This document shows positions 1 through 64,000 of a stretch of 64,000 nt of DNA, piece after piece (within the stretch, counting starts at the first letter, position 1; each line of letters opens with the position of its first letter). The translations under genes and the position numbers were made by a program. Where the stretch lies: assembly GCA_012514635.1 (NCBI GenBank), contig JAAYZX010000043.1:1-64000 (forward strand). Direction: 5' to 3'. The DNA is from Actinomycetota bacterium. Its GTDB lineage: Bacteria; Actinomycetota; Thermoleophilia; RBG-16-64-13. The notes below the pieces were generated by a model. It saw only the letters and a list, made by a program, of their open reading frames with translations. It did no database searches and had not been told where the DNA came from.

Positions 1-37
1 ATAGCTCATGGGGGTTCAAGTCCCCCCTCGCCCACCA
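1..37 (+). tRNA. tRNA 3' end, truncated by the window edge
   Basis: The first bases form a T-arm (five G, a TTCAAGT loop, five C), the 3' strand of an acceptor stem, a discriminator A and an encoded CCA ending at base 37. The anticodon lies outside the window, so the amino acid cannot be stated. The 5' acceptor strand would be expected to read GGGCGAG. Confidence 0.85.
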
Positions 38-76
38 ACCTCCTCACCAACAAAGCCGAGTACCGCAACGCAGGTA

Positions 77-1150
77 ATGCCTCCACTTCAGGACGAATCC
101 TTCACACAACTGGCAGACCAGGAACGCAAGAGAGAGGACAAGCTCCGCTCCTCGCGTCCGTATGCGCGGTTTGCCATCATTGTGATCGTCATACTCGGTG
201 TTGTGGTCGCAGGAGGGCTCATCGTCAGAAACCAGCTCCAGTCCCGCGAGGTGGCAGCATACCGTTCGTACATGGCCGAGGTTGCCGACCTGGTCACTCG
301 AGCCAATGACGTGGGAGCCAAGCTGGCCGCACTCATCACCGCACCCGGCAACGCCACGCGCAAAGATGTAGAAACACGGGTCAATCAGTACACCAAGTCC
401 TGCGCCGACCTAACGGCCGACGCCGGCGCCCTCACCCCACCGAAAGCGCTTCAAGACGCCCACCAGTGGTTGATAGCCTCTATGAAGCTGCGCGAACGGG
501 GACTCGTGGAGTTCCTGCCGTCGCTCATGAGCGCCCTTGAAGTGCAGGACACGGATGTGCCCGCCGATCAGCTCTCGCGGGCCATGTTGAAGTTTGTCCT
601 GGCGGACGTCGCCTACTCAGAATTCTTCGCTGCCGGAGCCACAGGAGTCCTCACAACCCGAGGTATCAGCGACATCAAGATTGTCAGCGCCAACTTCCTA
701 CAAGACGACAACCTGGCCTCCAAAAGCGGCGTAGTGGAGTGGCTCACTGACCTTAAGTCCGCCGAACAGCTGCAGGCCATCCACGGTGTCGGGCTTATCA
801 AGGTGATAGCAAAGCCGTCGGACACCGAAATCACCTCCAACGGTCAGTTCAGCCTGTCGTCCAGCGATCAACTTCGCTTCCTTGTCACAATAGAGAATCA
901 GGGCACCATGAGCGAGACCGACGTACCCGTGACACTGCGCCTGCAGGGTCCCAACAGCTCGCAGCCTCAGATCGTCAGTGTCAAGATTCCGGACATTAAA
1001 CCCAAGGAGTCCAAAGAAATAGAGATCAAGGGTGTCCATCCCACTGATTACGGCGAAAAGGCCCTTCTCAAGATCGATGTTGGCCCTGTGCCCAATGAGA
1101 AGAACCTCGACAACAACTCGCTCGAAGCCCATATCGTCTTTATTCTCTAA
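77..1150 (+). CDS. Membrane-anchored CARDB-domain protein
   Basis: A 357-residue protein. It has a basic N-terminus, one membrane helix at about residues 29-50, then a helical outer region. The last ~95 residues resemble a CARDB beta-sandwich (pattern ENQG..SETDVPV.., ending in LDNNS). The topology is a signal anchor with an extracytoplasmic domain. The frame is open from base 8, but that stretch overlaps the tRNA, so the ATG at 77 is preferred; no strong ribosome binding site decides it. It is followed 6 bp later by the DUF4446 gene and is probably co-transcribed with it. The function is unknown; CARDB domains are usually adhesive or protein-binding modules. Confidence 0.75.
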   Translation: MPPLQDESFTQLADQERKREDKLRSSRPYARFAIIVIVILGVVVAGGLIVRNQLQSREVAAYRSYMAEVADLVTRANDVGAKLAALITAPGNATRKDVETRVNQYTKSCADLTADAGALTPPKALQDAHQWLIASMKLRERGLVEFLPSLMSALEVQDTDVPADQLSRAMLKFVLADVAYSEFFAAGATGVLTTRGISDIKIVSANFLQDDNLASKSGVVEWLTDLKSAEQLQAIHGVGLIKVIAKPSDTEITSNGQFSLSSSDQLRFLVTIENQGTMSETDVPVTLRLQGPNSSQPQIVSVKIPDIKPKESKEIEIKGVHPTDYGEKALLKIDVGPVPNEKNLDNNSLEAHIVFIL

Positions 1151-1156
1151 CAGGCC

Positions 1157-2005
1157 GTGTCCACCGCCGACATAGCTCAAATTATCGCGATAGCCGCCTC
1201 CGCAATAGCGGTAGGAGCATTGGTGCTCCTCTTCCTGCTGTTCAAACGAATCCAAGAACTGCAGGCCCAACAGAAGGTGATCTTGGGGCCGAAAGGAGTC
1301 TCTTCGGATATCATCGCTTATATCGGCAGCCTAACCGGTAGAATCGACAAGCTACGGGATGCTGTAGACACGCTCTCGCTGGAAGCACGGGACCACGAGG
1401 TGCGCATCGACGGCTGCGTTTCACGTATAGGCATGGTGCGGTTCGATGCATACAGTGACCTGGGAGGCCGCCAGAGCACAGCCATAGGGCTCATGAATGC
1501 CAAGGACGACGGCATAGTCATCACCACTGTGGTGAGCCGCGATTTCGCCCGCACCTATGTCAAACTGATCAAGGAAGGCCGGCCGGATGTGCCGCTCGCC
1601 CCCGAAGAGGAGGAGGCTCTGGAGCAGGCACGCGCCCGAGGTAGCGCGCCGTTTACACTGCGTCCGCGGCCGGCGCCGGCGGACAAGGAGGCGGTGGAGG
1701 AAGCGGCCGTTGTACCGCTGGTCGATACCGTCGACGAAGACCAAATTGCTCTGGAGAGGGAGAATCGCCGCCGCCGCCGACAGGGGTTGCCTCCTCTCGA
1801 GTATCTACCGGACCGCGATGATCTTGGCTGGCCGGATCTAAACCTGGATACTCCTGACGATGAATCGTCGGCGCCGGACTCTTTGGAGGCCCTCCGTATG
1901 GACGAAGTCTTCAGCATAGACCCACGAACAGCCGACACCGAACCTGTTGCACGCAGGCACGGACGGTCCCAAAATGAGGAGCCGAACCCCTTTGACAACC
2001 TGTAA
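1157..2005 (+). CDS. DUF4446 family membrane protein
   Basis: A 282-residue protein with a GTG start. One N-terminal membrane helix (residues ~9-29) is followed by a short helical segment and then the DUF4446 core, recognisable by MVRFDAYSDLGGRQS and a beta-rich GIVITTVVSRD stretch at residues ~92-130. The family is widespread in Gram-positive bacteria and has no defined function. The C-terminal ~120 residues are acidic, Arg-rich and low in complexity and look like a lineage-specific, probably disordered tail. It lies 6 bp after the CARDB gene and directly before pheA. Confidence 0.8.
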   Translation: MSTADIAQIIAIAASAIAVGALVLLFLLFKRIQELQAQQKVILGPKGVSSDIIAYIGSLTGRIDKLRDAVDTLSLEARDHEVRIDGCVSRIGMVRFDAYSDLGGRQSTAIGLMNAKDDGIVITTVVSRDFARTYVKLIKEGRPDVPLAPEEEEALEQARARGSAPFTLRPRPAPADKEAVEEAAVVPLVDTVDEDQIALERENRRRRRQGLPPLEYLPDRDDLGWPDLNLDTPDDESSAPDSLEALRMDEVFSIDPRTADTEPVARRHGRSQNEEPNPFDNL

Positions 2006-2036
2006 CCGGAGAGACGAAGACCTGTTCCGTTGGCCG

Positions 2037-2936
2037 GTGTCCACCATAGACGGTCCGGCACTCTTTGCGGCCCGCAGAATCGGTTTTCTGGGACCGCATG
2101 GGACATTCACCGAAGAAGCCCTGCAGATTACGTTGGCCAGAGGCCCCGAAAATGTCATGGAGGCTATCGAGACCAGACCTTACCCGTCCATAGAAGACAC
2201 CATCAGAGCCCTCGCAGATGACGAAATCGACTGCGTACTGGTGCCCATCGAGAACTCCATCGAGGGTTCCGTATCGGTGACCGTGGACGTACTGGCGTGG
2301 GAGGCGCACGACGTGCAGATTATTCGTGAGGTCCGCCTTCCTATCCGCCATCGCCTCATAACGCGACCTGAAGTGCATTTCGCGCAGATCACCAAGATCA
2401 TCTCGCACCCGCATGCCAATGCTCAATGTCGCCGCTGGCTGCGACGTGCAATGCCGAGTGTACCCATTGAAGCAGCCAACTCCACAGCAGGAGCTGTGAA
2501 GATTGTGTCGCAGAGCGAGGAGCCGTGGGCGGCGATCGGCACAGCCATCGCCGCCGAACGCTACGGTTGCGTGGTCATGCGTGACAATATCGAAGACCAC
2601 GACGATAACGAGACCCGCTTCGTGTTCCTATCCAGGGTCCGCGAACGTCAGGACTTCCACGAACCGTACAAGACCTCCGTGGTATGCGAGATCATGAAGG
2701 ACCAGCCCGGAGCCCTGCTGCTCATCCTGCAGGAATTCGCGCATAGGTACATCAACCTCACCAAAGTGGAATCCCGCCCGTCCAAACGTAGGCTGGGAGA
2801 CTACATCTTCCTTGTGGACATGGAGGGAAAGCTCGACGATCTGCCCGTACATGACGCCTTGGCCTGCTTGACCTGCAAGCTGCCGCGCCTAACGGTTCTG
2901 GGCAGCTATCCTATCGGTAAACCGCCCGTGCGCTGA
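2037..2936 (+). CDS. pheA: Prephenate dehydratase
   Basis: Converts prephenate to phenylpyruvate in phenylalanine synthesis. The catalytic domain opens with the typical IGFLGPHGTFTEEA, and the conserved T-R-F catalytic motif is present in NETRFVFLSR. A C-terminal ACT domain follows (KDQPGALLLIL and the phenylalanine-binding ESRPSKR), so feedback inhibition by phenylalanine is expected. There is no chorismate mutase domain; this is a monofunctional enzyme of about 299 residues. The start is uncertain: GTG at 2037 gives a normal-length N-terminus and avoids overlap with the upstream gene, while an in-frame ATG at 1974 would overlap it by 32 bp. serS follows 55 bp later. Confidence 0.92.
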   Translation: MSTIDGPALFAARRIGFLGPHGTFTEEALQITLARGPENVMEAIETRPYPSIEDTIRALADDEIDCVLVPIENSIEGSVSVTVDVLAWEAHDVQIIREVRLPIRHRLITRPEVHFAQITKIISHPHANAQCRRWLRRAMPSVPIEAANSTAGAVKIVSQSEEPWAAIGTAIAAERYGCVVMRDNIEDHDDNETRFVFLSRVRERQDFHEPYKTSVVCEIMKDQPGALLLILQEFAHRYINLTKVESRPSKRRLGDYIFLVDMEGKLDDLPVHDALACLTCKLPRLTVLGSYPIGKPPVR

Positions 2937-2991
2937 GCCGTCCGGCACCGCGGCGGCCACCACTGGGCCCTCCTTAAGGACAGGAGCCGAC

Positions 2992-4275
2992 ATGCTGGAC
3001 ATCAAACTCATCCGCTCCAATCCCGAAGGTGTTCGCGAGGCACTTCGTTCTCGCGGCGATGCTGCGGAGCAGGCACTCGATGCACTTCTAGCGCTTGATG
3101 TCTCCCGCCGCGAGTTGCTGGTGCAGGTGGAAGAGAAACGAAACCTGCGCAACACGGTGAGCGAAGAGATAGCTCAAGCCAAGAAGGCAGGCACAGGCGG
3201 ACCCAATGTTGAGGCCAAGGTGGTGGCAATGCGCCGAGTCGGCGGAGCCATCAAGGAGCTGGAGGCCCAACTCAAAGAAGTAGAGACCAAACTGGAGGCT
3301 GAGCTCCTACAGGTTCCGAACCTCCCCGATCCCACAGCTCCCGCCGGAGGCGAGGAGAATTCACGCGAGGAGTATCGTTGGGGCACGCCCAAACAGTTCG
3401 TCTCCGCACCGCGCGACCACCTGGATCTGGCCACCCTTCATGACCTAATCGACATGGAGCGTGGCGCCAAAGTGAGCGGCAGTCGTTTCACTTTTCTCAA
3501 GGGCGACCTGGTATTCCTCCAGTTCGCGTTGGTGCAGTATGCGCTGCAGAAGTTGGCATCTAAAGGTTTCCGTCCGGTGGTGCCGCCGGTTTTGGTGCGC
3601 GACGAAGCCATGTACGGCACCGGCTTCTTCCCCACCGACATGCAGCAGGTCTATCACATCGAAGCCGATGCGTTGAACCTGGTGGGCACTTCCGAAGTAC
3701 CTCTGGCGGCCCTGCACATGAACGAAATACTCAACGAGGAAGATCTTCCCATACGATACGTCGGCTACTCTACATGCTTCCGACGCGAAGCCGGAGCGGC
3801 CGGTAAAGATACGCGCGGTATCTTCCGCGTCCATCAATTCGACAAAGTGGAGATGTTCAGTTTTTGTCATCCAGAGCGCTCCGGTGAGGAACACGAATTC
3901 ATGTGGAGCATAGAGCGCGAGATCATGGAGGAGCTGGACCTACCCTACCGCTCCGTAAACATCGCCGCAGGCGATCTGGGAGCCTCGGCCGCCAAGAAGT
4001 ATGACAATGAGGCTTGGATTCCCAGTCAAGAAAGATACCGAGAAGTCACCTCCTGCTCCAACTGCACCGATTACCAGTCGCGGAGACTGAAGTGCAGAGC
4101 CAAGGGCGAGAAAGGGGGGCCATACCTGGTGCACACCCTCAATGGAACCGTGGTGGCCGTGGGGCGCACTATGATAGCCATCATGGAGAACTACCAAACG
4201 GAAGACGGGCTCGTGGAGATACCGACCGTACTACGACCGTACATGCCGGGAGACATGGAGTTCCTCGGCGCTTGA
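2992..4275 (+). CDS. serS: Seryl-tRNA synthetase
   Basis: Class II synthetase of 427 residues, the usual bacterial length. The N-terminal ~110 residues form the antiparallel coiled-coil tRNA-binding arm, rich in charged heptads (KEVETKLEAELLQVPN). Motif 2 is seen as the arginine in YSTCFRREAG followed by FRVHQFDKVE, and motif 3 as LNGTVVAVGRTMIAIMENYQ with its conserved Arg. The T-S-E serine-binding element is present in NLVGTSEVP. It charges tRNA-Ser, of which two genes lie in this window (UGA and GCU). A GGACAGGAG-like ribosome binding site precedes the ATG. Confidence 0.97.
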   Translation: MLDIKLIRSNPEGVREALRSRGDAAEQALDALLALDVSRRELLVQVEEKRNLRNTVSEEIAQAKKAGTGGPNVEAKVVAMRRVGGAIKELEAQLKEVETKLEAELLQVPNLPDPTAPAGGEENSREEYRWGTPKQFVSAPRDHLDLATLHDLIDMERGAKVSGSRFTFLKGDLVFLQFALVQYALQKLASKGFRPVVPPVLVRDEAMYGTGFFPTDMQQVYHIEADALNLVGTSEVPLAALHMNEILNEEDLPIRYVGYSTCFRREAGAAGKDTRGIFRVHQFDKVEMFSFCHPERSGEEHEFMWSIEREIMEELDLPYRSVNIAAGDLGASAAKKYDNEAWIPSQERYREVTSCSNCTDYQSRRLKCRAKGEKGGPYLVHTLNGTVVAVGRTMIAIMENYQTEDGLVEIPTVLRPYMPGDMEFLGA

Positions 4276-4320
4276 GTATGCTCCCAAGTCAAGTACCGGG
4301 TCCCCAGGAGGTCGCTTGAT

Positions 4321-4956
4321 ATGACGCATGCAGCAACAGACGGATCCGATACCACCGGTATCCAGCTCAATGAGCATGACGCAATCGTGATCGTCGATAT
4401 CCAGAACGACTTTCTCGAAGGGGGTGCTCTTGCCGTACAGGAGGGGCACCTCACCGTGCCGGTGATCAACTCCATTCTTCCCCTCTTCGATAACGTAGTG
4501 TTCACACGAGATTGGCATCCTCCCGATCACATCTCGTTCGCAGCTCAACCCACCTACGAGGACCGTTCTTGGCCCGCCCACGCCGTGCGAAACACACCTG
4601 GAGCCCAGTTCCACAAGGACTTACACGTACCGGAACACGCCCTCATCGTCAATAAAGCCACACTTCGCGATCGCGAGGAGTACAGCGGATTCCAAGCCTC
4701 CGAGATCGACTTGGCAAAGTGGTTACGGGATCGTGGTGTGCTGAGATTGTTCATCGCCGGTATCGCCACCGATTACTGCGTTCATCACACTGCCTTGGAC
4801 GGGGCCGGAGAGGGCTTCCAGGTTTTTGTGGTAGAAGATGCGGTACGCGGCATATCAGCAGACACGGTGGCGCAAACTTGGCAGATTCTGGCCGCGGCCG
4901 GCGTGACCCCGGTTCTTTCGAGCCACCTGCATCGCGAACCAAGGACCGGCCGATGA
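4321..4956 (+). CDS. pncA: Nicotinamidase
   Basis: Hydrolyses nicotinamide to nicotinate in NAD salvage. It is a 211-residue isochorismatase-fold protein with the catalytic Asp in IVDIQNDF, metal-ligand DWHPPDH, catalytic Lys in IVNKATL and nucleophile Cys in IATDYCVHHT. An AGGAGG ribosome binding site lies about 9 bp before the ATG. Its stop overlaps the pncB start (ATGA), so the two are translationally coupled and encode consecutive steps from nicotinamide to nicotinate mononucleotide. Confidence 0.95.
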   Translation: MTHAATDGSDTTGIQLNEHDAIVIVDIQNDFLEGGALAVQEGHLTVPVINSILPLFDNVVFTRDWHPPDHISFAAQPTYEDRSWPAHAVRNTPGAQFHKDLHVPEHALIVNKATLRDREEYSGFQASEIDLAKWLRDRGVLRLFIAGIATDYCVHHTALDGAGEGFQVFVVEDAVRGISADTVAQTWQILAAAGVTPVLSSHLHREPRTGR

Positions 4957-6452
4957 GTCCAGACATCCCCGAACGCTGGGCCAACAGGGAAGACTTGGCT
5001 CTACTCACCGACCTTTACCAGCTAACGATGCTCTACGGTTACTGGCGCACAGGCCGGCACGACGTGCGCGTGTCCTTTGAATATTTCTTCCGTGCCCTGC
5101 CGCCTCACACCGGGTTTGCCATCAGCTGCGGACTGGAACAGTTCCTGGACTATCTCGATAATCTGCACTTCACGGACGGCGATATCCAGTATCTGGAGTC
5201 ACTCCAGCTGTTCGACGCAGCGTTCCTCGCTTACCTGCGCCATTTCCGGCCGCACATTGACGTGTTCGCGCTGCCGGAAGGAACCGTGGTTTTCCCGCAT
5301 CAACCGACGCTGCGCATAGAAGGGCCCCTGGCAGAGACACAGCTCGTGGAGACGGCCGTACTCAACTGCCTGAACTACGCCACTCTAGTGGCCACTAAGA
5401 CGGCGCGCGTGCGCCAAGCCGCCGGCAACGACTATGTCATGGAGTTCGGCGTACGCCGAGCACAGGGGCCGGATGGTGGGCTGACGGGTTCCCGCGCATC
5501 GTATGTGGGCGGTGCCGATGCTACTTCGAATGTGTTGGCGGGACGACTGTACGGAATCCCGGTACGAGGTACCCACGCCCACTCCTGGGTCATGAGCTTC
5601 CCCGACGAACTCTCTGCATTTCGCGCATATGCCGAGACTTATCCGGAATCAACACTGTTGCTTGTGGATACCTACGATACCCTCACTTCCGGACTGCCTC
5701 ACGCCATAGAGGTGTTCAAAGAGCTTCGGGCCGCGGGACACGCACCGCAGGGTGCCGTGCGCTTGGATTCGGGGGACCTGGCAAAGCTCAGCAAAGCGGC
5801 GCACCAGATGTTCCTAGGGGCCGGGTTCAATCACCCCACTATCGTTGCCTCGAACGAATTGGACGAGGATCTCATCGTTGACCTCAAACGGCAGGGCGCC
5901 AAAATCAACTCCTGGGGCGTGGGAACGAATCTCATCACAGCGTCCAACCATCCTGCCCTGGGGGGTATATACAAGCTGGTAGCCGTGGTCGACGAGGGAG
6001 GAAGATGGCAACCGCGTCTCAAACTCTCATCGAATCCCACCAAGATGACGGACCCGGGCCGCAAGCAGGTGGTGCGTTATCGTGACGCACAGGGACACCC
6101 TCTGGGCGACATTCTCTATCTGATGGAGGAAGAACCGGCCTCCGGCGACCGTATACCTTATGTGGGCCGCGAGGCTCCGACGTTCCGGCGCGTGCTGGAA
6201 GGTGCCGTTACCTTTGAACCTCTCCTGTGCCAAATTGTGCAACAGGGCCGCAGATTGGAACCGTCGCCACCATTGGAACTCGTGCGCAGCCGAGCGCAAA
6301 ACGAGATCCGATCACTGCCCGACGAGTATCGTCGTCTTAGAAATCCTCACATATATGAAGTAGGGCTATCGCCCCGGTTGGGGCTGGCCAAAGCGCGTCT
6401 GATCCGCGAAGCGGAAGCGGAGCAGATGGTGATGGGCACATACTCTTCGTAA
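4953..6452 (+). CDS. pncB: Nicotinate phosphoribosyltransferase
   Basis: Makes nicotinate mononucleotide from nicotinate and PRPP. The 499-residue protein begins with the family hallmark LLTDLYQLTM, carries the phospho-acceptor histidine region VRGTHAHSWVMSF, and has the phosphate-binding RLDSGDL strand and WGVGTNL loop. The ATG at 4953 shares four bases with the pncA stop; the frame upstream of it is open but is only the shadow of pncA. It completes the Preiss-Handler entry route with pncA. Confidence 0.96.
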   Translation: MSPDIPERWANREDLALLTDLYQLTMLYGYWRTGRHDVRVSFEYFFRALPPHTGFAISCGLEQFLDYLDNLHFTDGDIQYLESLQLFDAAFLAYLRHFRPHIDVFALPEGTVVFPHQPTLRIEGPLAETQLVETAVLNCLNYATLVATKTARVRQAAGNDYVMEFGVRRAQGPDGGLTGSRASYVGGADATSNVLAGRLYGIPVRGTHAHSWVMSFPDELSAFRAYAETYPESTLLLVDTYDTLTSGLPHAIEVFKELRAAGHAPQGAVRLDSGDLAKLSKAAHQMFLGAGFNHPTIVASNELDEDLIVDLKRQGAKINSWGVGTNLITASNHPALGGIYKLVAVVDEGGRWQPRLKLSSNPTKMTDPGRKQVVRYRDAQGHPLGDILYLMEEEPASGDRIPYVGREAPTFRRVLEGAVTFEPLLCQIVQQGRRLEPSPPLELVRSRAQNEIRSLPDEYRRLRNPHIYEVGLSPRLGLAKARLIREAEAEQMVMGTYSS

Positions 6453-6470
6453 CGCCGTCTACCTATCGCC

Positions 6471-6896
6471 TCAAGCTTTCGACTCTGGGGACGAGGCCTT
6501 CTCAAACCGCTCCAGTTCCACGGGAAGGGAGGTAGCCTGCCCGCGGGCGACCACCATGCCGTCACTGTTGACAACGTTGAAGCCCACCACAATCACGCTC
6601 TTACCGTGATGCAGGATCATGCTCTCCGCCGTGATCAGCTCTCCCGGCGACGCCGCGCGGAACATATTCATGCTCCACTGGACGGCGACCGCGTCGGCTA
6701 TGGATGAGGCGGCAATGGCAAACGCCATATCCGCAAGCGCGAAGATGAAAGCTCCGTGGGCAACACCGTAGGCATTGACGAACTCAGACCGTACACGCCC
6801 AGAAAGCTTGGCGTATCCTTCTCTTGCCTCTTCCAGCTGCATACCAAACGTACGGAACAATTCGTCATTCTCTGTGATAAAACTGGCTCGTGGCAC
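6471..6896 (-). CDS. PaaI-type hotdog-fold acyl-CoA thioesterase
   Basis: A 141-residue single hotdog domain. The active-site helix region reads NAYGVAHGAFIFALADMAFA, matching the PaaI/YbgC-like pattern (Asn, Gly, His-Gly, Asp), with Ala replacing the usual second Gly. Strands rich in Val follow (KSVIVVGFNVVN). An AAGGAGGGG ribosome binding site sits at the right distance from a GTG at 6896, which decides the start; the frame remains open further upstream but without signals. It is convergent with pncB. The substrate is unknown; phenylacetyl-CoA-type or general housekeeping thioesterase activity is typical of the family. Confidence 0.82.
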   Translation of the reverse strand: MPRASFITENDELFRTFGMQLEEAREGYAKLSGRVRSEFVNAYGVAHGAFIFALADMAFAIAASSIADAVAVQWSMNMFRAASPGELITAESMILHHGKSVIVVGFNVVNSDGMVVARGQATSLPVELERFEKASSPESKA

Positions 6897-7165
6897 CTGG
6901 CCCCTCCTTGCGTGCAAGGTTCGTGCTTCGTCACCATTGTAGCGCCCCAGGAGAAAGCGCACCGCATACGTCGTCGCCAAGACCCGCCGTAACCAACCAG
7001 GCCCCCACCCGCCACTGACGCAAAATGTATTTGCTTCCGATGCCGCCACGAGTCCTCTCCCTTACGCAGTTTTACATTCCAACACCCGAAACCGCCTTGT
7101 CTCGCTATACTTCCCTCAAACGAGAACCATACCTGCACCCATGCGGCAATTACGGTCTTACTTGC

Positions 7166-7252
7166 GGAGGGGTGGCGGAGTCCGGCTGATCGCACCGGTC
7201 TTGAAAACCGGCAGACCTTCGGGTCTCATGGGTTCGAATCCCATCCCCTCCG
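7166..7252 (+). tRNA. tRNA-Ser (anticodon UGA)
   Basis: Acceptor GGAGGGG pairs with CCCCTCC; the anticodon stem CCGGT/ACCGG holds the loop CTTGAAA with anticodon TGA at 7202-7204. A long variable arm (cagaccttcgggtctca) marks it as type II. The T-arm is GGGTTCGAATCCC and the discriminator is G. CCA is not encoded. Confidence 0.97.
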
Positions 7253-7416
7253 CCTTATTTGCAGGGGTGCGCACTCCCTGTGCCACCAGGCAACTACGGT
7301 AGCGGAACACGTCCCCACATCGCCCACAGAATGCACCTGGTTCGATATCATCAGACCCGCGCAGAGAACCTGCAGGCGCAATGCGGAAGATCGACGACAA
7401 CAACGGACGGACAACG

Positions 7417-10203
7417 ATGGCCAACTGGCACGGTATGAGCTTCGATGACGTCTTGGATAGAATCGGCAGTCGCACCGCGGGTCTCTCGCAGGAGGAGGCG
7501 CAAGAACGCCTGCGTGATCACGGTCCAAACGAATTGACCCAGGCAGACACTAAGAGTCCCTGGCGCATCCTCCTCGAGCAGTTCACCTCCCTTCTGATCA
7601 TCATTCTTATTGTCGCCGCGGCGATATCGGCTCTTCTTGGCGATTTCCAGGACGCCATCGCCATCGTGGCCATCGTGCTGCTCAACGGCTTTCTCGGTTT
7701 CCGGCAGGAGCACAAAGCGGAGAGGACCATGAGTGCACTGCGCAAAATGGCCGCCCCCATGGTGCGCGTACACCGAGACGGTCAGGTGCAGGAGATCGCC
7801 GCCGCTGAGTTGGTCCCAGGAGACGTAATGTTGCTGGAAGCCGGCAATGTCGTGCCCGCAGACGGACGACTCATCACATCGGCCGGCCTCCGTGTGCAGG
7901 AGGCCACTCTGACCGGGGAATCGGAACCCGTAGAAAAAACAGCGGATGTATTGACGGCCACTGAGATCCCCCTCGCCGACCGACTCAATATGGTATTCAT
8001 GGGTACAGCCGCCACCTATGGACGCGGCGAAGCCGTAGTAGTGGCCACGGGTATGGACACCGAGCTCGGCAAGATAGCCGGGATGATCCAGAGCACCAAA
8101 GCCGAGGCCACCCCTCTGCAGAAGCGTCTGGCACACCTGGGCAAGTGGCTGGCGCTGGCTGCATTGTTGCTGGTGGCTATCATTTTCTTTGAAGGACTCT
8201 TGCGCGGCGAAGAACTGCGGGTCATGTTCTTGACCGCCGTGAGTATGGCTGTGGCAGCGGTACCGGAGGGGTTGCCCGCCATCGTGACTGTTGCCCTCTC
8301 CCTGGGGGCGCAGCGGATGCTGAAGCGGCGGGCGCTGATTCGTAGGTTGCCCGCTGTAGAGACACTGGGTTCGATTACCGTTATTTGCTCGGATAAGACC
8401 GGTACTCTCACGGAGAATCGGATGACGGTGATCATACTGGATATCGTAGGCCACGAGATTAACCTGCTCCAGGAATTGAAACGTGGACGCCCGGCGCCGC
8501 TCGCAGCTATGGACGCAGGTCGTGCCGCTGAACTCCTTCAGAACAAGCCTTCCGTGGCCTTGCTCTCCGCAGGCAGCGCCCTGTGTAATGACTCGGTGCT
8601 CCAGACCACCAGCGTCGGCGAGACCGGTGATGATGCGGCCGATCAGTTCCGGACCCTGGGCGACCCCACTGAAAGCGCTTTGGTGATTGCTGCGGCACAA
8701 CTAGGCATGTTGAAGCCGCACCTGGAAGAGTCGTTTCCGCGGGTGGGTGAGATCCCCTTCGAATCGGATCGCAAACTGATGACCACCGTCCATGCCAAGC
8801 CCTCCGAGACGGTCTTTGGACTGGAAGAGCTGGAGCTCTTTCTCACTACCCAAGACGCGCAATACGTCGCTTTCACCAAAGGAGCACTCGAAGCGCTACT
8901 GCCGCGCTGCCGCGGCCTCTGGGACGGAGAGCAGGAAATTCTGGTGGATGATGGATGGCATGATCGCGTCCAAGAAGCCAACTGCAGATTGGCTTCACGT
9001 GGCATGCGCGTCCTGGCTTTGGGTTTCAAGCCCTTACACCAAGGGGAACAGAGCGATCCCTCCGGTTGGGAGCAGGACCTCCTGCTGGTCGGCCTCATCG
9101 GCATGATTGACCCGGCCAGACCGGAGGCGAGGGAGGCAGTGCTTACGACCATCGCCGCCGGCATCCGGCCGGCCATGATCACAGGTGATCAACCACTCAC
9201 CGCAGCCAGCATTGCCGCGCAGGTGGGGATTGTAGCGCAGGAGGATATGGAAGCCGGCAAGGTTCACGTGTTGACCGGACTAGACCTGGAATCGCTGACC
9301 CGCGAGGAGCTGGATGAAGCCTTAGTCGACGTTTCTGTATACGCCCGCGTGGCTCCGGAGCATAAGCTCAGAATCGTGCAGGCGTTGCAGGATAAGGGAC
9401 ACATCGTTGCCATGACCGGCGACGGCGTCAACGATGCTCCTGCTCTGCGGAAGGCCGATATCGGCGTAGCCATGGGCATCACCGGCACCGATGTCGCCAA
9501 AGAAGCCGCCGCCATGGTTCTCATGGACGACAACTTCGCCACCATCGTAGCCGCGGTCAAGGAAGGCCGCACTATCTACGACAACATCCGCAAATTCATC
9601 AAATATCTTCTGGCCACCAATGTCGGCGAGCTGGCAGTTATGCTGGTAGCTCCCTTCCTAGGTATGCCCTTGCCGCTGTTGCCGCTCCAGATTCTGTGGA
9701 TGAACTTGGTGACAGATGGACTTCCCGGACTGGCGCTGGGCTTCGAGCCACCGGAGGAAAACGTGATGAACCGACCACCGTACCCTCCCAACGAAAACGT
9801 CTTCGCGCGGGGGCTGGGCATCCATATCCTTTGGGCGGGGCCGCTCATGGGTATGGTGGCCCTCCTCACAGGATGGTTCTACTGGCGTGCGGGAGACCCC
9901 GATTGGCGCACTATGCTCTTCACGGTGCTCACCCTCTCGCAGATGTTTCACGTCATGGCCATCCGTCTCGACCGCGAATCACTGTTCACAGCAGGACCCC
10001 TGTCCAATCCGCTCTTGTTCGGAGCCGTCATCCTAACCCTACTCCTGCAGTTCGCCTTGATATACCTGCCTTTCTTGCAGGACATATTCGGCACCACGGC
10101 GTTGTCGGTCTCACATCTGCTGATCGCCTTTGCCCTCAGCTCCATCATTTTCTGGGTGGTCGAGGGACATAAGTGGCTGATACGGAAGCGCGAGACCGCA
10201 TAG
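7417..10203 (+). CDS. Calcium-type P-type (P2A) cation-transporting ATPase
   Basis: A 928-residue SERCA/PMR1-like pump. Domains in order: N-terminal cation ATPase domain, actuator with TGES, the M4 ion-binding PEGLP, phosphorylation site SDKTGTLT, nucleotide-binding domain with a KGALE-type motif, hinge [11 protein letters not shown]5 with NVGE, and M6 with [16 protein letters not shown]. The M4 Glu, M5 Asn/Glu and M6 Asn/Asp ligands of calcium site II are all present, favouring Ca2+ (or Mn2+) export. The start is taken at the ATG before ANWHGM; an in-frame ATG 36 bp upstream is possible and neither has a strong ribosome binding site. It stands alone. Confidence 0.93.
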
Positions 10204-10323
10204 CCGGGGATATCGCCTGGAGCCCACGGCGCTTGCCACAGAACCAACCCTCTTTCATCACTACGGCCGAATCTCGTCACGCGCCGATCCAAACGCAGGC
10301 CATCACGGAAAGACAAAGTCCTG

Positions 10324-12432
10324 GTGTCCGTCACCCGGAGCCGTTATGCTAATAAAGTGAAATCACAACAGGCCAACACGCCCAAGGACACCGGCCGCTT
10401 GGCACTCTCGCTCTCTGACCGGTGGTCAGGGCCGGCGCCAGACACGGCGGGCAACTACCTAGAAACCCAAGCACCTGCCGTATGCGGTCTCCTGTGCTGG
10501 CGCGGCGCTGCCGGTGTTACCGGTCTATGTTGGGTACAGCTCGGCCTCGCCTACTTGGACTTCGTGCAGAAGGAATCGTGCGGCCGCTGCACCCCCTGTC
10601 GCACCGGCACACACCACATGCGGGACATCTTGGCCCGGCTACGCGACGGCGCCGCCCGCCCCGGAGATCTCCATCTTCTCCGCGCACTCGCTGAGAACGT
10701 CGAGGAATCGGCGTGGTGTGGCGTCGCCAATACCATACGCGACCCAATGCTGGGCCTACTCGAACTAGGCGCCGAAGATTTCGCCCGACACGCCCGCGGT
10801 GAGACCTGTCCCCCCATCACAACCGCGGCATGGATGGCTGCGCCCTGCCGTTCCACCTGTCCGGCCGGAATAGATTGCCCCACGTACCTCTTCCAGGCCG
10901 GCGAATACATGCCCCATCTGGCTACCGCCACCGTCAGACGAGACAATCCGCTCCCCGGGGTGATCGGCCGCACGTGCCCCCATCCCTGTGAGAACAACTG
11001 CACCCTCATCCAAGCGGACGAGCCCATCGCCATCAATGCCATCAAACGTTGGGCGGCCGATCACGCCGAGGGTCTCGGCCGGGCTACGGCATCCACTGGA
11101 GGGTGGGAACTGACCGAGGCCGATACCGCTGATCCGGCACGTCACGCCGTCAATCTGACCGGCCGGACACCGACTCCCCCCGCTGCAACAGCCGCCGGCC
11201 CTACCGCCTCCGACGCGGCCCCCGACGCCACCGCCGTTCACTCCCGCAAACATGTAGCCGTGGTGGGTGCGGGCCCCGCAGGTCTCTCTGCCGCCTATTA
11301 CCTGGCCCGCGCCGGTTTCGCCCCCGTGATCTACGAAGGCCTCCCCGTACCCGGCGGCATGCTCTACGTAGGTATCCCCGAGTACCGCCTGCCCAAGGCA
11401 ATACTGCGCCAAGAGGTGGCGCTCATCGAGCGCGAGGGCGTGGAGATCCGCTACGAGTCCCGAGTGGGTCGCGATACGACCTTTGCCGAACTACTGGATG
11501 AGTTTCCTGCCGTCTTCATCGGAATCGGCGCACACGCCGGCCGAGGATTGGGGGTATCGGGTGAAGAACTGATGGGCTCCATGGACGCCATCGACTTCCT
11601 GCGCCGCGTAGCCCTAGGTGAGACCGTGGAGGTAGGAGAGCGTGTGCTGGTAATAGGTGGAGGCAACTCGGCCATGGACGCAGCACGCACCTGCATAAGG
11701 CTGGGCGTACATGACGTCACCGTAGTGTACCGACGGGATCGGGGCCAGATGCCGGCAAATCCCTGGGAGATCGTGGAAGCAGAAGAAGAGGGTGTACGTT
11801 TTCACTTCCTGGCAGCGCCGCTTCAGTGCGAAGGAACCACGCGCATCTCGGGACTCGTGTGCCAACCCATGGAACTCGGAGCCCCTGACGATAGCGGACG
11901 CCTTCGTCCCGTACCTGCGGCATGCGATCCTATCAGTTTCCCGGCCGACACCGTCATCGGCGCCGTTGGCCAGCGCCCCGACTTCGCACCCTTCCTAGAC
12001 ACGCCGGGATTCGTCTTTAATCGCTGGAACTATCTTGAGTGCGACGAGCACACCCTCATGACCGACCGACCGGGGATATTCGTCGGCGGCGACGCCGTGT
12101 CCGGCGGGGGGTTGGTGATCGAGGCCATTGCCGCAGGGAAACGTGCGGCCGTACACATCGAGCGCTTTCTATCCGGGCAACCGGTGGTTGAAGATACCGA
12201 GTATCTCGTGCGACGGGTAGCCACACTACTGGGGGCTCAGGACAGCCGCCATCCGCTGCCCCTGAACGCCGACTGGGGCCATCGCGCCCAATCCGCCGTG
12301 ATGACACCTGCTGCGCGGATAACCTCTTTCGCGGAGGCAGAGAAGACCCTCACCGATCCACATGCGCACGGAGAAGCCAAGCGCTGCCTGCGATGCCACC
12401 GCCCGCTGGTAGTGGCCTTGTCCAACCGCTGA
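10324..12432 (+). CDS. NuoF-type 4Fe-4S domain fused to GltD-like FAD/NAD(P) oxidoreductase
   Basis: A 702-residue soluble electron-transfer flavoprotein. Residues ~75-160 match the C-terminal iron-sulfur domain of NuoF (ESCGRCTPCRTG, then WCGVAN). Residues ~175-245 are the Fer4_20 cluster domain of GltD/NfnB (CRSTCPAGIDCP, CPHPCENNC). Next comes an FAD Rossmann motif (VVGAGPAGLSAAYYLARAG), an NAD(P) motif (VIGGGNSAMDAA) and the closing GD.V-type FAD motif. A C-terminal CLRC could hold more metal. It probably links NAD(P)H to ferredoxin-like partners. The first ~70 residues match nothing and the only start is a GTG without a good ribosome binding site. A Pro/Ala/Thr-rich stretch (residues ~275-305) separates the Fer4_20 and FAD parts. 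Confidence 0.85.
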   Translation: MSVTRSRYANKVKSQQANTPKDTGRLALSLSDRWSGPAPDTAGNYLETQAPAVCGLLCWRGAAGVTGLCWVQLGLAYLDFVQKESCGRCTPCRTGTHHMRDILARLRDGAARPGDLHLLRALAENVEESAWCGVANTIRDPMLGLLELGAEDFARHARGETCPPITTAAWMAAPCRSTCPAGIDCPTYLFQAGEYMPHLATATVRRDNPLPGVIGRTCPHPCENNCTLIQADEPIAINAIKRWAADHAEGLGRATASTGGWELTEADTADPARHAVNLTGRTPTPPAATAAGPTASDAAPDATAVHSRKHVAVVGAGPAGLSAAYYLARAGFAPVIYEGLPVPGGMLYVGIPEYRLPKAILRQEVALIEREGVEIRYESRVGRDTTFAELLDEFPAVFIGIGAHAGRGLGVSGEELMGSMDAIDFLRRVALGETVEVGERVLVIGGGNSAMDAARTCIRLGVHDVTVVYRRDRGQMPANPWEIVEAEEEGVRFHFLAAPLQCEGTTRISGLVCQPMELGAPDDSGRLRPVPAACDPISFPADTVIGAVGQRPDFAPFLDTPGFVFNRWNYLECDEHTLMTDRPGIFVGGDAVSGGGLVIEAIAAGKRAAVHIERFLSGQPVVEDTEYLVRRVATLLGAQDSRHPLPLNADWGHRAQSAVMTPAARITSFAEAEKTLTDPHAHGEAKRCLRCHRPLVVALSNR

Positions 12433-12662
12433 CTCAGCCGGCACAGGGCATGTCGCCGGGAGATTGAGTGCGGGTGTTCGTAGACGCAGCCCTACCTTTC
12501 ACCCTCTTCCACGAGGTCCAGCGTTTTCGGCAGTGATACGTGGTGGCAATATTGGCCGTGGTGACGGGACCCGCATTCTCGTCGGCTCCCAACGACCCGA
12601 GGAGCTGATGGCCGCCCTGGACACCGCCGCCCGTCCGGCAGCTACCCGGTAGCCGTCTGGCA
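12433..12662 (+). other. Intergenic stretch with a possible decayed reading frame
   Basis: Between the oxidoreductase stop and the terminator hairpin, short frames on the plus strand give protein-like pieces: one starting at 12471 reads VFVDAALPFTLFHEVQRF and stops near 12539, another ends near 12652 with SQRPEELMAALDTA. They are in different frames, as expected if a small gene had been frameshifted. No family can be named with confidence. Confidence 0.3.
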
Positions 12663-12690
12663 GCTACCGGCCGCCGGCCGGTAGCATTTC
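12663..12690 (+). terminator. Probable intrinsic terminator
   Basis: A 10-bp GC-rich stem (GCTACCGGCC / GGCCGGTAGC) with a 3-base loop, followed by ATTTCTT. It lies downstream of the oxidoreductase gene and immediately before the 34-bp palindrome. The T-run is weak. Confidence 0.55.
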
Positions 12691-12692
12691 TT

Positions 12693-12726
12693 AATGATAC
12701 GATAATGATATCATTATCGTATCATT
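12693..12726. promoter_or_regulatory. Perfect 34-bp palindrome, putative operator
   Basis: Two 17-base arms are exact reverse complements around the centre at 12709/12710, with the core TGATATCA. It is AT-rich in a GC-rich surrounding and sits 42 bp before the SPFH gene start, so it is well placed to act on that operon's promoter. The ribbon-helix-helix protein encoded two genes on is the obvious candidate to bind it; that is inference. Confidence 0.75.
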
Positions 12727-12768
12727 CCCGGTGAATATTGAGCTACGAGGATCCTGGAAAGGAGCACC

Positions 12769-13806
12769 ATGGACATGCAGGCTTCGAGCGCGAACCGCGA
12801 ACGACCCGGACGCACCATCAGCGGATGGGGCATGTTGGTCATTACGATCATCCTTTTGCTGGGCGGCGCGGCCGTCTTTATCTTTGGGATCGTCCGAGGG
12901 GCGTCGTCCGCATCAGAACAATCGATTTGGTGGATGTTCATATTGGGCTTAGTGGCAATGACCCTGGCATTCGTGTTCATGTCCGGCTTCTTCACACTGC
13001 AACCCAACGAGACCCGCCTACTTATCCTATTTGGCGCCTACAAGGGCACGGCACGGAAGACCGGTTTTCGCTGGGCCAATCCTTTCTACTCCAATGGACC
13101 CAGTCAGCCGAGCGGAGCATCGGCCCACGGACAGAAGAGCGGAACCGGCTCTCGGACCGGAGTCACCAAGCAGGCCGCCGGAACAACCGCCAAGGGCCAA
13201 AGGCGATACAAGATCTCGCTCCGCGCCCGAACCCTGAATGGAGAGAAACTCAAAGTCAATGACAAACGCGGCAATCCCATAGAGATTGCAGCGGTAGTGG
13301 TATGGCACGTGCATGACACGGCTCAAGCCATCTTCGATGTCGACGATTACGAAGAATACGTCACCATGCAGAGCGAATCCGCGGTTCGCCACCTGGCCAG
13401 CGCCTATGCCTATGACCACGGCGAGAGCACCGAGACCACGGAGGAAATCACCCTGCGCAGCAATATCGAGGAGGTTTCCGCGGCTCTTCGTGAGGAACTG
13501 CAGCAACGATTGGCCAAGGCAGGCGTGGTGGTGGACGAGGCCCGGCTGACCCACCTGGCCTATGCCCCCGAGATCGCGCAGGCCATGCTCAGACGTCAGC
13601 AGGCGGAGGCCATCATCGCCGCCCGTCAGAAGATCGTGCACGGCGCAGTCAGCATGGTAGATATGGCGCTAAGAGAGATGTCTGAGAGACAGGTTGTCGA
13701 GCTCGATGACGAACGCAAAGCCTCCATGGTGAGCAACCTTATGGTGGTGCTCTGCGGCGAGTCGGAAGTGCATCCCGTGGTGAACACCGGCACGTTGTAC
13801 CCGTAG
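12769..13806 (+). CDS. SPFH/Band 7 domain membrane protein
   Basis: A 345-residue protein with two N-terminal membrane helices (residues ~20-42 and ~50-72), then an SPFH (stomatin/flotillin-like) domain recognised by [29 protein letters not shown] and the following helical [40 protein letters not shown] Ser/Gly/Thr-rich insertion of roughly 37 residues interrupts the domain between NPFY and [10 protein letters not shown], where relatives run straight through. AAAGGAG precedes the ATG. It heads a three-gene unit with a ribbon-helix-helix protein and a lipoprotein hydrolase. SPFH proteins scaffold membrane microdomains; the specific role here is unknown. Confidence 0.88.
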
Positions 13807-13853
13807 TGGCTGCCGGTCGGGCCGCCGACAATAAGGCAACGGATCACACCACT

Positions 13854-14054
13854 ATGGCTGCACGAAAACAGTATCCTTTGCGTATAGACATGGCACTCTG
13901 GGCCGAGCTGGAAGCATGGGCTGCAGACGAGCTGCGCAGTGTCAACGGCCAGATCGAATACCTTCTGCGCCAAGCCGTAGCTCGACGCAGGGGAACACAT
14001 GGCGTGGAGCCACAGAAGACAGGGCCCGACAACAGAGAGGACGCCGACATATGA
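13854..14054 (+). CDS. Ribbon-helix-helix (Arc-like) DNA-binding protein
   Basis: A 66-residue protein whose first ~47 residues fit the Arc/MetJ fold: a basic beta strand (RKQYPLRID) followed by two helices ([25 protein letters not shown]). The ATG at 13854 gives the normal family N-terminus; a GTG at 13806 overlapping the SPFH stop is an alternative that adds 16 unconserved residues. Arc-type proteins are dimeric repressors that bind palindromes with the beta ribbon. The perfect palindrome upstream of this operon is the likely target, so autoregulation is suggested. The stop overlaps the next gene (ATGA). Confidence 0.82.
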
Positions 14055-15496
14055 GGGCTCAATTGCGTAAGGATGAACGTTGTTTTCCCGCCGCCACAGC
14101 GGTGGCGTTGATTCTGGTGATTCTCCTGGCGACCGCATGTGGGTCTTCCGCAACCACCACGTCCATCGACGATTCCGCCCCTTCAATCACCACCACAACG
14201 CCAACCAACTCAGCACCCGGCCCGCCGGCCGACCAGGAACAGTTGACCGCTAAAGCGCTCGCTGTATTAGACGCCTTTGTCGCCGAGGACTATGAGGCCG
14301 TCCACCAGACTTTCGACGAAACCATGAAGACCGCTCTTCCCCTGCCCAAACTGCAGGAAGTCTGGGAACAGGTGACCGACCAAGCGGGGTCGTACATAGG
14401 CAACACCGGCGTCCGAACTGAAGAAGTGGACGGGTACCAGGCGATCATCGTTCAGGCTCAGTTCAAGAACGCTCCGTTGGATGTGCGCGTGGTTTTCGAC
14501 CAGACGGGTTTGGTGGCCGGCCTCTTCTTCCAAGCGGCAGAGACCTCATACAAACCACCTCCCTATGTCAAGACCGAAGCCTTCACGTCACGCGAAATCA
14601 CAGTGGTGAACGGCCACTGGGAGCTACCGGGCACCCTGACACTTCCTGTTGCGGAAGAGTTGCTGCCCGGAATTGTACTCGTGCACGGATCGGGGCCTAA
14701 CGACCGCAACGAGACCATCGGCCCCAACCAACCCTTCCGCGACCTGGCGGAGGGATTGGCGAGTATCGGCGTTGCCGTGCTCCGTTATGACAAACGTACG
14801 CTGGTATACGCACAGGAGACTGTGGCCAACGCAGACCTCACGCTGAACGAGGAGACGGTGGACGACGCCGTGGCCGCCTTCCGTCTGCTCCGCGGCCTTC
14901 CGGAGATTGATCCTGCACGCTGCTTCGTTCTCGGCCACAGCCTAGGTGGGTACGCACTGCCCCGGATTGGCGCTTTGACGACCCAGGCGGCCGGTTTCGT
15001 CATCATGGCGGGCGCCGCTCGGCCCCTGGAGGATCTCATTCTTGAACAGATGGAGTACATCTACTCACTCAACTCCTCCCCTACAGAACAGGAAACTGCG
15101 AATATGGCCGCCGTACGAGAGCAGGTTCAACGGGTAAAAGATTCCGCACTCTCCTACAGCACGCCTGCGCACGACCTGCCACTCAATATCCCGGCAACCT
15201 ATTGGTTGGACCTGCGTGACTATGATCCGCCCCTAGCGGCCGCCACACTCGCCCGACCCACGCTGGTACTGCAGGGCGGCCGGGACTACCAGGTGACAGA
15301 GGCGGACCTGCGCTTATGGGAAGCCGCCCTCTCCACCGTTCCCGGCTGTTCATTCACGCTCTATCCGGAACTGAACCACCTATTCATGGAAGGCCAAGGC
15401 AAATCCATTCCCAGCGATTACCTTCGACAGGGCCACATGGCCGAAGTGGTGATAAAAGACATAGGGACTTGGATCGACCAATTCAGGCAACCATAG
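14051..15496 (+). CDS. Lipoprotein with DUF3887-like and alpha/beta-hydrolase domains
   Basis: A 481-residue exported lipoprotein: signal segment ending in a lipobox (LLATAC), a Thr/Ser/Pro linker, a DUF3887-like domain ([23 protein letters not shown]) at ~70-165, then an alpha/beta hydrolase with nucleophile elbow GHSLGG, oxyanion region [13 protein letters not shown], acid D in LQGGRDYQV and His in ELNHLF. The catalytic triad appears intact. Related proteins are annotated as esterases or peptidases of the outer surface. Its ATG overlaps the stop of the ribbon-helix-helix gene, so it is probably the third gene of the SPFH operon. Confidence 0.85.
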
Positions 15497-15748
15497 GTGT
15501 GACCGATTCAGAACGGATCGTACGCACCGTCTGCCGATTCACAAGCACACCCAACCCATCGTGGAAAAGCGTCTGCGCAATGTGGCTTACGGTCTCGCCC
15601 ATGCAGGTTCTGAAGTGCAGACGCTCCGCATACGCTCTCAGTGCGCCTGGTCTCCGACGGACGCGCCCGCATCGGGGGGCGCACGAACTTTCGTAACCCC
15701 TATCTCTGGAACGTGACGATCCACGCTCTCTAACCATTGACGAACACC
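15497..15748. other. Non-coding or decayed stretch upstream of the iron regulator
   Basis: About 250 bases between the hydrolase and the regulator's promoter. Several frames are open on both strands but none has a recognisable family, a consistent start or a ribosome binding site. Nothing functional was identified here apart from the promoter that follows. Confidence 0.4.
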
Positions 15749-15778
15749 TTGACCATGCCACCACAAAAAGTGTATGCT
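15749..15778 (+). promoter_or_regulatory. Promoter of the DtxR-family gene
   Basis: TTGACC at 15749-15754 and TATGCT at 15773-15778 are separated by 18 bases, a good sigma-70-type pair. The operator starts 10 bases downstream of the -10 box, overlapping the expected transcription start. Confidence 0.6.
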
Positions 15779-15787
15779 GTCGCTCGA

Positions 15788-15803
15788 TTTAGTCGCAACT
15801 AAA
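15788..15803. promoter_or_regulatory. DtxR-type operator upstream of the regulator gene
   Basis: TTTAGTCGCAACTAAA: inverted arms TTTAGT/ACTAAA around CGCA. The same core (TTAGTC..AACTAA) recurs before the feo genes, so it is probably the regulator's own site and implies autoregulation. Confidence 0.7.
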
Positions 15804-15823
15804 AATCATGGCGGAGGTAAGGC

Positions 15824-16309
15824 GTGTCTATCGAGACGAAAGCGGATGCATTGAGCGCGAGCCTCGAGGACTACCTTGAAGCCATCATGCACATCGAGGA
15901 TGAGAAGCAGGCGGCACGTCCCAAGAGCATTGCGCGCCGACTGCACGTCTCCCCACCCTCGGTCACGGCGGCCGTCCAGAGTCTAGCGGCACGGGGTCTC
16001 GTGAACCACCAACCCTATGGCCCTGTGACGCTCACCGACACCGGCCGCGCCTTGGCTACAGACGTGGCGCGTCGTCACGTAGGTCTGCGCCGTTTCCTTG
16101 TCGAGATTCTGCGCATCGAGCGTGCCGAGGCCGACCGAGTGGCGTGCGACATGGAGCACTCACTCCCCTCCGACGTTCTTGCGCGCCTCGTTGAATTCAT
16201 AGACTTCATCGCTAAAAGCCCTCACGGTGGCGTCACCTGGACACCGGATGAGGGTTTCCAGTTGAAATCGGCCGGCGACGATACGGCCGAAGCAACACAG
16301 ATCCGCTAG
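15824..16309 (+). CDS. DtxR/MntR-family metal-dependent repressor
   Basis: A 161-residue regulator with a GTG start behind a GGAGGTAAGG ribosome binding site. It has the N-terminal winged helix (EDYLEAI, then SIARRLHVSPPSVTAAVQSLAARGLV) and the dimerisation/metal-binding domain. Metal ligands seen are Glu/Asp in the first helix, His in ARRHVGLRRF, and C-x-x-E-H in ACDMEH. A Cys at that position matches iron-type DtxR/IdeR rather than manganese-type MntR, which has Glu. There is no C-terminal SH3-like domain. With matching operators here and before feoA it most likely represses ferrous-iron uptake when iron is plentiful. Confidence 0.9.
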   Translation: MSIETKADALSASLEDYLEAIMHIEDEKQAARPKSIARRLHVSPPSVTAAVQSLAARGLVNHQPYGPVTLTDTGRALATDVARRHVGLRRFLVEILRIERAEADRVACDMEHSLPSDVLARLVEFIDFIAKSPHGGVTWTPDEGFQLKSAGDDTAEATQIR

Positions 16310-16353
16310 AGACCTGTCCAATCGAGCCTAAGGAGCGGAAACCCGTGGGTCAG

Positions 16354-16373
16354 AAGTTAGTCATAACTAACTT
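16354..16373. promoter_or_regulatory. DtxR-type operator upstream of feoA
   Basis: Eight-base arms AAGTTAGT and ACTAACTT flank CATA. The core TTAGTCATAACTAA matches the site before the regulator (TTAGTCGCAACTAA) at 12 of 14 positions. It is AT-rich and lies 118 bases before the FeoA-domain start. Confidence 0.72.
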
Positions 16374-16491
16374 AAATGATACTACCGAAGAATTCGCGTG
16401 TGGAAGCCGCCGACGCAGATGGGGATGCTACCGGTTCAGCAGACGTGCTCATGACCCCACACATCCCCGGTATGGCAAATGCTGTGCCCGC

Positions 16492-16767
16492 ATGCGGGAT
16501 GGCGAGAGACCGCTCTCCTCGGCTGAAGCCGGCACAACCGTCAAAGTGCTGCGTGTCTTCGGAGATGAGGAATTTCGAGGCAGGATGATGGCCATGGGAA
16601 TCGTGCCGGGAGCTTCCATTTCCATCGTGAGCGGCGGAGCCAAACAACCGCTGCTGATCGCACTCACGGGCTGCCGATTCGTCATCGATCGGACCGGCTC
16701 TGAAATGATCGCCATCAGCGACCGACAGCCGGTGGGCGAAACAACAGAAGGAGGAGGCGGGGTATGA
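16492..16767 (+). CDS. feoA: FeoA domain protein, first copy
   Basis: A 91-residue SH3-like FeoA protein (AGTTVKVLRVFGDEEFRGRMMAMGIVPGASISI), a cytoplasmic partner of FeoB. The start is uncertain. The frame is open back to a GTG at 16345 that has an excellent AAGGAG site, but that version would put the DtxR operator inside the gene and add 49 residues unlike FeoA. The ATG at 16492 begins right before the domain but has a poor ribosome binding site. A second frame over 16376-16500 looks more protein-like (EAADADGDATGSADVLM), so a frameshifted N-terminal extension is possible. The stop overlaps the second feoA (ATGA). Confidence 0.8.
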   Translation: MRDGERPLSSAEAGTTVKVLRVFGDEEFRGRMMAMGIVPGASISIVSGGAKQPLLIALTGCRFVIDRTGSEMIAISDRQPVGETTEGGGGV

Positions 16768-16994
16768 GATTGAGGGATCTCAAAGTCGGCGAGAGCGCCA
16801 CGGTGGTGGGATACGCGGAAGGCAATCCAGGATACCGTGCGCGTCTACTCGCAATGGGTATTACCAAAGGGAGCTCTCTGAAAGTCATCAAAGTGGCGCC
16901 ACTCGGCGATCCGGTCAAAGTAGAGGTGCGCGGCTACTGCCTATCCCTTCGTAAGGCGGAGGCAGATGTGTTGTTTGTGGAAGGAGGTTCATGA
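16764..16994 (+). CDS. feoA: FeoA domain protein, second copy
   Basis: A 76-residue SH3-like protein with the usual FeoA layout: MRLRDLKVGESATVVGY, then ARLLAMGITKGSSLKVIKVAPLGDPVKVEVRGYCLSLRK. It overlaps the stop of the first feoA and the start of feoB by four bases each, so the three are translationally coupled. Tandem feoA genes before feoB are common in anaerobes and the two copies probably have distinct contacts with FeoB. Confidence 0.93.
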   Translation: MRLRDLKVGESATVVGYAEGNPGYRARLLAMGITKGSSLKVIKVAPLGDPVKVEVRGYCLSLRKAEADVLFVEGGS

Positions 16995-19318
16995 GGGCTC
17001 GTAGCAGTACCATCGCTATAGTAGGTAACCCTAATTGTGGTAAAACTACCCTCTTCAACGCGCTCACCGGCACAGACCAACGCGTGGGCAACTGGCCGGG
17101 TGTCACCGTGGAGAAAAAGGAGGGGAGGCTCTCGCTCTGCGGTGATGATGTTCTGCTGGTTGATCTCCCCGGCATCTACGCCCTTCTCGCCGCATCGGAA
17201 GATGAGCGGGTGGCCCGTGACTATATCCTGAGCGGAGAACCGGGCTTGGTGATCAACGTCCTGGATGCCACCAACCTAGAACGAAATCTGTATCTCACCA
17301 CTCAGCTCCTAGATATGAGAGTTCCATTGGTGGTGATCCTCACCATGATGGATCTGGCGAGAGCACAGAACATCATGATCGATGAGAAGGCCTTGAGTGA
17401 AAAGCTCGGATGCCCCGTAATAGGCCTGGTAGCTACGGATAAGCGCCAGACCCGCGGCGCTTTAGCGATCATTGAGGATGCGTGGGTACGGAAGCAGGTG
17501 TCCGAGACACAGGTGGAGCAGCCCGCCATCGTGGACGAGCTTACTCAGAGGTGGGCGGAGAAGTTGGACGGAGTGGCAGCGGCACTAGGCACCAACAGCC
17601 GCTGGCTCTCGCTGAAAATCATCGAACGCGACGGTTGGGCCACGGCGAAGACCGTGGACGCCGGTGCACTCGATGCGCAGCAGATAGCCACAGATATCGA
17701 GACGCTGGAGGAGACGCTGGGCGAATCCGCCGACATATCCTTGGCTGAAGCCCGATACCGCTTCATTGAGTCGGTGACGCAGCAATCTCTCACCCGGCCT
17801 CCATCAGGACAGACCACGAGTGACAGAATCGACAGAATCATCTTGAACCGATTCCTGGGCATACCCATCTTCCTGGCCGTCATGTACCTGCTCTTCTGGT
17901 TCACAATCAACGTGGGCAGCTCCTTCATCGATTTCTTCGATATTGCAGCCGGGGCCATCTTCGTGGACGGTTTTGGCCGTCTGCTGGAGGCGATCGGCAG
18001 CCCGCAGTGGCTCGTCACCATCCTTGCCAACGGTGTGGGAGCCGGAATCCAGACCGTAGCCACCTTCATCCCAGTCATCTTTGCGATGTTTTTGGGGCTT
18101 TCTCTTCTGGAAGATTCAGGCTACATGGCGCGAGCGGCTTTCGTGATGGACAGATTCATGCGGTGGATCGGTCTGCCCGGCAGATCGTTCGTTCCCATGC
18201 TGGTGGGATTCGGCTGCAACGTCCCCGCCATCATGGCTACACGGACGCTCGAGAACAGGCGTGATCGCTATCTCACCATCTTCATGAACCCCTTCATGTC
18301 GTGTGGCGCCCGTCTCCCCGTGTACGCCCTCTTCGGAGCAGCCTTTTTTGGTGCAGCAGCAGGCGCTATGACGTTCTCTCTCTATGTGGCCGGTATAGTG
18401 GTTGCCATACTAACCGGCCTGCTGCTCAAGAACACCCTCTTCCGCGGAGAGCCCACTTACTTCGTCATGGAATTGCCCCCCTACCATAGACCTCGGATGA
18501 GGGCTATGCTGCAGCATTCATGGCGACGACTCTTCGTCTTCATGAGCAGAGCCAAGTACATTGTGCCGATAGTCGCCGTGTTGGCCGTCCTAAACTCCTG
18601 GGGAACGGATGGTTCCTTCGGCAATGAAGACACATCCACTTCGGTTCTCTCCGGGATCGGCAGGACCATAACCCCGGTGTTCGAGCCTATGGGCGCCCAG
18701 AAGGACAACTGGCCTGCCACGGTGGGCATCTTCACCGGCATTCTGGCCAAGGAAGCGGTGGTGGGTACACTGAACTCCCTCTATAGCCAAGAGGCGGCAG
18801 GCGCAGGCGGAGAGGAGGAGACATTCAACTTCTGGGGGCGGATCGGTGAGGCGCTGACCAGCATTCCGGCCAATTTAGCGGATGTTCCGGCAAGCCTAGC
18901 CGACCCATTCGGTTTTGGGCTCATCGGAGGGCCTGAAGACACAGTGGCCGAGGAGGTGGGCGCTGAAGCCAGCGTCTACGCGGGTCTGCGCGCCGGATTC
19001 ACAGAAGGACGCCCGCAGGCATATGCCTACCTTCTGTTCGTATTGCTCTACATACCCTGCGTAGCGGCCTTCGGCGCCATGACCAAAGAGATGGGCCTGC
19101 GCTATACGCTGCTCGCGCTGGCCTACATCGCAGTGACTTCCTGGTCCCTGGCGACACTCTTCTACCAGGTCACCGTCGCCAGGAACCCGGTCTGGATCAT
19201 CGCGCCGCTGGTCCTGATGGTCGTGATGGCCCTGATGTTGTGGCTCGTGGGGAAAAGCTCGCGGTCTCTCCAGGAGTGCCGCCTCCGGCCGGCGGAGGCG
19301 GAGAGCACAATTACATAG
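16991..19318 (+). CDS. feoB: Ferrous iron transporter FeoB
   Basis: A 775-residue inner-membrane Fe2+ transporter. The N-terminal G domain has G1 GNPNCGKTT, a G2 Thr region and G3 DLPG. The G4 motif reads T-M-M-D where FeoB normally has N-x-x-D. The membrane part has paired Gate domains with conserved Cys-containing helices (VGFGCNVPAIMATR, NPFMSCGARLP). The ATG overlaps the second feoA. Expression is likely iron-repressed through the upstream DtxR box. A ~60-residue insertion around residues 600-660 (GAGGEEETFNF...GGPEDTVAEEVGAE) lies before the last membrane helices. Confidence 0.96.
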   Translation: MRARSSTIAIVGNPNCGKTTLFNALTGTDQRVGNWPGVTVEKKEGRLSLCGDDVLLVDLPGIYALLAASEDERVARDYILSGEPGLVINVLDATNLERNLYLTTQLLDMRVPLVVILTMMDLARAQNIMIDEKALSEKLGCPVIGLVATDKRQTRGALAIIEDAWVRKQVSETQVEQPAIVDELTQRWAEKLDGVAAALGTNSRWLSLKIIERDGWATAKTVDAGALDAQQIATDIETLEETLGESADISLAEARYRFIESVTQQSLTRPPSGQTTSDRIDRIILNRFLGIPIFLAVMYLLFWFTINVGSSFIDFFDIAAGAIFVDGFGRLLEAIGSPQWLVTILANGVGAGIQTVATFIPVIFAMFLGLSLLEDSGYMARAAFVMDRFMRWIGLPGRSFVPMLVGFGCNVPAIMATRTLENRRDRYLTIFMNPFMSCGARLPVYALFGAAFFGAAAGAMTFSLYVAGIVVAILTGLLLKNTLFRGEPTYFVMELPPYHRPRMRAMLQHSWRRLFVFMSRAKYIVPIVAVLAVLNSWGTDGSFGNEDTSTSVLSGIGRTITPVFEPMGAQKDNWPATVGIFTGILAKEAVVGTLNSLYSQEAAGAGGEEETFNFWGRIGEALTSIPANLADVPASLADPFGFGLIGGPEDTVAEEVGAEASVYAGLRAGFTEGRPQAYAYLLFVLLYIPCVAAFGAMTKEMGLRYTLLALAYIAVTSWSLATLFYQVTVARNPVWIIAPLVLMVVMALMLWLVGKSSRSLQECRLRPAEAESTIT

Positions 19319-19351
19319 GATACGCCCCTCACGCAATCGGTTGCTTTCGTG

Positions 19352-19383
19352 GCACCCCGTGCAGCTTCAGCTGCGCGGGGTGC
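19352..19383 (+). terminator. Hairpin downstream of feoB
   Basis: A 14-bp stem (GCACCCCG paired with CGGGGTGC, continued by GCAGC/GCTGC) with loop TTCA. No T-run follows, so it may be a factor-assisted terminator or an mRNA 3'-end stabiliser. Confidence 0.5.
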
Positions 19384-19541
19384 ACTCGCCGTACCGCGCA
19401 GAGCTATCGTGTTCATCCCCTACAAATCCCCCCGGATCACCTCAGAACGAGTATCATGAAGAGACGCTCCGAAGGAATCGAGAGTGAGTCTGCCGTCTCG
19501 TCCGTCCTCGCTGGGGTGGGCCGGATTGAACGTGGAGTGAG

Positions 19542-19573
19542 GCTCCTCCGCCAAAGCCGATAGGCGTAGGAGC
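19542..19573 (+). promoter_or_regulatory. Leader hairpin before the small ORF and debranching enzyme
   Basis: GCTCCT-c-CGCC pairs with GGCG-t-AGGAGC around a 10-base A-rich loop. It ends 9 bases before the GGAG ribosome binding site at 19583, so it could modulate translation of the downstream pair. No known riboswitch class was recognised. Confidence 0.4.
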
Positions 19574-19594
19574 GCTGAGACAGGAGATTAATGG

Positions 19595-19732
19595 GTGGAT
19601 ACTCGTGCTCTCATCGTCGACGGCTACTCCGCCGGGCGTCCCTCGTCCGCCCCCGAGGCCACACACGTGTTCATCCCTGTCGCCACTCGCACTGCGACCG
19701 CAGCCGTGGCGCTCAAGACGAAGCGGTTCTGA
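19595..19732 (+). CDS. Putative 45-residue small protein upstream of the debranching enzyme
   Basis: A GTG start lies 8 bases after GGAG, a better spacing than the ATG 4 bases further upstream in another frame. The frame runs 45 codons (MDTRALIVDGYSAGRPSSAP..., ending LKTKRF) and its TGA shares a base with the ATG of the debranching enzyme (TGATG), a typical coupled arrangement. The composition looks protein-like, with a Thr/Ala/Val-rich second half. It matches no family I know. It could be a real small protein or a leader that delivers ribosomes to the next start. Confidence 0.45.
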   Translation: MDTRALIVDGYSAGRPSSAPEATHVFIPVATRTATAAVALKTKRF

Positions 19733-21948
19733 TGCCTTCCGCGTCCTCGCGATGGCCGGACGACACAGGAACTCCGGCCCCCCTAGGTGTCACGTACCTT
19801 CCCGACAGCGACACCTACAACTTCGCACTGTATTCCACGTACGCATCTCGTGTGATCCTTCACCTCTATCGGCGCGAGGACCCGGTGTGCCCCGTACTTT
19901 CCGTAACCCTGGACCCCCGAGTTCACAAGAGTGGGCGTGTTTGGCACTGCCGCATCCCAGTAACCACTATCAACGACGCCGTACTGTACGGTTATCAGTT
20001 GGATGGACCTTTCAACCCGGCAGCCGGGCACCGCTTCGATTCCGAGAAGGTGCTACTCGATCCCTATGCCCGTACGATTTTCTTCCCGCCCGCCTACAGT
20101 CGCGAGGCATGCTCGCAGCCGGGCTCCACTGCCGGACGCGCTCCTCTGGGCGTACTGCCGCCACGCCAACCGACGTCCAACCAGGCAAAGGAGCGCGCGG
20201 ATGGGCCGGCGGCGTGCCCGGCCCCCACAACCGCCCCCCGCCATGGCCACGACACCATCATCTACGAGATGCACGTGCGTGGCTTCACCATGCGGCCCAA
20301 CTCCGGTGTCACACCTCAAACCCGCGGCACCTTCCACGGTGTCATCGAAAAGATCCCCTATCTACGCGATCTAGGGGTAACCGTAGTGGAACTCCTCCCC
20401 GTGCAACAATTCGATCCCCTGGAGGACAACTACTGGGGTTACATGACGCTCAACTTTTTCGCGCCCCACGCCGGATACGCAGCAGCCACCGGTGGGGCCG
20501 CGACGGAGACGGGGGCCGCCGTCGAAACCGGCAGTGCGGAGAGCCACACCGCTGTACCGCAGCCCGACCCCGCCGCCGACTTCAAAGCTATGGTCGACGC
20601 CCTGCATAAAGCCGGCATCGAAGTTTGGCTGGACGTAGTCTACAACCACACCAGCGAGGCCCACGACCCCGGTCCCACCTACTGCTATCGCGGCCTCGAT
20701 AACAAGACTTACTATCTCCTGGAACCGGGCACCGGCGCCTACCAAGATCACACCGGCTGCGGTAATACGCTGCGCACCGCTCACCCCGCCGTCCGCACCC
20801 TCATCCTGCAGAGCGTCCGCCACTGGGCGGAGGAGTACAGCATCGACGGCTTTCGCTTCGACCTAGCCTCAGTTTTCACGCGTGACCTCACGGGCAAGGT
20901 CAACACCCGCGATCCGGCCATCATCGCCGAACTATCAACCCTAGGCTACCAACACGACCTGGTTATGGTGGCCGAGGCATGGGATCTTGCCGCCTACCAA
21001 CTGGGTCGCGGCTTTCCCAGTTTCAGCTGGCGACAATGGAACGGCCGTTTCCGGGACGACCTGCGCGCTTTCGTCCGTGGCGATCCCGGGATGGTACCCT
21101 GCCTCATACGCCGCCTATACGGCAGCGACGACCTCTTCCCCGATACCCCGGCAGAGGCCTACCGTCCTTTCCAGAGCATCAATTTCGTAACCTCGCACGA
21201 CGGTTTCTGTCTCTACGACCTCGTTTCGTACAACCAGAAGCGCAATCTCGCCAACGGGCACGACAACACTGACGGCTCCAACGAGAATTTCAGCTGGAAC
21301 TGCGGCCACGAAGGCGATGAGGGTGCCGCACCCGAGGTCCTGGCTCTGCGTCGTCGGCAGGCAAAGAACTTCTTCTGTCTGCTCATGCTGGCCGCCGGCA
21401 CCCCCCAATTCTCCGCCGGTGACGAGTTCCTCAACACGCAGGGGGGCAACAACAATCCGTACAACCAGGACAACGAAACTACCTGGCTGGATTGGGACCT
21501 GCTTCAACGCAACGCCGACGTCCACCGCTTCTTCCGGCTCATGATCGCCTTTCGCAAGAGACACCCTTCGCTCGGTCGCAACCACTTTTGGCGGGAAGAT
21601 GTACGTTGGTTCGGTGTGGAAGGTGAACCCGATCTCTCGTGGTGCTCGCGCAGCGTGGCCTTCTTCCTGAGCGGTGCTTCTCTCGGTGACGACGACCTCT
21701 ACGTGATGATCAATGCCTGGGAGGAAGATCTGGAGTTCGAGGTCCAAGTGGGAGAACCGGCCGAGTGGCAACGCGTGGTAGATACGGCACAGCCCAGCCC
21801 CCAAGATATCGTGGATCCCGTCGCCCCTGGAACAGGAACGGGAGCCACCGACACCGACAAGGCCAACTGGAAGATAACGGAGGGAAAGGGGCGCATCTTG
21901 GTGCGTACCAGATCCATCGTAGTACTCGAACGAGAAAGACAGCTGTGA
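19732..21948 (+). CDS. glgX: Glycogen-debranching (GlgX/isoamylase-type) enzyme
   Basis: A GH13 enzyme of 738 residues that hydrolyses alpha-1,6 branches in glycogen-like glucans. It has an N-terminal CBM48-like beta domain (LGVTYLPDSDTYNFALYS) and a catalytic barrel with nucleophile D in IDGFRFDLASV, acid/base E in MVAEAWDLA and the HD pair in NFVTSHDGF. VVYNHTSE marks conserved region I. The ATG at 19732 restores a normal N-terminus. A low-complexity Ala/Gly/Thr/Glu insertion (about residues 250-280) interrupts the barrel after FFAPHAGYA. No other glycogen genes are adjacent. Confidence 0.9.
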   Translation: MPSASSRWPDDTGTPAPLGVTYLPDSDTYNFALYSTYASRVILHLYRREDPVCPVLSVTLDPRVHKSGRVWHCRIPVTTINDAVLYGYQLDGPFNPAAGHRFDSEKVLLDPYARTIFFPPAYSREACSQPGSTAGRAPLGVLPPRQPTSNQAKERADGPAACPAPTTAPRHGHDTIIYEMHVRGFTMRPNSGVTPQTRGTFHGVIEKIPYLRDLGVTVVELLPVQQFDPLEDNYWGYMTLNFFAPHAGYAAATGGAATETGAAVETGSAESHTAVPQPDPAADFKAMVDALHKAGIEVWLDVVYNHTSEAHDPGPTYCYRGLDNKTYYLLEPGTGAYQDHTGCGNTLRTAHPAVRTLILQSVRHWAEEYSIDGFRFDLASVFTRDLTGKVNTRDPAIIAELSTLGYQHDLVMVAEAWDLAAYQLGRGFPSFSWRQWNGRFRDDLRAFVRGDPGMVPCLIRRLYGSDDLFPDTPAEAYRPFQSINFVTSHDGFCLYDLVSYNQKRNLANGHDNTDGSNENFSWNCGHEGDEGAAPEVLALRRRQAKNFFCLLMLAAGTPQFSAGDEFLNTQGGNNNPYNQDNETTWLDWDLLQRNADVHRFFRLMIAFRKRHPSLGRNHFWREDVRWFGVEGEPDLSWCSRSVAFFLSGASLGDDDLYVMINAWEEDLEFEVQVGEPAEWQRVVDTAQPSPQDIVDPVAPGTGTGATDTDKANWKITEGKGRILVRTRSIVVLERERQL

Positions 21949-22020
21949 CGATCGGATCGGCCGTACACGACCGCCTCAAAGGACACCGGGTAAGCGAGTG
22001 TCATCAATAGAGCGCCGGCG

Positions 22021-23028
22021 TCACGCGGCGCTTGTGGCGGTGTCGTCCGTACGGTAACCGCGAGGGCGCGCCTGGTGCCAAGTCCAGGCATCCGCCACCA
22101 TATTCTCAAGCGAAGAGCGTTCCGGCATCCAACCCAGATTCATCAACGTCTTCTCAATGCATGCCACCAGCATGGCCGGGTCTCCGGCGCGCGACGGACC
22201 CACTTTCACCTGTACCTTGCACCCCGTCACCTCTGCGCACGCCCGCACCACTTCCAAGTTGGAAAAGCCCCGTCCGCTGCCCAGATTGAAGATGCCTCCT
22301 TCGCCGCCTTCGGCCAGTCTCTCCAACCCCAGAAGATGCGCGTGCGCCAGGTCCAACACGTGGACGTAGTCTCTGACACAGGTGCCATCAGGAGTGGGGT
22401 GGTTGTCACCGTAGACCTCGAAAACTGCCTGTCCTTCCGCCATAGACTGCAATATACGCGGCAGTATGTGGGTCTCCGGATGGTGCGCTTCGCCAAGCGA
22501 CCCATCGGGCCACGCTCCGGCCACATTGAAATAGCGAAAACGCATAGTACGTATAAAATGAAGCCGCTCATACCAATCCAACAATTGCTCGAATATGAGC
22601 TTGGAGGCACCATAGGCGCTGATGGGCCGGGTGGGCGCCGATTCCAGAACGGGGATGGTCTCCGGCTCTCCGTAGACAGCGGCAGTGGAGGAAAACACAA
22701 TAGCACCTATCTCATGACGCACCATGGCATCCAACAGCACCTGGGCACGCGACACGTTGTTGCGAAAGTACATACCCGGATCGGCCTGTGACTCTGCCAC
22801 GTCGATGTATCCGGCCAAGTGCATCACGGCGTCGCACCCGGGAAGGACCTCGTCCAGCGCTTCCGGGTCACCTACGTTGCCTACAAAGAGCTGGGCCCTC
22901 CGGTCCACAGCCTCCGCCCATCCCCGTTCCAGCGTGTCCAGCACGATCACCTGATGCCACGAGTCCAGCAAGTGGCGCACCGTGACAGAACCGACATAAC
23001 CGGCGCCTCCGGTAACTAGGATCTTCAC
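22021..23028 (-). CDS. galE: UDP-glucose 4-epimerase
   Basis: A 335-residue short-chain dehydrogenase/reductase-fold epimerase with the NAD motif VTGGAGYVGS, catalytic Y-x-x-x-K in AYGASK, serine in FSSTAAVYGEP and the GalE signature FRYFNVAGAWPDGSLGE. It interconverts UDP-glucose and UDP-galactose (or the N-acetyl forms) for surface polysaccharide. Its start overlaps the MarR stop by four bases. Other sugar-nucleotide genes lie further upstream on the same strand. Confidence 0.93.
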   Translation of the reverse strand: MKILVTGGAGYVGSVTVRHLLDSWHQVIVLDTLERGWAEAVDRRAQLFVGNVGDPEALDEVLPGCDAVMHLAGYIDVAESQADPGMYFRNNVSRAQVLLDAMVRHEIGAIVFSSTAAVYGEPETIPVLESAPTRPISAYGASKLIFEQLLDWYERLHFIRTMRFRYFNVAGAWPDGSLGEAHHPETHILPRILQSMAEGQAVFEVYGDNHPTPDGTCVRDYVHVLDLAHAHLLGLERLAEGGEGGIFNLGSGRGFSNLEVVRACAEVTGCKVQVKVGPSRAGDPAMLVACIEKTLMNLGWMPERSSLENMVADAWTWHQARPRGYRTDDTATSAA

Positions 23029-23501
23029 TCCGGCGCCGCTTCTTTCAGTCCCACACGTCGGCAGAGCTCTCCCAACAGGTGCAGCTCTTCCACGCTGAGG
23101 GCACTCATTTCATCGGCTATCCGCCGGACGTGCCGGGGTCGGAAATCGCGGATGAGTAATTCGCCTTTGGGTGTCAGCCTCACTACTACCTGACGGCGAT
23201 CCGTCTCTCCCGGCGTACGTTCCACCAGCCCCTGTTCTTCGAGGTGATCGACAACGAGCGTCATATTGCCACTGCTGTGGGCCAGAATACGCTGCGCGAT
23301 ATCCTTCTGACACAACGAACCACGGCTATATAGCACCTCCAGGACAGCGAACTGACTGAAGGTAAGACCCACCTCCGTTAGGTCCACGTTGGCACGAGCG
23401 CTTACTGAGACGGCGGCTCGATTCAGCCGCACAAACGCGCGTGATGCGGCGTACTCAAGATCCTGCTGATCTGTGGGGTTAGGAGCCGATTCGTCCTGCA
23501 T
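23025..23501 (-). CDS. MarR-family transcriptional regulator
   Basis: A 158-residue winged-helix protein: LTFSQFAVLEVLYSRG, recognition helix KDIAQRILAHSSGNMTLVVDHLEEQGLV and the wing RTPGETDRRQVVVRLTPKG, the diagnostic D-R-R. The ATG at 23501 has GGAAG 5 bases upstream; the frame continues to 23570 but would cross the promoter. A MarR-like inverted repeat (GCTTGA-TG-TCAAGC) overlaps the -35 box of its own promoter, implying autorepression. galE is translationally coupled and so should respond to the same ligand. Confidence 0.92.
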   Translation of the reverse strand: MQDESAPNPTDQQDLEYAASRAFVRLNRAAVSVSARANVDLTEVGLTFSQFAVLEVLYSRGSLCQKDIAQRILAHSSGNMTLVVDHLEEQGLVERTPGETDRRQVVVRLTPKGELLIRDFRPRHVRRIADEMSALSVEELHLLGELCRRVGLKEAAPE

Positions 23502-23537
23502 GGCACTTCCAAGGAGTTCGGAACCAAAGACCTGCTG

Positions 23538-23568
23538 ACTATAGGAAGCCATTAGCTTGATGTCAAGC
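23538..23568 (-). promoter_or_regulatory. MarR-galE promoter with overlapping operator
   Basis: On the minus strand TTGACA (23566-23561) and TATAGT (23543-23538) are 17 bases apart, close to consensus. The inverted repeat GCTTGATGTCAAGC (23555-23568) covers the -35 box, so a bound MarR dimer would block polymerase. Confidence 0.75.
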
Positions 23569-23594
23569 AAGTAAGCATTGAACTATCGCCCCAG

Positions 23595-24767
23595 TCACGG
23601 CGCCAACGTCCTAGAGATTGCCTCAGCCACTCGATCCGCCACGTCCGGCCCGTAACTTGCGGAGAGCGGGAGCGTGAGCAGCCTAGGAGCTACTCGATCC
23701 ACATTCTCCAGCGCTTCGGCCCGAATGAGCCCGGCTTCCACGTCTCCCTTCACGTTCGAGAAGTCGTGAAGGGGAGGATAGTGGATGGAGGTCTGGATCC
23801 CCTCATTCTTGAGCGCCTTCATGACACGCAGGCGGTCGGCACCATCGGGCAAAAGAATCACAAAGAGGTGATGTGAAGAGACGGCGGGGTACGGCCACCC
23901 CGGCGGTTCGCCAAAACCCGTAAAGGGGACATCAACCCCGGAGATCCCGCTCAGGGCCTCACGATACCGCTTGACCAACCGAGCGCGGGCCGCATTATGC
24001 GCGGGTAGTCTGGCCAACTGCACCAACCCCAGCGCGGCCTCGATCTCAGTGATACGATAATTGTAACCCAACTCCACCACGTCATACGAGTATGCGTGAC
24101 CCTTGTGCCGATCCATAGTCTGGTGCGTCATACCATGCGATCGCAGGAGACGCAGCTTCTGCGCCATATCTGCGCTCGACGTGGTTACCATGCCCCCTTC
24201 TCCCGTAGCCAGGTTCTTATTGGAATAGAAACTGAAAGCGGCCACATCTCCTAAACATCCGGCCATTGTGTCGCGATGTGAAGCTCCCGGCGCATGAGCC
24301 GCATCTTCCACCACCGCCAACCCATGTTGTGAGGCCAGAGAGCGCACAGCATCCATGTCACACGGATAGCCGCCGTAGTGCATGACGATGATCGCTTTGG
24401 TCCGCGGTGTGATCTTGGCCTGCACGTCTTGGACGGACAATGTAAGGTCGTGCTGGGAGGTGATGTCCACTAGGACCGGAGTAGCCCCTGTATATCGAAC
24501 GGCATTGAGGCTGGCCACGAATGTAAGATCCGGGACGATCACCTCATCGCCCGGGCCGACGCCCAACGCTATTAGGGCCAGATGCAGACCCACAGTGCAA
24601 TTGGAGACGGCCACTGCGTGCTCAGTCCCTATAAACGCAGCGAACTCATTCTCAAAGCGAGTGGTCCGTTCTCCCATCGTCAGCCAGCGACTGCGCAGAA
24701 CCTCCAGTACCGCGGCTTCTTCCTCAGGGCCGTATTCCAGTTCAGACAGAGCTACATTCCAGGACAC
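23595..24767 (-). CDS. DegT/DnrJ/EryC1-type sugar aminotransferase
   Basis: A 390-residue PLP enzyme of fold type I. Features seen are the AVAVSNCTVGLHLAL substrate loop, DLTFVASLNAVRYTGATPVLVDI, the Asp in VVEDAAHAPGA and the PLP lysine in FSFYSNKNLATGEGG. It aminates keto-sugar nucleotides made by SDR dehydratases. The nucleotidyltransferase and the LegB-like dehydratase are immediately upstream on the same strand (9 bp gap), so the three likely act in one NDP-amino-sugar pathway. The exact sugar cannot be deduced. Confidence 0.92.
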   Translation of the reverse strand: MSWNVALSELEYGPEEEAAVLEVLRSRWLTMGERTTRFENEFAAFIGTEHAVAVSNCTVGLHLALIALGVGPGDEVIVPDLTFVASLNAVRYTGATPVLVDITSQHDLTLSVQDVQAKITPRTKAIIVMHYGGYPCDMDAVRSLASQHGLAVVEDAAHAPGASHRDTMAGCLGDVAAFSFYSNKNLATGEGGMVTTSSADMAQKLRLLRSHGMTHQTMDRHKGHAYSYDVVELGYNYRITEIEAALGLVQLARLPAHNAARARLVKRYREALSGISGVDVPFTGFGEPPGWPYPAVSSHHLFVILLPDGADRLRVMKALKNEGIQTSIHYPPLHDFSNVKGDVEAGLIRAEALENVDRVAPRLLTLPLSASYGPDVADRVAEAISRTLAP

Positions 24768-24776
24768 ATGTCCTCC

Positions 24777-25526
24777 CTATGAGCCGCGCAAAAACTCATC
24801 TCTACGACCTACAAACTCCTTCTGAGCCTGCGCTAGATCATCGTGGCGCCCAATATCCAACCAGTAACCGTCGTACGGGACCGACCTCACCGACCGACCG
24901 GCCGCCAGTAACTTGAGCACCAGTTCCGGGAAATCCAGCCGTCGGCCGGGCTCAATGAAGCTGCGAATCTCAGGAGAGAAGGCATACACGCCCATGCTGA
25001 CCAGATATTCGTGCACCGGCTTCTCGATATACCCCCTGACCAATCCCGTTTCATCCGTCTGCACCACGCCAAAATCTACACGGTTACTCCGCATGTGCGT
25101 GCTGATAGAAGCCGTAGCGCTCGATTGCACATGGTCCCGAAGGAAATCTGCGAAGTCCAGCGTGGTGAGCACATCCCCATTCATCACCAGGAAGGGCTCG
25201 TCCAAACCGGCTATAGTTGCGAGAGGGCCAGCGGTACCAAGCGGCTCGTCCTCACGAGCGTACACCAATTCCGCCCCTACGGTCTCGCCGCAGCCAAAAT
25301 ATGCCTCGATCAACTGCGAATAGTGTCCCACTGCCAACGTCACCTTTGCAAAACCGCACCGGGCCAACTGACGTAGGACAACCTCCAAGATGGGCATTTC
25401 TCCCAGTGGCATGAGCGGTTTGGGAAAGAGAACCGTATACGGCGCCAATCTCGTCCCCCGCCCTCCGGCCAACACTACGGCCTGTTTTGCGCCAACGATA
25501 TTCCGCTCTAATGTTTTTGCGGACAT
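24777..25526 (-). CDS. Sugar-1-phosphate nucleotidyltransferase
   Basis: A 249-residue GT-A-fold enzyme with the signature VVLAGGRGTRLAPYT..PKPLMPLG and a metal-binding Asp in MNGDVLT. It activates a sugar phosphate to an NDP-sugar. The ATG at 25526 follows the stop of the dehydratase gene by one base; a start 21 bases upstream would overlap that gene. The absence of a left-handed helix domain and the short length fit the mannose/glucose-1-phosphate guanylyl/uridylyl group used in glycan islands. Confidence 0.88.
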   Translation of the reverse strand: MSAKTLERNIVGAKQAVVLAGGRGTRLAPYTVLFPKPLMPLGEMPILEVVLRQLARCGFAKVTLAVGHYSQLIEAYFGCGETVGAELVYAREDEPLGTAGPLATIAGLDEPFLVMNGDVLTTLDFADFLRDHVQSSATASISTHMRSNRVDFGVVQTDETGLVRGYIEKPVHEYLVSMGVYAFSPEIRSFIEPGRRLDFPELVLKLLAAGRSVRSVPYDGYWLDIGRHDDLAQAQKEFVGRRDEFLRGS

Positions 25527-25527
25527 C

Positions 25528-26505
25528 TCAGACCTGGTATCCCGCACGATAGCGATTCAGATGCTCCCTCACCCAGGCGATTGTGCGGGTGAGCCCCTCG
25601 TCCAACGAGACCGTAGGGCGCCACCCCGTCAGCTGCGCCGCCAATCGGTTGTCACAGATGAGACGCTCCACCTCGGATCCTCTGGGGCGGACACGTTCTT
25701 GGTCGGTGACGATGGGGGTTTCTCCCCGGCCCGTCAAGGCTAGGATTCGTGCAGCAAGTTCACCAATACTGATCTCCGTACCCGTGCCCACGTTAACGAC
25801 CCGTCCCACGCAGACATCGCTGGAGGCCACCGCTAGAAAACCGGCCACCGTATCCTCCACAAACAGCAGGTCCCGAGTGGGGTGCAGACTGCCCAGCCGG
25901 ATCTGCTCGGCGCCGGAGACGGCCTGGGTGATGATGGTGGGTATCACTGCACGTGTCGATTGCCGTGGGCCATACGTGTTGAAGGGGCGGATAGTGGCAA
26001 CCGGCGTCTGGAAAGACAGATGAAAGCTCTCGGCGATCTTGTCCGCTCCAATTTTGGACGCCGAATACGGAGATTGACCCTGCAGAGGATGCGTTTCGGG
26101 GATGGGAACCTGGCGTGCGGTGCCGTAGACCTCGCTGGTAGAAGTGTGCACCATGCGCGGTACGGCAAACTCTCTAACCGCCGAAAGCACATTGTAGGTG
26201 CCCATAACGTTGGTCTCTACGACCTCTCGCGGATGCACATAGCTGTACGGGATAGCGATCAGCGCGGCTAAATGAAAAACCAGATCGGCTCCGCGCACCA
26301 CTTGACGCACGGCCTCCGGATCCCGCAGATCACCGGCGCGCACATCCACATGCGCCGCCGCCTCGGCCGGAAGGTCGTCCAGCAAACCGAAGTCACCACG
26401 GGACGTATAGCGAACCAATGCCCTGACCTCGTGCCCCTCGTGCACCAGCCTTTCCGCCAGATGGGAGCCGATGAAACCTCCCGCACCGGTCAGAGTCACG
26501 CGCAT
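25528..26505 (-). CDS. LegB-like NAD-dependent 4,6-dehydratase
   Basis: A 325-residue extended SDR protein: TGAGGFIGSHL, the serine region VHTSTSEVYGTA, catalytic SPYSASKIGADK, and RPFNTYGPRQSTRAVIPTIITQ, which closely resembles LegB-type UDP-N-acetylglucosamine 4,6-dehydratases. A GGAGG site lies 8 bases before the ATG at 26505. With the following nucleotidyltransferase and aminotransferase it would give a 4-amino-4,6-dideoxy sugar. LegB family membership is strong from motifs; actual legionaminate synthesis is not shown, since the rest of that pathway is absent here. Confidence 0.88.
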   Translation of the reverse strand: MRVTLTGAGGFIGSHLAERLVHEGHEVRALVRYTSRGDFGLLDDLPAEAAAHVDVRAGDLRDPEAVRQVVRGADLVFHLAALIAIPYSYVHPREVVETNVMGTYNVLSAVREFAVPRMVHTSTSEVYGTARQVPIPETHPLQGQSPYSASKIGADKIAESFHLSFQTPVATIRPFNTYGPRQSTRAVIPTIITQAVSGAEQIRLGSLHPTRDLLFVEDTVAGFLAVASSDVCVGRVVNVGTGTEISIGELAARILALTGRGETPIVTDQERVRPRGSEVERLICDNRLAAQLTGWRPTVSLDEGLTRTIAWVREHLNRYRAGYQV

Positions 26506-26557
26506 ATCGTCCAACCTCCGCCGTTGTCCATGGGCCGAACAGCTATGATAGCGGACG

Positions 26558-27067
26558 TCACCGCCTCTTCGACTTCTTCTTTCCTCCCAACCCGAAAAGA
26601 CGGAGGAGAAGGGCGCACACCACCCCCATGATGAGAGCCTCGCGCGTCCCCAAGAGGACTCGAGCCCCATCGGAGACGGCCGTCTTCCCGGAGACCACCA
26701 GACCCACGTAGCCACCGCGAATATCTGCTTTCCCCGCCACAATGGCGGCGGCACCCGCCCGTTCCATAGACATGCCGTTCCCGGCCACCATGAGTGCCGC
26801 ACCGGCGTCCATCACCTGCATCTCTCCTCCGGCTACAATGGCGGCGGCGCCGGCTTTCGACACCCGAGCGCTTTCCCCCGCAAGCACGTGCTGACAATAG
26901 CCGTTGTTCAGTTCTGCATTTTCCCCGGCCAGGAGAGCCACTACGCCACCGTTTCTGACTGAGAGCTCCTGCGCCTTAGCTACGCCCACCAGCGCGTTAC
27001 CAACCTGCACCTCGTCTCCCCGTACAACCGCAGCCAAACTGGGCCCTTTACTACTCGTCGTGATCAT
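26558..27067 (-). CDS. Putative beta-solenoid protein with C-terminal membrane anchor
   Basis: A 169-residue protein of short imperfect repeats built on hydrophobic triplets separated by Gly: AAAIVAGGEMQV, AALMVAGNGMSM, AAAIVAGKADIR, VGLVVSGKTAVS. This suggests a stacked beta-solenoid, somewhat like bactofilins, though the pattern is not diagnostic. A hydrophobic helix near the C-terminus (LIMGVVCALLLRLFGL) ends in a lysine/arginine tail, fitting a tail anchor with the repeats in the cytoplasm. AGGAGG lies 9 bases before the ATG at 27067. No family was recognised. It precedes the sugar-nucleotide genes on the same strand with a 52-bp gap. Confidence 0.7.
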   Translation of the reverse strand: MITTSSKGPSLAAVVRGDEVQVGNALVGVAKAQELSVRNGGVVALLAGENAELNNGYCQHVLAGESARVSKAGAAAIVAGGEMQVMDAGAALMVAGNGMSMERAGAAAIVAGKADIRGGYVGLVVSGKTAVSDGARVLLGTREALIMGVVCALLLRLFGLGGKKKSKRR

Positions 27068-27399
27068 CGACTCAAACCTCCTGGCCAATCCCCCGAAAAT
27101 ATCGTGTCCGACCGCACGATCCACCCGCTATGCACCAACTCCTCACTTTACTACGGAACCGAAGAAGGAAACAGAAAGCGGAACGCGTATCAAGAGAAGG
27201 AACGCCCTCTGGTGGATGGGCTCCAGAGGGCGCAAATGGAGAAAGGGAGGGGCGAGAGGGACAGGAGCGTACCTTACAAGCCTATCTCCCTCCTTCTATT
27301 ATCGGTCTAAAATGCCGAAACTTTAGTGCTCGCTCTGACCTTTCTCCATTTTATTTACGGACAGTCTTGCACGGAGTTCTGTCCGCAACCCCCGAGCAT
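27068..27399. other. Gene-free stretch with two hairpins
   Basis: About 330 bases between the radical SAM gene end and the repeat-protein start. It contains the 10-bp hairpin at 27203-27232 and a weaker inverted repeat, CGGACAG/CTGTCCG, at 27358-27385, plus a purine-rich tract near 27235-27275. No convincing gene was seen on either strand. Confidence 0.5.
27203..27232 (-). terminator. Probable terminator downstream of the radical SAM gene
   Basis: CGCCCTCTGG/CCAGAGGGCG form a 10-bp stem with a 10-base loop. On the minus strand it is followed by TTCCTTCTCTTG, a broken T-run. It lies about 170 bases past the radical SAM stop. Confidence 0.5.
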
Positions 27400-28344
27400 T
27401 TATCGGTCCAACCGATACAGACCGGCCGCCCGAGCAGCCTCTGCGGCCTCTCGACACTCCCGTATGGTCGGCCGCCTGTCCAGCCCTGTATAGCGCCCGG
27501 CCAAGCCCGCCGGACGGTATTGGTTCATCACGTTCACGTAAGTCCCGGGCAACAACTCTTGCGCCAGAAAATCCATCACTTCTTTGGTGCCTGCCAAACC
27601 GCCGGGCAGAACGAGATGACGCACCAGCAACCCCCGAACAGCCACGCCACGAGTATCCATGAGCAGATCGCCGACCTGACGATACATCTCGCGGAGTGCG
27701 CCACGGTTGAAGGCCACGTAGTCGCGTACACCCGACAGGTTCGCCGCCGTATCTTCGTCGGCGTATTTGGCATCCGGCATGTAGATGTCCACCACGTCGT
27801 CGAGAAGCTTCAGTGTCTCCACGGTATCGTATCCACCGGTGTTGTAGACCAAGGGTAGCGTCAATCCCGCAGAAGCCGCCACATCCAGCGCTTCCAGGAT
27901 CTGCGGCACTACGTGGCTGGGAGACACCAGATTGATGTTCTCACATCCAATTCTCTGCAGCCTGAGCATGATGGTGGCAATCTCTTTGGGACCGAGCTCG
28001 TCGCCGGCGTCCTGGTGGCTGATGTCCCAGTTCTGGCAGTAAACGCAGTCGAGATTGCAGCGGGAGAAGAAGATGGCACCGGACCCACCTTGACCTACTA
28101 GAGGAGCCTCTTCTCCGTAATGTGGGCCAAAACTCGCCACCCGCGCATAACGCCCGGTTCGACAGAACCCCAGTTCTTTTCCGGTTGCCCGACTGAGTCG
28201 GTCCACGCCGCACCGACGCGGACACACGCGGCACGACGCCAGATCGGCCACGGCCGTCTCCGCCCGTCGCCGCAGCTCACCCGATCGGTGAAGCGCCACA
28301 TAAGAAGCCACCGTCCGATCTCCCGTACTTCTATCCACTGCCAT
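27400..28344 (-). CDS. Radical SAM protein, PflA-like
   Basis: A 314-residue protein with the radical SAM cluster motif C-x3-C-x2-C in CNLDCVYCQNWD, and an N-terminal Cys-rich element (CRVCPRRCGVDR) typical of the putative pyruvate-formate-lyase-activase-like group. NLVSPSHVVPQILEAL and YNTGGYDTVE are further family signatures. It would cleave S-adenosylmethionine to make a 5'-deoxyadenosyl radical; the target is unknown. The ATG at 28344 overlaps the stop of the upstream kinase gene. A 10-base direct repeat (CCATCAACTG twice) sits at the junction. Confidence 0.87.
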   Translation of the reverse strand: MAVDRSTGDRTVASYVALHRSGELRRRAETAVADLASCRVCPRRCGVDRLSRATGKELGFCRTGRYARVASFGPHYGEEAPLVGQGGSGAIFFSRCNLDCVYCQNWDISHQDAGDELGPKEIATIMLRLQRIGCENINLVSPSHVVPQILEALDVAASAGLTLPLVYNTGGYDTVETLKLLDDVVDIYMPDAKYADEDTAANLSGVRDYVAFNRGALREMYRQVGDLLMDTRGVAVRGLLVRHLVLPGGLAGTKEVMDFLAQELLPGTYVNVMNQYRPAGLAGRYTGLDRRPTIRECREAAEAARAAGLYRLDR

Positions 28345-30122
28345 CAACTGCCATCAACTGCGGAATGCGGAATGCGCAGCCGTTCCACGGCTTCGTAGGC
28401 ACAGTCGTCCGGAGGCTGCGAACAATCGATTCTTATGATCCGCAGGCCCTCATCTGCGATCACGGGCTCGTAGGCATCCCGTTGTGCGGCAAACAACTCC
28501 CACCTTCCATCGGACGCCTCTCCAACCTGCGTCATGCGCGCGTCCAGCCGCGCACGCACCACGTCCTCCGGGCACACGCACTCTACAAAATGGACGTCGG
28601 CTCCGGTGTTCAGCGCCACAGCCACCGCCCGTTCTCGATCCGCCCGCCTGCTCCACGACGCATCAATGATCACGGACCGCCCCTCCCGCAACGCCGCGAT
28701 AGAGCGGTCGAGTGAGGCTGCATAAGTGCGTTCGGTCATGTCCCGACTATAGAGACCGGAACCAAAGTCATCATAGCAACGCATGTCTTCCGGGATCCTC
28801 GCGAGTTGCTTGCGCATCACATCTGTGCGGACGACTTCAGCCCCAAGCGGATCCGCAATCGCCGCCGCAAGCGTACTCTTACCCGTTCCCATCAAGCCGC
28901 CCACCAGCACCATTGTGGGTTGCTCGAATCGAGCAGCATATCGGTAGGCAAGGGCGAAGTACCGTCCGGCAATACGCCGCGCCTCCTCCCTGTCTTCGGG
29001 CACGATGGCCACATCGTCCAACCGAAAACTAATTACTTTGCCACGCACATAGGCTCGATAACAGGCAAAAAAGCTGAGCAGTTCCTGTACTCCCTTGTCA
29101 CCCGAAGCCTCTACATAGGCATCCACGAAGTCTTCGGCAAGGTCGGTGTAACCGTTGAAATCCAGATCCATGTACAAGAAGGCCACTTCGCACGCGACGT
29201 CCGAATACCGAAACCGTTGGTTGAACTCTATGCAGTCGAAGATAGTGATGCCGTCATCGCCGCCGGCCAAGCAAATGTGTTCCAGATGCAGGTCTCCGTG
29301 GCAATCGCGTACACGTCCGGCCCGCACACGATTTTCCAAAAAGCTTATATGCCGGGCGAAAAAGTCCCTGTCGTATGCGCGAATGAAACTGAACATACGT
29401 TTTGGGATAGTTATGTTTCGATATTTTTTTGTCTGAATGAAATTTTCCGTATTATTATGTTGGATGGATGCCACACCGCCGATCTGATCCACCTCACCGC
29501 CCGTCTCCGCCTCTCTGTGGAAACGGGCCACCTTCCGCGCGATGGCGTCCATCGTCTCCGGCCCCACCCTCCCCATCGAAAGCAGGTGTTTCAGCATGCG
29601 CTCTTCAGGCAGTCGGCGCATCTTAAGAGCGTAATCCATCACCCGCGTAGCATTCGACCCGATAGCGCTAGGGACGGCAGGCCTGAGCTCGGCAGTCTCA
29701 GTGACCGACACTTCCTCGGCAGCCTCGGCGACTCCGACGGCGGCTTTAGCAGTAGCCTCAGCGAGCCCAGCGGCGGCCCCGACGGCTTCGGAAGCCGCTC
29801 CCGATACAGGTGCCGCCGACAGCGGCTCCCCCAAAATCAAATCTCCGCTAAGTGTCTCGTGTATGGGGTGCACGGCAATATACGTATCGGGTGCCAACCG
29901 ACGGTTCAAGCGCAATTCTTCCAGACAGTAATGACGCCGTAAATCCAGCGTGGTGAAATTGAGGAACCCAAAATCCACCGGCTTCTTCACTTTGTAGACC
30001 AGTTCTCCCGCTAAAAAAATGTAGGAGATATGGGTCTGAATGAGCTTGATGTCCGCCGCGGGATGGGGATAGAAACTGGGATCCATCATGGCAGAGACTA
30101 ATTGTGGATGGGTGTCACTCAT
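28344..30122 (-). CDS. Aminoglycoside-phosphotransferase-like/P-loop kinase fusion
   Basis: A 592-residue two-domain protein. The first ~340 residues resemble an APH/choline-kinase fold (YKVKKPVDFGFLNF, CHGDLHLEHI, IFDCIEFN with catalytic and metal Asp). The last ~180 residues are a small-molecule P-loop kinase with Walker A VLVGGLMGTGKST. The pairing is known from uncharacterised 'AAA family ATPase' proteins; the substrate is unknown. An Ala-rich insertion of about 50 residues (SGAASEAVGAAAGLAEAT...) interrupts the APH domain after the start of its N-lobe. Start and stop overlap both neighbours by about 4 bp. Confidence 0.8.
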   Translation of the reverse strand: MSDTHPQLVSAMMDPSFYPHPAADIKLIQTHISYIFLAGELVYKVKKPVDFGFLNFTTLDLRRHYCLEELRLNRRLAPDTYIAVHPIHETLSGDLILGEPLSAAPVSGAASEAVGAAAGLAEATAKAAVGVAEAAEEVSVTETAELRPAVPSAIGSNATRVMDYALKMRRLPEERMLKHLLSMGRVGPETMDAIARKVARFHREAETGGEVDQIGGVASIQHNNTENFIQTKKYRNITIPKRMFSFIRAYDRDFFARHISFLENRVRAGRVRDCHGDLHLEHICLAGGDDGITIFDCIEFNQRFRYSDVACEVAFLYMDLDFNGYTDLAEDFVDAYVEASGDKGVQELLSFFACYRAYVRGKVISFRLDDVAIVPEDREEARRIAGRYFALAYRYAARFEQPTMVLVGGLMGTGKSTLAAAIADPLGAEVVRTDVMRKQLARIPEDMRCYDDFGSGLYSRDMTERTYAASLDRSIAALREGRSVIIDASWSRRADRERAVAVALNTGADVHFVECVCPEDVVRARLDARMTQVGEASDGRWELFAAQRDAYEPVIADEGLRIIRIDCSQPPDDCAYEAVERLRIPHSAVDGS

Positions 30123-31357
30123 GATCTACCCCCCGCGCGGAGCTCTGCAACCACTCGTTTGAGATTGAGCACCCTCGTGGTCAGTAAGGTGTCGGCGCGC
30201 ACCAGCCGCGCCGCAAACAGGACGAACAGGTAAGCCACCACTACCAGAATCACCAGCCCTACGGCCAGCTCCCAAAATGCCACGCCACTCGCAGCAAGAC
30301 GCGTAGGCATAGTCACAATCGATGTGAAAGGGAAGAGGCTTAGAAAAACGGCCAGGCCTCCGTTGGGGTTACCGACAATACTGGAGCTCATCAGTAAAGG
30401 CACCATCAATGGTGCAATGGCGACAAACACGAATTGATTGCCCTCTCGCGTCCCAGGCGCCAAAGCACCGAGCGCTCCCAACAGGGCTGCGAATAGCAGA
30501 TATCCCACAACAAAATACGCCAGACTCCACAAAACGAAGCCGGCCGGCAGCGAGCGCGTGAATCCCACCTCTGCCAGACGCGGCGCCGCCCACCGCAGTG
30601 CAGCCAGACCGCCCCCCAACCAGATCGCCATCTGTATCAGAGCAATCCCTGCCAGACCCAAGATCTTTCCGGCCATGAGCTCCCGAGGCTTCACACTTAA
30701 CAACAGCATCTCTACCGTACGCGTCTCCTTCTCCCGTGCCACACTCTGCAGCATGTAGCTGCTGCTCATGATGACTACGAAGTAAAAGGCCATGAGCACA
30801 ATGTGCGGAATGATCAACGCCCACTCATTGTCAATCTCCCCATCGCCCGAGCCGGAAGTGGACTCTTTGGTCACCTGAGTAAGCGGTGCCATGAGCAACC
30901 CGGCTCTTGATGAGTCGCCCAGTAGGTTGCTGTTGAGCGTGTACGCAAGCATTGGAGGAAAATCGAAGGAGTCAACAGGACGAAACTTGTCCGCTACCAT
31001 AGTGACGACTCCTCCACTCACATAGTCAACCGGGATGATTGCAAACCGCTCGATGGCGCCCTGTAAAACAGCAGCACGAGCTTCGTTCTCCGTTGAGAAT
31101 GCCATCAGAGTGTGCTCATCGATACCGGGGGGTAGAGTCTCGATAATCCCTGAGTGATCCACATATCCAAGCGGAGGCGTCTCTCCAGGAACGGGTATGA
31201 AGTGATCGGTACCCGTGGCAGCATTCCACCCCATAAGCTGAGACCCAACCATCAGACCCACCAGAACCAAGGGGAAGAGGATGGTTGTGAACCAGAACGA
31301 GCGTTTGCCGACGGTAGACCGGAACTCGTTCTTAAGCACAAGCCAGATGCGCCTCAT
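30119..31357 (-). CDS. ABC-2 type permease (NatB-like)
   Basis: A 412-residue membrane protein: one N-terminal helix (SFWFTTILFPLVLVGLMVG), a ~150-residue extracytoplasmic domain, then five helices including LMAFYFVVIMSSSYMLQSVAREKETRTVEMLL, the conserved cytoplasmic loop of NatB-type exporters. With its partner permease it should form the channel of an Na+- or drug-efflux-type ABC exporter. The matching ATPase gene is interrupted. It overlaps the next gene by 4 bp. Confidence 0.88.
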   Translation of the reverse strand: MRRIWLVLKNEFRSTVGKRSFWFTTILFPLVLVGLMVGSQLMGWNAATGTDHFIPVPGETPPLGYVDHSGIIETLPPGIDEHTLMAFSTENEARAAVLQGAIERFAIIPVDYVSGGVVTMVADKFRPVDSFDFPPMLAYTLNSNLLGDSSRAGLLMAPLTQVTKESTSGSGDGEIDNEWALIIPHIVLMAFYFVVIMSSSYMLQSVAREKETRTVEMLLLSVKPRELMAGKILGLAGIALIQMAIWLGGGLAALRWAAPRLAEVGFTRSLPAGFVLWSLAYFVVGYLLFAALLGALGALAPGTREGNQFVFVAIAPLMVPLLMSSSIVGNPNGGLAVFLSLFPFTSIVTMPTRLAASGVAFWELAVGLVILVVVAYLFVLFAARLVRADTLLTTRVLNLKRVVAELRAGGRS

Positions 31358-31366
31358 AAGAGCACC

Positions 31367-32590
31367 TCACGCATTCCGGGATCGAACGGCTTCCAGAAGA
31401 CCGCCGAACTTCATGTGTTGACCGTACCGCAACATGCCGCGTCGGAAAATACGCGGCGCTATCAGCAACGCGCCCACAGCCGAGCCCGAGACAAGCAACC
31501 AAGCCACCACAATCTGCCACCAAGGGATCACAGTCGCACCCCAGCGCAGTGCGATGGTGGCAAGCGAAGTAAGCGGAAAGAGACTCAAAGCCACCAACAC
31601 AGGGCTGTCCGGTGACCCCATGATCAGACCAAAGAAGAAAAAGGGCAACCAGAAGAACAATTGCAAAACGCCCGCAATTTGCTGTCCCTGCCTAAGGTCG
31701 GTAACCGCCGCCCCTACTGAGGTGATAATTCCGGCCTCCAACACAAACGACGGCAGGAAGAACAGGACAGAGACGCCGATGAACCCCCACGGCACCTGTG
31801 CATCCTTCAGCAAGGGGGTGGCCTGTGCGGCTGCAATCAATGCCACAGCGCCCACCACCAGCCAAATTCCCACTTGGGTCAGCGATACCACAATCAGGCC
31901 CATGGACTTCCCTACCACCAGCTGCTCAGCGGAGAGGGAAGTAGTCATGATCTCCATGGTGCGATTCTCTTTCTCATCCGTGACGGCCTGAAGGAGATAG
32001 CCTGCAGAAGACATCACAGCTAATACAAAAAACAGGGCTACTGCCACAGGGAAGATCAGCTCAAGCAGGCCACCCGTCTCGCTCTCCACGCGACCATCGG
32101 TGGTTTGAAACACAAGATCACCCGGACCGTCTAGGACCCGTTCCTGTATCTGTGGCGACACCTCCGCCGCCAATTGCGGCCTGATGAGTGCGCTGAACGC
32201 ACTCTCCACACGCGCAGAAGGAGCTTGTTCGTTGTAAAGAAGGGTCACCTTGCCGGTTTGGAGATAGTCGACGGCGAGAATGTAGACGGCTTGGACCTCC
32301 TCTGCTTTCAACGCAGCTTCCGCCGACACCCGATCAGGATAAGGTCGCATGACCGGCTCTCCTGTAGCGACGGTGGTCTGGTCGACCGGAGGCACGGGGA
32401 CAGAAGCCAGCACACCGCTGCCGTCTACAAAGCCCACCTGACTCTCGGCTCCGGTACGTGAGCTCACAAGCAAGATCACAACCACCACCGCTACAATCAA
32501 AAGGGGGATTGCCAAAGTCGCAAGGAGAAAAGAGCGACGTTTCACCGCAGTGAGATACTCGTAGCGGGCTACCAACCAGAGCTTATGCAT
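31367..32590 (-). CDS. ABC-2 type permease (NatB-like)
   Basis: A 407-residue paralogue of the neighbouring permease with the same layout: an N-terminal helix (SFLLATLAIPLLIVAVVVVILL), an extracytoplasmic domain, then a bundle with MSSAGYLLQAVTDEKENRTMEIM. The two permeases probably make a heterodimer. It lies 30 bp after the ATPase gene and 9 bp before the second permease, consistent with one operon. Confidence 0.88.
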   Translation of the reverse strand: MHKLWLVARYEYLTAVKRRSFLLATLAIPLLIVAVVVVILLVSSRTGAESQVGFVDGSGVLASVPVPPVDQTTVATGEPVMRPYPDRVSAEAALKAEEVQAVYILAVDYLQTGKVTLLYNEQAPSARVESAFSALIRPQLAAEVSPQIQERVLDGPGDLVFQTTDGRVESETGGLLELIFPVAVALFFVLAVMSSAGYLLQAVTDEKENRTMEIMTTSLSAEQLVVGKSMGLIVVSLTQVGIWLVVGAVALIAAAQATPLLKDAQVPWGFIGVSVLFFLPSFVLEAGIITSVGAAVTDLRQGQQIAGVLQLFFWLPFFFFGLIMGSPDSPVLVALSLFPLTSLATIALRWGATVIPWWQIVVAWLLVSGSAVGALLIAPRIFRRGMLRYGQHMKFGGLLEAVRSRNA

Positions 32591-32620
32591 ACGCCGCTTC
32601 TCGGCCGTACGAACAAAGGG

Positions 32621-33700
32621 TCATAATCTCGATCTGCCGCGACCGGATTCGAAACGCTCCATAAGTGAGCGATCGAGCTGAGATAAATCCTCTTCCTCAT
32701 GAAGCGATGCTTCCGCACCGTCCGAATCGCCCTGAGAAGTCTCAGATTGTACGTATACCGGAAAACCGCGTAGCTGAGCCACTGTACCCTCGTCAACGTA
32801 CTCTCCACCTTCAGTTACCACCTTGATGAAGATATCGTCCAGCGACGGCTCCGCTATCTCGAACCGTTCGATACGCACGTCTCCACGGGCAATGAGGGCG
32901 CGCAGCACTTCTTGGGGGTTGGCTCCAGTGGCAAGGGACATGCGCCACTCGCCATTCTGCTCCCGTACATCCAGCACTCCAGGCAATCCCTGAAAATCCC
33001 CCCGCCCTACAACTGAAATAGCGTTGCCGGCGAACCTCCGCCGTATGCCGTCGACATCGCCATAGAGAACGGTTCGCCCGTTGTCGATGAGAGCGATGCG
33101 CCCGCAAAGCGCCTCCACTTGGTACATCTGGTGGGTGGACATGATGACCGTACAGCCGGCCTGACGAAACTCTTCAATCATGTCCTTCACCAACCGCGTG
33201 TTAACGGGATCCAACCCCGCAAACGGTTCGTCGATCACCAAGACATCGGGCTCGTGAAGCATGGCGGCGATGATCTGGGCCTACTGCTGCATGCCTTTGC
33301 TGAGCTCTTGAACTTTCTTGTTGCGGTGCTCCAATATATCCATCCGTTGCAGCCAGCCGGTGAGTCTTGCCCGCGCATCTTCTTGGCTCATGCCTTTGAG
33401 CGTTGCCAGGTATATCAGGGTGGTATCGAGTCGCTGGTCGCGATAAAGGCCGCGCTCCTCAGGCAGGTAGCCGATGCGATCCAATCTGGCCTGATCAAGA
33501 CTGCCGCCAAGAATACTCACCGACCCGGCATCTGCTTTAAAGATATTCAGCATGACGCGGATGGCGGTGGTTTTGCCTGCACCGTTAGGACCCAGCAGTC
33601 CAAATACTTCGCCCGGGAATACCTCGAAGGATACGTCCTCCACGGCCTTGGTTTCGCCAAACGACTTGCTCACATGCGACACCACCACCGTGGGTTCCAT
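32621..33700 (-). pseudogene. ABC exporter ATPase (NatA-like) with an in-frame amber codon
   Basis: The gene starts at 33700 (MEPTVVVSHVSKSFGE) with Walker A GPNGAGKTT and a signature LSKGMQQ, then meets TAG at 33283-33281. The same frame continues without any shift as AQIIAAM and DVLVIDEPFAGLDP (Walker B), through a D-loop and C-terminal region to 32621. Relatives have Lys at this position (S-K-G-x-x-Q-K), so a single AAG-to-TAG change explains it. TAG is an ordinary stop in this genome (for example in atpA). The two pieces lack either Walker B or Walker A and should be inactive unless the codon is read through or is a sequencing error. The downstream permeases are intact. Confidence 0.88.
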
Positions 33701-33772
33701 CGGCAGCCCTCCCTCACTTCACTGCAGCACCATCTTCCCGGCCGCGCCACGCGCGGCCCGTCGCGCCGCCTA

Positions 33773-34306
33773 TCAGTTGTATATCTGCGGCGCGACGGGA
33801 GCCGCCGGTGCCGCCTTCCTCATCTCTACCAGCTTCTGACGCGCGTAGGGGATAAGCCCCCCGGCATCAACAATTGCCTGCCTGGCAGGCGGCAACGGTT
33901 CGGTGGGGAATTCCTTTCCACTCGTCCTGTTAACCACCTTGTCGGCCAAGATCTCCAACTCGTCGCCTTCCTCCGCCTCCAGGCTCGGACAGATGACGGT
34001 TCGCAGACCCAAGTTGATAGAGTTCTGCAGAAAGATACGCGAGTAATTCTTAGCCACCACCGTTATGTCCCAGCCCTTGAGCGTAGAAGCCGCCTGTTCC
34101 CGCGAGGACCCACACCCGAAGTTCTTGGCAGCCACCACAATCCCCCCGGGCGCCACCTCGCCCGATTTCAACTTAGCGTTGAACTCGGCATAATCGGCGA
34201 AAGCGAACTGCGGCGTCTCCGTAGGCAGCACCGTGGCCATGAAGCGACCAGGATAGATGGCGTCGGTGGAGATATCGTCGCCCAGTTTGAGGATAACCTT
34301 GGCCAT
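33773..34306 (-). CDS. Aconitase-family hydratase, small subunit (LeuD/HacB-like)
   Basis: A 177-residue swivelling-domain subunit with GDDISTDAIYPGRFM and the conserved FGCGSSREQAA. It pairs with the adjacent large subunit to isomerise or hydrate a 2-hydroxy or unsaturated tri/dicarboxylate. The ATG at 34306 is preferred to a GTG at 34315 that would sit too close to its ribosome binding site. The C-terminus has an Ala/Pro tail. The substrate could be isopropylmalate, homocitrate, citrate or dimethylmaleate; the operon context points away from leucine synthesis. Confidence 0.9.
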   Translation of the reverse strand: MAKVILKLGDDISTDAIYPGRFMATVLPTETPQFAFADYAEFNAKLKSGEVAPGGIVVAAKNFGCGSSREQAASTLKGWDITVVAKNYSRIFLQNSINLGLRTVICPSLEAEEGDELEILADKVVNRTSGKEFPTEPLPPARQAIVDAGGLIPYARQKLVEMRKAAPAAPVAPQIYN

Positions 34307-34307
34307 C

Positions 34308-35600
34308 TCAGGCACCTACCTTCCTGGGATCGGTGATCACACCGGTGAGGGCGCTGGCCGCCGCTGTGGCCGGCGAGCAGAGGTATACCTCGCCTTCGGG
34401 ATTGCCCATGCGGCCCTTGAAGTTACGGTTGGTGGTGGCCAAAGCCACCTCGCCGTCCCCCAGAGCGCCTTGGTGAACTCCCAGACAGCACCCGCAGCCC
34501 GGATTTACAATAAACGCACCCGCATCGGCCAGATCCATCAGCACTCCGGACTCAAGTGCGCGTTTGTAGATGCGCCACGAGGCCGGGAAGATGAGCATGC
34601 GCGTACCACGAGCCACCTTCTTGCCCCTGAGGATGGCCGCTGCTATCTCCAAGTCGTCAAGTCGGCCGTTGGTGCACGATCCGATCACGATCTGATTGAG
34701 CTCAACGCCCTCCACCTCATCGATGGGGCTGACATTGTCTACCATATGCGGCTTAGCGATCTGCGGCACCAGTTTCGCCGCATCGATCTCAATGGTCTGC
34801 TCGTACACGGCGTCCGCGTCGGGCAGCACGCGCTCGATATCGTCGGTGACGCCGGCTTCCTGGCGCAAATAAAGCTCAGTCTCATCATCCGCAGGTACGA
34901 TGCCGGCCGTGGCCCCCGCCTCCATGGACATGTTGGAGATGGTCAGCCGCCCGGAGACCGGCATTTTGCTGATGGCGCTGCCGTGAAACTCGATAACGCG
35001 GAAGTTGGCGCCTTCCGCCGTGAGTCTCCCGATCAGATAAAGGATGAGATCCTTGGGTGCAATCCACTCGCCGAAGGATCCGTTGACTACCACCTTGATG
35101 GAAGACGGCACTTCCACATTTAACACACGGCCCAGCGCCCACACAGCCGCCATCTCTGTGGCCCCCAACCCAAAGGCGAAGGCGCCCAAGGCGCCGTGAC
35201 TGGTGGTGTGGCTGTCGGTCCCCACCACCACGTAACCGGGGCGTACGTACCCGTATTCCGGCAAGATTTGATGGCAGATACCGCCCTCATCGCCGCGAAT
35301 GTCGTGGAATTTGGTGATACCCTGCGTCGCTACAAAGTCACGGATCTTCTTCTGGTTGGTGGCCGTCTTGGAACTTTCGGCCGGGATGCGATGGTCAAAA
35401 ATGATGGCTATCTTGGATGGATCCCACACAGTGGCATCCATCCCTGTGTCTTGGAATATCTCTTGGAACTGATTGATAACCAACGCTGCATTTTCGTGCG
35501 ACATGGCCAGATCTACGGCCGGTTCCACCACGTCGCCGACCTTGACGGTCGACCGGCAGGTGGCACGCGCCAGAATCTTCTCAACTACGGTCATGCCCAT
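34308..35600 (-). CDS. Aconitase-family hydratase, large subunit (LeuC/HacA/DmdA-like)
   Basis: A 430-residue 4Fe-4S hydratase subunit. Cluster ligands are visible in VIGSCTNGRLDDL and NPGCGCCLG; the substrate region has VVGTDSHTTSHGALGAFAFG. It ends one base before the small-subunit start. The family includes isopropylmalate isomerase, homoaconitase and dimethylmaleate hydratase, and sequence reading alone does not separate them. It lies in one operon with a dehydrogenase, an isocitrate-lyase-family lyase and a 2-oxoacid:ferredoxin oxidoreductase. Confidence 0.9.
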   Translation of the reverse strand: MGMTVVEKILARATCRSTVKVGDVVEPAVDLAMSHENAALVINQFQEIFQDTGMDATVWDPSKIAIIFDHRIPAESSKTATNQKKIRDFVATQGITKFHDIRGDEGGICHQILPEYGYVRPGYVVVGTDSHTTSHGALGAFAFGLGATEMAAVWALGRVLNVEVPSSIKVVVNGSFGEWIAPKDLILYLIGRLTAEGANFRVIEFHGSAISKMPVSGRLTISNMSMEAGATAGIVPADDETELYLRQEAGVTDDIERVLPDADAVYEQTIEIDAAKLVPQIAKPHMVDNVSPIDEVEGVELNQIVIGSCTNGRLDDLEIAAAILRGKKVARGTRMLIFPASWRIYKRALESGVLMDLADAGAFIVNPGCGCCLGVHQGALGDGEVALATTNRNFKGRMGNPEGEVYLCSPATAAASALTGVITDPRKVGA

Positions 35601-35660
35601 CTATCAGGCCTCCTTGTGAGGGCGCCGACGGCGTAGGTCTACGCCGCCCACCTACCGCGA

Positions 35661-36593
35661 CTAACCTACAATCTTTTCTTGATCTCCATACTTGGTGGTC
35701 ATACGCTGCTGGGGAAGGTACTTGTTCTCCAGCGCTTTGTAGTCCTTCAGGCCCACAAAGTCCGTGTACTCTTCAAAAGAGGCCACCCACTGCGTCTGGC
35801 CGGGCAGTGTCCCCGTAGGCGAAGCCTTGAGCGCGCTGAAAAAGGCTGTGAGCGCCTTGTGTGCCACCATAATGGAGGCTACCGGGATCGACACTCTGCC
35901 CACGCCCATAGCCGCCAGATCGGGGATGGGTATGAGTTCGGTTTTCATGCCGGAGATGGCATCCATGAGATTGACGGAGAGAGGGCCCTTGAGCGCCTTG
36001 ACCGCAGTCTCCACATCCGCCCGCGTTTTGATGCCGTCGATAAAACCGAGATCCGCGCCGGCTTCCAGGTACAGATTACAGCGACGGATGGCCTCATCCA
36101 GCCCCGCCACAGCAAAGACGTCGGTGCGGGCGTTGATGATAAAGTCGGGATCCAGCGCGTCGCGCACCTCGGCGCAGGCCTTGACCTTGCCCGCCATCTC
36201 GTCGGCATCGATCACTTCTTTGCCGGCCATGTGACCACAGCGCTTAGGAAAGACCTGGTCTTCGATGTTCATGCCGGCCACACCCATCTGGATGAGGCGC
36301 TCGGTGACATATGCCGCGTTCACAGCGTTGCCGCCACCGGTGTCCACGTCGGCCATGATTGGGATCTTCACCGCCTGGGCGATGTTCCAGGTGATATCCA
36401 ACACATCCTTCATCTGCACAAGACCCACGTCCGGCCTGCCGAGAAAGGAACCGGCAAGACCGTAACCGGAGACTTGGATGGCCTCAAAGCCGCAGGCCTC
36501 GATCACGCGGGCACTCAAAGCGTCGTGTGCGCCTGGAACCGCCACTGCCCGGCGATCCATGATGGCCTTCCTCAGGACTGTGGTCCTCTTCAT
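35661..36593 (-). CDS. Isocitrate lyase/PEP mutase-family lyase
   Basis: A 310-residue TIM-barrel enzyme with metal-binding ADVDTGGGN and the lyase loop KRCGHMAGKEVI, whose Cys is the catalytic acid of C-C lyases such as methylisocitrate or 2,3-dimethylmalate lyase; PEP mutases lack it. It should cleave a substituted malate into pyruvate (or glyoxylate) and a carboxylic acid. The ATG at 36593 has AAAGGG upstream; the longer open frame has no signals. A dimethylmalate lyase role would fit the neighbouring hydratase, a methylisocitrate lyase role would fit the dehydrogenase less well. Confidence 0.85.
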   Translation of the reverse strand: MKRTTVLRKAIMDRRAVAVPGAHDALSARVIEACGFEAIQVSGYGLAGSFLGRPDVGLVQMKDVLDITWNIAQAVKIPIMADVDTGGGNAVNAAYVTERLIQMGVAGMNIEDQVFPKRCGHMAGKEVIDADEMAGKVKACAEVRDALDPDFIINARTDVFAVAGLDEAIRRCNLYLEAGADLGFIDGIKTRADVETAVKALKGPLSVNLMDAISGMKTELIPIPDLAAMGVGRVSIPVASIMVAHKALTAFFSALKASPTGTLPGQTQWVASFEEYTDFVGLKDYKALENKYLPQQRMTTKYGDQEKIVG

Positions 36594-36645
36594 ACTTTTT
36601 CCCTTTCGTTCACTGGTGGAATCCGCCCGAATCCGCCCGTTGGGC

Positions 36646-37764
36646 CTATAGTTTCGCCGCAATCGCGTGCGCCATCTCCAGCGTGGTGGCATCGCCGCCC
36701 ATATCGTAGGTGCGAACCTTGCCCTCTGCTATCACCTCGGCCACAGCGCTCTCCACGGCATCCGCATAACCCTCCTCACCCAGCCAGTCCAGCATCATTT
36801 TGGCCGCCAAAATGGAGGCGATGGGGTTCACCTTGTATTGGCCTGCGTACTTGGGCGCCGAACCGTGCGTGGGTTCGAACACACCCATATCCTGGCTGAT
36901 GTTCCCGGAGCAGCCGAAGCCCAGCCCACCCACCATCTGCGCGCACAGGTCGGAGATAATGTCACCGTAGAGATTGGGCGCCACCAGCACATCGTAGTTC
37001 AGTGGATTCTTCAGCAGCCACATGCACATGGCGTCGATATTGGCGTCGTCCACCTCGATTTTGGGGTAATCCTTTGCCACCTCACGACAGATCTCCAGGA
37101 ACATGCCGTCGGTGGAACGCACCACGTTGGCTTTGTGGACAATGGTGACTTTCCTGCGCTTGTTCCGCACCGCGTATTCGAAGGCCGCGCGCGCTATTCG
37201 TTCGCAGCCCTTCTTGGTATTGATCTTGCAGGAGATAGCGTACTCGTCGCCGGGCAGATCTTTGAACGACGCGAAGTTGGCGGAGTGCTCGGCCAGTACT
37301 TCCGACACATCAGAGTTGACGGGGAAGAATTCCACTCCCGCATAGAGATCCTCGGTGTTTTCTCGGAAGACGACGATATCTACGTTTTCGTCGTGGTTGA
37401 GGGGGTTGCCCGCATACGCTTTGCACGGTCGTTGACAGATGTATAGATCCAGCACCTGCCGCATCCGCACAATGGGTGACCGGTATACCCGCTTCTCCCC
37501 CTGCAGTTCAGGGACGAGTTCAGCCTCGGCCGCCTTGGCAGGCTTGGACGTGATGGCGCCAAACATAGCCGCATCCGACTCACGCAGAAGATCGATGGTG
37601 CGCTGCGGCAGCGCATCGCCTTCCGTACGCCAGAAATCCCAGCCTATATCACCTTGAATATAATCCGCGCTGAGATGTATGGAATCCAATACGATCTTGG
37701 TCGCTTCGAGCACTTCTTTGCCGATGCCATCGCCGGGAAGCCAGGCAATCTTGTAACTGGACAC
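36646..37764 (-). CDS. Isocitrate/isopropylmalate dehydrogenase family enzyme
   Basis: A 372-residue beta-decarboxylating dehydrogenase. WLPGDGIGKEV opens the domain; substrate arginines lie in VYRSPIVRMRQ; FRENTEDLYAGVE is isocitrate-dehydrogenase-like; YGDIISDLCAQMVGGLG binds the metal; and FEPTHGSAPKYAG closes the NAD site. The serine region (RENTED) favours a tricarboxylate substrate such as isocitrate or homoisocitrate over isopropylmalate. The GTG at 37764 has AAGGAGAG at the right distance. A 130-bp gap to the upstream gene may hold its own promoter. Confidence 0.88.
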   Translation of the reverse strand: MSSYKIAWLPGDGIGKEVLEATKIVLDSIHLSADYIQGDIGWDFWRTEGDALPQRTIDLLRESDAAMFGAITSKPAKAAEAELVPELQGEKRVYRSPIVRMRQVLDLYICQRPCKAYAGNPLNHDENVDIVVFRENTEDLYAGVEFFPVNSDVSEVLAEHSANFASFKDLPGDEYAISCKINTKKGCERIARAAFEYAVRNKRRKVTIVHKANVVRSTDGMFLEICREVAKDYPKIEVDDANIDAMCMWLLKNPLNYDVLVAPNLYGDIISDLCAQMVGGLGFGCSGNISQDMGVFEPTHGSAPKYAGQYKVNPIASILAAKMMLDWLGEEGYADAVESAVAEVIAEGKVRTYDMGGDATTLEMAHAIAAKL

Positions 37765-37845
37765 GCCGCCTCTCCTTGCCTCATGCTTGACGCTTAGCGC
37801 GATAAAGTACCCGAGGACACCGTCCAACGTCAATAGGTGCCTGCG

Positions 37846-37858
37846 CGCATATTATGCG
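37846..37858. promoter_or_regulatory. Inverted repeat in the korBC-dehydrogenase gap
   Basis: CGCATA-T-TATGCG forms a 13-base palindrome within the 130-bp gap between the oxidoreductase and dehydrogenase genes. A minus-strand TTGACG lies about 15 bases further toward the dehydrogenase with no strong -10 box. It may be an internal promoter or operator. Confidence 0.3.
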
Positions 37859-37894
37859 TATTCACTGCATATCAGAGGAAAAGACGCAGAGTAC

Positions 37895-39277
37895 TCATCC
37901 CAGTTCCAATCCCGCTCGTACACCCGCTATGGTGCTTTCCGCCACCGCTTCCTTCTGCATGGCACGCGCAGCAGCTTCAAAAATGTGCACCGGGAATAGT
38001 CCCTCTCGTGCCAGAACGGCCCCAATAGCTACAGGAGCGATGGTCAGCTTGCCCACACGTTTTGCCGTCTGCGCGAAGGGCAGCGGGACGACCCGACCTG
38101 GAGTTTGTACGCTGTCGGCCAGCGCTTCGTCCACGTATATTCTTGCGTCCGGCGAACATTTAGTGAGTCTGCGCGCCACCTGCGCCAGACCATCTGCCGC
38201 CAATATCACGGTGATATCGGGGTCTTCAATACCCGTGAAATAGATATCGTCAGGCGAAACGATGACTTCGGACACGGAATGTCCCGTGCGTACAGTGATG
38301 GGGTAATCATCCTTCTGCGTGGCTTTGAGACCACTCATGATGGCGGCCGTGCCTACAAGCGTCGCCGCCGACCGGATCTTCTGCCCGGCGCCACCCGCCA
38401 AAATGATGCCCACCTTATGATCGAGCACGCTCCCACCCGTCACCTGCAGCAAACAGGGAGGAGTGCGCGCCCCTTTCTCGTCGTACAAAGCGCGCCACGC
38501 CGCCGAGTACTCGGGGCGGGTGCCGCGGTACAGCACGCCCGCCGGCATGTCCAGCTCATCCATCATGCCCTCGATAGCACTCTTGTTCAGAGCCAGGCGG
38601 CTCCCGACATAGGCTATGCATAAGTCCCACATGTCCACCAGCGCAAAGCCCGGCGTCTGGATGGCCTCCACCAACATGTCCACCTGACCTTCCGCGAACA
38701 CATGTGTGCGGGCTAGGAAAGCAGGCTTGGAGGGCTGCAAAGTGCGCACCAGATCGAGAGGCGCTTCCAGATTGCCGTGAGGCGTGGTGGAGGTAACCGC
38801 GTCTAGGGGCGTGGTGCAGGAATGTTGACCGCCGGTCATGCCGTAGTTGAAGTTGTTGGCCACAATAAGCGTGATGCCCAAATTGCGCCTGGCTGCCGAC
38901 AGCAGGTGCGCTCCACCGATCCCGGCTCCCCCGTCGCCCATGATGGCGATGACGGTGAGATCAGGATTGGCCAGCTTGATACCCGAGGCATACGTGATGA
39001 CTCGTCCGTGCAGGCCGTGGAAGGCATTCACATCATAGTACTTGTCTACGATACCAATGCAACCAATGTCGGTAACCAGAACCACCTTGTTCTTGGGCAG
39101 CTCCAGACGACGAAGGGCCTCGTCCAGATAGCCTGCAATCTTGATGTGACCGCAACCCGAACAAAAGCCGAACGGCAGCATCTCAGGCAGCAGATACGAC
39201 GAAGAGTTGGCCTGGCTGCACGATTCCTGCGCCACGCCGACACCTACTGTAGAAAGATCAAAGTCGGGGACGCTCAC
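37895..39277 (-). CDS. 2-oxoacid:ferredoxin oxidoreductase, fused beta-gamma subunits
   Basis: A 460-residue protein. Residues 1-~270 are the TPP-binding beta subunit (FCSGCGHIKIAGYL, MGDGGAGIGG, NNFNYGMTGGQHS). Residues ~285-460 are the gamma subunit (GIILAGGAGQKIRSAATLVGTAA, YPITVRTGHSVSEV). Separate genes are the usual arrangement; fusions occur in some anaerobes. GTG start, overlapping the alpha-subunit stop, with GGAGG upstream. With KorA it converts a 2-oxoacid plus CoA to acyl-CoA, CO2 and reduced ferredoxin; 2-oxoglutarate is the default guess. No ferredoxin-like delta subunit is encoded here. Confidence 0.92.
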   Translation of the reverse strand: MSVPDFDLSTVGVGVAQESCSQANSSSYLLPEMLPFGFCSGCGHIKIAGYLDEALRRLELPKNKVVLVTDIGCIGIVDKYYDVNAFHGLHGRVITYASGIKLANPDLTVIAIMGDGGAGIGGAHLLSAARRNLGITLIVANNFNYGMTGGQHSCTTPLDAVTSTTPHGNLEAPLDLVRTLQPSKPAFLARTHVFAEGQVDMLVEAIQTPGFALVDMWDLCIAYVGSRLALNKSAIEGMMDELDMPAGVLYRGTRPEYSAAWRALYDEKGARTPPCLLQVTGGSVLDHKVGIILAGGAGQKIRSAATLVGTAAIMSGLKATQKDDYPITVRTGHSVSEVIVSPDDIYFTGIEDPDITVILAADGLAQVARRLTKCSPDARIYVDEALADSVQTPGRVVPLPFAQTAKRVGKLTIAPVAIGAVLAREGLFPVHIFEAAARAMQKEAVAESTIAGVRAGLELG

Positions 39278-40398
39278 AGCAAACCTCCCTTGGCGATGAT
39301 CTCTTCAGGGCTTATGAGCGTGGTACTCATCCTGTTGATGGCTATAGTGTCCTTGCCGGGCGCCATAGCTCTAATTTCCCACACATACTGGCCCATGTTC
39401 ATCTCCGGCACCACCACCCGAGACACCTCGGCCACAGCCTCCTTGATCACCCTTCGCTGCATTGGATAGATGGTCTTCAGTACCAGAAGCGATACTTTGC
39501 CGCCTTTTTCACGCACCATCTTGACCGCTCCGCGTGCCGACCGTGCGCACACCCCATAGGCAATAATGAGAGTATCCGCCCCGCGTTGAGGATCGTACTC
39601 GTAGATGCCCATCTCCTCGGCATGATCTAGGATCTTGCGCCGGTAGTGGTTGGTCATATGCTCAATCACATCCGGATCTCCAGTGAGATACGCGCGCTGG
39701 TCGTGGGTGGAAGTGGTGTAACGCACCAGATGAGGCCCGCCTATAGGACTCATGGGAGACACATGATCGGGTGTGGGGCAGGCATGGGGTTCATAGACGC
39801 AATCCGGCGCCGCCACCGGGCGGGGGAGGGGGGTGGGCGCCTCTGCCCAGGCATGTTCGTAATTGAAAGCCTCTCGAGTGAGGCCTACCTCTCTCTGTGA
39901 GGCCAGGAACACCGGTGCCCGGTAACGTTCGGCAAAATTGAAGGCGGCCACAGTGAGCGTGTAGCAGTCCTGTACGTTCTCGGGGGACAGGATGATCATG
40001 GGGAAACCTCCGGAGGTGACCCAGCGCATGAACAAAATGTCTCCGTCTGCGCCTTTGGTAGCCGAACCGGTGGACGGCCCCTGGCGCTGTACATTGACGA
40101 TCACCAACGGGGTCTCACCCATGATGGCCAATCCCACGTTCTCAGAATACAGGCTCACACCCGGTCCGGAGGTTGCAGTCATGGCCTTCAGACCCGTCAT
40201 GGCTGCGCCGATGCACATACCGATGGAGGCCATCTCATCCTCGCCCTGTATGGCAATACCACCCACCGGCGGCAGCTCTCGCATCATAGATACCAGAATG
40301 GAGCTGGCCGGAGTAATGGGATATCCGGCAAAGAAACGACAACCGGCATCGATGGCCCCCCGCACTACGGCGTCATTGCCCTCAATAAACTCGATCAT
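39274..40398 (-). CDS. korA: 2-oxoacid:ferredoxin oxidoreductase, alpha subunit
   Basis: A 374-residue alpha subunit with FIEGNDAVVRGAIDAGCRFFAGYPITPAS, GEDEMASIGMCIGA and SGPGVSLYSENVGLA, all hallmarks of the KorA/VorA pyrimidine-binding half. GAGGAGA precedes the ATG. It heads the six-gene operon korA, korBC, dehydrogenase, lyase, hydratase large and small. The divergent acyltransferase gene starts about 115 bp away, so the two share the intergenic control region. Confidence 0.93.
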   Translation of the reverse strand: MIEFIEGNDAVVRGAIDAGCRFFAGYPITPASSILVSMMRELPPVGGIAIQGEDEMASIGMCIGAAMTGLKAMTATSGPGVSLYSENVGLAIMGETPLVIVNVQRQGPSTGSATKGADGDILFMRWVTSGGFPMIILSPENVQDCYTLTVAAFNFAERYRAPVFLASQREVGLTREAFNYEHAWAEAPTPLPRPVAAPDCVYEPHACPTPDHVSPMSPIGGPHLVRYTTSTHDQRAYLTGDPDVIEHMTNHYRRKILDHAEEMGIYEYDPQRGADTLIIAYGVCARSARGAVKMVREKGGKVSLLVLKTIYPMQRRVIKEAVAEVSRVVVPEMNMGQYVWEIRAMAPGKDTIAINRMSTTLISPEEIIAKGGLL

Positions 40399-40514
40399 GC
40401 TACGTCTCCTCGACTGTCCTTGCTGTCCACGCTCCCACCCTCAGGGCAGACATAGCATCAATTGAACCATGATAAGCCCTCTTGCGTCGCACTCCTGCTA
40501 GGATATGTCCACAT

Positions 40515-41675
40515 ATGAGTGCTCCGCGTCTCCGCATTGAGCAGATCCCCCTCGGCCATCCGGACCTTAGAGAGTTCGTTGAGTTCCCGTGGCGCCTGTA
40601 CAAAGGCGACCGCTTCTGGAGCCCGCCGCTACGGGCAGACCTGCTGGGCAACAAAGCCCTCGGTATGGTCGGCATGCTCACTGCGCAGAATCACTATCAC
40701 CATACCGCCGAGGTAACCCACTTCCTCGCATGGCGCAGAGATGAGGTGGTGGGGAGGGTCTCGGCGGCTATCAACCATCGCTTCGATGAATGGTATAAGG
40801 ATCGTTTTGGCTTCTTTGGTTTTTTTGACACGATCAATAATTATGCCGTAGCAGAAGCGCTGTTGGACGCAGCCCGAGATTGGATGCGGAACCGAGGGGC
40901 GCGCATCATGCGCGGCCCCGGTGAATATAGCAATGCCACCCATGAACGGCAGGGTGTACTGATCGACGGCTTCAACAGCGAGCCATGCGTAGACCAAACA
41001 CACAACTATCCATACTACGGCGAACTGCTTGAGAAATACGGTCTCCGCAAGACCAAAGATTACCACGCCTATATCACAGATGTGCGAATACCAGAGGATC
41101 CTCGTCTGCCCCGTATGGTGGATCTGGCCACCAAACGACGCGGCATGGTGTTCCGACAGATAGACCCCAAACGGTTACAGGATGAGATCCGTCTGGTCAT
41201 CAGCATATATAACGAAGCCTGGTCCCAAAACTGGGGTTTTCTCCCCATTACCGAACCCGAGGCGGACTCCATCGCGGCCACCCTCAAACTCATCCTAGAT
41301 CCAGGGTTGGTGCGCTTTGCATACATCGAAGATGAGCCTGCCGCCGTCTTTGGAGCCTTCCCCGATCCCAACTGGGCCCTCCGACCCCGCTGGAAGTGGT
41401 ACGGCGATTCCGATGCCGTCCGTATAGCACGCCTTCTCCGCATGCGTCACCACATCCCCCGCATGCGTCTCATCTTCTTTGGAATAAAACCACCGTATCG
41501 GCGCATGGGTATCGACGCTCTTCTCTATCACCACGTGAAGACATATGCCATGAGGCGCTACTCGCAGTGTGACATGTCTCTCCTGCTGGAGGACAATTTC
41601 CTCATCATCCGCGCGTCGGAATTCATGGGCGGACGCCGCTATAAGACCTGGCGGATTTACGACATGCTTGTGTAG
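40515..41675 (+). CDS. GNAT-like acyltransferase of unknown substrate
   Basis: A 386-residue protein. The first ~115 residues (FPWRLYKGDRFWSPPLRADL.., HTAEVTHFLAWR.DEVVGRVSAAIN) and the last ~100 (FFGIKPPYRRMGIDALLYHH) have the look of two GNAT-fold halves, the latter resembling an acyl-CoA loop. Such proteins are annotated as 'N-acetyltransferase' or DUF in anaerobes, with no known acceptor. The ATG at 40515 precedes a natural N-terminus. The ribosome binding site is weak. It is divergent from korA. Confidence 0.72.
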   Translation: MSAPRLRIEQIPLGHPDLREFVEFPWRLYKGDRFWSPPLRADLLGNKALGMVGMLTAQNHYHHTAEVTHFLAWRRDEVVGRVSAAINHRFDEWYKDRFGFFGFFDTINNYAVAEALLDAARDWMRNRGARIMRGPGEYSNATHERQGVLIDGFNSEPCVDQTHNYPYYGELLEKYGLRKTKDYHAYITDVRIPEDPRLPRMVDLATKRRGMVFRQIDPKRLQDEIRLVISIYNEAWSQNWGFLPITEPEADSIAATLKLILDPGLVRFAYIEDEPAAVFGAFPDPNWALRPRWKWYGDSDAVRIARLLRMRHHIPRMRLIFFGIKPPYRRMGIDALLYHHVKTYAMRRYSQCDMSLLLEDNFLIIRASEFMGGRRYKTWRIYDMLV

Positions 41676-41792
41676 CTCTGCGCGATCACGGGTATCTCGT
41701 CTCTGACCCACCCACGTGTGCGGCCGCCCCAAGGGGCCACACTCGGTGGGGCCGGAGATGGCCGCAGAGACTGATCGGACCGGGAGGGCTTC

Positions 41793-42596
41793 ATGGACAT
41801 GCCCGTGGATGCGTGGTGCCAAGCCGCACTCGACCGACACTCACGACGGACGTTGGACGAGAAAGCGATTGCACCTCCCGTGTTCGAGGAGCTGGAGGCC
41901 GTCTGCTCCGCGGGTGGGTGGGGGTCGCTGGTGTGGGGACGTGCCACCCGTATCCTCATTGTCCGAGAGCTCAGAACCAACATCTTCAAGGGAATCGTGG
42001 GGGCCTACGGGAGAATCGAAGGAGCGCCCTCCTGTCTGCTCTTTGTCGGCGATCGCGCGGTGCCCCACATGTCGGAGTTGCTGGGCTACGCGGGTGAGGC
42101 GGTACTTCTAGAGGCAACGCGTCTCGGGCTCGCCACATGCTGGGTGGGAGGCTTCTTCAAGCGCGAAAGAGCTGTCGAATTGGTGTCATTGGGGCCCAGC
42201 GAGGAGATAGTGGCCGTCTCTCCGTTAGGATACCCTGCCGACAGGCAGACATTCAGCGAAAAGCTGATGAAGACCTTGGCCGGCGCCCACAAGCGGCGGG
42301 AGTTGGAGGTCCTGGCCCCGGGCGTCACCGGAGACGGCTGGCCGGAGTGGGCTCAGGAGGCAGTCTCTCTGGCTCGGGTGGCGCCATCAGCGGTCAATCG
42401 CCAGCCCTGGCGCTTCCGGTTTGAGGATGGGGCACTCATCGTGGCACTTGACGACGTGAAGGACACCTACCACATCCCCAAGCGGCTCGATTGCGGGATC
42501 TCGATGCTTCACGCGGAAGTGGGTGCCCGCGCCCACGGGGCGCCGGGCACCTGGGAGTTTCTGGACGGTGTGGATGTCGCCCGATATACAGTCTGA
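41793..42596 (+). CDS. Nitroreductase-family flavoprotein
   Basis: A 267-residue FMN-type nitroreductase of the TM1586-like group, in which two half domains lie in one chain: RHSRRTLDEKAIAPPVFEEL, LLEATRLGLATCWVGGFF and then SLARVAPSAVNRQPWRFRFEDG. A GGGAGGG site precedes the ATG. The substrate is unknown. It ends 164 bp before the ATP synthase operon. Confidence 0.85.
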   Translation: MDMPVDAWCQAALDRHSRRTLDEKAIAPPVFEELEAVCSAGGWGSLVWGRATRILIVRELRTNIFKGIVGAYGRIEGAPSCLLFVGDRAVPHMSELLGYAGEAVLLEATRLGLATCWVGGFFKRERAVELVSLGPSEEIVAVSPLGYPADRQTFSEKLMKTLAGAHKRRELEVLAPGVTGDGWPEWAQEAVSLARVAPSAVNRQPWRFRFEDGALIVALDDVKDTYHIPKRLDCGISMLHAEVGARAHGAPGTWEFLDGVDVARYTV

Positions 42597-42647
42597 GCCT
42601 GATCAGCAACCGCGCCCGTCCGGACCTGAACAAATAAATAGTTGTGG

Positions 42648-42666
42648 AACATCAGCAAATGATGTT
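42648..42666. promoter_or_regulatory. Inverted repeat upstream of the ATP synthase operon
   Basis: AACATCA-gcaaa-TGATGTT lies about 95 bp before atpD in an AT-rich patch. It could be an operator or part of the leader; no clear -35/-10 pair was assigned. Confidence 0.4.
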
Positions 42667-42688
42667 TGGAATATGGCGAATCTGGTGA

Positions 42689-44542
<1,854 letters not shown>

Positions 44543-44550
<8 letters not shown>

Positions 44551-45088
44551 GAATTCACAGATCCCGGCGCCGGATGAGTCCCAACCCAAAGAAGGCCGGG
44601 CGCCCGCCTCCGGCGGGCCGCCTGATGCCGGCGTGTCGCCCACGTCGGGGGAGCCGCCTATGTCCGGAGTGCCGCCGGCGGCCTGGGACCTACCGGAGCA
44701 GACTTTGAAGGAGTCGGAGCTGTCTGGACAGGACGACGCCTTTCGTCGCAAAGTCAGCTCCAAGCAGGCACGCAAGATGGTGCGCCGTCGCGAAGGAGAG
44801 GACGGTATCTGGTTCAGCCTCTCTATGTACGGCATCATCGGATGGTCGGTGGCCGTACCTACCATGCTGGGTGTGTTGTTCGGCTATTGGATAGACCGCG
44901 CGTGGCCCGGGCGCATCTCGTGGACACTGACCCTCATGGTGATAGGCGTATGCCTGGGCTGCCTGAACGCTTGGTACTGGGTGCAGCGCCAAAGGAGAAG
45001 CATCGAGGAGCGCGAGCGGCAACTCAAAGAGCAGCAGCGCGCGCTTGAAGAGGAAGCCGACCGTCAAAGCCGCAAAGGCAAAGGCTAG
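44543..45088 (+). CDS. atpQ: AtpQ/AtpI-like two-helix membrane protein of the N-ATPase operon
   Basis: A 181-residue protein with two membrane helices at ~94-115 and ~125-145 (GWSVAVPTMLGVLFGYWIDRAWPG), as in AtpI/AtpQ assembly proteins. The position between atpC and atpR matches atpQ of N-ATPase operons. The first ~90 residues are unusual: a Pro/Gly/Ser-rich stretch with repeated GGPPDAG/GEPPMSG units, then a charged segment. The C-terminus is a Glu/Arg/Gln-rich coiled-coil-like helix. GTG start with GCAAGGTGAG upstream. Confidence 0.85.
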
Positions 45089-45102
45089 GGGGATCGTGAG
45101 GC

Positions 45103-45387
45103 GTGGCCGTACAAGAGATACCTTGGCTGCTGTTGACCTTTGTCGCCGGCGCGGCGCTGGCCGCCATTCATTTCACGGGTCTGTGGTTGACGGTCAAACG
45201 CCTACCAGGCGCCAAGCGCCCCGGCGCCCTAGCCTTGCTGAGCCACTTTGGTCGACTGGTGCTGACTTTGGCCGGGTTCGTGGTGGTGGCATGGGGCGGC
45301 CATTGGCTGCGGATCGTCGCGGCTCTCGTTGGTTTTGTTGTCTGCAGAGCCGCCCTCACCCATATCTTAGGCCCGCGCATGTCGTGA
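45103..45387 (+). CDS. atpR: AtpR-like three-helix membrane protein of the N-ATPase operon
   Basis: A 94-residue, very hydrophobic protein with three predicted helices (IPWLLLTFVAGAALAAIHF, LTLAGFVVVAWGGHWL, ALVGFVVC). The Arg in HFGRLVLTLAG begins the second helix; AtpR proteins have a conserved membrane-embedded Arg proposed to contact the c-subunit Glu. The gene is diagnostic of N-ATPases. GTG start. Confidence 0.83.
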   Translation: MAVQEIPWLLLTFVAGAALAAIHFTGLWLTVKRLPGAKRPGALALLSHFGRLVLTLAGFVVVAWGGHWLRIVAALVGFVVCRAALTHILGPRMS

Positions 45388-45403
45388 AGGAGGCGTGAAA
45401 CGG

Positions 45404-46087
45404 ATGAACGGCGGGGAAATCCACATCACTCCTGACGAAGCGGTTTTCTTCCAAGCCGGCTTCTTCAAACTCAACGCCACCATCGTCATGACGTGGGTGG
45501 TGATGCTGGTGTTGGTGATCGGCTCCATACTCATCACGCGTCGCATCACATCTTCCACCAAGATACCGCGGTGGCAGAACCTGTTGGAAACGCTTCTCAG
45601 TGCGTTGCGCACCCAGATCCGCGAGATCAGCGAGCAGGATCCCGACCCATACGTGCCCTTCGTGGGGACCCTCTTCATATTCATCCTCACATGCAATATT
45701 TTGGCCCCTATCCCCATCTACGAGCCGCCCACGGGCTCGCTCTCACTGACCGCCGCACTGTCGCTCACGGTCTTCTTCGCAGTTCCCATATTTGGGATCC
45801 GTGCGCGAGGATTCGTGGGCTACTTGGGCAACTACACCAAACCCTTCTTTTTCATGGCCCCGCTTCATGCCATCAGCGAGCTTTCCCGCACCGTCTCGCT
45901 GGCCATGCGTCTCTTCGGCAATGTCATGAGTGAAGGGCTGATCGTCGCTTTGCTGTTAAGCATCGTCCCGTTCGTATTACCGGTGGTGATGGAGGCACTG
46001 GGATTGTTGATGGGTACCATCCAAGCCTATATTTTCGCTATCCTCACCACCGTCTACATAGCCGCAGGAACCAGTGGTGGACATTAG
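45404..46087 (+). CDS. atpB: N-type ATP synthase, a subunit
   Basis: A 227-residue membrane subunit, shorter than typical F-type a subunits. The essential stator Arg is in SRTVSLAMRLFGN; the ion channel helices include GTIQAYIFAILTTVYI. The ATG at 45404 lies 11 bases after AAGGAGG, whereas the GTG at 45395 is too close. It should provide the ion half-channels to the c-ring. Confidence 0.93.
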   Translation: MNGGEIHITPDEAVFFQAGFFKLNATIVMTWVVMLVLVIGSILITRRITSSTKIPRWQNLLETLLSALRTQIREISEQDPDPYVPFVGTLFIFILTCNILAPIPIYEPPTGSLSLTAALSLTVFFAVPIFGIRARGFVGYLGNYTKPFFFMAPLHAISELSRTVSLAMRLFGNVMSEGLIVALLLSIVPFVLPVVMEALGLLMGTIQAYIFAILTTVYIAAGTSGGH

Positions 46088-46129
46088 ACCTTTAGGTTCA
46101 GGGAGATTCACCGAAAGGGGGAAGTAAGC

Positions 46130-46399
46130 ATGGATAACCTCGGATGGATTGGCGTCGCTTCACTCCTCGTAGCCGGTCTAACCATTGCGATCGGCACGAT
46201 CGCACCGGCTATGGGGCAGGCCCGCGCCGTGTCCCAGAGCCTCGCCTCGATTGCGCAGCAGCCGGACGAGGCCGGTACCATCTCGCGAACGCTTTTCGTG
46301 GGCCTGGCCTTCATCGAGTCGCTGGCCATCTATTGCTTGGTGATCTCGATCATCATCATCTTCGTTAATCCGTTCTGGTCGGCAGTCAAGGGTGGCTGA
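46130..46399 (+). CDS. atpE: N-type ATP synthase, c subunit with Na+-type ligands
   Basis: An 89-residue hairpin of two membrane helices. Gln30, Glu63, Ser64 and Tyr68 occupy the positions of Gln32, Glu65, Ser66 and Tyr70 in the Ilyobacter tartaricus c subunit, the sodium-binding set. The position of Val63 there is Phe61 here, and Thr67 is Leu65. The polar loop has Q-Q-P-D. A GAAAGGGGG site precedes the ATG. The ligand set predicts Na+ coupling, with the caveat that at least one N-ATPase with related residues has been reported to use protons. Confidence 0.94.
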   Translation: MDNLGWIGVASLLVAGLTIAIGTIAPAMGQARAVSQSLASIAQQPDEAGTISRTLFVGLAFIESLAIYCLVISIIIIFVNPFWSAVKGG

Positions 46400-46462
46400 G
46401 ACGAGGACAGGGCAGAGGCTCGCTAACGAGCGCCGACAGGGACTCCGAGAGGACTAGCTACC

Positions 46463-47242
46463 GTGCTGATTGATTGGTTCACAGTAGTCGCGGAAATCGT
46501 CAATTTCCTGATTCTGCTGTGGTTGCTCAAGCGGTTCCTGTATAAGCCTGTCCTGAACGCGATGGATAAGAGAGAAGCCACCATCGCGTCTCGGGAGAAC
46601 GAGGCCACCACCGCATTGCAGCAAGGCCGCCAGCAACAGGACAAATACGAGGTCCTGCTTAACGAGATCTCCAGCGACCGCGAGGAGATCATGGCGGAAG
46701 CCCACCGAATGTCGGACCAGCGCCGCAAGGAGCTCACGCAGATCGCGGCTGAAGACGTCGCCAACATTGAAGCCCGCTGGAAGGAGAACCTGGAACGACA
46801 ACGCGAGGCATTCGCGCGCAACCTCTCCCAGCGTGCAGGCGACCAGATCTGCTCCATTGCGCGTCTGGCACTAGCCGACCTGGCGGGCCGCGACCTCGAA
46901 CGCCACATCGCCGGCGTGTTCACGGAGCGGCTGCAAACCCTCCCCGATGACAAACGCCGCCGCATTGTCGACACTCTACACAAGTCGAACTACCGTGTCT
47001 CCATCAGCAGTTCGTTCGAACTGGACGAGACTCACCGTTCAGAAATTCGAGACATTCTCAAAAAGCTGGGGGGGCGCGACGTAACAGTCGCCTGGGAAGT
47101 CCATCCTGATGTTATCTGCGGGATCGACCTCCGGGCCCACGATTATAAACTGGCTTTTAGCTTGGGCGACTACCTCGAACGGTTGCGTACCGCTCTCGAG
47201 GACGAGCTGCAGGCCGAGGCCTCGGCACGTGAGGGGGGGTGA
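46463..47242 (+). CDS. atpF: N-type ATP synthase, long b subunit
   Basis: A 259-residue peripheral-stalk subunit: one N-terminal helix (TVVAEIVNFLILLWLLKRFLYKPV), a long charged coiled coil (~35-150), then a C-terminal ~110-residue part (ADLAGRDLERHIAGVFTERL.., ISSSFELDETHRSEIRDILKKLGG) that resembles the delta-subunit C-terminal half. This suggests b has taken over the delta role, as no delta gene is present. GTG start. Confidence 0.92.
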   Translation: MLIDWFTVVAEIVNFLILLWLLKRFLYKPVLNAMDKREATIASRENEATTALQQGRQQQDKYEVLLNEISSDREEIMAEAHRMSDQRRKELTQIAAEDVANIEARWKENLERQREAFARNLSQRAGDQICSIARLALADLAGRDLERHIAGVFTERLQTLPDDKRRRIVDTLHKSNYRVSISSSFELDETHRSEIRDILKKLGGRDVTVAWEVHPDVICGIDLRAHDYKLAFSLGDYLERLRTALEDELQAEASAREGG

Positions 47243-47284
47243 TCCTAACTGAGCGCTGAAACCAATGGCGAGCTGAAGGAAGTC

Positions 47285-48805
47285 ATGGAGGGAGTGCTGT
47301 CTGCGACGGATTCCGTCTTGGAACGTCAACGAGCCGAACTCCGACTCCAGGAAATAGGTACCACCACATACGTCGGCAAGGGCGTGGCTCAGGTATCAGG
47401 ACTGCCGGAGGTGAAGTCGGAGGAGCTGATCAGTTTCCCCGGAGGTCTCTACGGCATGGCCTTCAACCTCGACCCTGATCAGGTAGGCGTCATCTTGCTG
47501 GACAGAAGCGAGAACCTGGCCGCCGGTGTGGAGGTGACGCGCACCATGCGCGTACTGGACGTACCCGTGGGCGGCGCCCTGTTGGGTCGAGTGGTGGACG
47601 GCATAGGACGTCCGTTGGACGGAGCCGGCCCCATCGTGGCCTCGGAACGGCGCCCGGTGGAGCGCCCCGCTCCACCCATCATGTACCGTGACCCGGTGAC
47701 CGTCCCTCTGCAGACCGGTCTCAAGGTGGTGGACGCCGCCATACCCGTCGGCCGCGGCCAACGCGAGCTGATCATCGGTGACCGCCAGACAGGCAAGACC
47801 GCTATAGCAGTAGACACCATCATCAACCAAATCGGCAAGGACGTCATCTGTATCTACTGCGCGGTGGGCCAGCGGGCGGCCAGCGTGGCCAAGGTGATCG
47901 CCGACCTGCACGAACATGAAGCCATGGACCATACCGTAGTCATGGTGGCTGCCGGCGAGGATCCGCCCGGGCTGCAATTCATCACCCCCTACGCCGCCAC
48001 GGCGCTGGGAGAATACTTCATGGAGCAGGGCCGGGACGTATTGGTCATCTACGATGATCTAACCAGCCACGCTCGAGCCTACCGAGAATTATCCCTGCTG
48101 CTACGCCGCCCTCCAGGCCGCGAAGCATTCCCCGGTGACATCTTCTACATTCACTCCCGCCTCCTCGAGCGCTCCACCCATCTCCGTGCCGAGTACGGCG
48201 GGGGGTCGCTGACGGCACTTCCCATTGTGGAGACGGAGGCGCAGAACATGGCGGCCTACATCCCCACCAACCTCATCTCTATCACCGACGGTCAGATATA
48301 CCTATCCCCAGACCTCTTCTCCAAAGGCATTCTGCCGCCGGTCGACGTAGGCCGGTCGGTCTCGCGCGTAGGCGGCAAGGCGCAGCTTTCCGCCTACCGT
48401 TTGGTGGCCGGAGACCTACGATTGGCCTATTCGCAATTCGAGGCCATGGAGACGTTTGCCCGTTTCAGCACGCAGCTCGACTCCGCCACCCAGCGCATGC
48501 TGGATCGAGGTCGGCGTGTACGCGAAGTGCTGAAACAGAATCAGTACTCACCCATGTCCGCTCCTGCTCAGATAGCCACTCTGCTGGCCATCAACAGCGG
48601 CCTCTACGACCGCCTGGAGGTGGAGCAGGTTCTCGAAGCCGAACAGATAGTGGTAGAGACCATCACCAAGGAATGTCCTGACGTCTGTTCCCGTGTCCAA
48701 AGCGGAGTCAAGATGTCGGACGAGGACCGAGAGACCATCCTGCACAAGGCCAAAGCCGCCTTGGCACAGGCCTTCCCCGTCGGCGAGGAAGAGGAAGCCG
48801 CATAG
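47285..48805 (+). CDS. atpA: N-type ATP synthase, alpha subunit
   Basis: A 506-residue F1 alpha. Walker A GDRQTGKT is at 165-172; the [18 protein letters not shown] and [13 protein letters not shown] stretches are family hallmarks, and the arginine finger region [10 protein letters not shown] is present. The start at ATG 47285 has AAGGA upstream; the frame is open 36 bases further to a CTG close to a strong G-rich site, so a longer N-terminus is possible. It ends in TAG, 2 bases before atpG. Confidence 0.94.
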
Positions 48806-48807
48806 CC

Positions 48808-49728
48808 ATGGAGACTGCCGAGCAACTCAAGAAAAAGATTGCCAGCGCGGAGGACCTACGCGATCTGGTCCGGACCATGAAGTTGCTGGCGGTCACAAAT
48901 ATCCGCCGCTTCCAGGAGGCCGTGGAAGCACTGGCCGACTACTACCACAGCATTGAAATGGGTCTGCAGATCGCGCTGCGCCGCGAGGCCACGAGCGGCG
49001 CCATCGATCTGAGTCGTTGGCAGGAGCTTGATCAGTCGCGGGGAGACTTGGGCCTTGTGGTGCTCGGCACAGATCAAGGTCTCTGCGGCCGCTACAACGA
49101 AGTGGTGGTTGACTATAGTCGCGAGGTCATCGAGCAGGAGTTCGGCGGTGAGAGGCCCCGCAGGATCCTCTGTGTGGGACTCAGGCCGGCACTACAATTG
49201 GAGCAGTTGTGGCACGCCGTAGAAGTGACCTTCCCGGTTCCCGGTTTTCCTACGGGCGTTACCCGTGTGGTGCAGGAGATCGTCTTCCAGATTGAGAAGT
49301 GGCAGTCGCTTGACAACATCACCCGCGTAGTAGTGATCCATAACGAACTTGTTCGCGGTGTTTACTATCAACCGGGAATGTACAAGCTGTTGCCACTGGA
49401 CAAGGAGTGGTTCTCCCGGTACGCCAACGAGCCATGGCCCAATCCCCGCGTCATCCCCACTTTTACCATGGATCCGGCTCCGCTGCTGGCCTCGCTGGTG
49501 CGGCAGTATCTCTTCTTCTCCGTCTACCGATCCCAGGTGGAGGCGTTGGCCAGCGAGAATGCCGCCCGCTTCCTCTCCATGCAGACCGCCGAGAAAAACA
49601 TCGAGGACCGCCTGGAAGAGCTGCACATGACGGCAAACCAGCAACGCCAGAACTCCATCACGGAAGAACTGCTGGACATCGTGGCCGGGTACGAGGCTCT
49701 GGGCGGCAGTAAGATGGCAACCGTATGA
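48808..49728 (+). CDS. atpG: N-type ATP synthase, gamma subunit
   Basis: A 306-residue central-stalk subunit with the N-terminal coiled-coil helix (LKKKIASAEDLRDLVRTMKLLAVTNIRRF) and the C-terminal helix ending TEELLDIVAGYEALGG. A Rossmann-like middle domain has LGTDQGLCGRYNE. It is the last gene of the operon and is followed by a terminator. Confidence 0.92.
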   Translation: METAEQLKKKIASAEDLRDLVRTMKLLAVTNIRRFQEAVEALADYYHSIEMGLQIALRREATSGAIDLSRWQELDQSRGDLGLVVLGTDQGLCGRYNEVVVDYSREVIEQEFGGERPRRILCVGLRPALQLEQLWHAVEVTFPVPGFPTGVTRVVQEIVFQIEKWQSLDNITRVVVIHNELVRGVYYQPGMYKLLPLDKEWFSRYANEPWPNPRVIPTFTMDPAPLLASLVRQYLFFSVYRSQVEALASENAARFLSMQTAEKNIEDRLEELHMTANQQRQNSITEELLDIVAGYEALGGSKMATV

Positions 49729-49807
49729 GTGCAGACAAAACGAGTCTAGACAAGACGGCGGGAAACGGCCCGCACGGTTCGGTTCAGACAATATAGCTTT
49801 GCGGCGG

Positions 49808-49841
49808 GCGGGGAACCGTTCAGCGGTTCCCCGCCGCCTTT
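49808..49841 (+). terminator. Terminator of the N-ATPase operon
   Basis: GCGGGGAACCG pairs perfectly with CGGTTCCCCGC around TTCAG, followed by CGCCTTT. The 11-bp GC-rich stem lies 80 bp after atpG. The T-run is short. It also lies between convergent genes and may serve the pilin operon from the other strand. Confidence 0.75.
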
Positions 49842-49897
49842 CAGAGACTTCGGCCTCGCCGCCCTGCCCGGTCCTAGAGCACGACGGTAGGACCCTA

Positions 49898-51421
49898 CTA
49901 GAACGGCACCGCCTCCGACGACGGCAGCTCAGTCCAGTCCAAGATCTGGTAGGTGCCCACCTTGGGGAAGTGAGGCGGCGGGTTATAGAGTAGGAAATTA
50001 TCGTAGGTGTTGACTCCCTCAAAGAATCCGGCATAGTGACCGTCGGAGCGGGTATCGGTACGACGGTACGGGGTGTCAAAAGAGGATACCGAGCCGTAAA
50101 AGGTGAGGGTACCGCGGCGGGGCCCCCAGGCAGAAGCGTTACCTGTTGAATCGTAGCTCACATACTCTTTGCCTTTTTGCGATATGAGAGCCGCATCTAT
50201 ATCTAGATTCAGTTGGTTGCGATTTGAGGCGGTACAAGACTTCCGCCACGGTGCATACATGGGTATCTTGATGTCCTTCTGTGCAATGAGGCCGACGGCC
50301 GCAGATCCGTCCTTCTGGGCATAGATAATATCTCCAACCACATTGATAGTGGTCTGCTTCTGTCCCGCCTGACCGGAATTGAGTTGGCCGGATGACGCGA
50401 CCGTCAGGCGCCCATGCAGGCCAGTTCCCTCTATCCAAACATTATCGTTCACGTAGATAACGCCGTTGGGGGGATAGTTTCTGGCAGCGCTGAGGGGCTC
50501 CGTCTCCAACGTACCTCCGTAATCGTAGGTACTTGCATTCCATATGCTTCGGTTCTCGACCTCTTTTTTGACACGGGCTACCCGATATTGCTGATTGGGA
50601 AGTAGCTTAATATACCAACCGAGGTATCCGCTGCCGCTCACATACGGCAGGTTCGCATCACCGATGGCAAGACTGCTCAGACGAGAGAAATCAGACGTAA
50701 CAATGTCAAAATCTATCGGTGGAACAGGGAAGTGCCAATAGGACTTGGAGGGACAGTTCACGGGTAAGTTCTGGGACCATATTCCGGGCTTTCTGTTTCC
50801 GGACGTATATTCATAAGAAGACAGCGCACAGGTGATGGAGTCGACGATTTCGGCGGTCTCTATTCGAATGCCGGTGTTGGAATGCGTCTTGCCGTGCCAG
50901 ATACGATCCGCAGGGCCACCTATGTACACCTGTTCGTCAACAAGAAGTATGTACTCGCTGAACGCAGGTCGCCCCAGATGGGCCTCGATCGTGCGAGGCA
51001 CTTCGGTGGGCGAGTTGGCCATGCCGGTGACTCTGACGGTCACGCGTGAGTCTGCAGCAGATGGAGGAGTGACCTGCATAGCGTACCGCCCCAGTATCTC
51101 CCCATTGTACGGATCGGTCAGCTCATAGATGTGGTGGCGGTCATCGGGGGTGGGGTCTCCAGGGATCTTGAAGTCGTTCATGTCGGCAGAACTGCCGGAG
51201 GCTACCATCCACAGATACTGGTTGAGACCTGCTTCCGCCACCGTCAATGATTGAGTGTAGGCTCTATCTCTAGCCACATGCTGTTGGCTGATCGATATCT
51301 GAGTAACCAGTACCGATGACATGATGGCCATGGCCATTAGAACCAACATAACTAGTGCCAGCACGTAACCATGTTCTTTCTGCGCAACAGCCCGCAGATT
51401 GTGCCACAGCCTGCGTCTCAC
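49898..51421 (-). CDS. PilX-like minor pilin/surface protein
   Basis: A 507-residue protein with a basic leader and a long hydrophobic N-terminal helix (HGYVLALVMLVLMAMAIMSSVLV) followed by the PilX_N-type TVAEAGLNQYLW motif. The large C-terminal part is beta-rich and secreted. The residue before the helix is Tyr after Gly, so prepilin-peptidase cleavage at G is possible. It overlaps the preceding pilin by 4 bp and ends the trio. It likely sits at the tip of a type IV pilus or related pseudopilus. Confidence 0.8.
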   Translation of the reverse strand: MRRRLWHNLRAVAQKEHGYVLALVMLVLMAMAIMSSVLVTQISISQQHVARDRAYTQSLTVAEAGLNQYLWMVASGSSADMNDFKIPGDPTPDDRHHIYELTDPYNGEILGRYAMQVTPPSAADSRVTVRVTGMANSPTEVPRTIEAHLGRPAFSEYILLVDEQVYIGGPADRIWHGKTHSNTGIRIETAEIVDSITCALSSYEYTSGNRKPGIWSQNLPVNCPSKSYWHFPVPPIDFDIVTSDFSRLSSLAIGDANLPYVSGSGYLGWYIKLLPNQQYRVARVKKEVENRSIWNASTYDYGGTLETEPLSAARNYPPNGVIYVNDNVWIEGTGLHGRLTVASSGQLNSGQAGQKQTTINVVGDIIYAQKDGSAAVGLIAQKDIKIPMYAPWRKSCTASNRNQLNLDIDAALISQKGKEYVSYDSTGNASAWGPRRGTLTFYGSVSSFDTPYRRTDTRSDGHYAGFFEGVNTYDNFLLYNPPPHFPKVGTYQILDWTELPSSEAVPF

Positions 51422-52119
51422 TTTAGCCCACCTTCATATCTTTGTCTCAACTGTACCCGCGTACTGAGGGTTATTTCACTTGCCAACTGAGGGACTTCAT
51501 TGACATTCAAAGTCACATCTACCGCCACGATCTGTTTACGATCGTCGGCAGTCGTGGGAGTGAAGACCTCAAGAGCACCGTTTTTATAGCGCAAATAGGT
51601 GAATATGGGAGAGGTGCCGTTGCGCACGGCCTGTTGGATCACAATTCCATTCTCCGAGTAAGGCGGATACACCCAACCCGGCGGGTTGGTTCGCCAATAC
51701 GGCGATGCGGTCTGCATCCGCAGGTCCGACCCGTTCATGTAATACCGCACTTTCTCCGCCGGCGTCCCTCCCTCGATCTCACAGTAGAACTCCAAGCTCT
51801 GCGGCCCTGCCGATGCGATGGCATTGGACCAGCTGGCGTTATGATCGGCAGAGGATGTGGCCGCACGCAGGTATCGTGTGATTTGATTGATTCCCAAGCG
51901 AACGTCATCCTGGTTCTGCATCCGCACGCCTTCCGAAGCGAACACTCTAATACTCCCCAGGAATAGACCGAGAATGGCGGCCATCATCACACCGGCCACC
52001 AAGATGACGACCATCAGTTCAACGAGGGAGAAGCCCTGTTGATCAGAGCGCAGGCGTCGACGAAACACGCCTCCTATGCGATATGTGCCGCCTGCAGGGT
52101 GAAGAGGCTTCACCATCAC
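51418..52119 (-). CDS. PilW-like prepilin with type III signal
   Basis: A 233-residue protein with a classic prepilin cleavage and methylation motif QQG-FSLVELMVVILVAGVMMAAIL near residue 30, then a PilW/GspJ-type beta domain (INQITRYLRAA). The ATG overlaps the PilV-like stop, and its stop overlaps the PilX-like start. Confidence 0.87.
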   Translation of the reverse strand: MMVKPLHPAGGTYRIGGVFRRRLRSDQQGFSLVELMVVILVAGVMMAAILGLFLGSIRVFASEGVRMQNQDDVRLGINQITRYLRAATSSADHNASWSNAIASAGPQSLEFYCEIEGGTPAEKVRYYMNGSDLRMQTASPYWRTNPPGWVYPPYSENGIVIQQAVRNGTSPIFTYLRYKNGALEVFTPTTADDRKQIVAVDVTLNVNEVPQLASEITLSTRVQLRQRYEGGLK

Positions 52120-53513
52120 CGTCTCCTCAAGTAAACCGTGGCGGTCTTATTGCCGTTGATCACGACCGTGCCGTCTTGGACGGTGTAGCCGTCGATCACC
52201 GCATAGCCGTAGCCGGAACTGGGGTACTCGTAGTAGTCGTAGTAGCTACCCCGTACCGAAATAGTGTAGGTACCGTACGGAATATTGTTGAAGGAGGTCT
52301 GGCCCCAACTGTTCGTGTTCTGAGTACCTATGCCGCTTAGAGTCACTCTGACGTCCCTCAGTCTGTCATTCGAGCCCTGCCTGTACACGGTCACAAGGAG
52401 ACTACCGGTGCGCTGCCTCGTCGTTGTCGTCCAGGCCCCAGTGGTGGTTGTGTAGCCGGTCGTAGTGGTAGTGGCAGCAGTCGTGGTGGTTGTGGTTGGG
52501 GCATCAACTATCATATCCGTGTACAAAGTGGTGTTAGGCGGGAGTATGACGTTCATGGAGGCGGGCTCGTAACCCTGGCCCGGCAAGAGCGCAGCTACAT
52601 AGGGGTTAAGCTCGGTGGAGAACCCAATGTTGTTGAACCAAGCACTACTATCACTACCTGTGCTCTGCAACTCATCGTAACCGTAAGGCCCGGTGACACG
52701 CATATTCAGTGACGGGCTCGCCGGAATCGGTGTGCCTTCGGCGTCGACCAACCGGATCACCATCGTGGAGAGGCGGTCGATTATCAATTGGACTACAGTG
52801 TAGGGTACTCCTTCGTTAACGACTTGGGGTGCTTCTGTGAAGGCGGAGCTGTACCCGGACTTCGATGCCGCAACTTCGTACTCAGTATCCGGCTTCAGGC
52901 CGGGAATGATCAGCTTGCCTAGGGCGTTGGTCCGCAGGGCAGATGACGTCATATTGACATGCGGTACCAAATGGGTGTTGGTGACACTGATCTGGACGTT
53001 GGGTATGGGAGTACCCTGCGTGTCGGTCACAGTAATATCGAGTGTGCCACCCTCTGCGCCCCCGGCCACAAATGTGCTCAAAGAAACCGGGCCCAAGGCG
53101 GGGTGGTCGACAGCACTCACGGAGATGGTGACCCGCTTATAGTTGGCAGGGTAAGGACCCGAATAACTCTCGTCTGTAACGAACACTACCTCACGGGTGA
53201 TGGATATGGTCACCCTGTCTTCGGTGCGGGTGGCCGTGGGAGACAAGATACCTTTGGGCCATCCATCGGTGGTGCCTACGTCGTTGTAGGGAAGTGCCCT
53301 CACGTCCTCGATCTCCCTATTGGCCACTTGGGAGAGGACGCTGCGTATGTCGGATGTAGTGGTGCGGGCCATAGCCGACGCAAAGAACTGCGCGATCATG
53401 ATTAAGCCCACCACGAGCACCACACCGGCCACCAGAGTCTCCACCAGCGTGAAGCCGCCTTGTGAGGGCCGGCTAAACCGCGTTTCTTGGATTCCTCTGT
53501 TGTGCACAATCAT
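52116..53513 (-). CDS. PilV-like prepilin with carboxypeptidase-regulatory-like repeats
   Basis: A 465-residue protein with prepilin motif QGG-FTLVETLVAGVVLVVGLIMIAQF, then a pseudopilin core and at least three CarboxypepD_reg-like beta domains (VTDTQGTPIPNVQISVTN.., RLVDAEGTPIPASPSL.., VYRQGSNDRLRDVRVTLSG). A Thr-rich linker of about 30 residues (TTTTTTAATTTTTG..) before the last domain suits O-glycosylation. The ATG at 53513 has AAGG 8 bases upstream; an ATG at 53552 is possible. It starts the three-gene operon. The exposed domains suggest adhesion. Confidence 0.84.
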   Translation of the reverse strand: MIVHNRGIQETRFSRPSQGGFTLVETLVAGVVLVVGLIMIAQFFASAMARTTTSDIRSVLSQVANREIEDVRALPYNDVGTTDGWPKGILSPTATRTEDRVTISITREVVFVTDESYSGPYPANYKRVTISVSAVDHPALGPVSLSTFVAGGAEGGTLDITVTDTQGTPIPNVQISVTNTHLVPHVNMTSSALRTNALGKLIIPGLKPDTEYEVAASKSGYSSAFTEAPQVVNEGVPYTVVQLIIDRLSTMVIRLVDAEGTPIPASPSLNMRVTGPYGYDELQSTGSDSSAWFNNIGFSTELNPYVAALLPGQGYEPASMNVILPPNTTLYTDMIVDAPTTTTTTAATTTTTGYTTTTGAWTTTTRQRTGSLLVTVYRQGSNDRLRDVRVTLSGIGTQNTNSWGQTSFNNIPYGTYTISVRGSYYDYYEYPSSGYGYAVIDGYTVQDGTVVINGNKTATVYLRRR

Positions 53514-53834
53514 ATGAGGCCTTCTTTCAGCGCGATCAAACCGCCCTTTCATTTCTTCGTCACTACAATGAGTCGGTGGGGTATCCGTCTACCATAGATA
53601 TATCGTCCGGAACCTCCCGGCTCTTTAGAGTCTTTGAACGATTGATGAGCACAGCAGTGACGCTCTTCCGCCGAGTCGGGCAGGAAGGGCAGACACCATC
53701 TCCATTATCAGTCTCCCGGCCTCTGCATACACCTGCATCGAGAACGAGGCCCGATCTGATTACCATGGTCACCAGCATACCGCGATACAGCAGGCCGTGC
53801 GTCGCTTCGAAGTCCATCTCTTTGATGGACAGAT
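53514..53834. other. Gap between the pilin operon and the MoaE-like gene
   Basis: About 320 bases. Open frames on both strands of 84-102 codons were examined; neither has a ribosome binding site or recognisable family. It should hold the pilin-operon promoter on the minus strand, but no clear -35/-10 pair was assigned. Confidence 0.4.
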
Positions 53835-54215
53835 TTATGACGTACCTAACGACATCTCGCGCTCTTCAACCACCGTGCTCTTAATCTCTGCCACCAACGA
53901 TTCTAGAGCCGCAAACACATTGTCCCGAATATCGCCGGCTACGAGCGCCACCATGATGTCGTCGCCTACTGCAAGACCACCCTCATTTATCCACACTCGC
54001 ACTGCCGCGATCCCCGGCATACTCTGCACCCGTTCCACCGCCGCGCGCTCGGCCCGGCGATCGACCGCCAGAATCATACCGCTGACCTTGGCGCCGGCTC
54101 GGCTCGTGGGGCGCACTACTCCGTTGTGGACGAGGAACATGCCAACGGGACCACTGAGCATAGCGCTGCTCTTCAACTCCTTCAGCCAAAGATCCACGGA
54201 AGGACGATCACTCAT
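53835..54215 (-). CDS. MoaE-like protein (divergent molybdopterin synthase large subunit)
   Basis: A 126-residue protein with MoaE layout: GMFLVHNGVVRPTSRAGAKVSGMILAVD, helix, AAVRVWINEGGLAVGDDIMVALVAG, then helix FAALESLVAEIKSTV. The His-Arg before the Gly-x-Leu turn (here IN-E-GG) and the terminal P-I-W-K-x-E lysine of active MoaE are missing (VVEERE), so it may not transfer sulfur. The ATG at 54215 has AGGAG 10 bases upstream. The MoaE fold assignment is moderate. Confidence 0.65.
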   Translation of the reverse strand: MSDRPSVDLWLKELKSSAMLSGPVGMFLVHNGVVRPTSRAGAKVSGMILAVDRRAERAAVERVQSMPGIAAVRVWINEGGLAVGDDIMVALVAGDIRDNVFAALESLVAEIKSTVVEEREMSLGTS

Positions 54216-54256
54216 GACACACGTACTCCTGGGAGGGTTGCGCTCTTGACTTTGTG

Positions 54257-54290
54257 GCATTTCCCGCTACCTGCGGATCGCGGGAAATGC
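54257..54290 (-). promoter_or_regulatory. Hairpin in the leader of the MoaE-like gene
   Basis: GCATTTCCCGC/GCGGGAAATGC form an 11-bp stem with a 12-base loop directly beside the 36-bp palindrome. It lies about 42 bp before the MoaE-like start and could be a second half of the dodecin terminator or a leader structure. Confidence 0.45.
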
Positions 54291-54291
54291 T

Positions 54292-54327
54292 GGGGGCCGG
54301 GGAGGCTGTACAGCCTCCCCGGCCCCC
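54292..54327 (-). terminator. Perfect 36-bp GC-rich palindrome after dodecin
   Basis: The arms, each GGGGGCCGGGGAGGCTGT-like, are exact reverse complements centred at 54309/54310. The structure lies 33 bp beyond the dodecin stop and is a very strong RNA hairpin. No T-run follows on the minus strand, so factor-dependent termination or mRNA protection is more likely than classic intrinsic termination. Confidence 0.6.
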
Positions 54328-54359
54328 AATCCTCACTCTCCTACCTGTGACCGAAAATG

Positions 54360-54569
54360 CTATTCACCATGATACTTGAAGGAGACACGCACTTTGGTTC
54401 TATATGCAACTACCTTGTCTTCCTCTATCTTGAGATCCTGTTCCACCACCTCAGCTACGCGGAGATCGTCCAGAGTTTGGGCCGCCGTCTCTACTGCATT
54501 CTTGGCGGCGTCCTCCCATGACGTTTCGCTGGTGCCGATGATCTCGACGATCTTATAAACGCTTTCCAT
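54360..54569 (-). CDS. Dodecin (flavin-binding storage protein)
   Basis: A 69-residue protein matching the dodecin family end to end: VYKIVEIIGTSETSWEDAAKNAV with the flavin-stacking Trp, and DLRVAEVVEQDLKIE..VVAYRTKVRVSFKY. Bacterial dodecins form dodecamers that bind FMN/riboflavin in pairs and buffer free flavin. It is monocistronic by context, bounded by a strong palindrome. Confidence 0.95.
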   Translation of the reverse strand: MESVYKIVEIIGTSETSWEDAAKNAVETAAQTLDDLRVAEVVEQDLKIEEDKVVAYRTKVRVSFKYHGE

Positions 54570-54704
54570 GGCAACCCCCCTCGGGTGGATGAGTAGGTTA
54601 TGTCCGATACCCCACGTAGCGTCCCCGTAAACACCTCTCAGTTGTTACCCGATCGCCCGCCCTCTGTTAGAATAGTTGTTCGCCCGGGTACCATCGGGTA
54701 GCGT

Positions 54705-54798
54705 GGAGAAGTGGCCGAGAGGCTGAAGGCGCTCGCCTGCTAAGCGAGAGCAGGGGTGAATGCTCCTGCCGAGGGTTCGAATCCCTCCTTCTCCGCCA
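54705..54798 (+). tRNA. tRNA-Ser (anticodon GCU)
   Basis: Acceptor GGAGAAG/CTTCTCC, anticodon loop CTGCTAA in the stem CTCGC/GCGAG, long variable arm, T-arm GGGTTCGAATCCC and an encoded CCA at 54796-54798. Confidence 0.97.
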
Positions 54799-54803
54799 GT
54801 TTC

Positions 54804-54877
54804 GCGCCTATAGCTCAGCTGGATAGAGCGTCGGACTACGAATCCGAAGGTCGCAGGTTCGAATCCTGCTGGGCGCA
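54804..54877 (+). tRNA. tRNA-Arg (anticodon ACG)
   Basis: Acceptor GCGCCTA/TGGGCGC (one T-G pair), D-arm AGCTCAGCTGGATAGAGC, anticodon loop CTACGAA with ACG, and T-arm CAGGTTCGAATCCTG. CCA is not encoded. It is five bases after tRNA-Ser and probably in the same transcript. The wobble A should be converted to inosine by TadA, whose gene lies 5 kb away. Confidence 0.97.
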
Positions 54878-54882
54878 TGAAG

Positions 54883-54907
54883 AAAAGCCCCGTTTTGCGG
54901 GGCTTTT
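54883..54907 (+). terminator. Intrinsic terminator of the tRNA pair
   Basis: AAAAGCCCC / GGGGCTTTT with a 7-base loop and a T-rich 3' flank, 5 bases after tRNA-Arg. A 14-base unit TTTGCTTTCTACCT is repeated in tandem just after it. Confidence 0.9.
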
Positions 54908-54931
54908 GCTTTCTACCTTTTTGCTTTCTAC

Positions 54932-55603
54932 CTATTTAGGTGCGACGGAAGCTATGAGGCGCCGGAGGGCGTTTCGGGCCGCGTGGCGCGACCCGGCCTC
55001 TGCGGTCACCTCCACAATATGGAGCAACACTTCTCCTTCCATGCTCCTGCCGAATGCCGTCATTAGCTGAGGACGGACTACCGCGATGGCCAACCGATAG
55101 CCGCCGGCGGCCAGAAGCGGAACCGCCGCCCTCCATCCCCCTCCCCTGGTCAATTCCAGCCGGCCCACCTCGTCCACGATCAGCACATCCGGCGGCTGTT
55201 CCACACAGCGGGCCAGACAGGCATCCGCCCAAGGGAAAACCTCGGTCTGAAACTCCCACGCCAGGGAAGTGTGGCCGGCGGCTTGGCTGGGGCCGCCGGC
55301 CTCCGACTGGAGAGAGAAGGAATGATCACATTGCTGAGAAGGCTGAGGGCGAAGACGTCCCAAAACACGCCACTCGCCCGAATCGATATCGGCCACCCTG
55401 CGCCACTCGTAGCCGTCGCCCGCGTCGTGGGGCAGGCTCAGCAGTCCACCGACGGACAAGCCGCATGATTTAGCGTAGTCGGCCGCGTCCGCGCACAAGG
55501 TGGTCTTCCCCGCCCCGGATTCGCCGGTGATGACGGCCAAGACCGAGGAGTCCTGCCTCGGACGGCTATCCACGCCCCGCTCCACGTCGGTTATCGGCAT
55601 CAT
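54932..55603 (-). CDS. THEP1-family nucleoside triphosphatase
   Basis: A 223-residue P-loop NTPase with Walker A GESGAGKTTL and Walker B-like VLIVDEVGRLEL, the E-x-G-x-x-E-L pattern of THEP1/DUF2478 proteins. A Gln/Ser/Gly-rich insertion (~residues 75-105) lies between the motifs. It overlaps the ABC ATPase gene (ATGA). Members of this group are often found next to molybdate/tungstate transport genes; that link is known context, not shown here. Confidence 0.78.
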   Translation of the reverse strand: MMPITDVERGVDSRPRQDSSVLAVITGESGAGKTTLCADAADYAKSCGLSVGGLLSLPHDAGDGYEWRRVADIDSGEWRVLGRLRPQPSQQCDHSFSLQSEAGGPSQAAGHTSLAWEFQTEVFPWADACLARCVEQPPDVLIVDEVGRLELTRGGGWRAAVPLLAAGGYRLAIAVVRPQLMTAFGRSMEGEVLLHIVEVTAEAGSRHAARNALRRLIASVAPK

Positions 55604-56385
55604 GTTAGGCAGGGAGCGCAGACCCGACGCCGGGCCCCGCCTCGTTCGCTCGTTTGCAGAATCTCCACCTCGATCCCATAGAGCAGCTCTAGGTTGTCCC
55701 CGGTCAGAACATCGTCTGGGTGGCCTATGGCCAACATGCTTCCGTCCTTCATCAGACCCACTTTAGACGCACACGAGAAGGCCTGGTTGGGGAAGTGCGA
55801 AGACATGACCACCGCCAGGTCGCCGCTCCGAACCAGCGACGCGATGAGCGCCAATAGACGCGTCTGGTTCCCGAAATCCAGACTTGAGGAGGGTTCGTCC
55901 ATGATCAGCACGTCGGGTCTCTGCGCCAGGGCGCGGGCGATCAGGATCAGTTGCCGCTCGCCGCCGCTCAGCTCTGTATACGTCCGCTCGGCCAAATCCA
56001 AGGCGCCCAGCGTCTCCAGAGATTCCTCCGCTATGTCGAAATCCCGCGTGGTCGGCGTAGCCGTGATTCCTATATGTGCCGTGCGACCCGTGAGCACCAC
56101 GTCTAGGGCTCGAAAGGGAAAGGGTGGCGTGTGTGCTTGAGGAACGTAAGCCAGACGTTGCGCCCGTTGCCTGAGAGAGTAGTCGGCTATATTCCTGCCG
56201 TTGAACAGGATCCGTCCCTTCTGCGGAGTGAGCAGACCCAGAATGGTGCGAAACAGTGTCGTCTTCCCCACTCCGTTCGGTCCCAGTAGGCAGAGATTCT
56301 CGCCGGGCTCCACCGTGAAGCTGATGTCGCTGATTACGGTCCGTCGACCGTACCCACAGGCCAGGCCTTCCAGTTCGAGTATCAC
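55600..56385 (-). CDS. FecE/BtuD-type ABC importer ATPase
   Basis: A 261-residue ATPase with Walker A GPNGVGKTT, Q-loop YVPQAH, signature LSGGERQ and Walker B DVLIMDEPSSSLD, of the iron-siderophore/cobalamin/molybdate (type II) importer class. The GTG start shares four bases with the permease TGA and has AAAGGGG at the right distance, so it is preferred over earlier in-frame starts. It energises the adjacent permease. Confidence 0.92.
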   Translation of the reverse strand: MILELEGLACGYGRRTVISDISFTVEPGENLCLLGPNGVGKTTLFRTILGLLTPQKGRILFNGRNIADYSLRQRAQRLAYVPQAHTPPFPFRALDVVLTGRTAHIGITATPTTRDFDIAEESLETLGALDLAERTYTELSGGERQLILIARALAQRPDVLIMDEPSSSLDFGNQTRLLALIASLVRSGDLAVVMSSHFPNQAFSCASKVGLMKDGSMLAIGHPDDVLTGDNLELLYGIEVEILQTSERGGARRRVCAPCLT

Positions 56386-57473
56386 ATCCACCCCTTTCTG
56401 GTACGAGCGAGTAGAAACAGGAACCAAGGCGCACCCACAAGAGCGGTAACCACCCCCAGCGGAAGCTCCAGAGTACCCACCACCCGCGCCAAGTCGTCTA
56501 CCAAGAGCAGAAAAGTGCTCCCCAGAAACAGGGAGACCGGAAGCAGTACCTTATAGTCGGGTCCCACCAGACTGCGTGCCAGATGAGGAATGACCAAGCC
56601 CACCCACCCCACCATGCCACAGGTGGCCACAGAGGCTGCGGTCATCATGGTGGCCGCTACGATGATCACCGTGCGAACCTTTCCCGTTTCCACACCGAGC
56701 GTCCGTGCCTCTTCATCGCCGAAAGAGAGCGTGTTCAATTGCCAGCGCATCAGGTATAGAACGATTCCGCCCAACGCCACCGGACCCAGCAGAAGTAGCA
56801 GGTCCTGCATAGTGACGGCGGCCAGACTACCCATGAGCCAGTAGGTGATGGCGGGTAGTTTGTCATAGGGGTCGGCGAGGAACTTCATGATGGAGATGAG
56901 CGACGTGAAGATAGTGCCCACCAGGATTCCGGTGAGGACCAGAACCAGCGTGGGATCGCCGCGCTGCAGACGTTGGGCTACGAGAAACGTTACCAGCACC
57001 GCCGCCAAGCCGAAGCCGAAAGCCAGTAGTTGGGTCACGATCACCGACTTCGACAACATGATTCCCAAAACCGCTCCGAAGCCTGCTCCGGCCGCCGCCC
57101 CCAGGATGTCCGGGGAAACCAGTGGATTTCGAAACATCCCCTGATAAGCCGCCCCCGACATAGAGAGGGCCGCCCCCACCAACATAGCGGTCAATAGGCG
57201 GGGGATCCGGACGCCGAAAAGAACGGTGTTGACGGCGTCCGGAACGGTGCTGTTGATCAACCCCAAGCGGGTCAGTACGGCCCCGGCCAACTCGGTGAGC
57301 GACACCGGGTAGCGCCCCAAAGGCAGCGAGATGAGAAACGCCGCCACCGGCAGCAACGCCACCATCGCCACTCGGACACCGCTCCGCCGCACCGCCCGCG
57401 CGGCCTGTTTTTTCTCACGGCCGGGCAGGATACGAGAGGACGGTGAAACTACTCCCTCCGCCTCGCGGTTCAT
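56382..57473 (-). CDS. FecCD-family ABC importer permease
   Basis: A 363-residue, about ten-helix permease with the FecCD signatures GAALSMSGAAYQGMFRNPLVSPDILGAAAGAGFGA and GMVGWVGLVIPHLARSLVG. Such permeases import Fe-siderophores, cobalamin, haem or molybdate/tungstate (MolB). It is followed directly by the ATPase and preceded by the lipoprotein, 8 bp away. Confidence 0.93.
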   Translation of the reverse strand: MNREAEGVVSPSSRILPGREKKQAARAVRRSGVRVAMVALLPVAAFLISLPLGRYPVSLTELAGAVLTRLGLINSTVPDAVNTVLFGVRIPRLLTAMLVGAALSMSGAAYQGMFRNPLVSPDILGAAAGAGFGAVLGIMLSKSVIVTQLLAFGFGLAAVLVTFLVAQRLQRGDPTLVLVLTGILVGTIFTSLISIMKFLADPYDKLPAITYWLMGSLAAVTMQDLLLLLGPVALGGIVLYLMRWQLNTLSFGDEEARTLGVETGKVRTVIIVAATMMTAASVATCGMVGWVGLVIPHLARSLVGPDYKVLLPVSLFLGSTFLLLVDDLARVVGTLELPLGVVTALVGAPWFLFLLARTRKGWM

Positions 57474-57481
57474 GATTGTGG

Positions 57482-58057
57482 TTACTTCAAGTCCATAGAT
57501 ACGATGTCTTTGACCCACGCCTTGCCGCTCATGCCGGGCATCACGCCATTCAGTCTGCCGTCGGAATCTATCGCGATCATGGCGTCGGGAGTAGCCTCGA
57601 TATCAGCCAGAGAAATCTCGGCCATGAATCCATCCGTTGCACCCAAGAGTAGAGTGGTGGCCGTGGACTGCACCTCGAGAGTCGTCAACAGGTCGCTCAA
57701 ACGCACACCGGTGTACTCTTGATCGCCCATCTTGGGATGCGTGGCGGTTATGGTCACCGGATTCATAGCCTGCAGAACATCGGCAGTGAGCGTAATGGGG
57801 TTGTCGACCATACCTTTCACCACAATCGTTCCGCTGACAGGCTCGGATGCAGTCGCGTCCGGGGTATCGGCGGCGTCCTCCGCCTCCGTAGTGGTAGCGT
57901 CAACCGCATCGGTGGTTGTGGCCGCGGCGGCGTCGGTGGTAGTAGAGGTGGTGGTTGTATCCGTGCCACAAGCCCCCAGCATCACCGCCAATACGGCCAC
58001 CAGAATCGTCAAAATAGTAAGCCAATGATAATGCTTGTACGACTTCAATGATCCCAT
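57482..58057 (-). CDS. Lipoprotein with molybdopterin-oxidoreductase-like domain
   Basis: A 191-residue lipoprotein (lipobox VMLGAC), a Thr/Ala-rich linker, then ~115 residues (VVKGMVDNPITLTADVLQAM.., ATHPKMGDQEYTGVRLSDLL, GFMAEISLADIEATPDAMIAI) that resemble the small sulfite-oxidase-type molybdopterin-binding fold found beside FecCD transporters in anaerobes. The Cys that binds Mo in real enzymes is not present, so it is probably a ligand-binding rather than catalytic protein. The ATG at 58057 is taken as the start. It lies between binding protein and permease genes. Confidence 0.72.
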   Translation of the reverse strand: MGSLKSYKHYHWLTILTILVAVLAVMLGACGTDTTTTSTTTDAAAATTTDAVDATTTEAEDAADTPDATASEPVSGTIVVKGMVDNPITLTADVLQAMNPVTITATHPKMGDQEYTGVRLSDLLTTLEVQSTATTLLLGATDGFMAEISLADIEATPDAMIAIDSDGRLNGVMPGMSGKAWVKDIVSMDLK

Positions 58058-58085
58058 TTCTTTCGTCCAATCTCCTTCGTCTGGT

Positions 58086-58184
58086 TTCACTCGGCACGCG
58101 CCCGCGCTAAGAGTCGCGAGATCGTGGATCCGGCGCTGGTGCCGCGCGAGTATTCACTCGGCACGCGCCCGCGCCAGGAGTCGC
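58086..58184. repeat. 32-bp direct repeat duplicating the tail of the binding-protein gene
   Basis: Bases 58086-58117 and 58153-58184 are near-identical (two differences in 32; offset 67). The right copy contains the last codons and stop of the binding-protein gene (LLARARAE-stop); the left copy repeats them past the real stop. Confidence 0.85.
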
Positions 58185-59359
58185 TCCAGTTGGGCGTCGG
58201 TGAGATCGATATGGAAGAACAGCCGGTAGAAATCCCTCACCTCTGCTTCGATGTCGCACGGATAGAGATCGGGGTACAGAAGATTGCCCAACCACTTCAC
58301 GCCCAGGATGCGACCTATCGACGGTGGGCGATCGAACCAGTCGAAGGGGCCACGGGGAATCTGATAGACGCGTCCCGTCTTCGCGGCCGAGATGCCCGCC
58401 CATCTGGACCCCGTCGTAATTTGCTCGTAAACGTTGCTCTCTTCAGCAGGATCGCTCGCTACCAGAATCACATCGGGATCCCAGACCAGTACCTGCTCGA
58501 AGGAGACGGGGGACATCCCGTAGGAACTCACCTCCACCTGCGCCACATTGGTTCCGCCGACCAGTTCCAGCACCTCTGTGTGGCTCGAGCCTTCCGGATC
58601 CGTGTTCAGACCCTCCACGCCCTCGGCGTAGTAGACACGTATGCGATCGGCATCTGCCAGACGAGCGGTATTGGCCTGTACTTCCGCCAGCACCTCGTCG
58701 CAATACGCGGCCAACTCCTCCGCCCTCTCCTCTACTCCCAGAAGTCTGCCGATGTATCGAAGTGCGTTACCGCTCTCGGCCAGACTCCCATCCACCACCA
58801 CAACGGGGATATTCACCAGCCCCTGGATGCGATCAGCCTCCGAGATCTCCGCCTCGTCCAAACTGCCGAGATCGAGAATCACATCCGGATCCCGCTTGAT
58901 GATCTCCTCTACATTGCCGGTGGTATTCTTACCGAACCACCCTCCCAGCCCCACCACCTGGCGATACTTCTCAGGGATGAACTCCTTCTCCAGGGCCGTG
59001 GGCGTGATGTTCCAGCCAACCAGCACCTCCGGCGCGAGTGTATACAGCAGATTGGTCCCCATGGGGCTGGTGCAGAAGACGGTCTCGATGGAAGCAGGGA
59101 TCTCGACTACCCGGCCCACCTGGTCTGTGATGGAGACGGTCTCACCAAGCGCAACCTCGCTCTGCGCCCCAGAGGAATCGGCCGGAGCGGCGGGTGCAGC
59201 GGCCTGCGTCGAGTCGCTCCCGCGGTCTGCGGCACCGGTAGGGGTGGCCTCGCTCGCGGAACCGCAGCCGACCAACCCCATCGCCAACAGGAGGGCGATC
59301 ACCACCGCTATCGGCAGAAGAACGGATAGTGCGACTCCCCCGCGTCTCATTTTGAACAC
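58154..59359 (-). CDS. Periplasmic-type metal/oxyanion-binding lipoprotein of the ABC importer
   Basis: A 401-residue class III (BtuF/FepB-like) binding lipoprotein: lipobox GLVGC, an acidic/Ala-rich linker, then EIPASIETVFCTSP.., DPDVILDLGSLDEAEI, and PFDWFDRPPSIGRILGVKWLGNLLYP, a block shared by the binding proteins of this transporter type. The GTG at 59359 has GGGAG 5-6 bases upstream and is preferred to the ATG at 59350. With the permease and ATPase it makes a complete importer. Substrate prediction (molybdate/tungstate versus iron complex) rests on context. Confidence 0.88.
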   Translation of the reverse strand: MFKMRRGGVALSVLLPIAVVIALLLAMGLVGCGSASEATPTGAADRGSDSTQAAAPAAPADSSGAQSEVALGETVSITDQVGRVVEIPASIETVFCTSPMGTNLLYTLAPEVLVGWNITPTALEKEFIPEKYRQVVGLGGWFGKNTTGNVEEIIKRDPDVILDLGSLDEAEISEADRIQGLVNIPVVVVDGSLAESGNALRYIGRLLGVEERAEELAAYCDEVLAEVQANTARLADADRIRVYYAEGVEGLNTDPEGSSHTEVLELVGGTNVAQVEVSSYGMSPVSFEQVLVWDPDVILVASDPAEESNVYEQITTGSRWAGISAAKTGRVYQIPRGPFDWFDRPPSIGRILGVKWLGNLLYPDLYPCDIEAEVRDFYRLFFHIDLTDAQLERLLARARAE

Positions 59360-59676
59360 TCACACTCCCTTCCGTTGCCACGTACGGCTGGTGGTTCATT
59401 CATCATGACCGGCAAAGGCCGGTGCCCAAATACCAAAGACCACTGCGCAAAGATCGATGGCTGCTCTGATCGTTATGCAAATATGAGTATATCGCCACGT
59501 AGCGATCCGTGTAAAGATCTAAAGGCGTTCGCAGCATGGAAGGTCTCACTGCCCTCCTGCCCCCCGAGACATGAGTGCGTGCTGCGCGCCGGATTCTCGC
59601 TGCACTTCTTTTCGCCAAGACCATTATTGAGCAGGAGAGATACACTGGCACTGCAACTCTACGAGCAGAGAGATCT
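59360..59676. other. Divergent control region between importer and tadA
   Basis: About 315 bases without a convincing gene. It contains a small hairpin ACCGGC-aaag-GCCGGT at 59408-59423 in the importer leader and a ModE-like element near 59470-59495. A plus-strand frame across it is Cys-rich but lacks signals and was not called. Confidence 0.45.
59470..59496. promoter_or_regulatory. Possible ModE-like operator
   Basis: ATCGTTATGCA followed after 8 bases by TATATCGC resembles the two half sites of the ModE consensus (ATCGnTATATA-N6-TATATAACGAT), with a good left half and a poor right half. It lies about 110 bp before the importer gene. Confidence 0.3.
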
Positions 59677-60123
59677 GTGCTGGACGAACACTTCATGCGC
59701 ATAGCCCTGCAGGAGGCAGAACAGGCGGCCGCCCGCAACGATGTCCCCATAGGAGCAGTCCTGGTCCAAGGGGGGAAGGTCCTGGCGACGCGTGGCAATG
59801 AACGTGAGCTACGTCGTGATCCCACGGCCCACGCGGAGATGCTGGTCATCCGCGAGGCGGCAACCGCGCTCGGCGGCTGGCGGGTCCCCAACGCCACCCT
59901 TTACGTCACCTTGGAGCCCTGCCCCATGTGCGCCGGCGCTTTGGTGTTGGCACGGATCAACCATCTGGTATACGGCACACCCGATCCCAAGTCCGGCGCC
60001 GCGGGCAGCGTTGTAGACCTAGTCCGCCATCCGGCGCTCAACCATCGGTTGCTTGTAACTCACGGGATCTTAGCTGCCGAGTGCTCGGAAATTCTTCAGC
60101 GCTTCTTCACGTCGCGCCGTTGA
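59677..60123 (+). CDS. tadA: tRNA-specific adenosine deaminase
   Basis: A 148-residue deaminase that converts the wobble A of tRNA-Arg(ACG) to inosine. The zinc site is HAEM plus PCPMCAGAL, with catalytic Glu in HAE. The GTG at 59677 yields LDEHFMRIALQEAEQA, the usual TadA opening; a longer upstream frame lacks signals. Its substrate tRNA is encoded in this window. Confidence 0.94.
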   Translation: MLDEHFMRIALQEAEQAAARNDVPIGAVLVQGGKVLATRGNERELRRDPTAHAEMLVIREAATALGGWRVPNATLYVTLEPCPMCAGALVLARINHLVYGTPDPKSGAAGSVVDLVRHPALNHRLLVTHGILAAECSEILQRFFTSRR

Positions 60124-60160
60124 GCAGAATGTGTTCCTGCCAACACCCAACGGTCCCATC

Positions 60161-60188
60161 TGCGGATATGGCCGCGGCCATATCCGCA
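60161..60188. promoter_or_regulatory. Perfect 28-bp palindrome between tadA and the PLP enzyme
   Basis: Two 14-base arms are exact reverse complements centred at 60174/60175 (core GGCCGCGGCC). It is 38 bp past tadA and 75 bp before the next gene. No T-run follows; it could be a terminator-like RNA hairpin or an operator. Confidence 0.6.
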
Positions 60189-60262
60189 ACACGCCCATCC
60201 CCTCAGCGCCTCTGCCGTGGCACAATAGGTAACGCACTCTGACGTGAGCCAGGGAGGACTAC

Positions 60263-61468
60263 GTGAAACCGACTCGCTTTGAAGGCATCAGAACGGCGGC
60301 CGTTCATGCGGGCGAAGAGCCCAACCCGTTGACAGGTGCATCAGCGCCGGACATCGTCATGTCGACCACGTTCCTCATCAACCCTGACGTGTCCTTTTCG
60401 GCCAACCTGTTGACCGAAGAGACGCCGTTCGCCTATACAAGGTGGGGAAACCCCACGGTGTCACAGCTGGAGCAGAAGCTGGCGGCACTCGAGGGATCCG
60501 AAGCCTGCGTAGCCTTCGCCAGCGGCATGGCCGCCATCACCGCGCTTCTCTTCCGCATTCTCAAAGCCGGCGATCACATAGTCATGAGCGACGTCACCTA
60601 CGCCGCCGCCTCCGAACTGGCTAATGACACTCTGCCCAAACTGGGGATCGAAATCTCGCGGGTGGACACGTCTGATCCCGAAAATGTGCGTAGCGCCCTA
60701 CGCTCCAACACCCGTCTGGTCTACCTAGAGACACCGACCAATCCCATACTGCGGCTTACCGACGTGGCAGCCGTAGCCACCATGGCACACGAGGCTGGGG
60801 CATTGGTGGCAGTAGATTCCACATTCGCGACCCCCATCGCGCTGCAGCCGATCGCGCTCGGAGCCGACTTCGTCATCCACTCGCTGACCAAGTACATATG
60901 TGGCCACGGCGATGCCCTCGGCGGAGCGGTTTGTGGATCGCAGCAAGAGATGGCCCTGCTTCGCCCCATGGCCGTACATCTGGGTGGAATTCTCAGTCCT
61001 TTCAATGCCTGGCTCATCATGCGCGGTGCAGCCACACTGCCCGTGCGCATGCACGCCCACGAGGAAAACGCTCTGACCCTTGCTCAGTACCTGGAGGGCC
61101 ATCCCCAGATCACGCGGGTGATCTACCCGGGCCTCCCCTCTCACCCGCAGCACGAGCTTGCCAAAGAACAGATGGCCAATTTCTCCGGCATGATCACTTT
61201 CCAGATGCGTGACGGCCTCGCCGCCGCCCGCGTGTTCTCCACGAAGCTTCAGACCATCCACTATGCAGTGTCTTTGGGGCACCACCGCTCGTTGGTCATT
61301 TATATACCAACGGAAGATATGCTGAAAACGTCGTTCCGTCTCACCACCGAGCAGGAAGCGTCGTATAGGCACTTCGCCGGCGATGGAGTCTTTCGATTCT
61401 CGGTGGGGTTGGAGGACCCGGCCGACATTATGGCCGATCTGGATCAGGCACTGGCTGAGATAGAATAG
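60263..61468 (+). CDS. Cys/Met-metabolism PLP enzyme (methionine gamma-lyase/cystathionine gamma-synthase type)
   Basis: A 401-residue fold-type I enzyme. TRWGNPTVSQLEQKLAALEG opens it; the PLP lysine is in HSLTKYICGHGD and the Asp in VDSTFATP. The C-terminal FRFSVGLEDP is typical. The catalytic Cys that would mark methionine gamma-lyase is not clearly placed, so it may be a gamma-lyase, a gamma-synthase or an O-acetylhomoserine sulfhydrylase. GTG start with GGGAGG upstream. It is monocistronic by spacing. Confidence 0.86.
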   Translation: MKPTRFEGIRTAAVHAGEEPNPLTGASAPDIVMSTTFLINPDVSFSANLLTEETPFAYTRWGNPTVSQLEQKLAALEGSEACVAFASGMAAITALLFRILKAGDHIVMSDVTYAAASELANDTLPKLGIEISRVDTSDPENVRSALRSNTRLVYLETPTNPILRLTDVAAVATMAHEAGALVAVDSTFATPIALQPIALGADFVIHSLTKYICGHGDALGGAVCGSQQEMALLRPMAVHLGGILSPFNAWLIMRGAATLPVRMHAHEENALTLAQYLEGHPQITRVIYPGLPSHPQHELAKEQMANFSGMITFQMRDGLAAARVFSTKLQTIHYAVSLGHHRSLVIYIPTEDMLKTSFRLTTEQEASYRHFAGDGVFRFSVGLEDPADIMADLDQALAEIE

Positions 61469-61516
61469 CGTCATCGCTCCGGGCGACGGCCAACCTCGTC
61501 CGGCACATACGTCATC

Positions 61517-63307
61517 ATGAAGACGCTCGCCTCCAAACTAGCATATTTCATCAGGGGTCGTGCCAGGAAGAACCTCAAGGCCCTCCTGGGCTACATCGTC
61601 TTCCTGATTGTCATGATTATTGTGTACGCTCTGTTGTTCCGCCACTTCATGTGGCGGTTCGAGGGCAGAGAATACTCGCTCATAGGCGGTATCTACTGGA
61701 CGATCACCGCCATGACTACTCTCGGCTTCGGCGACATCACCTTCCACACCGATGGAGGCCACATCTACTCCATGATCGTCACCCTGTCCGGAGTATTCTT
61801 CATGCTCATCGTCCTTCCGTTTGGAGCCATCAGATTGTTCGTGGCACCGTGGATGGAGGAGAGACTGCGATATAAACCCCCCTTGGAACTTCCCGTCGGC
61901 ACGCAAGGGCACGTAGTGCTCTGCGGATGGGATTCAGTGACACGCACTCTGGCCGACAATCTACAAGCAGCCGGAATTGAATACGTCACTATCGAAAGCG
62001 ATTACCAGAGAGTAGTGCAACTCGACGAGGAGGGCGTGAGCGTTATCTACGGTATCCCCACCGACGCGCAGGTGCTCACACGGGCTCGTGTGGACAAAGC
62101 TCAGGCGCTGGTGGCCAACATGAGCGACACGGACAATGCCAACCTCATGCTCACCACCCGGTCGTTGTGCAACACGCCGGTAGTCACTATGGTCACCGAA
62201 GCCGAACGAGTGGATCTCATGCAGGCTGCCGGTGCCACCCAGACCGTGGCACTTCGCGAGATTCTGGGCGGTTATCTCGCGGTGCGGGCGACCACCCGGG
62301 GCGCCATGTCTCACGTGGTCGACTCTCTGGGAGACCTCCTGTTCGCTGAGATACCTGCCCACGGCACGCCATTATGTGGACAGACGCTCACAGAGGCGCG
62401 ACTGCGTTCGCAGACAGGTGTCTCAGTGATAGGCATCTGGAAACGAGGTCGTTTCACTCTGCCGCGCCCCGACACTCGGATCACAGACGAAATGGTGTTG
62501 GTTCTAGTGGGCGAAAAACGACATCTGGAGATCCTGGAGCGTCTGATCGGCGAGAGCTCCACCGATGATCTCGTCATCGTGCTGGGTTACGGGACGGTGG
62601 GCAGAGCGGCGGCCGGGTTCCTGGCAGACAACAATGTGGACTACGTGTTGGTCGACAAAGACTTCGAGCAAATCCAACCCGTCAATGTTTGCGCCCGCCC
62701 CCCGAGTCCGAGTTCCGGCTCCGAGGCGACTGGGGACGCCACCGGGAGACGCGTCGCAGCGGAGATGGCCGGGGGACTACTCCCCGCATCCCATGTGGTA
62801 CTAGGCGACGCCAGTCGGAGGGCCACACTCATAGAGGCGGGGATCCGCGAAGCGCATGGTCTTATAGTCACCACCAACGACGACGGCGTCAATGTCTTCC
62901 TGACTTTGGCCTGCAGACAACTCAATCCCCACATCCGCATCGTGGCACGCGCCAACCGCGAGGAGAATGTCTCCGAGATCTACGCGGCAGGTGCAGACTT
63001 CGTGGTGTCGCACTCGTCGGTGGGAGCGAACATTCTGACGAACATCATCGAGGGACGCAAGACGGTGTTTCTCACAGAGGGCGTGCACATCTTCTGGCGC
63101 CCGGTACCGCCGGAACTGAACGGCGTAACCCTCGCCCAAACCCACGTGCGGGCGGCTACGGGCGCCACCGTAATTGCCGTACAAACAGGAGATTCCGACC
63201 CAGATCTGCGGGTGGGGCCGGACACCGTGCTTAATACTGGATCCACCCTACTTATGGTGGGAAGCCCGGAGTCGGAGACGGCCTTCTCCAAACGCTACCG
63301 CGTCTGA
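61517..63307 (+). CDS. Two-helix potassium channel with tandem RCK domains
   Basis: A 596-residue channel: two membrane helices (residues ~21-42 and ~85-110) with selectivity filter T-L-G-F-G-D in TTLGFGDITF. Then follow two complete RCK units: TrkA_N (VVLCGWDSVTRTL), TrkA_C (LFAEIPAHGTPLCGQTL), a second TrkA_N (VIVLGYGTVGRAAAGFLADNNV) and a second TrkA_C. The double RCK in one chain resembles BK/GsuK-type channels. A Pro/Ser/Gly-rich insertion (~35 residues) splits the second TrkA_N. Ligands could be Ca2+, nucleotides or NAD(H). Confidence 0.9.
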   Translation: MKTLASKLAYFIRGRARKNLKALLGYIVFLIVMIIVYALLFRHFMWRFEGREYSLIGGIYWTITAMTTLGFGDITFHTDGGHIYSMIVTLSGVFFMLIVLPFGAIRLFVAPWMEERLRYKPPLELPVGTQGHVVLCGWDSVTRTLADNLQAAGIEYVTIESDYQRVVQLDEEGVSVIYGIPTDAQVLTRARVDKAQALVANMSDTDNANLMLTTRSLCNTPVVTMVTEAERVDLMQAAGATQTVALREILGGYLAVRATTRGAMSHVVDSLGDLLFAEIPAHGTPLCGQTLTEARLRSQTGVSVIGIWKRGRFTLPRPDTRITDEMVLVLVGEKRHLEILERLIGESSTDDLVIVLGYGTVGRAAAGFLADNNVDYVLVDKDFEQIQPVNVCARPPSPSSGSEATGDATGRRVAAEMAGGLLPASHVVLGDASRRATLIEAGIREAHGLIVTTNDDGVNVFLTLACRQLNPHIRIVARANREENVSEIYAAGADFVVSHSSVGANILTNIIEGRKTVFLTEGVHIFWRPVPPELNGVTLAQTHVRAATGATVIAVQTGDSDPDLRVGPDTVLNTGSTLLMVGSPESETAFSKRYRV

Positions 63308-63388
63308 GAATCTCGCACCGTCCGAGATTGCGGCAACTGAGGCCTCGCGCCTACGGCTGCGTCTACGACACCTGGGGAGCCCCAGCGC

Positions 63389-64000
63389 CTAAGGTCCCCG
63401 TACCCGCCGGACCCGGGTTCGCAACACTCTAGCGGCGGTCCAACTCGCCCCGGCGGCAGCCACGATCACCGCCACAATGCCCCCGATCTCGCGTACTGTG
63501 AGTCGCTGCGCCAGAATCACAAAACCCATGAGCGCCGCGATACCGGGTTCCAGGCTGAGCAGCACTCCGTATGTGGACGCACGCACGCGCTTGAGCGCAG
63601 TCATTTCCAGAAGATACGGCAGTGCCGACGAGAGAACGGCCACCCCCAAGCCCAGTAGGATGGCGTGGCCTTGGCCGGTTACCTTCACGCCGGTCGCCAA
63701 AAATACTGGTGTCAACAGCACGGTCGAGCCGATCAACATCAGCGTGGTCACCTGTAACGGCTCCATGCGCGTTACCGCCGCCTTGGCCAGCAGCAGGAAT
63801 GCCGCCCAACAAACCGCCGAAGCCAACGAGAACAGGAGACCCGCCGTTGACACGGATCCCGACGGATCAGCCAGAACGAACACCCCCACTCCCGCCAGCA
63901 CCACCCAAACCGCGTCTAACCATCGCCGGGATCCCGCCACGGCGACACCCAACGGTCCCAGAAACTCCACGGCCACGACAACACCCACCGGCGCGCGACT
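63389..64000 (-). CDS. EamA/DMT-family transporter, truncated at the window edge
   Basis: The visible 204 residues carry about six membrane helices and the EamA/RhtA pattern (VEFLGPLGVAVAGSR, LPYLLEMTALKRVRASTYGVLLSLEPGIAALMGF). The frame is open through base 64000, so the N-terminal helices lie outside. The RhtA-like group exports amino acids or related metabolites. Confidence 0.85.
   Translation of the reverse strand, partial: SRAPVGVVVAVEFLGPLGVAVAGSRRWLDAVWVVLAGVGVFVLADPSGSVSTAGLLFSLASAVCWAAFLLLAKAAVTRMEPLQVTTLMLIGSTVLLTPVFLATGVKVTGQGHAILLGLGVAVLSSALPYLLEMTALKRVRASTYGVLLSLEPGIAALMGFVILAQRLTVREIGGIVAVIVAAAGASWTAARVLRTRVRRVRGP

Follow-up and report, generated by a model that had tools for sequence, protein, structure and literature searches.

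An in-frame amber codon, probably a recent nonsense mutation, in the ATPase gene of an ABC-2 exporter operon of an uncultured Thermoleophilia-like bacterium

The ATPase gene and its operon

A window of 64,000 nucleotides (positions 1 to 64,000 of contig JAAYZX010000043.1) was found to carry on its minus strand a three-gene operon (30119-33700) for an ABC ATPase and two ABC-2 permeases, in which the ATPase gene is interrupted by an amber codon. The features identified at this locus are as follows.

33281-33700, minus strand: N-terminal fragment of the ABC ATPase, 139 amino acids, from Walker A to the signature LSKGMQQ and then TAG (ORF list and ABC_tran match on the read-through protein)
33281-33283, minus strand: in-frame TAG, at a site with Lys (AAG or AAA) in 81 of 81 compared orthologues
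32621-33280, minus strand: C-terminal part of the ABC ATPase in the same frame, with Walker B, the DrrA1-3_C domain, a tail and a TGA end; internal ATG at 33262
31367-32590, minus strand: first ABC-2 permease (PF12698), intact (ORF list, Pfam match, alignable at full length)
30119-31357, minus strand: second ABC-2 permease (PF12698), intact (ORF list, Pfam match, alignable at full length)

The TAG at 33283-33281 (CTA on the plus strand) is the only interruption of the ATPase frame, which extends from 33700 to 32621. Beyond it a further 219 in-frame codons lead to a TGA at 32621-32623, giving a protein of 359 amino acids if the TAG is counted as one residue, with the junction ...QELSKGMQQ(stop)AQIIAAMLHEPDVLVIDEPFAGLDP... 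Comparison of this read-through protein with Pfam revealed an ABC_tran match at residues 21-161, spanning the stop, with a DrrA1-3_C match behind it at residues 214-295. The continuity of the frame is therefore a matter of homology and not of a chance open frame, and the match across the stop bears out an earlier note on this DNA, made from the sequence alone, according to which the frame runs exactly across the TAG with Walker B downstream. The same note had placed the amber codon in the signature motif; the in-frame TAG was confirmed, but its site lies directly after LSKGMQQ and thus outside the core LSxG.

When read through, the protein possesses the features of a NatA/DrrA-type ABC ATPase, namely an ABC_tran domain with Walker A, signature and Walker B, a DrrA1-3_C domain, and adjacent ABC-2 permeases in the form of the two PF12698 proteins. 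The product as translated lacks both Walker B and the C-terminal domain. No finer subfamily name was given to the ATPase, as the NCBIfam subfamily cut-offs were not reached (204.8 bits against drrA, below the cut-off of 312 bits). Both downstream permease genes had been described as intact, with which their alignment along the entire length agrees.

Domain architecture and operon order are the same as those of other NatA/DrrA-type ATPases with two ABC-2 (NatB-type) permeases, a combination common to Thermoleophilia and many Chloroflexi genomes, and the order ATPase-permease-permease is kept in most relatives. In contrast to these ATPases, the internal stop is found in the present copy alone. 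The second permease gene has a four-base overlap with a minus-strand gene (28344-30122) whose product matches an APH-type kinase and bears an AAA_33 ATPase domain at its C-terminus. The closest relatives of the operon were mostly identified in Chloroflexi (Anaerolineae), though the genome groups with Thermoleophilia, in a scan that favours exact peptide matches. Horizontal transfer of the operon is possible on the basis of these matches.

Comparison with orthologues

The ATPase was aligned with orthologues from Thermoleophilia and Chloroflexi, 81 in all. Every one of these encodes Lys at the site of the TAG, with AAG in 51 and AAA in 30, which is the residue that the earlier note had expected. 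The nearest orthologue, which is 72% identical and belongs to another genus of the same family, has AAG at the site, and AAG to TAG is the simplest change, as proposed before; the public record matching this orthologue is a Gaiellales (Thermoleophilia) metagenome-assembled genome. None of the 81 orthologues was found to have an internal stop before its natural C-terminus, and the comparison of this codon in relatives that the earlier note had called for thus returned a Lys codon in each case and TAG in none. Stops flagged in some of the search rows raised the possibility of a conserved stop in relatives; where checked, these proved to be natural C-terminal ends.

Among the 17 genomes of the same family that were searched, six were found to possess a close orthologue (64-72% identical). 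A redundant close copy within the genome itself was also considered and rejected, the next best ABC ATPase of its own among the matches listed being just 36% identical.

The two parts of the gene were found to be equally conserved. Against the nearest orthologue, pN was 0.156 before the stop and 0.159 after it (pS being near-saturated), and the ratio of divergence after the stop to that before it had a median of 1.04 across the 81 comparisons, within the range of intact genes. Besides the stop, the ATPase departs at three of 93 strongly conserved columns, compared with a median of two for all sequences. As both sides of the TAG are equally conserved, selection held the whole gene until very recently. 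Such conservation behind the stop is consistent with either a recent mutation or an error in the consensus; taken alone, it does not indicate readthrough.

Origin of the stop codon

The gene combines a single disabling change with a conserved remainder and intact orthologues, as is characteristic of a recent nonsense pseudogene. With recent single-nonsense pseudogenes and strain-level loss-of-function alleles it shares one stop, the lack of further decay and intact neighbours, and it does not depart from them in any feature tested. These properties suggest that the TAG is probably a real and recent nonsense mutation of the AAG to TAG type in the sampled strain. In its simplest form, this would have been an A to T substitution in the ATPase gene of the three-gene ABC-2 exporter operon. 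One point against such a substitution is that A to T is a transversion, which is rarer than transitions, both as a mutation and as an error.

The main rival explanation is that the TAG is a single-base consensus error, or a base from a minority strain, in a draft assembly of metagenome type, with the gene intact in the organism. This is less likely, though it deserves more weight than any of the readings considered further below. The assembly is fragmented (a genome of 2.34 Mb in 129 contigs), the nearest relatives are metagenome-assembled genomes and, apart from the one base, nothing in the gene points to decay, all of which speaks for an error. Against this, consensus substitutions are rare at usual coverage. 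Furthermore, the genome yielded 47 ABC_tran domains over cut-off, and only the one described here is interrupted, which indicates that the consensus is not generally poor. Recent mutation, sequencing error and functional readthrough had all been offered in the earlier note as readings of this codon; the first two are supported by the present comparison, while the third is disfavoured by the results that follow.

Decoding of TAG in the genome

Readthrough or recoding of the amber codon, by a suppressor tRNA, by pyrrolysine or as programmed readthrough, would yield a full-length ATPase and would account for the exact continuation of the frame and the conservation of its downstream part, features that the gene shares with those of pyrrolysine-containing proteins (e.g. 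MttB) and of amber-recoded genomes. It is nevertheless very improbable. Unlike in those systems, the TAG is not conserved in relatives, release factor 1 (RF1) was identified in the genome over cut-off, and the search for pyrrolysine and suppressor tRNA genes that had been advised returned neither a PylS over cut-off nor an MttB methyltransferase in the genome, nor a CUA anticodon among the 38 tRNA matches examined. A conserved TAG in relatives accompanied by a CUA tRNA was thus sought among the 81 orthologues and these tRNA matches and was not encountered. The single weak PylS match (28.5 bits against a cut-off of 178) was found to be a lysyl-tRNA-synthetase-like (LysS-like) protein, and similar weak matches were present in 13 of 14 control genomes. 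The predicted RNA fold downstream of the TAG was no better than that of shuffled sequences (z -0.07).

The codon is also in ordinary use as a stop. In a mechanical list of candidate ORFs for the window, 17 of 53 terminate in TAG, and the codon ends true genes, as the earlier note had held for TAG elsewhere in the window. One of these is atpB, behind which atpE follows in the same frame; this pair (45395-46399) had the appearance of a second in-frame TAG extension and was rejected as such. As a consequence of this arrangement, general readthrough would fuse two ATP synthase subunits. With TAG retained as a stop and RF1 retained in the genome, the signs of genome-wide reassignment are lacking.

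The assembly does not contain a full tRNA set, since at least tRNA-Tyr was likewise missing from the 38 matches, and failure to find a tRNA-CUA is therefore not proof of its absence. A tRNA whose gene the assembly lacks might decode the TAG to some extent, so that a little full-length ATPase is produced in this lineage only, but this has a slighter chance still. The lack of tRNA-Tyr among these matches also shows that some tRNA genes are missed by the assembly despite an estimated completeness of 98%.

Least credible of all is a split gene whose halves are made separately and work together, with translation restarting at the ATG at 33262, since, although this codon lies 18 bases past the stop and opens an ORF of 213 amino acids, no Shine-Dalgarno-like sequence precedes it (direct reading: GCAGCAGTAGGCCCAGATCATCGCCGCCATG), the gene is split in no relative and the cut falls inside the ATPase domain.

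Predicted consequences of the mutation

If the stop is a recent nonsense mutation, translation would end after residue 139. The truncated ATPase should not hydrolyse ATP, as Walker A remains in it while Walker B and the C-terminal domain are gone, and in the sampled strain the two intact permeases would have no ATPase to power them. That the organism itself carries the TAG base, and that its transporter is inactive, is our inference. The finding is an ordinary one and is of little significance beyond annotation, where an interrupted gene should be recorded, taken neither as two genes nor as evidence of recoding. Should a full-length protein be shown to be made, this would represent amber readthrough in a genome without sign of a decoding system.

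The ATP synthase operon

The ATP synthase operon of the window (42761-49728, plus strand) was found to encode, in order, beta, epsilon, an AtpI-like protein (PF09527), a small ORF for which no Pfam family was matched, a, c, b, alpha and gamma. The b subunit has a partial match to delta (OSCP), and the c subunit contains an E-S-x-x-x-Y stretch. Both this stretch and the order of the operon resemble those of sodium-type N-ATPases. A second ATP synthase a subunit was identified in the genome on contig C4.
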